Source: Actinobacteria bacterium HGW-Actinobacteria-1 (GTDB lineage Bacteria > Actinomycetota > Coriobacteriia > Anaerosomatales > Anaerosomataceae). Taken from it: 39,473 nucleotides of DNA. Under the pieces are notes generated by a model. It made no database searches, had not been told where the DNA came from, and worked only from the letters and a program-made list of their open reading frames with translations. Every line of letters begins with the position of its first letter. Within the stretch, counting starts at the first letter, position 1. Shown here piece after piece: positions 1 to 39,473 of this stretch. Both the position numbers and the translations under genes were made by a program. The stretch is from positions 1 through 39,473 of the forward strand of contig PHFB01000016.1 of NCBI GenBank assembly GCA_002841355.1, read 5' to 3'.

Positions 1-2274
1 CGCGTCAGCGCCCTCGGGGAAGGTGTCCATCGAGACCTCGATGGAGGTGCCGTAGCGGTCCTCGCCCTCGAGGGGGGTCTCGGTGACGTCGGAGGGCTCG
101 GGCTCGCCGAAAGTGCTGATGAATATGTCGGCGCAGCCGTTCGTATCGTCTTCTATCAGGTTGTCGCTCCATGAGTCATACGCGACGATCATGCCGTCTG
201 CGCTCATAGAACACACTTCCTGCCAGCCGTTCGAAAGCATGGCATCGCTCGAAACGCTCACGATCGAGGTCTCACCGAGTGTCAAGTCCCGCATGAAGAT
301 GTCGGCTTCACTGTTGTCGTCACCGGACACCAGGTCGTCTGCCTCGCTCGGGAACGCGATGTAGCGGCCGTCGTCGGATATGGAAGCACGACCTTCGTTG
401 CTCCACATCCCATTGTTGCCTGCCACGCCGAGCGGATTCACGCTGACGAGTTCCAGTGACTCGTCCGTCATGTCCTTGCGGTACCAGTCGGTGTCGTTGT
501 CGTTCATGTCTTCTTCGACGTAGTCGTTGCCGCTCAGGAAGACCACGTACCTGCCGTCGGCGCTGATCGCCGGTGTGCGGCTGCCGTAATTCCAGCCTTC
601 GCTGCCATCCGCGGCATCGAAGCTCACGGGAACGGTAGTGCCATCGACCATGTCGCGCAGGAAGACGTCGCGTAAGCCGTTGGTGTCGTTCTCGACCAGC
701 GTGCTCGCCCAGGAGTCGAATGCGATGTAACGACCGTCGCCGCTGATGGCCGCACGACCGGCGCCAGGTCCCTGCTCGCTGCCGCCACTGTCATCGCTCT
801 GGGTTCCATCGGTGGCGACGCTCACGAGTTCGAACTCGCCGGTCGTCATGTCCTTGCGGTACCAGTCCTGAGAATCGTTCACGTCCTCGGAAACGAATGC
901 GTTCCCGGTGAAGAAGGCGACGTAGTTCCCGTCTCGGCTGATGACCGGATTACGGCTGCCGTAGTAGTAGAAGCCGTCGCCCTCGACGTACCCGTCGCTG
1001 CCGTCGGCGTTCTCGCTGACACGCACCGTTGTGCCTGCAACCGTGTCGCGCATGAAGACGTCGGTACGCTGATTGGTGTCGCCCTCAACGAGCGTGTTGG
1101 AGTTCGAGTCAAACACAACGTAGCGGCCATCGCCGCTGATAGCTGCGGTGCCGTCATCTTCGTTGAGGCTCGTGTTCTCCTCGGTGTAGCCCGAGACGAC
1201 GCCATCTGAGTCGGCGCTCACAAGCGCGATCTCGCCGGTCTCAAGATTCTTGATGTACCAATCGCGTTCGTCGTTGTCGTCCTCGGGAACAAACGAGTTT
1301 CCCGTGTAGAAGACCACGAACTTGCCGTCCGCGCTCAGCGCAGGGGTGCGGCTGCCGCGGTAGCTCTCCGATTGATCCATCCCCTCGTTACCGTCGGCGT
1401 CAACGCTCGCCCGATACGTTTCAGTGACGTTCGTGGCCATCGGCGGGATTACCATGAGTTCGGCGTCGATTCCCGTGACGGTCTCACCATCGGCCAATTC
1501 GATGCTGTCGGCCAACTCCAGCACACTCTGACCGTCGTAGTACTGGGTGTAGTATCCGTCGAGTTCGAACCTGACGACGTGGAACCCGATCGTCGTATCG
1601 AACTGATACGTTCCCTCAGCTCCGGTCGTCGTCGAGCCCAACACGCTCCAGTAGCTGGAATCGAGCGCGAAGAACCACGGGTCCACGACATAGTCGGTCA
1701 CGGTGACGCCCTCGAGCGGGCCGACACCGTCGGTCACGGTACCTGTGATGGTAGCGCTGCCGTCAGCGAGCGTACCCTCCGGATAGACACGGAGACCGTA
1801 GTCGTAGCCACCCCACGAGGTGCTGTACGGGCGGGATGCGATGTAGTACGTCGCGGTCGACGCAGCGGTGTACGTGATCTTGGAGAAGTTGGCTACGCCG
1901 CCATCGTCGTCCTGAGTGATCTGCGTCGTACCGTCAGTGTCATACAGGTGCAGGTACGTGTCCACGTTGGTCCCCAGCGCATCGAGCGCCGGACCGGTCT
2001 CGAAGATGTAGGTCGTACCGGAGACGAGCGAGACCGAAAAGTAGTCCCAGTCGCTTCCGGTCGCGTAGCTCGCCTCCATGATCGTGCCATCCGCCGGCAT
2101 GGGTGTCGCAGCAGCTGCCGAGTCGTTCGGCTCGACCTCGACCCCTGTCGCCGGCGGCCACACGGCCAGCGCAGGCAATGGCCCCACAAAGGCAGAGAAC
2201 AGAACGACGGCAAGGAAGAGACTCCCCCACCGCCGAACCACACTGTGATCGCGCCGAGCGCTTCCGCGTGCCAT
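1..2274 (-). CDS. Secreted multi-repeat beta-propeller protein with start of a cell-wall-binding repeat (3' end outside window)
   Basis: Translating the minus strand from the ATG at 2274 gives 758 uninterrupted residues that run off the window edge. A purine-rich GGGGG Shine-Dalgarno lies about 7 nt upstream. A basic N-terminus and a hydrophobic segment (about residues 17-37) form a signal peptide or anchor. A PPC-type domain opens with EPNDS near residue 48, followed by a carboxypeptidase-regulatory-like beta-sandwich (about 145-235). Then come TolB/WD40-like repeats with recurring S-x-DGRY-x-x-F strands and alternating 'W-Y-x-K-D/N' and 'D-x-F-M/L-R-D' strands. The last visible residues (EGEDRYGTSIEV...) look like the start of a cell-wall-binding type 2 repeat, which would hold the protein on the surface. 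Ligand and role are unknown. Confidence 0.85.
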   Translation of the reverse strand, partial: MARGSARRDHSVVRRWGSLFLAVVLFSAFVGPLPALAVWPPATGVEVEPNDSAAAATPMPADGTIMEASYATGSDWDYFSVSLVSGTTYIFETGPALDALGTNVDTYLHLYDTDGTTQITQDDDGGVANFSKITYTAASTATYYIASRPYSTSWGGYDYGLRVYPEGTLADGSATITGTVTDGVGPLEGVTVTDYVVDPWFFALDSSYWSVLGSTTTGAEGTYQFDTTIGFHVVRFELDGYYTQYYDGQSVLELADSIELADGETVTGIDAELMVIPPMATNVTETYRASVDADGNEGMDQSESYRGSRTPALSADGKFVVFYTGNSFVPEDDNDERDWYIKNLETGEIALVSADSDGVVSGYTEENTSLNEDDGTAAISGDGRYVVFDSNSNTLVEGDTNQRTDVFMRDTVAGTTVRVSENADGSDGYVEGDGFYYYGSRNPVISRDGNYVAFFTGNAFVSEDVNDSQDWYRKDMTTGEFELVSVATDGTQSDDSGGSEQGPGAGRAAISGDGRYIAFDSWASTLVENDTNGLRDVFLRDMVDGTTVPVSFDAADGSEGWNYGSRTPAISADGRYVVFLSGNDYVEEDMNDNDTDWYRKDMTDESLELVSVNPLGVAGNNGMWSNEGRASISDDGRYIAFPSEADDLVSGDDNSEADIFMRDLTLGETSIVSVSSDAMLSNGWQEVCSMSADGMIVAYDSWSDNLIEDDTNGCADIFISTFGEPEPSDVTETPLEGEDRYGTSIEVSMDTFPEGADA

Positions 2275-2373
2275 GAGCGTTCCCCCTGTCTACCTGCCGC
2301 CACCTCGAACGAGAATCGTTCACTCAATATCGTAGCGCGGTGCTGAGTCAACGAAAAGCGGTCATCACGAGCG

Positions 2374-2589
2374 TTAACTCCCATTCGCCGCGGACCCGGT
2401 GTGGCTCAGGCTCCAACCGCGGCTGCTGCCGCAGCGCGCTTCTCGGCGTGAAACGTGAGCGCGCCGTAGCTGGGGCACGACGTTGTCGCGGATCGACGCG
2501 ACGATCGCTTCGGAGCAGTAGCTGTTTCCCTGGCGGAAGTACGTCTCGGCGTCTTCTTTGACCTTCTGAGTGTCGACGGATGTGGTCAC
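2374..2589 (-). pseudogene. Probable remnant of a C_GCAxxG_C_C family protein
   Basis: A GTG at 2589, preceded by GGAAGG, opens a 71-codon frame. Its first half (A-E-x-Y-F-R-Q-G-x-x-Y-C-S-E-A-I) resembles the N-terminus of C_GCAxxG_C_C redox proteins, where a helix carries the first cysteine. After about residue 43 the frame turns arginine-rich, and none of the later cysteine motifs appear in any frame. Family members are usually about 130-150 residues, so this is probably a deletion or frameshift remnant. The rest of the 497-nt gap between 2275 and 2771 holds nothing I recognise beyond promoter space for the downstream + strand gene. A genuine short protein is not excluded. Confidence 0.35.
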
Positions 2590-2771
2590 GTGTCGCCTTC
2601 CGTTGTGGCTGCGTGCAGCTTGTGGTCGCCAGATCGACCGCCTGCACAAGTATGTGTATCTGATGATTCGTATCACGATAGGCGATGTTTCGTGATTCAT
2701 GAGCGAACGGGCGCGTGTCACTGGCAGCGAGTAGACTGTGTGTGAGGAAGCTCCCGAGCGAGGTCAGCCAC

Positions 2772-4388
2772 ATGCCTGAGGCACCATGGTGGAAACGCGG
2801 AGTCGTCTACCAGATCGCCGTGTCCAGTTTCGCGGACGCTAACGGCGACGGCCGAGGCGATCTGCGCGGCATCATCGAGCGACTCGACTACCTGAACGAC
2901 GGCACCGACGCCTCGCTCGGCATTGATGCCATCTGGCTCACGCCGATCTACACCTCACCGCTCTCGGACTTCGGCTACGACGTGAGCGACTACCGCTCGA
3001 TCGACCCGCGCTTCGGCACGATGGAGGATTTCGACGAGCTGGTCTCGGAGTGCCACCGCCGGGGGATCCGCGTGGTGATGGACCTGGTTCTCAACCACAC
3101 GTCGATCCACCATCCCTGGTTCGTCGAGTCGCGCTCGTCTCGCGACAATCCCCGACGTGACTGGTACATCTGGCGCGACGGCCGGTCACCCGGCAAGCCG
3201 CCGAACAGTTGGGTGGCGGTCGTCGAAGGAAGCGCCTGGGAATACGACAGCGCCACGGGACAGTACTACTACCACGCGTTCCTCCCCTTCCAGCCCGACC
3301 TCAACTGGCGCAATCCCGAGGTGCGCGAGGAGATGTTCGGCGTCACCCGCTTCTGGCTCGCCAAGGGGGTCGACGGCTTCCGGCTCGACCTCGTGAACTG
3401 CCTGTACGAGGACGAGGAGCTACGGAACAACCCTCCCAGGCTTGGTCCTCGGCCATATCTGGCCCAGAAGCACATCCACGACCTCTCTCAACCGGAGAAC
3501 CTGGAGGTCGCCGCCGAACTGCGGCGCCTCGTGGAGGACTTCGGAGATTGCGTGCTCATGGGCGAGGTGCTCACGCTGACGCCGGATGTCTGCATCGACT
3601 ACCTCGGCGACGGCACGGACCGCCTGCACCTCTCGTTCTACATGGAGTTCGTCCGCACGAAATGGAACGCTGAGGCATTCCGCCGTTCCGTGAGGTGGCT
3701 GGAGGAGCACGTCCCGCCCGGGGGGTGGCCCTGCTACTATCTCAACAACCACGACCTGAAGCGATCGTTCACGCGGCTCGGCGGGAGGTACCCCCGTGAG
3801 CGAGCGAAGGTAGCCGCCGCGATGCTGCTCACGCTGCGGGGCACACCCATCTTGTACTACGGCGAGGAGATCGGTATGCCGTCGAGCAGGGTGCCCCGTG
3901 GACTGCTCGACGATCCGGTCGGCCTGAAGTTCTGGCCGCTGCGCGTGGGCCGAGACGGGTCACGCACGCCGATGCACTGGAGCGCAAGCGAGAACGCGGG
4001 TTTCAGTGCATGGGAGTCATGGCTACCGGTCGACTCGTCATACCGAACGCGGAACGTCGAACACGAAAGCGGTCGCCCGGACTCGATCCTCAACTGGTAC
4101 CGCCAGCTGCTTGGCGCGCGCAAGGTGCACCCCGCGCTGCACAGCGGCGACTACCATGAGATCGACGGCGTGCCCAAGGGCGTCTTCGCATACACGCGTC
4201 AGGCAGGCTCCGAGCAGGTCGCCGTCTATCTGAACTTCACTGCACGCGCCCTCGAATGCCCGCCGCCCCCGGAGAGCCGAGCGTGGCGGGTGCTGCTCTC
4301 CACGCACGGCACGGAGGAGGCGCAAGACCTCTCCCGCATCCGGCTTGCTGCGAATGAGGCTCTGCTACTTGAGGCGGTCTACTCGTGA
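2772..4388 (+). CDS. GH13 family alpha-glucosidase / alpha-amylase-type glycosidase
   Basis: A 538-residue cytoplasmic glycoside hydrolase of the alpha-amylase clan, opening with the oligo-1,6-glucosidase/trehalose-synthase-like pattern WWKRGVVYQIAVSSFADANG. The four GH13 regions are visible: DLVLNHTS (104-111), GFRLD with nucleophile D206, MGEV with acid/base E265, and NNHD with D328. The C-terminal beta domain starts near residue 450. No signal peptide is seen, so it probably acts on imported or storage-derived alpha-glucosides. I chose ATG 2772 over an upstream in-frame start because GAGG precedes it and similarity begins at once. Exact specificity (alpha-glucosidase, trehalose-6-phosphate hydrolase, sucrose phosphorylase-like) cannot be told. 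Its 3' end overlaps the convergent DUF2812 gene by 10 bp. Confidence 0.9.
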   Translation: MPEAPWWKRGVVYQIAVSSFADANGDGRGDLRGIIERLDYLNDGTDASLGIDAIWLTPIYTSPLSDFGYDVSDYRSIDPRFGTMEDFDELVSECHRRGIRVVMDLVLNHTSIHHPWFVESRSSRDNPRRDWYIWRDGRSPGKPPNSWVAVVEGSAWEYDSATGQYYYHAFLPFQPDLNWRNPEVREEMFGVTRFWLAKGVDGFRLDLVNCLYEDEELRNNPPRLGPRPYLAQKHIHDLSQPENLEVAAELRRLVEDFGDCVLMGEVLTLTPDVCIDYLGDGTDRLHLSFYMEFVRTKWNAEAFRRSVRWLEEHVPPGGWPCYYLNNHDLKRSFTRLGGRYPRERAKVAAAMLLTLRGTPILYYGEEIGMPSSRVPRGLLDDPVGLKFWPLRVGRDGSRTPMHWSASENAGFSAWESWLPVDSSYRTRNVEHESGRPDSILNWYRQLLGARKVHPALHSGDYHEIDGVPKGVFAYTRQAGSEQVAVYLNFTARALECPPPPESRAWRVLLSTHGTEEAQDLSRIRLAANEALLLEAVYS

Positions 4389-4927
4389 ACGAGCGCATCC
4401 TTCTCGAGTCGGCGCACCGATAGGTACTGCCTGAGCGCAACGCCTCCCAGCAGTACGACAAGAGCGACGTGCACCACGGCAAGCGGCACACCAAAGAAGA
4501 CACTCTCCTGAATCTGCGTGACCGCGCTCTTGATGCTCACTACCACCAGAGGAATCTGGGCCGCAAAGAACACTCCGAAGAGCGCGGCCACCCGTTTGTG
4601 GTGAGCGACCCTCGAATCGCGATCGCTGAACAGATCGAAAGGCTGACCGTCCGCGATCTTCCTGATGTAGATCCAGCGGTTATACGTGGCAACGACTTCC
4701 ATGCCGGCGTCCGCCAGGAAGTCGAGGTACTCGCGACTCTTGGGTGACGAGGCCGCGTCCTCGAGCAGCTGAATCCGATACGTGTAGCGCTTCGGCAAGC
4801 CCTCCGAGAAGGTGTAGCGACACCAGGAGTAGCCGGTCATCTCCCACCCGTTCGCGGCCATCTCGTTCAGCCAGCGTTCCTCGTTCTCGAAGTCGGCGTA
4901 TGCCTTCCATACAACACGTTCGCTCAC
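4379..4927 (-). CDS. DUF2812 membrane protein, partner of PadR regulator
   Basis: A 182-residue protein. The soluble N-terminal half has DUF2812 hallmarks: F-x-x-E-E-x-W-L-N-E-M-A-x-x-G-W near 13-28, a Y-R-I/Q strand near 50, then Y-L-D-F-L-x-D-A-G-M-E-V. Two membrane spans follow (about 113-131 and 144-164). The start codon overlaps the stop of the upstream padR gene (ATGA at 4924-4927), so the two are translationally coupled. Pairs of PadR and DUF2812 genes are common in Gram-positive bacteria and are thought to act as a stress- or envelope-responsive switch; the biochemical function of DUF2812 is not known. Confidence 0.85.
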   Translation of the reverse strand: MSERVVWKAYADFENEERWLNEMAANGWEMTGYSWCRYTFSEGLPKRYTYRIQLLEDAASSPKSREYLDFLADAGMEVVATYNRWIYIRKIADGQPFDLFSDRDSRVAHHKRVAALFGVFFAAQIPLVVVSIKSAVTQIQESVFFGVPLAVVHVALVVLLGGVALRQYLSVRRLEKDALVHE

Positions 4928-5247
4928 GATGCGCCCCCTTCAAGTACGGCGTTACCATCGCGGATCAGCCGTTCAAGACGACCGACCTCGACGATAAGCA
5001 CGCCGCGTCCCTTGGCGGTCACCTGATACTCCTTCTTGCGCTCACCCGTTCCGCCACCGACAGGCTCGATCCATCCCTTCTCCTGCAGCGTGGAAAGCGC
5101 GCCGTACAACGTGCCTGCGCCGAGAACGACCCGGCCCTCGGTCATAGCCCGAACGAACTGCATGATCCCGTAGCCGTGCCTCGGCTCCACGAGCGACAAG
5201 AGGACGTAGTAGACGGTCTCGGTAAGCGGTCTTGAATCCTCAGGCAT
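4924..5247 (-). CDS. PadR family transcriptional regulator
   Basis: A 107-residue protein consisting of the PadR winged helix: LTETVYYVLLSLVEPRHGYGIMQ, the L-G-A-G-T-L-Y-G-A-L recognition region, E-K-G-W-I wing residues and a basic Y-x-V-T-A-K-G-R strand. A short C-terminal helix for dimerisation follows. ATG 5247 has GAGGAG about 10 nt upstream. It heads a two-gene operon with the DUF2812 protein and very probably autoregulates through the periodic repeats at 5283-5337. Confidence 0.93.
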   Translation of the reverse strand: MPEDSRPLTETVYYVLLSLVEPRHGYGIMQFVRAMTEGRVVLGAGTLYGALSTLQEKGWIEPVGGGTGERKKEYQVTAKGRGVLIVEVGRLERLIRDGNAVLEGGAS

Positions 5248-5282
5248 GAGAAGATCTCCTCAGTCGGTGAACGCTCGTATCA

Positions 5283-5337
5283 CGTTACACCGTCACGCGT
5301 TATATCGTCAACCGTTATATCGGTGCGCGTTACTGAA
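5283..5337. promoter_or_regulatory. Operator-like array of 15-bp-spaced repeats upstream of padR
   Basis: Three decamers, CGTTACACCG (5283), CGTTATATCG (5298) and CGTTATATCG (5313), plus a half copy CGTTACTG (5328), start exactly 15 bp apart. Each decamer is nearly palindromic (CG-TATA-CG core). The array sits about 35-90 nt upstream of the padR start and contains TATA-like -10 material, so binding would block the padR promoter. This is inferred to be the PadR operator. A phased 15-bp period differs from the single long palindrome often seen for PadR proteins. Confidence 0.6.
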
Positions 5338-5340
5338 CCC

Positions 5341-5360
5341 TGGGCCAAGAAGGGGGCCCA
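5341..5360. terminator. Short GC hairpin 3' of the GNAT gene
   Basis: TGGGCC and GGCCCA form a perfect 6-bp stem around an 8-nt loop just past the stop codon of the minus-strand acetyltransferase gene. There is no clear T-tract, so termination is only possible. Confidence 0.3.
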
Positions 5361-5365
5361 TGCCT

Positions 5366-5896
5366 CTAAGCGCTCCCCCCGTCCGGCTCGGGTTCAATAA
5401 GGAACGCATCATGCGCGCGGATGCACCCGGACGGCTCCGCATCTGCGAACTGCAGGCCCAGCACGTACTCATGTGGGACGCCTTCGTACTCCAGGTCCGA
5501 GAACGTGGCAAAGCCGAAGCGGCCGTAGTATCCGGAATCCCCGACCAGCACGCATCCCGCAGCTCCGTGCGTTCGAATCGCAGACAGCCCGGCTTCTACC
5601 AATGCCGAGCCGATTCCCTGGCCCTGGCAGGTCGGCAACACCGCAAGTGGACCAAGCAGGTACCAGTCGCCCTCGACGTTCCCGACTACCGCCCGCGAAA
5701 ACGCCACGTGGCCGAGCACCCTGCCATCTTCGATTGCCACCAGCGACACTGCCAGAGCACCATCCGCACGCAGCGCGTCCACGATCAGGTGCTCGGTGTG
5801 CTGGCTGATGGGATGATCGGCGAACGCTTCGATGTTGACCTCCCGGATGCCCGAGATGTCGCTATCCGATTCAGCGCGTATCAGTCGTTTGCTCAT
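5366..5896 (-). CDS. GNAT family N-acetyltransferase (YhbS-like)
   Basis: A 176-residue GNAT-fold enzyme that would transfer an acetyl group from acetyl-CoA to an amine substrate. The pyrophosphate-binding motif A is clear (L-A-V-L-P-T-C-Q-G-Q-G-I-G-S-A-L), followed by the YhbS-type V-L-V-G-D-S-G-Y-Y-G-R-F-G-F strand-helix. The substrate cannot be deduced. The start at 5896 has a strong AGGAGGAGC Shine-Dalgarno. It lies 30 nt downstream of rsgA on the same strand and is probably co-transcribed with it. Confidence 0.9.
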   Translation of the reverse strand: MSKRLIRAESDSDISGIREVNIEAFADHPISQHTEHLIVDALRADGALAVSLVAIEDGRVLGHVAFSRAVVGNVEGDWYLLGPLAVLPTCQGQGIGSALVEAGLSAIRTHGAAGCVLVGDSGYYGRFGFATFSDLEYEGVPHEYVLGLQFADAEPSGCIRAHDAFLIEPEPDGGSA

Positions 5897-5926
5897 TGCT
5901 CCTCCTGTAGATACATCAGCGGTCGG

Positions 5927-7045
5927 TCAGGCACCCTTGAAGCCGGTGCGCTTGTCATGACCGCGAACGCTCTTGTGGATGATCTTCCATTTGCGGACCT
6001 CCTCGGCCCTCAGTCGCGCGTCGGTCTTCATCGCAGCCACGACCGCCTCGCGCTGCAACTTGTGATAGCTCGCAAGGCGCTCTGCGGACAGGGCCTGCGC
6101 CTCTATCGCCGCCACCACGCCACATCCGGGCTCGTCTTTGTGCGTGCAGTCCCGGAATCGGCACAGCAACGCCAGTTCGGCGATATCGGGGAATGCCGCA
6201 TCGAGCCCGCTGGCGAGGTCATGGACCGCCACGGCGCGCAATCCCGGCGTGTCCATCAACACGCCGCCGCCCGGTACGAGGATGAGTTCGCGGGTCACCG
6301 TGGTGTGACGACCTTTGCCGTCACCGAGACGGACCTCGCGCGTCGCCTGCCGGAGCTCTCCGAGCAGCGCGTTCACGAGCGTCGACTTGCCGGCACCCGA
6401 CGGACCGATGAGCGCAACCGTCACACCAGTCCGCGCGTACGCCCTCACGGTCTCGGCGCCGCCATCGGACACCGCACTGGTGAGCACGACGTCGACACCG
6501 AGGGCAACCTGCTCAACCGCCGAACGGGCGGCCTCCGGATCAGCCGAGAGGTCGGCTTTCGTCAACACGACGACTGGCGTGGCGCCGCTCTCCCAGGCAA
6601 GTGCGAGTTCGCGCTCGATGCGCCTGAGATTGGGATCACCTTCAATCGGGTGAACAACGAAGACGACATCGACGTTGGCGGCGAGTACCTGTCCCTCAGA
6701 GGAGTCGCCGGGGTCACCGCGCGTGAATGCAGATGCACGAGGGAGTATCGCGTCGATCAGCGCGGATTCATGTCCGATGGGTCGGTTCATCGACAGCCAG
6801 TCGCCGGTGGCTGGCATATCGAGCGAGGAGGCCCACCGCTTTCGCAAGCTCGCGGAGAGCCGTGCTCGTTCGATACCGTGGCGCGTCACGGCAAGGACGC
6901 TGCCCCGATCCGCGCGCACAACGCGGCCGGGATACCGGGCGGGGTCGTCGCTTCCAACGGCGTCGAACAATGCTGACCATCGGTCCGACCAACCATAGAT
7001 CTCAAGGGAGTCGGAGACGGGCGTCTCCGAAGGGATTACGTTCAA
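5927..7045 (-). CDS. rsgA: Ribosome small subunit-dependent GTPase A (RsgA)
   Basis: A circularly permuted GTPase that assists 30S subunit maturation. Order of parts: N-terminal OB-fold, G4 (TKAD, 162-165), G1/P-loop (GPSGAGKS, 214-221), G3 (DTPG, 265-268), then the C-terminal zinc knuckle with C295, C300, H302 and C308 (C-x4-C-x-H-x5-C, includes DEPGC). The G4-before-G1 order is diagnostic. I chose TTG 7045 (372 residues) because AAAGGA lies directly upstream; a TTG at 7078 is in frame but lacks a ribosome site. A 24-codon reading frame with a very strong ribosome site ends 44 nt upstream. Confidence 0.93.
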   Translation of the reverse strand: MNVIPSETPVSDSLEIYGWSDRWSALFDAVGSDDPARYPGRVVRADRGSVLAVTRHGIERARLSASLRKRWASSLDMPATGDWLSMNRPIGHESALIDAILPRASAFTRGDPGDSSEGQVLAANVDVVFVVHPIEGDPNLRRIERELALAWESGATPVVVLTKADLSADPEAARSAVEQVALGVDVVLTSAVSDGGAETVRAYARTGVTVALIGPSGAGKSTLVNALLGELRQATREVRLGDGKGRHTTVTRELILVPGGGVLMDTPGLRAVAVHDLASGLDAAFPDIAELALLCRFRDCTHKDEPGCGVVAAIEAQALSAERLASYHKLQREAVVAAMKTDARLRAEEVRKWKIIHKSVRGHDKRTGFKGA

Positions 7046-7089
7046 CGCGGTTCCTTTCGAGAAAGGGTGCCCGCGCAAGAAGAATGCGC

Positions 7090-7164
7090 TTAGACGCGGT
7101 GCACCGGAATGGGGGCATACGAATCCTTGAGCGCCTCAAGCGCCCGCGTCGCTATGACAGTCAT
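7090..7164 (-). CDS. Possible 24-residue leader peptide upstream of rsgA
   Basis: ATG 7164 is preceded by a near-perfect Shine-Dalgarno, AAGGAGGTG, 6 nt away, and opens a 24-codon frame ending in TAA at 7090. The peptide (MTVIATRALEAL...PIPVHRV) matches nothing I know. The ribosome site is one of the strongest in the window, while rsgA itself has only a TTG start, so translation here could feed or control rsgA. Chance cannot be excluded. Confidence 0.35.
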   Translation of the reverse strand: MTVIATRALEALKDSYAPIPVHRV

Positions 7165-7247
7165 CGATGCCACCTCCTTCCGGTGGTTCACGCATTCTCG
7201 TCGGCTATCCTAGCACGTTGGACGGTGACCGTCTCCCGCACACACGA

Positions 7248-7279
7248 ACGCCCGCTCCTTGAGTCCGAGGAGCGGGCGT
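7248..7279 (-). terminator. 12-bp GC hairpin downstream of tRNA-Ser(CGA)
   Basis: ACGCCCGCTCCT pairs perfectly with AGGAGCGGGCGT across an 8-nt loop, 15 nt past the encoded CCA of the minus-strand tRNA-Ser(CGA). No long T-run follows (TTCG on the minus strand), but the strength and position suggest the end of the tRNA transcript. Confidence 0.65.
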
Positions 7280-7293
7280 CGTCACATTCTTGC

Positions 7294-7386
7294 TGGCGGA
7301 GGGGGAGGGATTCGAACCCTCGTAGGAGGGGATACCTCCTAAACAGTTTTCGAGACTGCCGCATTCAACCACTCTGCCACCCCTCC
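7294..7386 (-). tRNA. tRNA-Ser (anticodon CGA)
   Basis: A class II tRNA. The acceptor stem GGAGGGG/CCCCTCC has discriminator G and an encoded CCA; the anticodon loop CTCGAAA is closed by CAGT/ACTG. A long variable arm (about 20 nt) and the T-arm GAGGG-TTCGAAT-CCCTC follow. It reads UCG. It lies 39 nt downstream of tRNA-Ser(GGA) on the same strand. Confidence 0.96.
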
Positions 7387-7425
7387 GCAGGGGTGCTACG
7401 GCCACGAGGACCGAGGATGTCGTAC

Positions 7426-7518
7426 TGGCGGAGAGTCAGGGATTCGAACCCTGGATACGGTTCAACACCGCATACACGATTTCCAGTCGTGCTCCTTCAA
7501 CCACTCGGACAACTCTCC
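7426..7518 (-). tRNA. tRNA-Ser (anticodon GGA)
   Basis: A class II tRNA with acceptor GGAGAGT/ACTCTCC, discriminator G and encoded CCA. The anticodon loop is CTGGAAA between CACGA and TCGTG. The variable arm is long and the T-loop is TTCGAAT. It reads UCC/UCU. It is the first gene after the promoter at 7556-7584. Confidence 0.96.
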
Positions 7519-7555
7519 GCGCGCGCGTCCTGGTAGGGCGTGGAGCGCAAACGCG

Positions 7556-7584
7556 AGTATAGCGAGGAAGCCCTAGTCGGGCAA
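7556..7584 (-). promoter_or_regulatory. Sigma-70-type promoter for the tRNA-Ser(GGA)-tRNA-Ser(CGA) unit
   Basis: On the minus strand, TTGCCC (7584-7579) and TATACT (7561-7556) are separated by exactly 17 nt. The -10 lies 38 nt upstream of the mature tRNA-Ser(GGA) 5' end, leaving a short leader for RNase P. Confidence 0.7.
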
Positions 7585-7634
7585 ACGTCCGAACGATACA
7601 GTTGGGTGGAAGTCCGCCAACGGGGAGGTTCACT

Positions 7635-8282
7635 ATGGCTGCCGAGACTGCCGGGTTCTGCACCAACTGCGGTACGCCGCTCGTGGTGGGCAATGCGTTC
7701 TGCACCAGTTGCGGCTCACCCGCACCGGTCGCGCAACCTGTCGCGTCTGTCGTCGCGGCTCCTGCTCCCCCGCAGCCTGCGGCACCCGCAGCGCCCGTTC
7801 CCGCTCCCCCCTCCTCCACCGAGCAGGTGGTCTCGATTCTGGGCGGAGTCTCGATCGGCAGCGGCTTCATGGGCCTCAAGCGCACCTCGTACACCCTCGT
7901 GATGACGCAGTCGCGGCTCATCTTCGCCCAGTTGACGTCAGACATGCTCAAGGCCGCCATCGAACAGGCTCGCTCGGAGACCAAGGCGGATGGTGGCGGA
8001 TTCTTCAAGCAGTGGGGGGCCCAAATCGGAGCGTCCTTCTCGTACGCCGAGCGCTACTGGCAGCTCTCGCCCGATGCCGCGCTCGCCGAGACGCCCGGCA
8101 ACTTCATGATCGACCGCCGCACCATAGAGAAGATGAAACTTCATGCGGGAATGACCCGCGAAGACACGGCGGACGACCCCGACTACATCACCCTCAAGGC
8201 CGCTGGCACCAAGTACAAGCTCTTGCTCAGCGGCTCATATGCGCACGCGAAAGAAGCACTCATCCGGGCGGGTCTGATCTAG
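7635..8282 (+). CDS. Zinc-ribbon protein with PH-like C-terminal domain
   Basis: A 215-residue protein. The N-terminal zinc ribbon has two CxxC knuckles (C9/C12, C23/C26, FCTNCG and FCTSCG). A 45-residue Ala/Pro/Val linker leads to a globular domain (about 70-215) with beta-strands such as SYTLVMTQSRLIFAQLT and YKLLLSGSYAHAKEAL, suggesting a PH-like fold. No membrane span is seen. ATG 7635 has GGGGAGG upstream; an earlier in-frame start lacks one. The gene stands alone between the tRNA promoter and the convergent kinase gene. No function can be assigned. Confidence 0.8.
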   Translation: MAAETAGFCTNCGTPLVVGNAFCTSCGSPAPVAQPVASVVAAPAPPQPAAPAAPVPAPPSSTEQVVSILGGVSIGSGFMGLKRTSYTLVMTQSRLIFAQLTSDMLKAAIEQARSETKADGGGFFKQWGAQIGASFSYAERYWQLSPDAALAETPGNFMIDRRTIEKMKLHAGMTREDTADDPDYITLKAAGTKYKLLLSGSYAHAKEALIRAGLI

Positions 8283-8285
8283 CGA

Positions 8286-10335
8286 CTAGAGCCGCGCGTC
8301 CGGGTGACGCACCGGCAGGCGGAACGTGAATGTGGAGCCCTCGCCCAGCATCGACTCCACCGCGAGCGTTCCGCCGAGCAGCGTCGCCAACCGTCTGGAG
8401 ATCGAGAGGCCGAGACCCGCTCCATCCTCGACGCGCCTCACCAATCCGCGCACCGTGGCGAATCGGTCGAACAGACCGCCGATGTCTTCGGGCTGGATGC
8501 CGCACCCTGTGTCGGTGACGGTGACCGAAGCGGTAAGCCCATCCCTGCTCGGCTCGACCTCGACGATGACGGATCCCTCGTCGGTGTACTTGATCGCATT
8601 CGATAGCAGGTTCAGCACGATCTGGCCGACCTTCTCGCGATCGGTCCACATCGGAATCAGCGGGTCAATGGAACTCACGCTGAGCTCCAGGTGCTTCTGC
8701 TCCGCCATAGGACCGACCGTCTCGACCATGTTCGCGACAAGCGAGACCAGGTCGAACTCCTCGACCAGAACCTCGACTCTGCCCGACTCGATACGGCTGA
8801 GGTCGAGCACGTCATTGACGAGCCCGAGCAAGCGCTCCCCGGACTCCCGGATAATGGCGATCTGCTTCTGCTGCTCCTCGTTGAGCGGACCCGCAAGTCC
8901 CTGAGACAGGATTCCCGAGAACCCGATGATGGAGTTGAGCGGCGTTCGAAGCTCGTGGCTCATGCTTGCGAGGAAGTCGTCCTTCACGCGGTTGGCCTCG
9001 GCAAGCTCTTCAAGCGAGGCGGTGAGCTCGGTTGTGCGCTCGTCGACAAGAACTTCGAGCGCGCGCTCCGTCTCTTTGTGCATGGTGACATCGCGAAAAA
9101 CGGTCGCGAACCGGTCGTCGGCGCCTGCTCGGAACGACGTGATCCGAAGCCACTTACCGATCGGCTCCGACCACACCTCGTACGTCTTGCTGGCTTCTCC
9201 GCTGGTCACGGCGGAGTAGGAGTCAAGTCAATTCAGGCTCAGAGCGTTCCCCGGCGGCCAGATCTCGCTCACGCACTTCCCGATGACGTCAGAGTCATGA
9301 AGTCCGAACAGCTCCTCGAACGCTGGGTTCACCTCGGTGAACTCGTAGTCGATCGTTGCGCCGCCGGCATCGCGCCGGGCTACATGCTGCGCGAATGCAT
9401 CGATGGTGTTGTCGAAGAGCGCGCGATACTCGGCCCGGCTCTGCAGCGCCTCGTCTTCCACCAGCTTGCGGTCGGTCACGTCAGAGAGCACGACCGTGAT
9501 GCCCCGGAACTTGTCCGAGAGATCTTGTATCCGCTTGATGCGCACGATGTAGTGGCGCGGTCCGCCGCTTGTCTGGAGCGTGCGCTCGAACTCGCGCTCG
9601 GCCGTGCCAGCCAACAGGAACGCTGTGATGTCCGCATCGAGCGGTGCGAACGGTTTCCCCCACTGCGACGTGCGAGTAATACGCAGAGCCGGTGACTGCA
9701 GTTATGCCGAAGGTGCGCGCGGCGGCCTCATTGATGTTCTCGACCATACCGTCTTCGCGCAGGAGCACCACCGGCACGTTCAGACTCTCGAAGATGGTTA
9801 TGTATCGTACCTTCTCATCTGTGAGGTCACGGTTGCGGCCCTGAAGCTCGAGAACGGCGGCCTGCTCACTCAGCCCCGCCCACTCAGAAGCAAAGCCGAT
9901 CTCCACCCTATCGAAGAATCGCCGCACCAGGTGGGCGCACGCGCCGGCTTGATCGGGGTCCTCAAGCGTCTCACACAGATCCGCATACGCCTGCGCGTAG
10001 TACTTCATCAGAGAGTAGAACATCGGAAGCGGTATGCCACGGGAGCGGTGCAAGCGCGCCTCAGCGATACCGAATGACACCGCAGGATCCGCGGCAACGT
10101 CCTCTTCGCAGCGGATCTCGAGGTCGCACTCCCCGATTCGCGCCGCTTCCAGCAAAGACCCGCTGAGCCCGCGAATGGAAAGACGCCAGGCCTCCTCGAG
10201 TGTGGATGTGAACCTCGAGTAGCCGTATTCCTGCGCATAGCCGAGGATGCGACGCATCAGCCACTCTTCCCCGGTGCCGAGAAGCTCCTCGAGCACATCG
10301 AGGCGGAGCGGCGTTCGCGGTGATGACATCGTCAT
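8286..10335 (-). pseudogene. PAS-domain sensor histidine kinase, interrupted by a frameshift and a TGA
   Basis: Read together, three pieces make one hybrid kinase of about 682 residues: an N-terminal RsbRD/sensor-like helical domain, a PAS domain, a second PAS domain, a dimerisation domain with the phospho-acceptor motif SMSHELRTPLNSIIGF, and an ATPase domain with N (NLLSNAIKYT), G1 (DTGCGI) and G2 (GAGLGLSIS) boxes. The frame breaks at the C5 run at 9657-9661; removing one base gives a continuous PAS sequence (V-A-V-G-K-P-F-A-P-L-D). A TGA at 9228-9230 interrupts the second PAS in the same frame, at a place where related PAS domains have Trp. Either the gene is decayed or the assembly has errors. 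The intact C-terminal piece could start at GTG 9209. Confidence 0.75.
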
Positions 10336-10407
10336 CCCACCCTCTCCCGAACAACGAAGATGCCTGCGGGCTCTTCAAGAGCGTAGCACGCATACCTCGC
10401 CGTGCGG

Positions 10408-10638
10408 CTAGGCCAGGTCCCTTACGCGCTGCGCTGCGGAGGTTGCCAGATCCGGTCCCACCACCAGTCTGAGTTGCTGCGACAGGTTGTCTGCAATCAC
10501 GGGTAGGTCGAGGCGTGTGATCGTCTCGGGGTCCTTTCCGATGCGTTTGCTTTCGAGGTCGACCGACACGGTCGCCAGCACCGTGCCCACGATCGGCCGG
10601 AGTACTTCCTCGATGCGCTCTGCGAGGATATTAGACAC
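10408..10638 (-). CDS. Small hypothetical protein downstream of a membrane protein
   Basis: A 76-residue protein beginning VSNILAERIEEVLRPIVG and ending with an amphipathic helix (L-A-T-S-A-A-Q-R-V-R-D-L-A). It is mostly helical with a short beta segment (A-T-V-S-V-D-L-E-S). The GTG start overlaps the stop of the upstream membrane-protein gene (GTGTCTAA), implying coupling; a second GTG two codons earlier is equally possible. It precedes the broken histidine kinase and probably belonged to the same signalling operon. I do not recognise the family. Confidence 0.6.
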   Translation of the reverse strand: MSNILAERIEEVLRPIVGTVLATVSVDLESKRIGKDPETITRLDLPVIADNLSQQLRLVVGPDLATSAAQRVRDLA

Positions 10639-11110
10639 CGTCACCGTCCCGATCGGCCGGGAGTTCTGCGACGGGCTCAAGCACCGAGATGAGATCCTGC
10701 TCCTGACCCGTAAGGCGGCCTAGAAACCTGGACATCGCTCTCCGGACGCGGAAGAAGTAGATACCGAACAGCACCATCGAGACGATCGACAACAGGTCGG
10801 CCCCGAGACGTGCTTGCTCGGCGGTGAAACCGGTCGGGACGTACCGGGCGATCCAGCCGAGCAACACCGAAGTGGTCATGCACGCCACGCCGAGAATCGC
10901 ATAGGTGATGTTGTCTGCGATGGCAGCGCCTTGCGCGAGTTTGCGCAGGGCAAGCATCTCCAACAGCAGGAGCGCGGCGACGACAAGCGCAACGACACCC
11001 GCTCCCGTTGAGATAGCCGCCGTGGCGCTGGTTCCGTCCTGCGCGAAAGCAATGGACGGCGTCGCAAGAAGCAGGGATGCAGTCAGCAGCGCGAACCCGC
11101 TCGATCGCAT
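10631..11110 (-). CDS. Hypothetical membrane protein with signal peptide and three spans
   Basis: A 159-residue protein. The signal peptide (about 1-24, ending IAFA-Q) is followed by hydrophobic spans near 36-56, 66-88 and 102-122. The cytoplasmic tail is charged (RVRRAMSRFLGRL) and acidic at the end. ATG 11110 has GGGGAGGA upstream; longer in-frame extensions have no ribosome site. It is the first gene of the unit leading to the broken sensor kinase, so a sensory or accessory role is plausible, but the family is not recognised. Confidence 0.7.
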   Translation of the reverse strand: MRSSGFALLTASLLLATPSIAFAQDGTSATAAISTGAGVVALVVAALLLLEMLALRKLAQGAAIADNITYAILGVACMTTSVLLGWIARYVPTGFTAEQARLGADLLSIVSMVLFGIYFFRVRRAMSRFLGRLTGQEQDLISVLEPVAELPADRDGDGV

Positions 11111-11199
11111 GTTAGTCCTCCCCTTTGCCGGAATCAGTGTCTGCTTCTCTCCATGCAATCGGATATCGGTCCTTTCCGCCACTTCGCCTGTAGTACACG

Positions 11200-11688
11200 T
11201 CACACACCTTCGACAGGCGGGCGTCCGTTGCCCCGATTCGCGCGCAAGTCTCCGAAGAACTTCTTCAATATGGCTGAACTTTCCTCGGAAAGGATACCCG
11301 AAGTCACGGCGAAACGGTGGTTCAGCCGCTCGTCATTGGAGAGATCGTAGAGGGTGCCGACGGCGCCCGCCTTCGGGTCCGGCGCACCGTACACCAGCCG
11401 ATCGATACGTGCCTGATGCATGGCGCCAGCGCACATCGGACATGGCTCAAGCGTCGCGTAGACCGTGCAGTCCGAGAGCCGCCATCTGCCCAGCTTCGCC
11501 GAAGCTTCGCGGATGGCGATAAGCTCGGCGTGGGACGTAGGGTCGTTGTCGATCTCGCGTGTGTTGTGCGCTCGCGCAACGACCGCGCCGTCGCACACGA
11601 TGACGGCACCGATGGGGACCTCGCCCTTCTCGGCAGCCAGACGCGCCTCGTCGAGCGCCATGTTCATATACACCGTGTCTGCATCCAT
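11200..11688 (-). CDS. tadA: tRNA-specific adenosine-34 deaminase
   Basis: A 162-residue zinc deaminase that converts A34 to inosine in tRNA-Arg(ACG), allowing it to read CGU, CGC and CGA. The signature is complete: H53-A-E55 (zinc ligand and proton shuttle) and the P-C-P-M-C motif with C83 and C86. Length and architecture are typical of TadA. Its substrate tRNA-Arg(ACG) is encoded at 16534-16609 in this window. The gene faces away from tRNA-Ser(TGA), sharing a 60-nt intergenic space. Confidence 0.95.
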   Translation of the reverse strand: MDADTVYMNMALDEARLAAEKGEVPIGAVIVCDGAVVARAHNTREIDNDPTSHAELIAIREASAKLGRWRLSDCTVYATLEPCPMCAGAMHQARIDRLVYGAPDPKAGAVGTLYDLSNDERLNHRFAVTSGILSEESSAILKKFFGDLRANRGNGRPPVEGV

Positions 11689-11748
11689 GCTCAGAATGCT
11701 ACACTACTGACCGCCGAGGAGCGCTCCGGTGTTCCCGCAGTCACCCGC

Positions 11749-11836
11749 GGAGGGGTGGCAGAGTGGTTGAATGCGACAGTCTTGAAAACTGTTGACCCGC
11801 AAGGGTTCGTGGGTTCGAATCCCACCCCCTCCGCCA
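11749..11836 (+). tRNA. tRNA-Ser (anticodon TGA)
   Basis: A class II tRNA: acceptor GGAGGGG/CCCCTCC, discriminator G and encoded CCA. The anticodon loop CTTGAAA sits between CAGT and ACTG; the variable arm is GACCCGCAAGGGTTC-like and the T-arm GTGGG-TTCGAAT-CCCAC. It reads UCA and neighbours. The convergent cytochrome gene ends one base beyond the CCA. Confidence 0.96.
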
Positions 11837-11837
11837 T

Positions 11838-12446
11838 CTACTTCCCCACACCCGCTTCCGCAGGCGCTCGGTAGTGGCAGCTCCCGCAGGAATCCAGCGG
11901 GAAATCACGGTGGTTCTCGGGCAATGTGCTCTTCGCCGTAGCGAAGTGACAGCCGGAGCAGTCAGCGAAGATCCCGTCCAGCACATGCGGAATCGTGGCC
12001 GCCGGGCTCTTCGACAATCCTGCAGGTTCTGGCTGCTTGTCGTAGTTGGCGGGGTCTCCCGGATGGCACAGCAGGCATTCGCCAGATTCGTAACTCAGGT
12101 GGCTCACCGGAATCCCGTGGTCGCGCGCTGGCTCGCCGTGGCAGAGCGGGCAACGCGCGTCGCCCATGGCAACCGAGTGCGGAACGATCACGCGTTTCGC
12201 CACAGCGTGGCAAGAAGCACACGTCGTCAGGTCGAAATTCCGATGCGTTGACGGGATCGTGTGCTGCTCGCCGTTGTGGCATTCAAGACACGCGTCCGTT
12301 CGCCGGGAGGCGGGATGCGGGTTGTTCGGAGCCGCAGCATTCGAGGCAGGAGCGACCGACGCGGCCGCTGCGGCGAAGAGCGCCACGGCGCCCACGAACA
12401 GCGCAACGATGATCACGACCACGGTGGACACGATGCGGTGGTTCAC
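11838..12446 (-). CDS. Hexaheme c-type cytochrome, membrane-anchored
   Basis: A 202-residue exported electron carrier. An N-terminal hydrophobic segment (about 5-28) is followed by six heme-binding CxxCH motifs: CLECH, CASCH, CPLCH, CLLCH, CSGCH and CGSCH. Extra histidines that could be distal ligands are spaced between them, as in NapC/NrfH- or doubled CxxCH-type cytochromes. The start is GTG 12446 with TAGGAGG upstream, 8 nt after the stop of the flavoprotein gene. It probably passes electrons between the membrane oxidoreductase and an outside partner. Confidence 0.88.
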   Translation of the reverse strand: MNHRIVSTVVVIIVALFVGAVALFAAAAASVAPASNAAAPNNPHPASRRTDACLECHNGEQHTIPSTHRNFDLTTCASCHAVAKRVIVPHSVAMGDARCPLCHGEPARDHGIPVSHLSYESGECLLCHPGDPANYDKQPEPAGLSKSPAATIPHVLDGIFADCSGCHFATAKSTLPENHRDFPLDSCGSCHYRAPAEAGVGK

Positions 12447-12454
12447 GTGGCCTC

Positions 12455-13795
12455 CTACACCATGTCGAATCGCTCGGTGTGGATGCGCTCGGCGGGTACG
12501 CCGATCTTTGGGAGCACCGCTTCCATCGCATCCATCAGCGGCGTCGGACCGCAGATGAAGTACTGGAAATGCCGGTAGAGCGTCGGTGGCAGATGCCGAG
12601 AGAGGATTTCCGCATTCACGAAACCGCGCTCGCCATCCCAATCGTCCTCGGCACGCACGAGTGTGGTCACGAGCGTAAGCGAGGGCATGCGCGCGGCCGT
12701 CGCCGCGAGCTCCTCTCGGAAGGTAAGGTCGTCGAAGTCGTTCGCCGCGTGGAAGAGGAACACCGGTCGCGCATCCGCACGAGTCTCGAGCGCCTGCAGC
12801 ATCGAGTAGAGTGGCGTGATGCCCACTCCGCCGCCGATAAGCACGTAGCCGGCGCCCTCCTCGCGATCCATCGTGAACACGCCGTGCGGCCCGTCGACCC
12901 AGGCACGAGTACCGGGTTTGACCGCAGGCACCACGCCGCCGGACCAATCACCAAGCTCCTTGATGGTGAAGGCGATGGCGCCGTCATGGTTGGGAATGTC
13001 GCCGTTCGAGGAGAACGAGATGGGATGCTTGTCAGTGTTGAGCGGCGTGGGGCCAAAGCCGATCCACGCGAACTGCCCGGGCTCGAAGCGGAACCCTTCG
13101 TGTCCAACCGGGCGCAGCACCAGGGTGTGGGACTGCCCGTGCTCGGGGCGATTCTCAACGACCTCCCAGGGCCGGCTCCAGAGCGAGAGCGGGCGAGCGA
13201 GCCGGTAGCGCAAGAAGATGACCACGAAGAACACGAGGTAGATGATCACGAGCGTGCGCATGATCGGCAGCGCCGCGAACCGGCCGATGCCGAGAATGTG
13301 CACGGCGCCGAAGCCGATCAGGATGATCGACAGCACGCCGTGTGTCGTGTGCCAGAGCTCGTAGGACATGCGGAGAAGGCGTCGGTACACAGAGAGCCCG
13401 ACGACAAGTGCCGCGACGATGAATGCAGCGAATCCCACAGTCACCGGCCACGGCGTTGTTGCGGAAGGCACGAGCAGGCCCGCAGTATACGCGCGGTCGG
13501 CCACCAGCAGCAGCGGGTGCGCCACGGCGAACGCGATCGAAGCGATGCCGATCTCACGATGGAACTGGAGCAGCGAGTCGATGCCGAACGCGCCGGCAAC
13601 GCCCTTAAGCCGGGCTACCAGCGTAAGCTCGGTCGCCATGAGCGCAATTGCGATGTATCCCGCCGCCGCCGAGAGATAGATAAGCGGGCTCGCCGCTTGT
13701 CGGGGGTCGAAGAAGACGACGCCCACAACAAGCGGGAACAGGATGATCGTCAGGTACAGGCCGAACCAGAACACGCCTCGCAGGATCAACCGCAT
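12455..13795 (-). CDS. Ferric-reductase-like membrane flavoprotein oxidoreductase
   Basis: A 446-residue protein. The N-terminal half (1-200) has about six spans with histidines placed for b-hemes (H79, H93, H149, H152, H166). It is followed by an FAD-binding domain (H-P-I-S-F-S-S at 257-263) and an NAD(P)-binding domain (IGGGVGITPLYSM, 320-332; ICGPTPLMDAM near the end). This is the architecture of ferric reductase/NADPH-oxidase-type enzymes, moving electrons from NAD(P)H across the membrane through heme b. It lies 9 nt downstream of citrate synthase and 8 nt upstream of the hexaheme cytochrome, its likely acceptor. The natural terminal acceptor is unknown. Confidence 0.88.
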   Translation of the reverse strand: MRLILRGVFWFGLYLTIILFPLVVGVVFFDPRQAASPLIYLSAAAGYIAIALMATELTLVARLKGVAGAFGIDSLLQFHREIGIASIAFAVAHPLLLVADRAYTAGLLVPSATTPWPVTVGFAAFIVAALVVGLSVYRRLLRMSYELWHTTHGVLSIILIGFGAVHILGIGRFAALPIMRTLVIIYLVFFVVIFLRYRLARPLSLWSRPWEVVENRPEHGQSHTLVLRPVGHEGFRFEPGQFAWIGFGPTPLNTDKHPISFSSNGDIPNHDGAIAFTIKELGDWSGGVVPAVKPGTRAWVDGPHGVFTMDREEGAGYVLIGGGVGITPLYSMLQALETRADARPVFLFHAANDFDDLTFREELAATAARMPSLTLVTTLVRAEDDWDGERGFVNAEILSRHLPPTLYRHFQYFICGPTPLMDAMEAVLPKIGVPAERIHTERFDMV

Positions 13796-13804
13796 CGAGG
13801 TCCC

Positions 13805-15202
13805 CTAGCGATCCTTGAGTGGCACATACTCCTGACGCGGGCACACGCTTTTGTAGGCAGGTCGGATGATCTTGCCGCCGTTGGCGATCTCCTCGAGCCG
13901 GTGCGCACTCCAGCCGACGACTCGTGAGATAGCGAAGAGCGGGGTGTACAACTCGGGCGGGATATCGAGCATGCGATAGACGAAGCCCGAGTAGAAGTCG
14001 ACATTCGCGCTCACGCCCTTGTAGAGCCTGCGCTGCGCCGAGACGATCAACGGCGCGATGCGCTCAACGCGCGCGTGCAGCGCGAATTCCTTCGAGAAGC
14101 CCTTCTCGGCGGCGAGCTTCTCGGCGTAGGCGCGCAAGAGAACGGCGCGCGGGTCGGAGACCGAGTACACCGGATGGCCCATGCCGTAGATGAGGCCGGA
14201 CTTGTCGAACGCCTTCTTCTCGAGCATGAGGTGCAGGTAGTCCGCGATCTGCTCGTCGTCTTCCCAGTCCGAGACCTTCTCACTCAGGTCGTCGAGCATC
14301 CCGACGACCTTGATGTTCGCACCACCGTGCCGCGGGCCCTTGAGCGAGCCGAGTGACGCCGCGATGGCCGAGTAGGTATCGGTTCCCGTCGACGACACGA
14401 CGTGGGTGGTGAACGAGGAGTTGTTGCCACCGCCGTGCTCGGCATGCAGCACCAGCATCATGTCGAGGACGAGCGCCTCCAGCTTGGTGAAGGTGCTGTC
14501 GGGACGCAGCATGTGCAGGAAGTTCTCGGCCGTTGAGCAGTCCGGGTCGGGACGGTGGATGACGAGGCTCTTGCCGTGGAACTCGTCGAGGTACGCCTGA
14601 TACGCGTAGACGGCAAGCATCGGCAGCTTGGCGATAAGGTGCAGGCTCTGGCGAAGCACGTTGCGCGTGGAGGTGTCGTCCGCGTTCGGGTCGAGCGTGT
14701 ACAGACCAAGCACGCCGCGCATCATCGCGTTCATGATGTCCTGGCTCGGCATGCGCAGGATCCCGTCGTGGATGAACGAACGGGGCATCCGCCGCATTTC
14801 CGAGAGGTACCCGTCGAACTCGTCAAGCTGCGCCTTGTTCGGCAGGGAGCCGAAGAGCAGCAGGTATGCCGTCTCCTCGAACCCGTGCTGGTGCTCGGCT
14901 ACGAAACCGTCGACGAGGTCGGTGATCTCGATGCCTCTGTAGAGCAGGCTGCCCGGTGCGGGCACGAGTTGGTCCCCGTCGGCAACCGTGCCAACAACGT
15001 CGCCGATGCGCGTGAGGCCCGCAAGGACGCCGCGCCCGTTCTGGTCGCGAAGACCGCGCTTGACGTCGTATTCGACGTACAACCCGGGGTCGACGACCGA
15101 GCGCTCATCGGCGATTGCGGTCCACGCATCGAGCGCCGCCTCACGGCCGCTCGGGACACCCAGCGGTGCTTGCGACGATATGACAGTCTTGGCTTGCGCC
15201 AT
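13805..15202 (-). CDS. gltA: Citrate synthase
   Basis: A 465-residue enzyme condensing acetyl-CoA and oxaloacetate. Catalytic residues are placed as expected: H256 (in LHAEHGGGNNSSF), H343 (GMGHPVYS) and D401 (SANVDFYSG). KGPRHGGAN (288-295) and the C-terminal arginine region are also typical. It has a longer N-terminus than the smallest Si-citrate synthases. ATG 15202 has AAGGGGAAT upstream; longer in-frame extensions are low-complexity and lack a ribosome site. It heads the apparent unit gltA, flavoprotein, hexaheme cytochrome, linking central carbon flow with an electron-export module. Confidence 0.93.
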   Translation of the reverse strand: MAQAKTVISSQAPLGVPSGREAALDAWTAIADERSVVDPGLYVEYDVKRGLRDQNGRGVLAGLTRIGDVVGTVADGDQLVPAPGSLLYRGIEITDLVDGFVAEHQHGFEETAYLLLFGSLPNKAQLDEFDGYLSEMRRMPRSFIHDGILRMPSQDIMNAMMRGVLGLYTLDPNADDTSTRNVLRQSLHLIAKLPMLAVYAYQAYLDEFHGKSLVIHRPDPDCSTAENFLHMLRPDSTFTKLEALVLDMMLVLHAEHGGGNNSSFTTHVVSSTGTDTYSAIAASLGSLKGPRHGGANIKVVGMLDDLSEKVSDWEDDEQIADYLHLMLEKKAFDKSGLIYGMGHPVYSVSDPRAVLLRAYAEKLAAEKGFSKEFALHARVERIAPLIVSAQRRLYKGVSANVDFYSGFVYRMLDIPPELYTPLFAISRVVGWSAHRLEEIANGGKIIRPAYKSVCPRQEYVPLKDR

Positions 15203-15408
15203 GAGGATTCCCCTTCGCTTCTCGAAGGCCCGGGCCGAGGGTGAACGGCGGGCACATTCGCGACGTGCATGGTGATAGGGTACCCGAAACGACGCGAGGG
15301 CGTCTGTACAGAAGCGAGTCGGCACCGATGGTTGCGCTGCGAATGCACGCAATGCGCTGACCATCGGCGACCGACTCGTCGCTTCCAGTGGCAGCAGAAG
15401 CCTTGCGG

Positions 15409-16197
15409 CTACTTCTCGTGCTTCTCCTTCGGCAAATCGGCCTTGAACTTCTTCGAGATGCTGTCGGCAAGGCTCACAAACTCGCTCGGCATCATGACGA
15501 TCGTGGTGGTGTTCTGCTCGGCACCGACCTCGGTGATCATCTGCATGCGGCGCAGTTCAAGCGAGAGCGGATTCTGCGCCATGAGCTGCGAGGCCTCGGC
15601 AAGCTTCTTGGACGCTTCGAACTCGGCATCGGCCTTGATGAGGCGGGCGCGCTTCTCGCGCATGGCCTGCGCTTCCTGCGCCATCGCTCGCTGCATGCCA
15701 TCGGGCAGCTCGACGTCTTTCATCTCGACCATCTCGACTTTGATGCCCCAAGGATCGGTCGCCTTGTCCACGACCTCCTGCAGGATGGCCGAGATCTGAT
15801 CGCGCTCGCGCAGGATCTCATCCAGCTGGTGCTGGCCGATGATATTGCGAAGGCTCGTGAGGGCGATCTGGTACGTCGCGGCGTAGTAGTTCGCTACGGC
15901 CGTCACGGCAAGCACCGGATCCGCGATCTTGAACCAGAGCACCGCGTTGACCTTGATCGTCACGGAGTCCTTGGTGATGGTCTCCTGGCGCTCCACATCA
16001 ACGGTGTTGGTCCGCAGATCTACTTTGCGCTGCGTCTCGATGCCAAGCGGGATGATCCAGTACAGGCCCGGTCCTCTGAGGCCCATCAGCCGGCCAAGCC
16101 GGAACACGACCGAACGCTCGTACTCGTTTGCGATGCGCAAACCCGAGAGCAGAATCACGACAATGACAAACAGAACTCCCAAGACTACAGGCCACAC
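15409..16197 (-). CDS. SPFH-domain membrane protein (slipin/stomatin family)
   Basis: A 262-residue protein with one N-terminal span (2-22) followed by an SPFH/band 7 domain: SVVFRLGRLMGLRGPGLYWI, D-V-x-x-Q-x-x-x-T-K-D-x-V and L-R-N-I-I-G-Q-H-x-L-D-E-I-L. A helical region rich in Glu/Lys/Ala (E-A-Q-A-M-R-E-K-R-A-R) would oligomerise. Slipins organise membrane microdomains and often work with an NfeD partner, not found here. The start is GTG 16197 with GAGGGGA upstream. A separate 200-nt gap with no recognised feature lies between it and gltA. Confidence 0.92.
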   Translation of the reverse strand: MWPVVLGVLFVIVVILLSGLRIANEYERSVVFRLGRLMGLRGPGLYWIIPLGIETQRKVDLRTNTVDVERQETITKDSVTIKVNAVLWFKIADPVLAVTAVANYYAATYQIALTSLRNIIGQHQLDEILRERDQISAILQEVVDKATDPWGIKVEMVEMKDVELPDGMQRAMAQEAQAMREKRARLIKADAEFEASKKLAEASQLMAQNPLSLELRRMQMITEVGAEQNTTTIVMMPSEFVSLADSISKKFKADLPKEKHEK

Positions 16198-16334
16198 AGC
16201 GGTTCCCCTCTTTCGTCAGGCCACCCCGGCGGCGGCTCGCTTCTGATGCTATACCCGGTCGCCGCCCAGGGCGACACGCATTTATGGTGTTTAACCGGCA
16301 GAAGGTTCGTGTCGCCGCACACGGCGTCGCCGTG

Positions 16335-16340
16335 TATAAT
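16335..16340 (+). promoter_or_regulatory. -10 element for tRNA-Ser(GCT)
   Basis: A perfect TATAAT lies 20 nt upstream of the mature tRNA 5' end; no good -35 hexamer stands at the usual spacing. Confidence 0.5.
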
Positions 16341-16360
16341 CACTTCCGCGTCATTGGCGC

Positions 16361-16454
16361 GGAGAGTTGGCCGAGTCGGTTGAAGGCGCTCGCCTGCTAA
16401 GCGAGTAAAGGGCTTGAAGCCCTTTCGAGGGTTCGAATCCCTCACTCTCCGCCA
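16361..16454 (+). tRNA. tRNA-Ser (anticodon GCT)
   Basis: A class II tRNA with acceptor GGAGAGT/ACTCTCC, discriminator G and encoded CCA. The anticodon loop CTGCTAA is closed by CTCGC/GCGAG. The long variable arm includes GGGCTTGAAGCCC, and the T-arm is GAGGG-TTCGAAT-CCCTC. It reads AGC/AGU. Confidence 0.96.
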
Positions 16455-16484
16455 GTTGAATTCTCACCTGCGAGGGCGGTCCGA

Positions 16485-16516
16485 TTGACACATCGGCCGC
16501 TCAATGGCAGGATACG
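16485..16516 (+). promoter_or_regulatory. Probable promoter for tRNA-Arg(ACG)
   Basis: A consensus -35 TTGACA (16485-16490) is followed by a weak -10 (GGATAC/GATACG, 16510-16516) at 19-20 nt, just upstream of tRNA-Arg. The long spacer lowers certainty. Confidence 0.5.
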
Positions 16517-16533
16517 TGAGCCTATACGGCCAC

Positions 16534-16609
16534 GCGCCCTTAGCTCAGTGGATAGAGCGTCCGGCTACGAACCGGGAGGTCGCAGGTTCGAATCCTGCAG
16601 GGCGCACCA
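16534..16609 (+). tRNA. tRNA-Arg (anticodon ACG)
   Basis: A 76-nt cloverleaf. Acceptor GCGCCCT/AGGGCGC with discriminator A and encoded CCA, D-arm with TAGCTCAGTGGATAGAG, anticodon loop CTACGAA between CCGG and CCGG, and T-arm GCAGG-TTCGAAT-CCTGC. A34 is the substrate of TadA, encoded at 11200-11688. Confidence 0.97.
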
Positions 16610-16620
16610 TTGCACTTGCG

Positions 16621-16654
16621 AGACCCCGCCTATCCGGCGGGGTCTTTCGTTTTC
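16621..16654 (+). terminator. Intrinsic terminator after tRNA-Arg(ACG)
   Basis: AGACCCCGCC pairs perfectly with GGCGGGGTCT over a 5-nt loop, followed by TTCGTTTTC. It begins 12 nt after the tRNA CCA. Confidence 0.9.
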
Positions 16655-16742
16655 CCGAGAACCCGTCTTGCGCCCGTGGCGTCATACCCAATGCAGAACT
16701 CGCGGCGGCCGCCCTCGGTCGCCCTTTGAAGGGAGGCTCACG

Positions 16743-17471
16743 ATGCGTAACAGGACGTGGCTCGTGCTCGCTATCGCGCTTGTGGTCGGTGCTCTCGCCC
16801 TTGGCGGCTGCACCACCAAGGTAGTGACCGCGCCTGCGGGTAGCGCGCTCAACACCGTCACGGCAACCGGCGAAGGCAAGGCAGTGGCAGCACCCGATCA
16901 GGCCGAGATGAACTTCGGGGTGACAACGACCGGTACCGAGGCCAAGAAGACGCTCGATGACGCCGCCAAGAAGGCCGATGCGATCATCGCCGCCCTCAAG
17001 AAAGCCGGCGTCGCGAAGGAAGATATCCAGACGAGCGGCGTGAACCTCTACCCGCAGCAGGACTACAGCGAGGGCAAGACCCCCCGCATCACGGGATACC
17101 AGGCTAGCGTTCAGGTGCGCGTGACGATGAAGGACATCGAGAAGATCGGTGACGTCATCGCTGCAGGCACAGACGCAGGCGCGAACGAGGTCTACGGTCC
17201 GACGTTCACACTTTCCGAGAAATCTGCCTCGCGCGCTGACGCGATCGACAAGGCCGTCACCGACGCGCGTGCCCGCGCCGACGTGATGGCGAAGGCGGCT
17301 GGCAAGTCGGTGGGCGCCGTGCTCAGCATCAGCGAAGCAGGCGTGAGCGTTCCGCCGATCTACTACGGCGACATGGCCAGAAGCGCGACCGAGGCCTCCG
17401 GCAAGGTGCCGATCGAGGCCGGGACGCTCGACGTCACCGCCAGCGTGACCGTGGTGTTCGAGCTCAAATAG
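16743..17471 (+). CDS. SIMPL-domain (DUF541) lipoprotein
   Basis: A 242-residue exported protein. The lipoprotein signal ends in the lipobox L-G-G-C near residue 22. The SIMPL domain follows: an opening V-T-A-T-G-E-G-K-A-V-A-A-P-D-Q-A strand, long A/K-rich helices, G-V-N-L-Y-P-Q-Q, I-T-G-Y-Q-A-S-V-Q-V-R-V and a V-G-A-V-L-S-I-S-E strand. Such proteins (BP26, YggE relatives) form ring oligomers and are linked to oxidative or envelope stress, but their molecular role is unsettled. ATG 16743 has GAAGGGAGG upstream. A strong hairpin terminates it at 17494. Confidence 0.92.
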   Translation: MRNRTWLVLAIALVVGALALGGCTTKVVTAPAGSALNTVTATGEGKAVAAPDQAEMNFGVTTTGTEAKKTLDDAAKKADAIIAALKKAGVAKEDIQTSGVNLYPQQDYSEGKTPRITGYQASVQVRVTMKDIEKIGDVIAAGTDAGANEVYGPTFTLSEKSASRADAIDKAVTDARARADVMAKAAGKSVGAVLSISEAGVSVPPIYYGDMARSATEASGKVPIEAGTLDVTASVTVVFELK

Positions 17472-17493
17472 CACTTCAACCGAAGCAGCACCT

Positions 17494-17525
17494 GCAGGGG
17501 AGCCGCGACGATGCGGCTCCCCTGC
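17494..17525 (+). terminator. Intrinsic terminator after the SIMPL gene
   Basis: GCAGGGGAGCCGC and GCGGCTCCCCTGC form a perfect 13-bp stem with a 6-nt loop, followed by CGCTTCTCC. It starts 22 nt past the stop codon. Confidence 0.8.
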
Positions 17526-17568
17526 CGCTTCTCCCCCCGGTGCGCTACCATCGGTTCGGAGGTGCGCC

Positions 17569-18054
17569 ATGCTCAAGATCGTCGGTGTGATGGGTTCGGG
17601 GCGGCCACTGCTACCTGCCGCCAGTGTTACCGCACGACACCTCGGCGCTCTGATCGCCGCCGAGGGTTGGGCGCTTCTTACCGGCGGCAGATCGAGCGGT
17701 GTCATGGACGCGTGCTCTCATGGCGCGAAGGATGCCGGCGGGCTCGTGATCGGGGTGCTCCCCGATGTCGACTCGACACGGGCATCCTCGGCGATCGACA
17801 TTGCAATTCGCACGGGCATGGGCGACGGGCGCAACGCCGTGAACGTGCTCTCAAGCGACGTCGTCATCGCGCTTCCGGGCGGTGCCGGCACGCTCTCCGA
17901 GGTGGCGCTCGCGCTCTCCGCTCGCAAGCCCGTGGTCGTGGTGGGCTGGGATCCCGGCCCCGCACTTCGGGCGGCAGGCCGCATCGTCGACGTCGACACG
18001 CCGGAAGCGGCGATCATCGCCGCCCGCACGATCCTTGCCGAGCAGCGCAGATGA
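17569..18054 (+). CDS. LOG/TIGR00725-type Rossmann protein
   Basis: A 161-residue soluble protein of the TIGR00725/LOG-like superfamily (related to cytokinin riboside phosphohydrolases and MoCo-carrier-like proteins). Visible motifs: G-V-M-G-S-G at the N-terminus, L-L-T-G-G-R-S-S-G-V-M-D near 46-57, and the nucleotide-pocket motif P-G-G-A-G-T-L-S-E near 102-110. The substrate is unknown. The ribosome site is GGAGGTG. Its stop overlaps the start of the next gene by 4 nt (ATGA), making a three-gene coupled unit to 20311. Confidence 0.88.
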   Translation: MLKIVGVMGSGRPLLPAASVTARHLGALIAAEGWALLTGGRSSGVMDACSHGAKDAGGLVIGVLPDVDSTRASSAIDIAIRTGMGDGRNAVNVLSSDVVIALPGGAGTLSEVALALSARKPVVVVGWDPGPALRAAGRIVDVDTPEAAIIAARTILAEQRR

Positions 18055-19490
18055 GCGAGTGGACCGCGCCTCAGCCGCTGCCAGTCGAAGCTCCACGGCG
18101 AAAGCGCGGCATCGTGATTGCAGTCGTCGTGCTGGTCGTGCTGGCACTCTGCGGATGCGCCTGCGTTGCAACCGCCATCTCGCTCTCCCTGGCGGCGAAG
18201 TCGACAAGCACCGACAGCGCGGAGACGAAGAACACCGGGGTCTGGAACGGCGACCCCGCTGCGTTCTGGTGCGGTGACGGTCGATACGCCGTGGTGCAGA
18301 CGACGGAGCTTGGCCTGCGCGGATTCAGGCCCCAGCAGAAGCCGGTCGTGGTGGTCATCGACAAGACCACCCGCGCAACGCGCGTGATGCGCGACATGCG
18401 AGTGGTTTCCGTTGAGGTCTCCTCACCGGTGGTGTGGCTCGTGCCAGATGCCGCAGGGCCGCTGCCGGACACCTGGGACGCAGGCGCTCGCGCGGTGCTC
18501 GGCGCGAATCAGGCGTGGGATTCGTGGGATGACCCTGAAGGGGATCTGATCACCTGGGACCTCAGCACAGACACGACGACGTCCATCGACCCGCTCAAGG
18601 GCGGCGCGTGGCAGCCATGGACGGGACCCGCGGGTGTATCAGTCGTTGGCGAGATCGACCCGCAGACCGGTGCAGCCCCCTGGATTCTCGAATTCACGGT
18701 CCCTGGCCAAGCACAGCCCGTCGAATGGTACGCCCCTGATGCATCGACCTTCGAGCCGCTCGGTTGGTCTCCGTCGGGTCGCTACTTCGCCGTGGTGACA
18801 CTGCTCCCCGCGTACGCGGCTGCGGACGAGCCGCAACTGCTCTCGCGTGACGAGGCGATTCTCGAGGGGGAGCAGAAGCTGCTCATCATCGACACCGAGG
18901 ACGGCTCCATCAGCGCAAGCATGAGCGTCGGACTGGCGCGGCCCAACCGCCTGCGCTCGCACGTGGCGTGGGATGATGATGAGGACTTTGCGTACTGCGC
19001 AGTGTCTTGGGCGAATGGCGCAGAGGCCGACTCCGGCTACGACTACGACCTCATGTGCCTGCCGGCAGACGGCTCCGAAGCCTACTCGGCATACGACACC
19101 TCCACGCTCAACGTACAGGAGCGCCCCGGCCGCCTCCCCGACATCTTCGACCGATTCCCGTGGATCACCGGAAGCTTCGGCGGGCCCGCGAGCTTCGTGC
19201 AGCGATTGGATAGCGGCGTCCACGTGTGGACCGCCGGGGGCGATGGCGCCATGACCGAATTGGTCACCCTGCCCGCGAACGTCCTCCCGGCAATCGCTGT
19301 TGCGCCTGACGGGACGACGGTCGCGCTGGCGCCGCCCCCGACAGCGCCGGCCGCACCGGGTAGAGCCGTGATGGGTCAGGTCCTGTTCGCATCACCGAGC
19401 GAGAACGCGAAGGTCGTCTGGGAGAGCGTGTTCGATGTCCAGACTCTGCTGCACGATCTACTCAATAGCACATCGAAGGAGTCCCGATGA
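18051..19490 (+). CDS. Membrane-anchored protein with propeller-like extracytoplasmic domain
   Basis: A 479-residue protein. A short Pro-rich cytoplasmic tail and basic stretch (PRRKRG) precede one span (about 20-45). The outer domain has repeated strands such as G-D-G-R-Y-A-V-V, S-P-S-G-R-Y-F-A-V and A-P-D-G-T-T-V-A-L, typical of a WD40/TolB-like propeller, with many Trp and Asp residues. No enzyme motif is seen. ATG 18051 overlaps the stop of the LOG-like gene, and its own stop overlaps the SDR start. Function unknown. Confidence 0.75.
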   Translation: MSEWTAPQPLPVEAPRRKRGIVIAVVVLVVLALCGCACVATAISLSLAAKSTSTDSAETKNTGVWNGDPAAFWCGDGRYAVVQTTELGLRGFRPQQKPVVVVIDKTTRATRVMRDMRVVSVEVSSPVVWLVPDAAGPLPDTWDAGARAVLGANQAWDSWDDPEGDLITWDLSTDTTTSIDPLKGGAWQPWTGPAGVSVVGEIDPQTGAAPWILEFTVPGQAQPVEWYAPDASTFEPLGWSPSGRYFAVVTLLPAYAAADEPQLLSRDEAILEGEQKLLIIDTEDGSISASMSVGLARPNRLRSHVAWDDDEDFAYCAVSWANGAEADSGYDYDLMCLPADGSEAYSAYDTSTLNVQERPGRLPDIFDRFPWITGSFGGPASFVQRLDSGVHVWTAGGDGAMTELVTLPANVLPAIAVAPDGTTVALAPPPTAPAAPGRAVMGQVLFASPSENAKVVWESVFDVQTLLHDLLNSTSKESR

Positions 19491-20311
19491 CCACACAGCT
19501 TGCTGGCAAGGTCGTCGTCATCACCGGTTCCACCCGCGGCATCGGCCGCTCGATCGCCGAGGCGTGCGCTGCCGAGGACGCGACCGTCGTAGTCTCCTCG
19601 CGCTCCGCCGACTCGGTCGCCGAGACGCTCGCCGCCTTCGAGGCTCGCGGCTGGAAGGCCTCGGGCACCGTTGCCGATGTCGCTGACGCCGCGCAGGTGC
19701 AGGAGCTCTTCGACCATGCGCTCGCCACGCACGGGCGCATCGACGCCTGGGTGAACAACGCGGGCATCTCGGAGGGATATAGGCCGCTCGACGAACTGTC
19801 GGTCGAGGAGCTCGACGACATCGTGCGCATCAACCTACTCGGTCACTTCTTCGCGTTGCGTGTGGCGGTGCCGTACTTCCGCGAACACGGCGGCCACATC
19901 CTCAACATGACCGGGCGCGGCTACCGGGGCGAGGCGACGCCGTACACCGCCGCCTACGCCGCCACCAAGACCGCGATCGCGAGCATCACCAAGAGCGTTG
20001 CCGAGGAGAACCGCGACATCGCGAACATGTCGGTGAACGCGCTCGTGCCCGGCATGGTGGCCACAGACTTCTACGTGGATATCACGTGCAGCCCGCGCCT
20101 GGAGGCGACCAGGGACAACTGGCGCTACGCTCTGGAAGCGTTCGGCGTGCCGCTCGACGTGGTTGGCCGAGAAGCGGCGGCACTGCTGGCAAAGGAGCCG
20201 GGGCGCGAAACAGGGCGCATCTACAGCCTCCTGAAGGGGCGAAGACTGGCGCGCGGCATCGCGCTCATGTCATGGTACGGGATGACCGGCAAGATGAAGG
20301 GCCGTCGCTAG
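19487..20311 (+). CDS. SDR family oxidoreductase
   Basis: A 274-residue short-chain dehydrogenase/reductase. Cofactor motif T-G-S-T-R-G-I-G (14-21), NNAG near 89, and the Y-x-x-x-K active pair in YAATK. Arg in S-S-R-S after beta-2 hints at NADP(H). The usual catalytic Ser 13 residues before Tyr is absent: the loop reads N-M-T-G-R-G-Y-R-G, with Thr the nearest hydroxyl. This may reduce activity or reflect a different substrate. The C-terminus is long and basic. Its start overlaps the upstream stop by 4 nt. Confidence 0.9.
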   Translation: MTTQLAGKVVVITGSTRGIGRSIAEACAAEDATVVVSSRSADSVAETLAAFEARGWKASGTVADVADAAQVQELFDHALATHGRIDAWVNNAGISEGYRPLDELSVEELDDIVRINLLGHFFALRVAVPYFREHGGHILNMTGRGYRGEATPYTAAYAATKTAIASITKSVAEENRDIANMSVNALVPGMVATDFYVDITCSPRLEATRDNWRYALEAFGVPLDVVGREAAALLAKEPGRETGRIYSLLKGRRLARGIALMSWYGMTGKMKGRR

Positions 20312-20323
20312 GGCGGAGGGGCC

Positions 20324-22033
20324 TTGAGCGAGTACGGAAGCCTGCGGGATCCGTCGTCACGCTCGCGTTCGTCGCGAGCGCGTCACGCGGCGTCTGCGTC
20401 ATCGAGACGCCTTGAGGGCATCTCGGGCGGTCCGGGGCGCAAACGGGGCCACAGCGGACGCAGGACGCCGCTGCCGCGCACCAGGCACGACGCACAGATC
20501 TTCGCCGGGCGCCGTCGCCGCAGCACCGTGTCATTCGGGTTCGTCGCGCTCGTCGTTGGCGTGCTCGCGATCGCGATCGCGGTGACCGCGTGGGTGCTCA
20601 CGCGACCGGCATCCGTCATCATCACCGCGACACCTGCCGATGCCAGCATAGTCTTCAACGGCTCGCAGGCCGCCTCCGGAACGCTCACTGCCGAGGATCT
20701 CGAGCCTGGCGCTTACACGGTGAATGTAAGCCGCAAGGGCTTCGAGCCCGTCTCGGCGAACGTCGAGCTCAAGCGCGGGCGCAAGACGAAGCTCACGTAC
20801 GCGCTCAAGCCGCAGCCGTTCGGAGTGTCGATCGTGACGCATCCCGAGGGCGCGACATGCACGCTCACGACGTCCTCGGGCGAGAAGCTCACCGGCACCG
20901 CGCCGTTCGCGCAGCAGGCCTCAGCCGGCAAATGCACGCTCACGGTTGCGATGGCGGGCTACAACACGTTCACCCGTGAGGTCTTCCTCGACGAGCCGCT
21001 CGAACTCGACTTCTTCATGGACCCTGAGGGTCAGGTCCTGCACGGCCTCGGGACGATCACGACCAAGGGCGCGCCCAAGGGCGTCTCGGTCACCCCTGAC
21101 GGCAGCGAGGCGTGGACGAGCATCCTGAACGGACCGCCGTCGATCGAGATCTTCGAGCCGAGAAGCGGCAAGAAGATCGGCGAGGTCGACATCGGCAAGT
21201 ACGGCGCCGTGGAGGTCATCTTCAACAAGGCCGGCACGCTCGCGTACACGTCGCAGATGGAGACCGCCGAGTGCTTCGAGATCGACGTGAAGACCCGCAA
21301 GGTCCTTCGCTCGTTCAAGAGCGGCAGCGCGTGGACGAAATGGGTGCAGCTCTCCCCTGATGAGAAGACGCTCTACGCCAGCAACTGGTCGGGCGACGAC
21401 GTATCGATCATCGACCTCACGACCGGCGAACTGGTGAAGCGCATCGGCGTCTCGAACACGCCGCGCGGCATGTACGCCACCGCCGACGGCAAGACGCTCT
21501 ACGTGGCCGGCTTCGACTCCGGCTTCCTCGACAAGATCGATCTGGCCACCGGCAAGATGACGACCATCTTCAAGAGCGGCGGCGCGCTCCGCCACATCGT
21601 GGCCGATGAGGGTACGGGGCGACTCTTCATCTCGGACATGTCGCAGGACAAGATCTGGGTGCACGACATGAAGACCGGCGCCACCACGAAGTTCGTGGAC
21701 GTGGACGAGAAGCCGAATACCATCGACCTCTCCCCCGACAAGAAGATGCTCTTCGTGAGCTGCCGGGGCGAGAACAACGCGAAGTCGTACTACATCCCCG
21801 GCCCCGAGTGGGGCACGATCCTGGTGTTCGACGCCGGCAATGGCAAGCCGCTCGACGCGGTCATCGGCGGCAATCAGTGCACCGCGCTCGACGTGAGCGA
21901 TGACGGGAAGATCCTCATCTTCAGCGACTTCCTCGACAACCGGCTACGTGTGTACGAGGTGCCGTCGTACGACACCTTCCTCAAGGGGAACGGCGGTCGC
22001 TACCAGGCGCACTTCGCCGAGATCAAGAAGTAG
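20324..22033 (+). CDS. Membrane-anchored PEGA plus YVTN-type beta-propeller protein
   Basis: A 569-residue protein starting at TTG 20324 behind GGGCGGAGGGG. A long Arg/Ser-rich cytoplasmic tail (1-67) leads to one span (about 69-93). Two PEGA-like modules follow (A-S-V-I-I-T-A-T-P-A-D-A-S-I near 95, and V-S-I-V-T-H-P-E-G-A near 165). The rest is a seven-bladed YVTN/NHL-like propeller with repeats such as L-S-P-D-E-K-T-L-Y-A-S-N-W, T-A-D-G-K-T-L-Y-V-A-G and L-S-P-D-K-K-M-L-F-V-S-C. It is probably a cell-surface binding or scaffold protein. It lies 12 nt after the SDR gene. Confidence 0.85.
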   Translation: MSEYGSLRDPSSRSRSSRARHAASASSRRLEGISGGPGRKRGHSGRRTPLPRTRHDAQIFAGRRRRSTVSFGFVALVVGVLAIAIAVTAWVLTRPASVIITATPADASIVFNGSQAASGTLTAEDLEPGAYTVNVSRKGFEPVSANVELKRGRKTKLTYALKPQPFGVSIVTHPEGATCTLTTSSGEKLTGTAPFAQQASAGKCTLTVAMAGYNTFTREVFLDEPLELDFFMDPEGQVLHGLGTITTKGAPKGVSVTPDGSEAWTSILNGPPSIEIFEPRSGKKIGEVDIGKYGAVEVIFNKAGTLAYTSQMETAECFEIDVKTRKVLRSFKSGSAWTKWVQLSPDEKTLYASNWSGDDVSIIDLTTGELVKRIGVSNTPRGMYATADGKTLYVAGFDSGFLDKIDLATGKMTTIFKSGGALRHIVADEGTGRLFISDMSQDKIWVHDMKTGATTKFVDVDEKPNTIDLSPDKKMLFVSCRGENNAKSYYIPGPEWGTILVFDAGNGKPLDAVIGGNQCTALDVSDDGKILIFSDFLDNRLRVYEVPSYDTFLKGNGGRYQAHFAEIKK

Positions 22034-22036
22034 CCG

Positions 22037-24397
<2,361 letters not shown>

Positions 24398-24517
24398 GAT
24401 GCCTCCGTGGGAAGGGGTTTGACTCCTGCATAGGTTCTACCCCAGGCGGCCGAGCGGCAGCGTGTCAGGGTCTCGTGATACTGTTCACTCAGCCCGTTGC
24501 GCAGCCGAGGAGGACGA

Positions 24518-24895
24518 ATGCCGGATCGTTGGCTTGAAGCCGCACGTCAGGGCGAGGTCCAGCGAGCGATCGTCGAGAGCGTGCCGCTCCCGACCATCCT
24601 GCACAACGAAGAACAGGTGCTCTACGCCAACCCCGCCGCGCTTCGGTTGTACGGCGCACGCGACCTCTCCGAGATGGTCGGGAAGAACATCTTCGAACTG
24701 GCGCACCCGGACAGCGAGTCGGCGGCGCGCGAGCGCGTCGCGCTCATCTACACGCGGGGACTCGACGGTCAGCGCCTCGCGACCAAGATCGTCACGCTCG
24801 ACGGACGTGCTCTGAACTGCGTGGTCACGGCATACCCGCTACATCTGCTGGGCCGCGATCTCATCATCACCGTGGTGATGAGCACCGAGCGGTAG
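24518..24895 (+). CDS. Single PAS-domain protein
   Basis: A 125-residue protein made of one PAS domain: I-V-E-S-V-P-L-P-T-I-L-H-N near 18-30, L-Y-A-N-P-A-A-L-R-L-Y-G and the F-E-L-A-H-P-D region, ending with paired strands L-N-C-V-V-T and L-I-I-T-V-V-M-S. No output domain follows, so it would be a stand-alone sensory or partner module. ATG 24518 has GAGGAGGA upstream. It stands between two minus-strand genes. Confidence 0.85.
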   Translation: MPDRWLEAARQGEVQRAIVESVPLPTILHNEEQVLYANPAALRLYGARDLSEMVGKNIFELAHPDSESAARERVALIYTRGLDGQRLATKIVTLDGRALNCVVTAYPLHLLGRDLIITVVMSTER

Positions 24896-24904
24896 CGATC
24901 CTCG

Positions 24905-26185
24905 CTACGCCTGCGGCCGGATGACGTCCTGGCCGCCCATGTACGAGCGCAGCACCTCGGGCACCACGATGCTGCCGTCGGCCTGCTGGTAGTTCTCCAG
25001 CACCGCAACCAGCGTGCGACCCACTGCGAGGCCGCTGCCGTTGAGTGTGTGCACCAGACGGCTGCCCTTGAAGTCGCCACCGCGGTACTTGATGCTCGCG
25101 CGGCGCGCCTGGAAGTCCCAGCAGTTGCTGCAGCTGGAGATCTCCTTGTAGTCGTCGTAGCTCGGCAGCCAGACCTCAAGGTCGTACGTCTTGGCGGCGC
25201 CGAAGCCCATGTCGCCGGTGCAGAGCACGATCACGCGGTACGGCAGACCGAGAAGCTGCAGGATGTTCTCGGCATCGGCAACCATGCCCTCGAGCTCGTC
25301 CATCGACGTCTCGGGCGTGGCGAACTTCACCATCTCGACCTTGTCGAACTGATGCACGCGGATCATGCCGCGGGTATCTCGGCCAGCACTACCGGCCTCT
25401 TCGCGGAAGCAGGGCGTGTACGCACAGTAGTGGCGCGGGAGGGTGTCGGCCTCAAGGACCTCATCGCGGTGGAGGTTGGTGAGCTGCACCTCGGCGGTCG
25501 GGATGAGGTAGAGTCCCTCGCCCGTCTTGAACAGGTCATCCTCGAACTTGGGCAGCTGACCGGTGCCGGTAAGCGTGTCGACGTTGGCGAGCGCGGGCAC
25601 CGACCACTCGGTGAACCCGCGCGAGCCGTGCGTGTCGAGCATGAAGTTGATGAGCGCGCGGTTCAGGCGGGCGCCGTCTTTGCCGAGAACGACGAAGCGG
25701 CTTCCAGCGAGCTTCACACCCGCCTCGAAGTCCACAAGGCCGGCTTCCGGGCCCAGGTCCCAGTGCGGCTTCGCTTCGAAGTCGAACTGGCGCGGCGTGC
25801 CCCAGCGGCGCACCTCCACGTTCTCGCTCTCGTCGGCGCCGACCGGAACGCTCTCGTGCGGGACGTTTGGGATGGTGAGCAGCAGCTCGCGGACCTCGGC
25901 ATCGACCGCGCCGAGAAGCGCTTCATCGGCGGCGATCTCGTCGTTGATGACGCGCACTTCTTCCTTACGTGCCTCGGCGGTATCGCGCTCGCCCGCCTTC
26001 ATGAGCGCGCCGATCTCCTTGGACGCCTCGTTGCGACGCGCTTGACGCGATTCGACCTCGCCGATAAGGCGACGGCGCTCTTCGTCGAGAGCGACGAAGC
26101 GGTCGAAGTCCCACTTCCCGCGACGGTTCTCGACCGAAGCGCGGACGAGGTCGAGGTTGTCTCGGACGAAGCGTGCGTCGAGCAT
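24905..26185 (-). CDS. serS: Seryl-tRNA synthetase
   Basis: A 426-residue class II aminoacyl-tRNA synthetase that charges tRNA-Ser. The N-terminal coiled-coil arm (about 30-100) grips the long variable arm of tRNA-Ser. Motif 2 is C-F-R-E-E-A-G-S-A-G-R-D-T-R-G, the serine site T-A-E-V-Q-L-T-N, and motif 3 G-S-G-L-A-V-G-R-T-L-V-A-V-L-E-N. The length is standard. The leader (about 50 nt) is too short for a T-box, so no tRNA-sensing control is visible. A GGAGG site precedes the ATG. All four tRNA-Ser genes seen here lie within 20 kb. Confidence 0.97.
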   Translation of the reverse strand: MLDARFVRDNLDLVRASVENRRGKWDFDRFVALDEERRRLIGEVESRQARRNEASKEIGALMKAGERDTAEARKEEVRVINDEIAADEALLGAVDAEVRELLLTIPNVPHESVPVGADESENVEVRRWGTPRQFDFEAKPHWDLGPEAGLVDFEAGVKLAGSRFVVLGKDGARLNRALINFMLDTHGSRGFTEWSVPALANVDTLTGTGQLPKFEDDLFKTGEGLYLIPTAEVQLTNLHRDEVLEADTLPRHYCAYTPCFREEAGSAGRDTRGMIRVHQFDKVEMVKFATPETSMDELEGMVADAENILQLLGLPYRVIVLCTGDMGFGAAKTYDLEVWLPSYDDYKEISSCSNCWDFQARRASIKYRGGDFKGSRLVHTLNGSGLAVGRTLVAVLENYQQADGSIVVPEVLRSYMGGQDVIRPQA

Positions 26186-26235
26186 GGTAGGCCTCCGGTC
26201 GGAGCGTGTTCAGGGCGCGGTAGGTACTAGCTGGC

Positions 26236-26241
26236 AGTATA
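26236..26241 (-). promoter_or_regulatory. -10 element upstream of serS
   Basis: TATACT on the minus strand lies 50 nt upstream of the serS ATG. The -35 is poor. Confidence 0.4.
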
Positions 26242-26319
26242 GCCGAGAAACCCCCCGATTCGCCCGCGCCGCCGCAGGTTAACGCCTGTTCGCGCCTTCC
26301 GTTCTCACCTCGATGCGCC

Positions 26320-26325
26320 TATTGT
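26320..26325 (+). promoter_or_regulatory. -10 element for a leaderless macro-domain transcript
   Basis: TATTGT ends 7 nt before the ATG of the macro-domain gene, and no Shine-Dalgarno is present. The expected transcription start coincides with the start codon. Confidence 0.5.
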
Positions 26326-26332
26326 CTTTCTT

Positions 26333-26875
26333 ATGAATCATGAAGAGATACGCCTCGGCAGCAGCGTCATCAAGATTGTGCGCGGAGACATCACGCGAGA
26401 GCGTGTCGACGCGATCGTGAACGCCACCAACGCCAGCCTCAGACCTGGTGGCGGCGTATGCGGAGCAATCCACTCGGCGGCCGGCAAGGCCCTCACCGAG
26501 GATTGCCGTCGCGTTATGGCCGATCGCGAACCGCTCGTGCCTGGTGAGGCTGCCGCGACCGTGGCTGGCGACCTCGATGCGAAGTACGTCATCCACGCCC
26601 TGGGACCGGTCTGGCACGGCGGCGACCAGGGCGAACCCGAAGCGCTTGCCTCGGCGTACCGCACGAGCGTAGAGATCGCCGACAAGCTTGGGCTGCAGTC
26701 GATCGCGTTCCCGAGCATCTCGACCGGCATCTACGGCTATCCCATGATGGCCGCGGCACACGTCGCGCTGCGTGCACTACGCCTGGCGCTCGAACGTGCG
26801 CACTCCGTACGCGAGATCCGCATCGTGCTCTACGACGCCGACGCATATGAGGCCTGGCTCGGCGCCGCGCGCTAG
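26333..26875 (+). CDS. Macro-domain protein (ADP-ribose/O-acetyl-ADP-ribose binding)
   Basis: A 180-residue single macro domain. Signature: I-V-R-G-D-I-T (phosphate/adenine site), D-A-I-V-N-A-T-N-A-S-L, the G-G-G-V-C-G-A-I-H loop, and I-A-F-P-S-I-S-T-G-I-Y-G-Y-P. This resembles YmdB/MacroD-type hydrolases that deacylate O-acetyl-ADP-ribose or remove mono-ADP-ribose; the Asn in V-N-A-T-N-A and the G-I-Y-G-Y loop are retained. It is followed 20 nt later by the DNA glycosylase gene, which has its own promoter signal. Confidence 0.93.
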   Translation: MNHEEIRLGSSVIKIVRGDITRERVDAIVNATNASLRPGGGVCGAIHSAAGKALTEDCRRVMADREPLVPGEAAATVAGDLDAKYVIHALGPVWHGGDQGEPEALASAYRTSVEIADKLGLQSIAFPSISTGIYGYPMMAAAHVALRALRLALERAHSVREIRIVLYDADAYEAWLGAAR

Positions 26876-26883
26876 ACTCGCGC

Positions 26884-26889
26884 TACAAT
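26884..26889 (+). promoter_or_regulatory. -10 element for a leaderless glycosylase transcript
   Basis: TACAAT lies 6 nt before ATG 26896, with no Shine-Dalgarno between. This is the spacing of leaderless actinobacterial mRNAs. Confidence 0.5.
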
Positions 26890-26895
26890 CGCCGC

Positions 26896-27537
26896 ATGGA
26901 ATCTCACATCGAACTCACCCTCACCTCCCCCGAGGTCGTGCACCTCTCGGCTGCTGACCCGACCCTTGGCGCGCTCATCGAGCGCGTCGGTCCCATCTCG
27001 CAGCGGCTTGAGAACGACGGCTTCAACTCGCTTGCCAGCGCGATCGTCTCCCAGCAGCTCTCCGACAAGGCCGCAACGACCATCTGGAACCGTGTAGAGG
27101 CCGCACTTGGCGGCGTTACCCCCGAGACCATCGTAGCGGCCGACACTGACACGCTTCGCGGCGCGGGCCTCTCGGGCAGCAAGACATCGTTCCTGCGCGA
27201 CCTGGCCGAGCGCACCCTCGACGGTCGCCTCGACATCAGCCGGATCGCCACGCTTCCCGACGACGACATCATCGCCGAGCTCACGGCTGTGAAGGGCATC
27301 GGGCGTTGGACCGCCGAGATGTACCTCATCTTCTCGCTCGGCCGACCCGATGTGCTCGCTCTCGATGATGGCGCGCTGCGCACCACCGTGGGTTGGTTGT
27401 ATGGCTTCGAAGGCGCCGCCAGCCGCGAGGACGTCGCCCGCATCGGCGAGCCGTGGAGCCCGTATCGCTCGGCAGCGTCGCTCTACCTGTGGCGCGGCCT
27501 CGCACTCAGGCGTGCCGAGGCGAAGGAGCGCCCATGA
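26896..27537 (+). CDS. DNA-3-methyladenine glycosylase II (AlkA-type, HhH-GPD)
   Basis: A 213-residue base-excision enzyme for alkylated purines. S-A-I-V-S-Q-Q-L-S-x-K-A-A (48-60) is the conserved helix. The helix-hairpin-helix is L-T-A-V-K-G-I-G-R-W-T-A-E-M (129-142), and the catalytic Asp lies in L-A-L-D-D-G-A-L (D158 most likely). It is compact, lacking the AlkA N-terminal beta domain, and resembles the short Mag1-like proteins. Its stop overlaps the next start by 4 nt. Confidence 0.92.
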   Translation: MESHIELTLTSPEVVHLSAADPTLGALIERVGPISQRLENDGFNSLASAIVSQQLSDKAATTIWNRVEAALGGVTPETIVAADTDTLRGAGLSGSKTSFLRDLAERTLDGRLDISRIATLPDDDIIAELTAVKGIGRWTAEMYLIFSLGRPDVLALDDGALRTTVGWLYGFEGAASREDVARIGEPWSPYRSAASLYLWRGLALRRAEAKERP

Positions 27538-27884
27538 GCCGAGAACCCCAGATGCCAGCCGCGATGATGGCCGCGTTCGCCGGCATGCAGGGCAGCGCCG
27601 GAGTCGCGAGCGCGTTCGCGGTGGCGCTCGTGATGCACACGCTGGAGAAGTGGCACGAGCCCACCGGCCGAGAGCTCGAGCGAGCACTCGCGGCCGCGGC
27701 GCGCTTCAAGCTCTCCGAGGACCTCGCGATCTTCCTCCCGCCGGAGCCCGGCAGGTTCGCGGGACGCGCCAAGAAGGACGGCTACAAGGGCGTGGTGATC
27801 GCGCTCAAGCGCATCGACGAGCTCACAGGCAGCGAGCGTGCCGAGGCGATCACGCAGGTGCGGGGGCTGCTCGGGGCGGGGTGA
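27534..27884 (+). CDS. Small hypothetical protein coupled to the glycosylase
   Basis: A 116-residue protein beginning with Met-, Ala- and Gly-rich sequence. A helical centre follows (L-E-K-W-H-E-P-T-G-R-E-L-E-R-A-L) with a lysine-rich C-terminal part (A-K-K-D-G-Y-K-G-V-V-I). No spans, metal sites or known motifs are seen. ATGA overlap with the upstream gene suggests coupled translation and perhaps a DNA-repair link. The family is not recognised. Confidence 0.7.
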   Translation: MSREPQMPAAMMAAFAGMQGSAGVASAFAVALVMHTLEKWHEPTGRELERALAAAARFKLSEDLAIFLPPEPGRFAGRAKKDGYKGVVIALKRIDELTGSERAEAITQVRGLLGAG

Positions 27885-27903
27885 GATTCACTTGGGTCCG
27901 CCC

Positions 27904-28341
27904 TCAGACCTCGCTCGTGCACGCCGGGCACTTCGTCGCGGCAAGCGCGATCTCGCTCTTGCAGTACGGGCACTCCTTGGTGTTCGGCTCGGGCGCGGGT
28001 TCTCTGCGAAGGCGGTTCATGGCCTTCACGATCAAGAACAGCACGAATGCGACGATCACGAACGTCACGACAGCGTTCACGAACGCGCCGTAGTTGAGCG
28101 TAACGGCGCCGGCCTTGGTGGCCGCCTCAAGCGTGGCGTACGGTCCCGCGGGCAAACCCTCCCGCAGCACAAAGAAGCGGTTCACGAAGTCCACGCTGCC
28201 GAGCAGCGCGCCCACGAGCGGCATCATGATGTCTTTCACCAGCGAGTTCACAATCGCTGTGAACGCAGCGCCGATAACGAGGCCAACCGCGAGATCCATC
28301 GCGTTGCCCTTGATCGCGAACTCCTTGAACTCCTTGAACAT
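27904..28341 (-). CDS. mscL: Large-conductance mechanosensitive channel with C-terminal zinc ribbon
   Basis: A 145-residue channel that opens on hypo-osmotic shock. MscL features: amphipathic N-terminus M-F-K-E-F-K-E-F-A-I-K-G-N, TM1 with the pore sequence D-L-A-V-G-L-V-I-G-A-A-F and I-V-N-S-L-V-K-D, and TM2 (about 86-107). The usual charged C-terminal bundle is replaced by a zinc ribbon with C124, C127, C138 and C141. The start was set at Met 28341, where homology begins. The preceding gene ends 16 nt upstream on the same strand. Confidence 0.94.
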   Translation of the reverse strand: MFKEFKEFAIKGNAMDLAVGLVIGAAFTAIVNSLVKDIMMPLVGALLGSVDFVNRFFVLREGLPAGPYATLEAATKAGAVTLNYGAFVNAVVTFVIVAFVLFLIVKAMNRLRREPAPEPNTKECPYCKSEIALAATKCPACTSEV

Positions 28342-28357
28342 CTGGGTTCCCTTCGAC

Positions 28358-28978
28358 TTAGCCGACAGAGATGACGCCCCCATCGGGATTGACCTCAAGT
28401 CGGAGCACCGAGGCGCCATCTTTGAGGTACTCGAACCGGTAGCCCATGATCTTCACCGTGAACGTCTTGCCGGGGAACGCGGTCTTCATGACGGCCTCAG
28501 CGGCAGACGCGGCGGCCTTCTCGGCATCGCTTGCGGGATCCGCAAGAGCCGCACCGGAGTTGAGCGAGGCGTCCTGCTTCATGATGTTGCTCGCGTCGGC
28601 GGGAGCAGCGACGTTGTAGAGCGGGTGCGCAACGCCATCGGCATGCACCTCGAACAGTACCGCTGTGTTGTCGGTGACCGCCGAGACGAGGTACGCCGTG
28701 AACGTCGGGTCGATGCCGGCAATGTCCGGCTCCGGCTGCCCAACGCGCATCTCGAGTCCGGCCTTGAGCGCCTCGGGGACCGCTGCAACAGCGGCCTTCT
28801 CGTTCGCGCCGTCTGTGGCAATCGCCGTGTACTCCTCGGGAACGTCGGCGCTCGATGCGGCATCGCTGACACCATGCTTCGATTCGCCCGGCGCCGTGCT
28901 GCTCGACGAACCTCCGCAACCAGCAAGCGCCAGACACGCGACCAGTCCTACCGTGACCACCCATGCCGAGCGACGCAT
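28358..28978 (-). CDS. Hypothetical lipoprotein
   Basis: A 206-residue exported protein with lipobox L-A-G-C near residue 21, followed by a Gly/Ser-rich linker. A mixed domain follows with T-A-Y-L-V-S-A-V-T-D-N-T-A-V-L-F-E-V strands and an Ala/Glu-rich helix. ATG 28978 has GGGGAGG upstream. It may be co-transcribed with mscL. No domain is recognised. Confidence 0.75.
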   Translation of the reverse strand: MRRSAWVVTVGLVACLALAGCGGSSSSTAPGESKHGVSDAASSADVPEEYTAIATDGANEKAAVAAVPEALKAGLEMRVGQPEPDIAGIDPTFTAYLVSAVTDNTAVLFEVHADGVAHPLYNVAAPADASNIMKQDASLNSGAALADPASDAEKAAASAAEAVMKTAFPGKTFTVKIMGYRFEYLKDGASVLRLEVNPDGGVISVG

Positions 28979-29016
28979 TGCGACCTCCCCGTATGCCGCG
29001 GCCCCCATCGGGCCTC

Positions 29017-29037
29017 CTCGGCTCAGTCTATGCCGAG
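29017..29037 (-). terminator. Weak hairpin after the long minus-strand operon
   Basis: CTCGGC and GCCGAG form a 6-bp stem with a 9-nt loop, 27 nt past the stop of the last reductase gene. No T-tract follows, so readthrough into the lipoprotein gene is possible. Confidence 0.3.
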
Positions 29038-29063
29038 AAGCGCCCGTCGGTCACGCGAAACGC

Positions 29064-30218
29064 TCAGCACATCCCCTCGACGAACGCCTCGATGCGCGTA
29101 CGCAGCTGGCCCTCGTCGGCGCTGGAGTAGTCGGTCTCGATCTTCATGAACGGCAGGCTCAGCTCTTCTCGGCAGGCACGCTGCACGATGACGGACTCCA
29201 CGTTGAACGTGTGGCACGCCTGCCAGACGGTATCGATGACGCCCTCGACGCCGTACACCGCCACGCTTGAGCGCAGCAGCTCCACTCGGCCATCGTTGGG
29301 GCTCATGCACGCACACGGGATGTCGAGCGTGAAGCGCGTGAGCGCGGCGAACGGGTCGCCGTCCTCGTCCACCAAGCGGTCGAACATCTTCGTGCCGCTG
29401 CATGCGTCGTGCGCCACCACGAGCGCGCCGGAGTCCTCGGCAAGGCGCATGACCTTGTTCGTCTCGGGAGACATCGGTGAGCCGGTGATGAGCAGTCGCG
29501 GCAATGGACTCTGCGCCGCGTCGGCAGCAGCCGCATCGGCCAGCTCGACCGCCTCGGCCAGCTCCTCGATGAGCGCGAGGTACGGCGCGCGGTCCACCAC
29601 GAAGTCGGTGAGCGAGCGTACCGAGAGCATCTGCGTCCACGTGAGCGAGGGCACGCGGCGCTCGAAGGTGCGCACGATCCGCTGCAGCACGCGGCGGATG
29701 TCATTCTCGTAGCGGATCTCGGCCGCCAGACGCTCGGGCGTGGGCTCGATGCCGGTGATCTCGGTGAGGAACGCCGCGACCCGCGCCATCTCCTCGGCCC
29801 ATCTCTCGAGCGCGCCGGGGACGTTCTTGTCGTACGGAATCTGCATGACGTGCACCGGCCTGAGCTTGCCGAGCAGCTCGAAGACCTTCTTCTTGCCGTC
29901 GCACGTGGTCTCGCCGATAAGCGCGTCGGCGAAGTGGAAGTACGGGCACGTGTCGGTGATGGCCAGGCCGTAGCTCGACTTGATGAGCGGGCAGAAGTTC
30001 CTTGGCAGCTCGACTTCGGCGCTCGGAATCGCGTTCGCGTCATTGCCGCAGAGCGAGACCGGGATCGCGCCAGCGGCACGCACCAGCTCGAACGGGATGT
30101 AGCCGCAGTAGAGACCTACGACCTTGAGACCCGAGTCCTTCGCTTCTTTGAACCTGACCTGTGCCCACTCCAGGCGGTCTGCGACCTCCGCAAGAATGGC
30201 ATCTATGCTTCTCGCCAC
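29064..30218 (-). CDS. Double-cubane-cluster reductase (2-hydroxyacyl-CoA dehydratase D family), copy 1
   Basis: A 384-residue iron-sulfur protein. Conserved cysteines are L-Y-C-G-Y, N-F-C-P-L-I-K-S-S-Y-G, D-T-C-P-Y-F, G-E-T-T-C-D-G-K-K-K, H-D-A-C-S-G-T-K and I-P-C-A-C-M. Family members that work with an ATPase activase carry a double-cubane [8Fe-9S] cluster and do low-potential reductions; the substrate is unknown. The start is GTG 30218, with GAGGGGGAG upstream, one base after the TAG of saoL. That tight junction supports readthrough of the saoL TGA. It is the last gene of the operon and a paralogue of the first (37828-39108). Confidence 0.88.
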   Translation of the reverse strand: MARSIDAILAEVADRLEWAQVRFKEAKDSGLKVVGLYCGYIPFELVRAAGAIPVSLCGNDANAIPSAEVELPRNFCPLIKSSYGLAITDTCPYFHFADALIGETTCDGKKKVFELLGKLRPVHVMQIPYDKNVPGALERWAEEMARVAAFLTEITGIEPTPERLAAEIRYENDIRRVLQRIVRTFERRVPSLTWTQMLSVRSLTDFVVDRAPYLALIEELAEAVELADAAAADAAQSPLPRLLITGSPMSPETNKVMRLAEDSGALVVAHDACSGTKMFDRLVDEDGDPFAALTRFTLDIPCACMSPNDGRVELLRSSVAVYGVEGVIDTVWQACHTFNVESVIVQRACREELSLPFMKIETDYSSADEGQLRTRIEAFVEGMC

Positions 30219-30219
30219 G

Positions 30220-30885
30220 CTACTCCCCCTCATCCAGACCGAAGACCCATTCCGCCACGATTCGTGCCTCGGGAACGCTCAGAAGGAAGAGTCCTTCCTC
30301 GGAACGTCCTTGTGCGACAAGCCACTCGTCATAGTGCTTCTTCGTACAGAAGAAGTTCATGTCGTTTCAACAGCTGCTGGCCCAGTTCTCCTCGGCCGTG
30401 AGATCGGCGTGCACCGCGTGGAGCGAACGCGGCTCGGCAAGCGCGACCTCGCCGCCGCTCATCTCCACGCGCACGGGCGCGCCGCACATCGTGCACTTGG
30501 ACTCGAGCGTAATGTCCTGCCCGAACGTGTACGTGGTGCCCATGCCGTCGATCGCGCACATGGAGCTGAACGTCCGCCCGTCCGCAAGCGTTACGCGATG
30601 CGCCGTCGGCATGCCCGAGACGGGATACGCGTACGTGACCGCGCCGTCGTCCATCACGATGACGTGCTTCTCGGCCATGGAGCGCGCGAGCGCTTCCGCG
30701 GTCACGGCGTCCATGCCGATACGCGCCCCCGCGTCAGCTGGCCGAGCCGGCCCGCCCTGCGCAAGCATCTCGTCGAGGATCGCAAGCCGCAGCGGCTTCT
30801 CCTCGGCTGTGGCGCGCGAATGCACGCTTCGCGTGTGGAGGCGCTCTGCCGGATACCGTTCGAATTCGAAATCGCCGTGCTTCAC
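30220..30885 (-). CDS. saoL: MerB-like organometallic lyase with in-frame TGA (putative selenoprotein SaoL)
   Basis: An organomercurial-lyase-type protein of 221 residues if the TGA at 30369-30367 is read as selenocysteine (U173). The core matches MerB: C110-A-I-D113 corresponds to the C96/D99 pair, C-T-M-C (131-134) is a metal-binding-like pair, and C172-U173 sits where MerB has its second catalytic Cys159 and neighbour. Beyond the TGA, N-D-M-N-F-F-C-T-K-K-H-Y-D-E-W is the normal family C-terminus, 48 residues to TAG at 30220. Stopping at TGA would remove the end of the catalytic fold. A SECIS-like hairpin lies at 30337-30355. GTG 30885 overlaps the saoA stop (GTGA). Inferred to cleave carbon-metal bonds; the metal is unknown. 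Confidence 0.85.
30337..30355 (-). promoter_or_regulatory. Bacterial SECIS-like hairpin for saoL
   Basis: CTTCTTC and GAAGAAG make a perfect 7-bp stem with loop TGTAC. The loop begins 18 nt after the TGA and has G in its second position, within the usual bacterial SECIS limits (loop about 16-37 nt away, G among the first two loop bases). Confidence 0.75.
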
Positions 30886-31736
30886 TGACCCATCATCCCC
30901 ACTTCGATCTCCTCCACCGAAAGCGGCGGCAACTCCGCTTGTGCGGCGCCCATCTCCAGCCGTTCAAGCGCCTCCAGGCCGGCGCCCCCCATCGCGTCAC
31001 GGAGCGCGTCCGTGAGCACGTCTTTGTAGTGGTGATAGCGCTCGGACTTGCGCTGTCGCGGCCTTGGCAGGTCGATCTTGAGGTCGCGTACGATACGCCC
31101 GCCACCAAGCCCCATCACAAGCACCCTGTCCGAGAGGAACACGGCCTCTTCCACGTCGTGCGTGACCATCAGCACCGTCACCCGTTCGCGCATGAAGATC
31201 GCCTCAAGCTCGCCCTGCAGCAGCATGCGCATCTGGTAGTCGAGCGCGCCAAGCGGCTCGTCCATCAGCAGCACCTCGGGGCTGCACGCAAGCGCGCGCA
31301 CGAGCGCCGTGCGCTGCTTCATGCCACCCGAAAGCTGATGCGGGTAGAGGTGCTCCTTGCCCGAGAGGTGCGCGAGCGCGAGCAGCTCGGCAAGCCGCCG
31401 CTCCTGATCCTCGGCAGACATCGCCACCTGCCGCATCGGGAAGAGCACGTTGTCGCGCACGTTCATCCACGGGAAGAGCGCGTAGCTCTGGAAGACGAAC
31501 CCGCGATCCGGGCCCGGTCCATCGGTGACGTTTCCGCTGAGAAGCACCACGCCCTCATCGGCGTGCTGGAAGCCCGCCACAATCGTGAGCAGCGTCGTCT
31601 TGCCGCACCCCGACGGGCCGAGCAGCGTCACGAACTCGCCCTCGGCGATGCGCATGCCGACGTCGTCGAGCACCCGGTGGACGGTGTCCCCGGCGCCGAA
31701 CTGCTTCGACACGCCCTTGATCTCGAGCTTGCTCAC
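30882..31736 (-). CDS. saoA: ABC transporter ATP-binding protein (SaoA)
   Basis: A 284-residue ATPase of the nitrate/sulfonate/taurine (SsuB/TauB-like) type. Walker A is G-P-S-G-C-G-K-T, Q-loop F-V-F-Q-S-Y-A-L-F-P-W-M, signature L-S-G-G-M-K-Q-R, Walker B V-L-L-M-D-E-P and H-switch T-H-D-V. An extended C-terminal tail (about 235-284) is specific to this protein. Start GTG 31736 overlaps the permease stop (GTGA) with GGAGG upstream, so an apparent longer open frame further upstream is really the permease gene's other frame. It powers import through SaoP. Confidence 0.9.
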   Translation of the reverse strand: MSKLEIKGVSKQFGAGDTVHRVLDDVGMRIAEGEFVTLLGPSGCGKTTLLTIVAGFQHADEGVVLLSGNVTDGPGPDRGFVFQSYALFPWMNVRDNVLFPMRQVAMSAEDQERRLAELLALAHLSGKEHLYPHQLSGGMKQRTALVRALACSPEVLLMDEPLGALDYQMRMLLQGELEAIFMRERVTVLMVTHDVEEAVFLSDRVLVMGLGGGRIVRDLKIDLPRPRQRKSERYHHYKDVLTDALRDAMGGAGLEALERLEMGAAQAELPPLSVEEIEVGMMGQ

Positions 31737-32569
31737 GACGCGAACCTCCACGGTGCCAGCTTGCGGTTGAGCAGCATGAGTAAGCGATCGATCGAAAAGC
31801 CGATCATTGCGGCCATGATGATGAGCGCGACCAGGCGGTCGGTCTCCATCATCGTCTGTGCGGTTACCATCGAGTACCCGAAACCTGCACTCGTCGCTAT
31901 GAACTCTGCTCAAATAACGGACATCCAGCCGGCGCTCATCGCAAGCCGCGCGCCGGTCAGGATGTCAGGTCCTGCAGCGGGTATGACGACGTTCTTGATG
32001 ATGCTTCCTTTGCTCGCGCCCATGCTGCGCGCGGCGTGGAAGAAGTCGGGCGAGATGTTGTCCACGCCCGCGATCGTGCTGAGCAGGATCGGGAAGACGC
32101 CCACCATCGTGATGAGGAAGAGCGTGGGCCCGTCCCCGAGACCGAACCACACGATCGTGAGCGGCACCCATGCCATGATCGGCACCTGCCGCACCGAGTC
32201 GACGATCGGCGAGACCACGCGCCGCACCTTCTTCGACGCGCCCATCGCCATGCCAAGCGGCACGCCGATGATGAGTGCGTACGCGAAGCCGGTGAGCACT
32301 CGCCCGAGCGTGATCCCAAGGTTGATGAGTGTCTCGGGATCCACAAGCGCGGCGGCAAGCGCTTTGAGCGTCGCAGCCGGGTACGGCAGGATGATCTCGG
32401 CATCGTAATGAGCGGCGGCGAGCTGCCACACGATGAGGATCACCCCCACCGAGAGTATCCACTGCTGACGGCTCACCCAGCCGAGAAACCCGCCATTGGC
32501 CTGTTTCCCCCGTGCCTGCGGTGGGGTCACCCCTGCGGAGCGACGAACCGCACCCCTGCTTGCTTCCAC
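31733..32569 (-). CDS. saoP: ABC transporter permease with in-frame TGA (putative selenoprotein SaoP)
   Basis: A BPD_transp_1 permease of 278 residues if TGA 31912-31910 is read as Sec (codon 220). Spans start near residue 38. The EAA-like coupling loop is A-A-R-S-M-G-A-S-K-G-S-I-I-K-N-V-V-I-P near 186-204. The TGA falls in G-W-M-S-V-I-U-A-E-F-I, where taurine/nitrate-type permeases continue as 'A-E'. Downstream residues (T-S-A-G-F-G-Y, two more spans, L-A-P-W-R) complete the family C-terminus. Without readthrough the final spans are lost. A SECIS-like hairpin lies at 31871-31893. GTG 32569 has GAGGAGGTG upstream; GTG 32530 is an alternative. Sec in a membrane permease is rare and suggests direct metal contact. 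Confidence 0.8.
31871..31893 (-). promoter_or_regulatory. Bacterial SECIS-like hairpin for saoP
   Basis: CGAGTGC pairs with GTACTCG (one G-U wobble) around the 9-nt loop AGGTTTCGG. The loop starts 24 nt after the TGA and has G in position 2. Confidence 0.65.
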
Positions 32570-33318
32570 GCCTTCACCTCCTCGGTCGAGAGCGGGACGC
32601 CTGTTCGCGCCTCAACCGCTGCCTTCAAGTGCTCGACGTCGTTCAGGTCATCTGCCGTCCGAGAGACCATCGCAAGGAACTCCGCGTACGCGGGGTCCGC
32701 CATCAGCTCTCTCGTGACCACTAGCTCATAGGTCGTGATGTCGCCGTTCGCCTCGGCGATGCTCGTCTTCGGGCGGTCGATCGCGCGGGCGTCGAGCACG
32801 TCCATCACGGCCGCGTCCACCTCGGCACGCTCGAGCGCGTACGCGATGGCGCTTGAGAGCATCGGGCGCAACATCGCGCCCTCGCCGAATGCCGCGCGCG
32901 CCGCGTCCTCCTGGTACGCCCGCCGCTGCGAGAGCGCTACTGACGTCACGGCGCCGCCCCGGCTGACGATCACGTCCGAGTTGTACACGAGCGGCCCGAC
33001 CACCACGTAGCGATCGTCTCGGGCCACAAGCCTTGCAGCCGCATCCGGACACATGATCGCCGCGTCGAGCAGGTCGACCGAGAGCGCGTACTCCGTCTTC
33101 GTGGCGCAGCAGTCTTTGAGCGGGTATGCCTCGATCGCACGTCCGCGCACGGTGCTCGTGCGCGCTAGCTCGACGGCTACGAGGCCGCCGGTGTCGGAGG
33201 GCGCACCAACGTTGATGGCGTGGGCGTCGGCCACCTCGGCCCTCCGGGGCAGCAGCGTCGAGCCCGCTACGATCGCGACAGCGACGACAAGCACTATGAC
33301 CAGGAACCGCTTATCCAT
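32527..33318 (-). CDS. Periplasmic binding-protein-like factor with Cys-Cys motif
   Basis: A 263-residue protein anchored by an N-terminal span (about 5-24) without a lipobox. Segments such as V-V-G-P-L-V-Y-N-S-D-V-I-V-S and Y-E-L-V-V-T-R-E-L-M-A-D-P-A-Y resemble the SsuA/TauA-like substrate-binding fold. L-K-D-C-C-A-T-K (C70, C71) and A-I-M-C-P-D-A-A offer thiols for a soft metal. It lies between saoB and saoP and probably works with the same transporter. I know of no named family for it. Its stop is overlapped by the saoP start region. Confidence 0.7.
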   Translation of the reverse strand: MDKRFLVIVLVVAVAIVAGSTLLPRRAEVADAHAINVGAPSDTGGLVAVELARTSTVRGRAIEAYPLKDCCATKTEYALSVDLLDAAIMCPDAAARLVARDDRYVVVGPLVYNSDVIVSRGGAVTSVALSQRRAYQEDAARAAFGEGAMLRPMLSSAIAYALERAEVDAAVMDVLDARAIDRPKTSIAEANGDITTYELVVTRELMADPAYAEFLAMVSRTADDLNDVEHLKAAVEARTGVPLSTEEVKAWKQAGVRFVAPQG

Positions 33319-33326
33319 GAAGCTTG

Positions 33327-33356
33327 GGCAGGACGCCGCCGAAACGACGTCCTGCC
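33327..33356 (-). other. Intercistronic hairpin between saoB and the next gene
   Basis: GGCAGGACG and CGTCCTGCC form a 9-bp stem with a 12-nt loop, just 9 nt before the downstream ATG. It could stabilise the saoB message or partly attenuate transcription, which would fit a binding protein needed in excess. Confidence 0.5.
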
Positions 33357-33380
33357 ACCACCCTCCCCACCTGCTGTGAT

Positions 33381-34514
33381 CTAGAGTTCGAGCCCTGCGT
33401 CAGGGTCGATCGAGAGTGCCTTGGTCTTGAAGTCCTCGAAGGACATCGTCAGCGGGAACGCGCCGTCGATCTTCTCGGAAATGAACGTGTCGAAGTTCGC
33501 GGTACCGGCCGCATCGAGGATGTCGGTCTTCACGAACTCGTCGACCTTGGGCTCGAAGGTCATCGTGCCGACCTTGCGGGCGTAGTCGACCTCGTTCTGG
33601 TAGAGCTGCTTGTCGGTCGCCCACGTGAGCGTGCGGCCGTCCTTCACGCACTTGTGCCAGATGGTCATGAGTGCGACTTCGTCCTTCACACCGTACGCCT
33701 TCGCGAAGATCTTCGCGGCGGCCGCCGGGTGCTCGTAGACGTACTGGATGGCGAGCGAGTGAGCCAGGACCATCTTCTTGGCCAGCTCGGGGTGCTCCTC
33801 GGCAAACGTCTCATTCATCGCGTACGAGCAGCACATACCGGACTCGCCGGTCTCCGGGATGCTCGTGTCATCGCCGACGATCCAGCCGATGCCATCGACA
33901 ACGGCCGCCGAACCCCACGGGTCACACGTCACATAGCCGTCGATCTGACCGGCCTTGAGCGCCACGAACTGGTCCTTGATCTGCATCGCGTACGGCTTGT
34001 AATCCGCCGAGTTGGGCGAGATGCCCGTGTTGGTGGCCATGCGCACCCAGTACGCATCCGTCTTCTCGATGTCGGGCGAGAGACCAAGTTCCTTGCCCTT
34101 CAGGTCCTCTTTCGTCTTGATGTCGTTCGACGCCACCAGGTAGTACGAGCCGCCGGTGTGGTTGGACGCGGCCACGAAGATCGGCGAACCCTTCTCGCGC
34201 GCCTTGATGAGACCCTCAGTGCCGATGTAGCCGACGTCCATCTTGCCGGCGGCCATGGCCTCGGGCACCGAACCGTTGCCGGTGAGCTCGACCTTGAGGC
34301 CGAGATCATCGAAGATGCCGGCGTCACGAGCGACGACGGAAGCCAGCATGTGGTCACAGTTGTAGTAGCCGAGCTTGACGGTGTAATCGTCGACAACCGG
34401 CTCCGTTGCATCCGACGTCGTGTCCGACGTCTTTGCCGTGCTGCAGCCCGCCAGCCCTCCGGCCAGCAGCGCTACCGCAAGCAGCAGCAGCCCGAACTTG
34501 CGCATTCCCCGCAT
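33381..34514 (-). CDS. saoB: ABC transporter substrate-binding lipoprotein (SaoB)
   Basis: A 377-residue solute-binding protein with lipobox L-A-G-C24. The fold is NitT/TauT-like: V-K-L-G-Y-Y-N-C-D-H-M (C53, D54, H55), V-P-E-A-M-A-A-G-K-M-D-V-G-Y-I-G and G-Y-V-T-C-D-P-W-G-S. A Cys-Cys pair (G-M-C-C-S-Y) also faces the likely cleft. Cysteine and histidine at the ligand site are unusual for this family and fit a soft-metal compound. In relatives one of these positions may be Sec; here they are Cys. ATG 34514 follows GGGGAGGG. Inferred to deliver substrate to SaoP/SaoA. Confidence 0.82.
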   Translation of the reverse strand: MRGMRKFGLLLLAVALLAGGLAGCSTAKTSDTTSDATEPVVDDYTVKLGYYNCDHMLASVVARDAGIFDDLGLKVELTGNGSVPEAMAAGKMDVGYIGTEGLIKAREKGSPIFVAASNHTGGSYYLVASNDIKTKEDLKGKELGLSPDIEKTDAYWVRMATNTGISPNSADYKPYAMQIKDQFVALKAGQIDGYVTCDPWGSAAVVDGIGWIVGDDTSIPETGESGMCCSYAMNETFAEEHPELAKKMVLAHSLAIQYVYEHPAAAAKIFAKAYGVKDEVALMTIWHKCVKDGRTLTWATDKQLYQNEVDYARKVGTMTFEPKVDEFVKTDILDAAGTANFDTFISEKIDGAFPLTMSFEDFKTKALSIDPDAGLEL

Positions 34515-34559
34515 AAGTACCCTCCCCGATCGTTGTCTTCCATCCAAATGGCCAAGCGG

Positions 34560-35063
34560 CTATCCAAGCCGCGATGTCCCCAAGTGCGCGCTCGTCTGCC
34601 AGAGCGCACCGCTGTCACAGCAGCGGTCCATGTTGTCGCCGAACAGGTCCGTGAGCGTGGTGCCTTCCACGCGGTAGATGGCGAATCCGATGTCGGAACC
34701 CTTCGAACCGCGGACGATGAACTCCACGGGCCCCTTCTTGTCGATGTCGCGAAACGAGATTCGCTGGTCCTCGGCAGGAGCGGGAACCGCATTCGTCTCG
34801 GCAGGCGTGTCGCCCCCGATGACCACGAGCGTGCGCATCGAGCCGTCCGCATCGCGGAAGACGACCACCATGTCCTCGACGCCGTCATCGGTGACGTCAC
34901 CCACCGCCGAGGTCACGATCGTGCACTCCGGGTGCTTCTCGGCGAAGAACGCTCCCAGCTTTGCCGAGGCAGGCTTCGCGGCAGGAGCCGACGCCTGCGC
35001 CGATGCGCAACCGGTAAGCAGCAGCCCGCACGCGGCAATCGCGAGAGCGAATCGAGGTCTCAT
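34560..35063 (-). CDS. saoC: Cys-Cys lipoprotein (SaoC-like)
   Basis: A 167-residue protein with a lipobox L-T-G-C19 and a compact domain (V-G-D-V-T-D-D-G-V-E-D-M-V-V-V, S-F-R-D-I-D-K-K-G). It carries a C-C pair (148-149) in F-G-D-N-M-D-R-C-C. The related family, as I recall it, ends in Cys-Cys-COOH; here 18 residues follow before the stop, an oddity that may be natural or a small indel. ATG 35063 overlaps the saoE stop (ATGA). Probably a surface thiol protein handling the metal. The family call is moderate. Confidence 0.68.
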   Translation of the reverse strand: MRPRFALAIAACGLLLTGCASAQASAPAAKPASAKLGAFFAEKHPECTIVTSAVGDVTDDGVEDMVVVFRDADGSMRTLVVIGGDTPAETNAVPAPAEDQRISFRDIDKKGPVEFIVRGSKGSDIGFAIYRVEGTTLTDLFGDNMDRCCDSGALWQTSAHLGTSRLG

Positions 35064-36145
35064 GCCGCCACCTCTCCGGCACGCTTCGCGAAGAGCGCCG
35101 CGAGCTTACCCCGGTAGGATGCGATGGCCAGCAGGACGATGACGGCGGCACTCGCCCACTGCAGCCATGGCGGCACCGAGGCGATCAGCCAGTTGGCGAC
35201 GGCCTTGGTGCTCGCACCCTTCGACGGGTCGACCAGCAGCCCGGTCTCACCCGCAAGGAGCAGGTTGGCTATGTAGCCGACGCCGATGCCTGCAACCACC
35301 AGCGTTGATGCGAAGATGATCGCGGCGCGCTTGCCGATGAGCCGGTTCATGGAGATGAGCTCTGGCAGATTCGTGGCTGCGCCCGCCATGAGAAACGTGA
35401 TGGCGATGCCGGGACTTGCGCCCGCCGCCACCAGCGCCGCCACGAATGGGATGTGCCCCACGGCGCACACGTACATGGCCGCCGCGAGCACAGCCACGCT
35501 ACCGAGCGACAGCATCCCGGGATCGCCCAGCACGCGGTCGATGAACGAGGTCGGCACAAGCGCGAAGACCACGCCCGCGAACAGCGCACCGATGACGACG
35601 TACTTGCTCACGATGAGGCCAAGGTCGGTGAACCCGTAGTGGAGTCCGGACTTGATTCGCTCGGCAGCACTGAGTCGCTCGTGCTGCTCGGGCACTGATG
35701 CGGCGACCGCATCCGGGCGATAGAGCTCGGGACCGGCGAAGCGGTTCCCGATTACGCCGAGGATCATCGGGATGACGAATCCCGCGATGAGGTAGATGGT
35801 GGCGATCTTCGGGCCGAGAAGCCCGTACGCCAGCAGCACCGCCGCCGGGTTGATGATCGGCGTGGCAGCCATGAACGCGAGCACCGGGCCCAAGTACGCG
35901 CCCGAGTAGTACAGCCCGAGGCCAAGCGGTACGACGCCGCAGCTGCAGATCGGCAGTAGCATGCCCGAGACCGTCGCCTTCGCAAGCGACGAAAGCTTCG
36001 TGTTGCCAAGCGCGCCCTGAAGCCGCTCGGGGCGCACGTACTCGTGCATCAGCCCGGCCAGCACGAAGCTCACGACGAGCCATGGCGCAGCGCCGAGCAA
36101 CACACCGAATGCGGCAGTCACGGTATCGGAGAGGATCGTCAGCAC
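35060..36145 (-). CDS. saoE: CSCG-motif permease, putative metal(loid) efflux transporter (SaoE)
   Basis: A 361-residue membrane protein of the DUF318/ArsP_1 permease family with about ten spans. The diagnostic pore motif C-S-C-G-V-V-P-L (C67, C69) is present, as is the second-half repeat A-V-G-H-I-P-F-V-A-A-L. ArsP relatives export organoarsenicals and related compounds, so this transporter probably removes the product or unused organometal. Start GTG 36145 overlaps saoT by 7 nt. Confidence 0.85.
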   Translation of the reverse strand: MLTILSDTVTAAFGVLLGAAPWLVVSFVLAGLMHEYVRPERLQGALGNTKLSSLAKATVSGMLLPICSCGVVPLGLGLYYSGAYLGPVLAFMAATPIINPAAVLLAYGLLGPKIATIYLIAGFVIPMILGVIGNRFAGPELYRPDAVAASVPEQHERLSAAERIKSGLHYGFTDLGLIVSKYVVIGALFAGVVFALVPTSFIDRVLGDPGMLSLGSVAVLAAAMYVCAVGHIPFVAALVAAGASPGIAITFLMAGAATNLPELISMNRLIGKRAAIIFASTLVVAGIGVGYIANLLLAGETGLLVDPSKGASTKAVANWLIASVPPWLQWASAAVIVLLAIASYRGKLAALFAKRAGEVAA

Positions 36146-36405
36146 GCGCTCTGCCCGTTTACGGCATCGGCGATCGCCCGCTCGATGATTGAGCGGTTGA
36201 GCCGTTCGATCCGTGGACCCCCGTTGATGATCAGTGTCCCCCGCATGATCGGCCCGTACTTGGCGACATACCCCATGTCCCGCCCCGCCTGGTAGATCAG
36301 AACCTCCACGTTACCCCCGTACCTCCCCGCAACCTCACGCACCGTCCGTGCGTGTTCATCACACCCTGGTCAGGTGTTCACGAATTCGACCAGCACCCTA
36401 GCCAT
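36139..36405 (-). CDS. saoT: Thioredoxin-like selenoprotein with U-P-G-C active site (SaoT)
   Basis: An 88-residue thioredoxin-fold protein whose redox site reads U12-P-G-C15 through an in-frame TGA at 36372-36370 (V-E-F-V-N-T-U-P-G-C). The rest is an ordinary compact Trx core: V-E-V-L-I-Y-Q-A-G-R-D, cis-Pro-like loop K-Y-G-P-I-M-R-G-T-L-I-I-N-G and a final helix. Treating TGA as a stop would leave an 11-residue peptide plus a headless fragment. ATG 36405 overlaps the previous stop (TATGGCTAG). A SECIS-like hairpin follows at 36336-36354. Likely a selenol donor or reductant for SaoL. Confidence 0.88.
36336..36354 (-). promoter_or_regulatory. Bacterial SECIS-like hairpin for saoT
   Basis: CACGCAC and GTGCGTG make a perfect 7-bp stem with loop GGACG. 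The loop begins 22 nt after the TGA, with G in its first two positions. Confidence 0.78.
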
Positions 36406-37072
36406 ATGGTCCCGCCTCGTCCTTGGCGGCCGCCCGTGACGCATCGGTGTCGATTCGCACCGCGAATGCCTCGCCGCGCTTTGTGGTCGACGCGATCAGC
36501 GAACGCATCTCGGCGAGACGCGCGACGTGCTCGGCTTCCAACTCGGTCGCCACCAGCACCTCAAGCGGCGCGCCCTTGCCGTTGAGCGCCCGCTTCACCT
36601 GATGCACCGCGTCAGGCACCGGTAGCCCTCGAAGCGGCTCGATGTGCTGCCCACGCGTATCGAGCACGCCGCCCGCCCACGTAAGCGGGACGTCTCGGTA
36701 CTCGGCCATGAGCGCTGCTTCCGCGCGCTTGTAGTCGGCCGCCGTGAGGTTCCCCCGGCCGAAGAGCGTGCAGTGGCACCAGCCGACCGAGTCGATCTCG
36801 GCCTGCGCGAACGAGCACGGACAGATGAGGCTCCTGTCGAGCTCCGCGTTGCCGCTCGGCTCGAAGCACGGGCAGAAGCGGTGCCCGTACATCGCCTCGC
36901 AGTCCGAGAGCCACAGGCGCAGGTTCGTGTAGACCATCCATCGCGGATTGACCGACCAGCCCTTGTTCTTGGCGTGGCGTCGAATCCAGGCATCTTGCTT
37001 GGTGAGCGTGGACCGATACGCGACGAAATCGCGGAAGAAGCCCTTCATCATCGGCCACATGTTGTTGCTCAT
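36398..37072 (-). CDS. Ferredoxin:thioredoxin reductase-like protein with TusA-like C-terminal domain
   Basis: A 224-residue protein. The central motif set C67-P-C69, C84-P-C86 and C99-H-C101 is that of the ferredoxin:thioredoxin reductase catalytic subunit, where it holds a [4Fe-4S] cluster beside a redox disulfide. The C-terminal part (about 130-205) has a TusA-like pattern, L-R-G-L-P-V-P-D-A-V-H-Q-V-K-R-A-L, but the usual sulfur-carrying Cys is Val. It overlaps the activase stop (ATGA, start 37072) and the saoT start. Inferred to reduce SaoT with ferredoxin electrons. Confidence 0.85.
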   Translation of the reverse strand: MSNNMWPMMKGFFRDFVAYRSTLTKQDAWIRRHAKNKGWSVNPRWMVYTNLRLWLSDCEAMYGHRFCPCFEPSGNAELDRSLICPCSFAQAEIDSVGWCHCTLFGRGNLTAADYKRAEAALMAEYRDVPLTWAGGVLDTRGQHIEPLRGLPVPDAVHQVKRALNGKGAPLEVLVATELEAEHVARLAEMRSLIASTTKRGEAFAVRIDTDASRAAAKDEAGPYG

Positions 37073-37824
37073 TGGTGCGCCGCCGCCCCAAGACTCAATG
37101 CCGCGCCGAGAGCACCCACGGTCTGCGCCTCCTCGGGAACCAGCACGTCGCCCTCGAATCCTTCGGAGATCAGAGCGACCATCGCGGGGTTCTTCGCGAC
37201 GCCACCCGCGAACACGAGCGGCCCGCGTGCGTTCACGCGCTTGAGCGAGGAGAGCGTGCGCTTCGCGATCGACTCGTGCAGGCCGCGAGCGATGCGCGCG
37301 CGGTCCTCGCCGCGGTGCACGAGACCGGTCACCTCGCTTTCGGCGAAGACGGTGCACATCGAGGAGATGCTCACGCCGGTGGACGCCGCGATGCCCTGCT
37401 CGGCCATCTCTTCAAGCGAGAAGCCGAGGGCGCGCGCCATGACCTCGAGGAACTTGCCGGTCCCCGCCGCGCACTTGTCGTTCATCTCGAAGTCCGTGAC
37501 TTTGCCGCCCGGGCCAAGCGAGATGACCTTCGTGTCCTGCCCGCCGATGTCGAGCACCGAGAATGCATGCGGGAACAGCCGAGCAGCCCCCACGCCGTAC
37601 GCGGTGATCTCCGTGACGGCCGTCCCGCCAAACCGCTCGCGTGCGCCGTGGCGGCCGTAGCCGGTCGAGACGATCGCATCGTGCGCATTGCGCTCCACGA
37701 AGACGGCCGCGGCCGACCCGGGATCGAATCCCGAGTCGGCCACTGCCCAATCTACGATCCGCCCGTCCTCAAGCCAGACAGCGTCAACGCTTCGTGAGCC
37801 GATATCCAGGCCGAGTACGCGCAT
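37069..37824 (-). CDS. 2-hydroxyacyl-CoA dehydratase/reductase ATP-dependent activase
   Basis: A 251-residue ASKHA-fold activase (BadF/HgdC type). Phosphate motifs: L-G-L-D-I-G-S-R-S at the N-terminus and L-D-I-G-G-Q-D-T-K at 91-99. C118 (N-D-K-C-A-A-G-T-G) and C157 (S-S-M-C-T-V-F-A-E-S-E) provide the single [4Fe-4S] cluster shared across the dimer. ATP hydrolysis drives electrons to very low potential on the partner reductase. It lies 3 nt after the double-cubane reductase gene and could also serve the second copy at 29064-30218. Confidence 0.94.
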   Translation of the reverse strand: MRVLGLDIGSRSVDAVWLEDGRIVDWAVADSGFDPGSAAAVFVERNAHDAIVSTGYGRHGARERFGGTAVTEITAYGVGAARLFPHAFSVLDIGGQDTKVISLGPGGKVTDFEMNDKCAAGTGKFLEVMARALGFSLEEMAEQGIAASTGVSISSMCTVFAESEVTGLVHRGEDRARIARGLHESIAKRTLSSLKRVNARGPLVFAGGVAKNPAMVALISEGFEGDVLVPEEAQTVGALGAALSLGAAAHQ

Positions 37825-37827
37825 CGC

Positions 37828-39108
37828 TTACAGCATCTCCAGGAACGCTTCGATGCGGGTCGCGAGCTGGCCCACGTCCTCCATCGAGTAGTCGGTCGTG
37901 ATCTTGAGCACCGGGAAGCCGGCGTCGCGCACGGTCTTCTCCACCGCGTTCGCTTCCATCTCGTAGAGGCCGCAGAACTGCAGCGAGTAGTCGATGACGC
38001 CATCGGCGCCAAGCTCCTTCGCCATGCGCACGACGTCCTCAAGGCGGCCCTGGTTGGGCGTGAAGCACGCGCAGTTGATGTCGAGGTACTTCTCGGCGAT
38101 ATCGCTGACCATCTCGTCGAGCGTGCTGGCGTCCTCGGACACGAGGTCCTGGTAGTAGCGGCTGCCGGTGCACATCTCTTCGCCGACAACGACCGCGCCG
38201 GCCTTTTCGATGATGTCGTGGAGCTTCCAGTTGGGGAGCGCCATCGGCGTGCCGGTGATAAGGATGCGCTTGGCACCCTTGGGCGCGACGCCTTCGCCCG
38301 CGGCCACGCGCGCCTCGAGTTCGTCGGCAAGCGCGTTCATCATCTGCGTGAAGCGGGGTACGTCGTCGTAGAAGGCGACCTGCGTTGCGAGCAGCGCGTC
38401 CTTGCCGCTGATCGGCGCGGGGTCGGCGGCACGCGTCGCGGCGATGCGCTGCAGCGCGCGGCGCTTGTCGTTGACTTCCTTGATGGAGGCCTTCAGCGAC
38501 TCGGCGGTGATGGTATTGCCGGTGACTTCTTCGACTTTGGCCATGAGGTCACGGATCTCGTCGCGCCACATCGCCATGTCGACGTCGCGCTTCATCTGCG
38601 GAAGCTCCATGACGTATACGTTGTGCATGTCGCCGAGCAACTCGTACGCCTTCTTCTTGCCGTCGCACGTGGTCTCGCCGATGACGAGGTCAGCCGACTC
38701 GATGTACGGGCACACCTTGGCAAGCTTGAAGCCCATGAAGCTCTTGATGAGCGAGCACGTGTTGCGCGGCATGATCTGCTCGACCTGGTCGTAGGCGAAT
38801 TCCGCGCCGGCGCACAGACCCACGCACCAACCGGCCGCCGCGCGGATGATTTCCTCGGGCACATAGAGGCAGAAGGTGCCGAACACCTTGCCGCCCGACT
38901 TGCGATAGTCGTCGAGCTCCTTGATGCGAAGGCCGTGCACTTCGCTCATCACGAAGTTGAGGTAATCCATGCCCTGCGGCCGGTTCTCCTGCGTGAGGTA
39001 CGCATCACCGAACAGCTGCCCCACCGCGCCGAGCAGTGCGTCGTGTGTGGGGAGATCGAGGCCCAGTTCGGCCCACATCGGATGATAGTCGACAGGCTGA
39101 TCGCTCAT
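37828..39108 (-). CDS. Double-cubane-cluster reductase (2-hydroxyacyl-CoA dehydratase D family), copy 2
   Basis: A 426-residue paralogue of the protein at 29064-30218, with a longer N-terminus (about 70 residues). Cysteine motifs: T-F-C-L-Y-V-P, N-T-C-S-L-I-K-S-F-M-G-F, K-V-C-P-Y-I, G-E-T-T-C-D-G-K-K-K, E-E-M-C-T-G-S-R-Y and I-N-C-A-C-F. The gene starts the operon and is followed by the activase. ATG 39108 has TTGGAGTC upstream. Substrate unknown; a role in reductive chemistry linked to the organometal system is an inference from linkage. Confidence 0.9.
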   Translation of the reverse strand: MSDQPVDYHPMWAELGLDLPTHDALLGAVGQLFGDAYLTQENRPQGMDYLNFVMSEVHGLRIKELDDYRKSGGKVFGTFCLYVPEEIIRAAAGWCVGLCAGAEFAYDQVEQIMPRNTCSLIKSFMGFKLAKVCPYIESADLVIGETTCDGKKKAYELLGDMHNVYVMELPQMKRDVDMAMWRDEIRDLMAKVEEVTGNTITAESLKASIKEVNDKRRALQRIAATRAADPAPISGKDALLATQVAFYDDVPRFTQMMNALADELEARVAAGEGVAPKGAKRILITGTPMALPNWKLHDIIEKAGAVVVGEEMCTGSRYYQDLVSEDASTLDEMVSDIAEKYLDINCACFTPNQGRLEDVVRMAKELGADGVIDYSLQFCGLYEMEANAVEKTVRDAGFPVLKITTDYSMEDVGQLATRIEAFLEML

Positions 39109-39162
39109 CTGAGACTCCAATCGCAGTTGCCCGTGCGTATCTTATAGCACGATTGCATATTG

Positions 39163-39191
39163 CTTATACATCGAGTAGAGGCAGAGCGCAA
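39163..39191 (-). promoter_or_regulatory. Promoter for the sao/double-cubane operon
   Basis: On the minus strand, TTGCGC (39191-39186) and TATAAG (39168-39163) are 17 nt apart, about 55 nt upstream of the first start codon. No other gap of useful size occurs until 29064, so this may drive the whole 10-kb set. Nothing else is recognised between 39109 and 39276. Confidence 0.6.
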
Positions 39192-39276
39192 CGAACAGCC
39201 CCCAGGCGGTGCGCTTGCGAGGACGAACGGGGCAATCGCGATTGGCGACATGCGCGATATCACGCAAAGGACATGA

Positions 39277-39312
39277 AAGAGGGGCCGATCCCGGTCTAGG
39301 TCGGCCCCTCTT
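39277..39312. terminator. Hairpin terminator after the cytochrome b gene
   Basis: AAGAGGGGCCGA and TCGGCCCCTCTT make a perfect 12-bp stem with a 12-nt loop, followed on the minus strand by TTTCATG. It separates the upstream hydrogenase-type gene from the next operon. Confidence 0.8.
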
Positions 39313-39352
39313 CCGAGGAGGGTATGGCATGACGCAAGACGCGTCGGTTGCC

Positions 39353-39473
39353 CTAGTGCGCGCCCTTTGAGGGCGTCTCTTTCCACAGGAAGATGATCTT
39401 CGAGGGATTGAGGTTGTAGATGTTCGCCAGGTAGGCGTGGATCATCGTGAACACGATGAACACCCACATCATG
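39353..39473 (-). CDS. C-terminal end of a membrane cytochrome b, probably Ni/Fe-hydrogenase b-type subunit (partial)
   Basis: The last 39 residues (M-M-W-V-F-I-V-F-T-M-I-H-A-Y-L-A-N-I) before TAG at 39353 form a hydrophobic helix with a histidine, then L-W-K-E-T-P-S-K-G-A-H. This resembles the end of HyaC/HydC-type hydrogenase cytochrome b subunits, where this histidine ligates heme. The rest lies outside the window, so the assignment is tentative. Confidence 0.5.
   Translation of the reverse strand, partial: MMWVFIVFTMIHAYLANIYNLNPSKIIFLWKETPSKGAH

Follow-up and report, generated by a model that had tools for sequence, protein, structure and literature searches.

Our results indicate that a double-cubane reductase stands repeatedly beside the genes of the selenocysteine-assisted organometal (SAO) system and always co-occurs with them (31/31 genomes), which is the new part of the findings reported here. 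The recurrence of this linkage argues more strongly than any other finding for a functional connection between Sao and the reductase. The operon in the window, by which we mean the whole stretch of 39,473 nucleotides from Actinobacteria bacterium HGW-Actinobacteria-1 that was analysed, is, as judged by curated family models, a member of the published SAO system rather than a new kind, because each of its eight consecutive genes at 30220-36405 on the minus strand scores above its own NCBIfam Sao equivalog cut-off (Table 1). According to the papers that cite it, the system was published by Haft & Gwadz 2023, with families NCBIfam NF040727-NF040736, and Sao genes are also shown in a 2023 preprint (PMC10418091). 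The original prediction had named a Sao-like operon from the letters alone; its name, selenocysteine (Sec) positions and gene roles are upheld by the family models and by comparative codons, the predicted pair of binding proteins being SaoX and SaoB, the CSCG exporter SaoE and the lipoprotein SaoC, whereas novelty of the Sao system itself falls away with the earlier publication. The operon is nevertheless a clear SAO example in an actinobacterial lineage.

The eight genes sit within a run of twelve from 39108 to 29064 on the minus strand, in which tight packing had been predicted and is indeed found, with intergenic gaps of at most 62 nt or short overlaps (in gene order, beginning with DCR1-activase: 3, -4, about -7, about -7, -4, +45, +62, -4, -4, -4 and -14 nt). 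Near the operon no riboswitch or other Rfam RNA exceeded the Rfam threshold, and a promoter scan of the operon gave no match, with terminator matches fewer than in shuffled sequences. For comparison, a SaoX scan of genome contigs yielded 79 Sao loci, most of which have the same co-operonic gene order as the window. The actinobacterial loci form one clade with SH support of 1.0 in a concatenated SaoE/X/P/A tree. Across the set, the CC motif of SaoC and Cys67 and Cys69 of SaoE are invariant (74 loci each), and four Cys of SaoX are kept in all 77-79 aligned loci. The Cys-Cys-COOH end that is part of the SaoC name, and that the model does not demand, is absent from the SaoC of the window, where 18 residues follow the CC, compared with 2 in L003 and L106 and 0 in L034; since the SaoC model is passed, this tail does not exclude the operon from the SAO family.

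Table 1. Predicted genes and Sec codons of the operon, in gene order, with positions on the window
Feature	Position	Strand	Evidence
DCR1, double-cubane-cluster ATP-dependent reductase	37828..39108	-	NF040772 494 bits; PDB 6eno/7yyl E 1e-144
Activase (BadF/BcrA ATPase) of double-cubane reductase	37069..37824	-	TIGR00241 212 bits, PF01869
FTR: ferredoxin-thioredoxin reductase catalytic-chain-like, extra C-terminal domain	36398..37072	-	PF02943; PDB 7pwe
SaoT, thioredoxin-like selenoprotein, motif UPGC	36139..36405	-	NF040730 116.6 bits, cut-off 65
SaoT Sec codon	36370..36372	-	Aligned codons 17 TGA / 53 Cys
SaoE, efflux transporter, CSCG motif	35060..36145	-	NF040736 462 bits, cut-off 325
SaoC, lipoprotein with CC motif	34560..35063	-	NF040734 139.7 bits, cut-off 80
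SaoX, substrate-binding lipoprotein	33381..34514	-	NF040735 465 bits, cut-off 300
SaoB, membrane-anchored substrate-binding protein	32527..33318	-	NF040727 224 bits, cut-off 140; model matches periplasmic binding proteins
SaoP, ABC permease selenoprotein	31733..32530	-	NF040733 380.6 bits, cut-off 295
SaoP Sec codon, membrane helix after EAA loop	31910..31912	-	Aligned codons 44 TGA / 30 Cys
SaoA, ABC ATPase	30882..31736	-	NF040729 394 bits, cut-off 360
SaoL, MerB-like organometallic lyase, selenoprotein	30220..30885	-	NF040728 152 bits, cut-off 140; AlphaFold model matches MerB, Z 21
SaoL Sec codon, MerB Cys160 position, beside catalytic Cys159	30367..30369	-	Aligned codons 40 TGA / 3 Cys
DCR2, second double-cubane reductase, Sao-linked	29064..30233	-	NF040772 431.8 bits; 5/5 Sao carriers, 1/194 others of class

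SaoT, SaoP and SaoL each contain a single in-frame TGA, in the contexts UPGC, ...SVIUAEF... and SSCUNDMNFFC, respectively, and the comparison of codons indicates that these three encode selenocysteine. Among the homologues in the 79-locus set, the corresponding columns hold TGA or Cys and nothing else in 70/70 SaoT, 74/74 SaoP and 43/43 SaoL sequences, which excludes chance or unrelated stops. A further column of this kind is that of SaoB Cys71, with 23 TGA and 52 Cys among 75 relatives, where the SaoB of the window has Cys. Reading through the three TGAs restores the family C-termini, as had been predicted, and gives full-length proteins with end-to-end family matches. In addition, the genome from which the window comes (2.44 Mb in 28 contigs, 98% complete) has a cluster of selD, selA, selB and tRNA-Sec (selC; anticodon TCA) that takes up no more than 9.2 kb of another contig. 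The original prediction had proposed that recoding be judged by a search for these four genes and by the codons of homologues at the TGA sites; all four genes are present and the homologues show Cys rather than unrelated sense codons, so that neither comparison tells against it. That the genes are broken, with the three TGAs as normal stops or errors of sequencing, is highly improbable, for although a bacterial SECIS is not reliably recognisable here, the exclusive exchange of TGA and Cys in three genes across many phyla, the full-length matches after read-through and the complete Sec machinery all oppose it, and the codon comparison refutes it.

Hairpins had also been predicted to fit a SECIS, and they do occur at the expected distance, with loops about 22, 23 and 18 nt past the TGA in the three genes. 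However, they do not exceed those at 56 control Cys codons in the same genes, where 'SECIS-like' hairpins are equally strong or stronger, and TGA-bearing orthologues have only a marginal folding advantage over those with Cys (p=0.02 for SaoT, no significant difference for SaoP). The hairpins are compatible with SECIS but not diagnostic, and constitute weak evidence; the SECIS as independent proof was dropped, and the case for recoding is made by the comparative codons and the Sec machinery, not by SECIS folding. As a separate observation, the selD of this genome itself has an in-frame TGA.

The wider linkage was assessed in 31 Sao genomes, drawn from several phyla, in which the flanks of the locus are long. 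All of them encode a double-cubane reductase above the family cut-off, compared with 53/149 control genomes (Fisher 1.5e-12, the controls being from one phylum and the Sao genomes from several). In 14/31 genomes Sao and the reductase are no more than 5 kb apart, where 0.32 would be expected (P 1.6e-20 if genomes are taken as independent), and in L016, L024 and L060 the reductase is inserted between Sao genes. These figures give the original hunch that the reductase matters a wider footing than the single locus on which it was formed. The reductase is not obligate in the Sao cluster, since 17/31 fully flanked loci have none within 5 kb. In a tree of 99 reductases the Sao-linked ones are more clustered than in shuffles, and their distribution takes 23 label changes, of which well-supported branches force 20 or more; a single Sao-specialised reductase subfamily was dropped on account of these 23 changes. 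Because the linked reductases are spread over the tree, the tie between Sao and the reductase arose, or persisted through reductase swaps, several times.

It could be argued that the eight-gene Sao core works alone and that the reductases are bystanders sharing selenium-rich anaerobic genomes and neighbourhoods, an explanation to which we give a substantial minority chance. The reductase family and its activase are listed beside selenium genes in Slackia by Lin et al. 2015 (PMC5322559), and the preprint on mlp clusters (PMC10418091) names dicubane proteins as selenium-linked, so a general link between the reductase and selenium is not new, and it speaks for bystanders, as do the 17 loci without a nearby reductase. 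Yet co-residence of this kind sits badly with an adjacency of 14/31 against 0.32 expected, with reductases inserted between Sao genes and with several independent linkages. In the literature on Sao, where Haft & Gwadz 2023 is known to us through citing papers, we found no statement of a link to double-cubane reductases; the accession NF040772 is close to the Sao family numbers, which hints that the link may already have been noticed.

Within the class to which the window belongs, the flanking genes behave differently from one another. SaoP is found in 5/199 genomes and DCR1 in 72/199, and DCR1-activase occurs in 67/194 Sao-less genomes. DCR1 and its activase form a pair that is resident in the lineage and mostly found without Sao, a pattern that favours the bystander explanation, and its frequency in Sao-less relatives implies a role of its own. 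The pair lies directly upstream of SaoT in 5/5 Sao carriers, with FTR between them in two. DCR2 (E below 1e-100) is present in 6/199 genomes, namely all five Sao carriers and 1/194 others (Fisher 2e-9, without correction for shared ancestry); of the flanking genes, only DCR2 tracks Sao locally, and this counts against mere co-residence. The enclosure of the operon by two double-cubane reductases, which the original prediction held to be its most novel aspect, therefore holds in part: DCR2 follows Sao, but a Sao-specific frame formed jointly by both reductases was dropped, given 72/199 for DCR1-activase and 5/199 for Sao. Both reductases pass the NF040772 cut-off of 350 bits (DCR1 494, DCR2 432), and from family membership a [8Fe-9S] cluster and ATP-dependent reduction are predicted for both; the activase adjoins DCR1, and DCR2 has no adjacent activase of its own.

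The FTR belongs with the DCR1-activase pair, because it follows the pair also without Sao, in the Sao-less genome G037 and on a second contig (C91) of G093. By tblastn it was absent from all 79 Sao loci as fetched, and together with its position in G037 this leaves the FTR unsupported as a Sao component. On a longer stretch of the G093 locus, L104, an FTR lies about 0.5 kb past the DCR2-like gene; its candidacy as a selenoprotein was dropped, as the TGA is the terminal stop.

The same-genus genome G071, which has no Sao, matches the DNA of the window at 27908-29056 and 37084-39109, and between these flanks it has 0.4 kb compared with 8.0 kb in the window, FTR-Sao-DCR2 being missing. This comparison shows FTR-Sao-DCR2 to be a discrete presence/absence unit exactly behind the activase. 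The shared site and the single clade suggest either that the block was acquired once, long ago, and then lost many times, or that it was transferred as a whole. As G071 lacks exactly the 8-kb block, Sao function is testable by presence or absence.

SaoL is a MerB relative and not MerB itself. Against MerB (PDB 3f2g, 1s6l, 5c17), its C110, D113, C131, C172 and Sec173 correspond to C96, D99, C117, C159 and C160, so the alignment retains the catalytic Cys96, Asp99 and Cys159 of MerB, and none of the five columns varies among 24 SaoL if Sec is counted as Cys. For the AlphaFold model of SaoL (pLDDT 91), matches to MerB structures have Z 20-21 and span about 200 residues; against the two NCBIfam MerB equivalogs SaoL scores 63.4 bits (cut-off 193) and 53.4 bits (cut-off 200). 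SaoB has no Pfam match, and its predicted structure is a periplasmic-binding-protein fold. No mercuric reductase (MerA) above cut-off was found in the window's genome, which suits a route in which the freed metal is exported and Hg(II) is not reduced.

From the linkage recurrence, the gene identities, the Sec/Cys exchange, the Sec machinery and the MerB fold and residues observed here, we infer a substrate, a direction of flow and an electron route: an organometal would be imported, cleaved in a MerB-like manner and its metal exported, with reductant from the double-cubane enzyme. SaoX and SaoB would capture a soft-metal organic compound via conserved Cys pairs, and SaoP, with its membrane-embedded Sec, and SaoA would import it. 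SaoL, in which the catalytic Cys/Asp/Cys are kept and Sec is added at the MerB Cys160 position, might then protonolyse the carbon-metal bond, and thiol-selenol pairs of Cys and Sec could relay the freed metal to SaoE, which would expel it from the cell. SaoC would sit outside the cell, and SaoT, a seleno-thioredoxin, would keep the Cys/Sec pairs reduced. The double-cubane reductase and its ATP-driven activase, here with the FTR upstream of SaoT, may supply very low-potential electrons, either for the reductive breakage of substrates beyond SaoL or for freeing metal- or oxidant-blocked selenols. We consider the SAO family assignment, with recoding and the import-cleave-export reading, to be probable; a more tentative proposal, with a chance that falls a little short of even, is that the SAO system genuinely includes the ATP-dependent double-cubane reductase as one of its functional arms.

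An alternative is nutritional salvage, in which the importer takes up organoselenium or an organometal as a source of selenium or metal and the reductase cleaves the C-Se or C-metal bond. This is unlikely, though it would suit an ABC importer of sulfonate/taurine type, and Sao and dicubane proteins stand in type I mlp clusters with a proposed methyl-selenide metabolism (PMC10418091); a dedicated SaoE efflux and a MerB-like lyase with mercury-binding residues fit toxic soft metals better. If import, cleavage and export with a reductase arm is the true arrangement, a selenoprotein importer-lyase would be served by a nitrogenase-like low-potential reductase, giving a first physiological context for double-cubane enzymes and an anaerobic, reductive organometal-degradation pathway. 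The recurrent, statistically strong link offers a concrete hypothesis for the double-cubane enzyme family, and another for a possible route by which anaerobes that lack MerA degrade methylmercury-like compounds.

Compared with known SAO systems, for example those of Clostridioides difficile, whose loci L038, L039, L041 and L072 have the identical eight-gene order SaoT-E-C-X-B-P-A-L, the window has in common all eight genes, the Sec/Cys positions and the compact single-strand order. It differs in its actinobacterial host, in having three Sec (SaoT, SaoP and SaoL) and Cys in SaoB, SaoC and SaoX, in the 18-residue tail of SaoC, and in that DCR1-activase-FTR precedes Sao and DCR2 lies behind it. 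With MerB organomercurial lyase (R831b; MerB2), SaoL shares the fold (Z 21) and the equivalents of Cys96/Asp99/Cys117/Cys159, whereas identity is about 20% by structure alignment, Sec occupies the Cys160 position and the gene belongs to a selenium operon instead of a mer operon. The FTR has the CPC/CPC/CHC core of the FTR catalytic chain and the FtrB family (NF041072); unlike the FtrB double-selenoprotein it is all Cys, scores 42.9 of 160 bits and has an extra C-terminal domain, and it goes with DCR1-activase rather than with Sao. For the double-cubane enzyme we know of no physiological substrate, either of PDB 6eno or here. DCR1 is a close relative of 6eno, the crystallised double-cubane cluster protein of Jeoung & Dobbek 2018, with an alignment that covers all of DCR1 (E 1e-144), and likewise has an adjacent activase; what sets the reductases of the window apart is their genomic link to Sao.

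In G071, the same-genus genome that lacks Sao (selenocysteine-assisted organometal system), the matching site holds ~0.4 kb of other sequence, flanked by the activase on one side and by the downstream lipoprotein/MscL genes on the other. Because the G071 activase is 94% identical to that of the window, while its double-cubane reductase (DCR1) reaches only 76% and the DCR1 of another genome, G055, is again 94% identical, the sequence comparison suggests recombination inside the DCR1-activase pair.

Positions of the features discussed
Feature	Location	Strand
Sao-less site, G071	L149 10118-10516	
DCR1-activase pair, G071	L149 10516-12540	
SaoC residues past Cys-Cys	window 34560-34613	
selD with its own in-frame TGA, window's genome (G000)	contig C8 24312-25226 (locus L096)	
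Glucose-6-phosphate dehydrogenase/phosphogluconate dehydrogenase fusion, single 786-aa ORF	window 22037-24397	-

The TGA-containing selD is adjoined by selA, selB and tRNA-Sec, and the dehydrogenase fusion has an ORF of equal length at the syntenic position in the same-genus locus L145.

Two Sao loci, L103 and L104, are near-identical, and their host genomes are assigned to two different families. Behind each locus lies a second activase, together with two divergent HGD-D subunits. This points either to a transfer of very recent date or to binning contamination common to both genomes.

The SaoC lipoprotein of the window continues for 18 residues past the Cys-Cys at which the family normally stops; in the relatives L003 and L106 two residues follow, and in L034 none.
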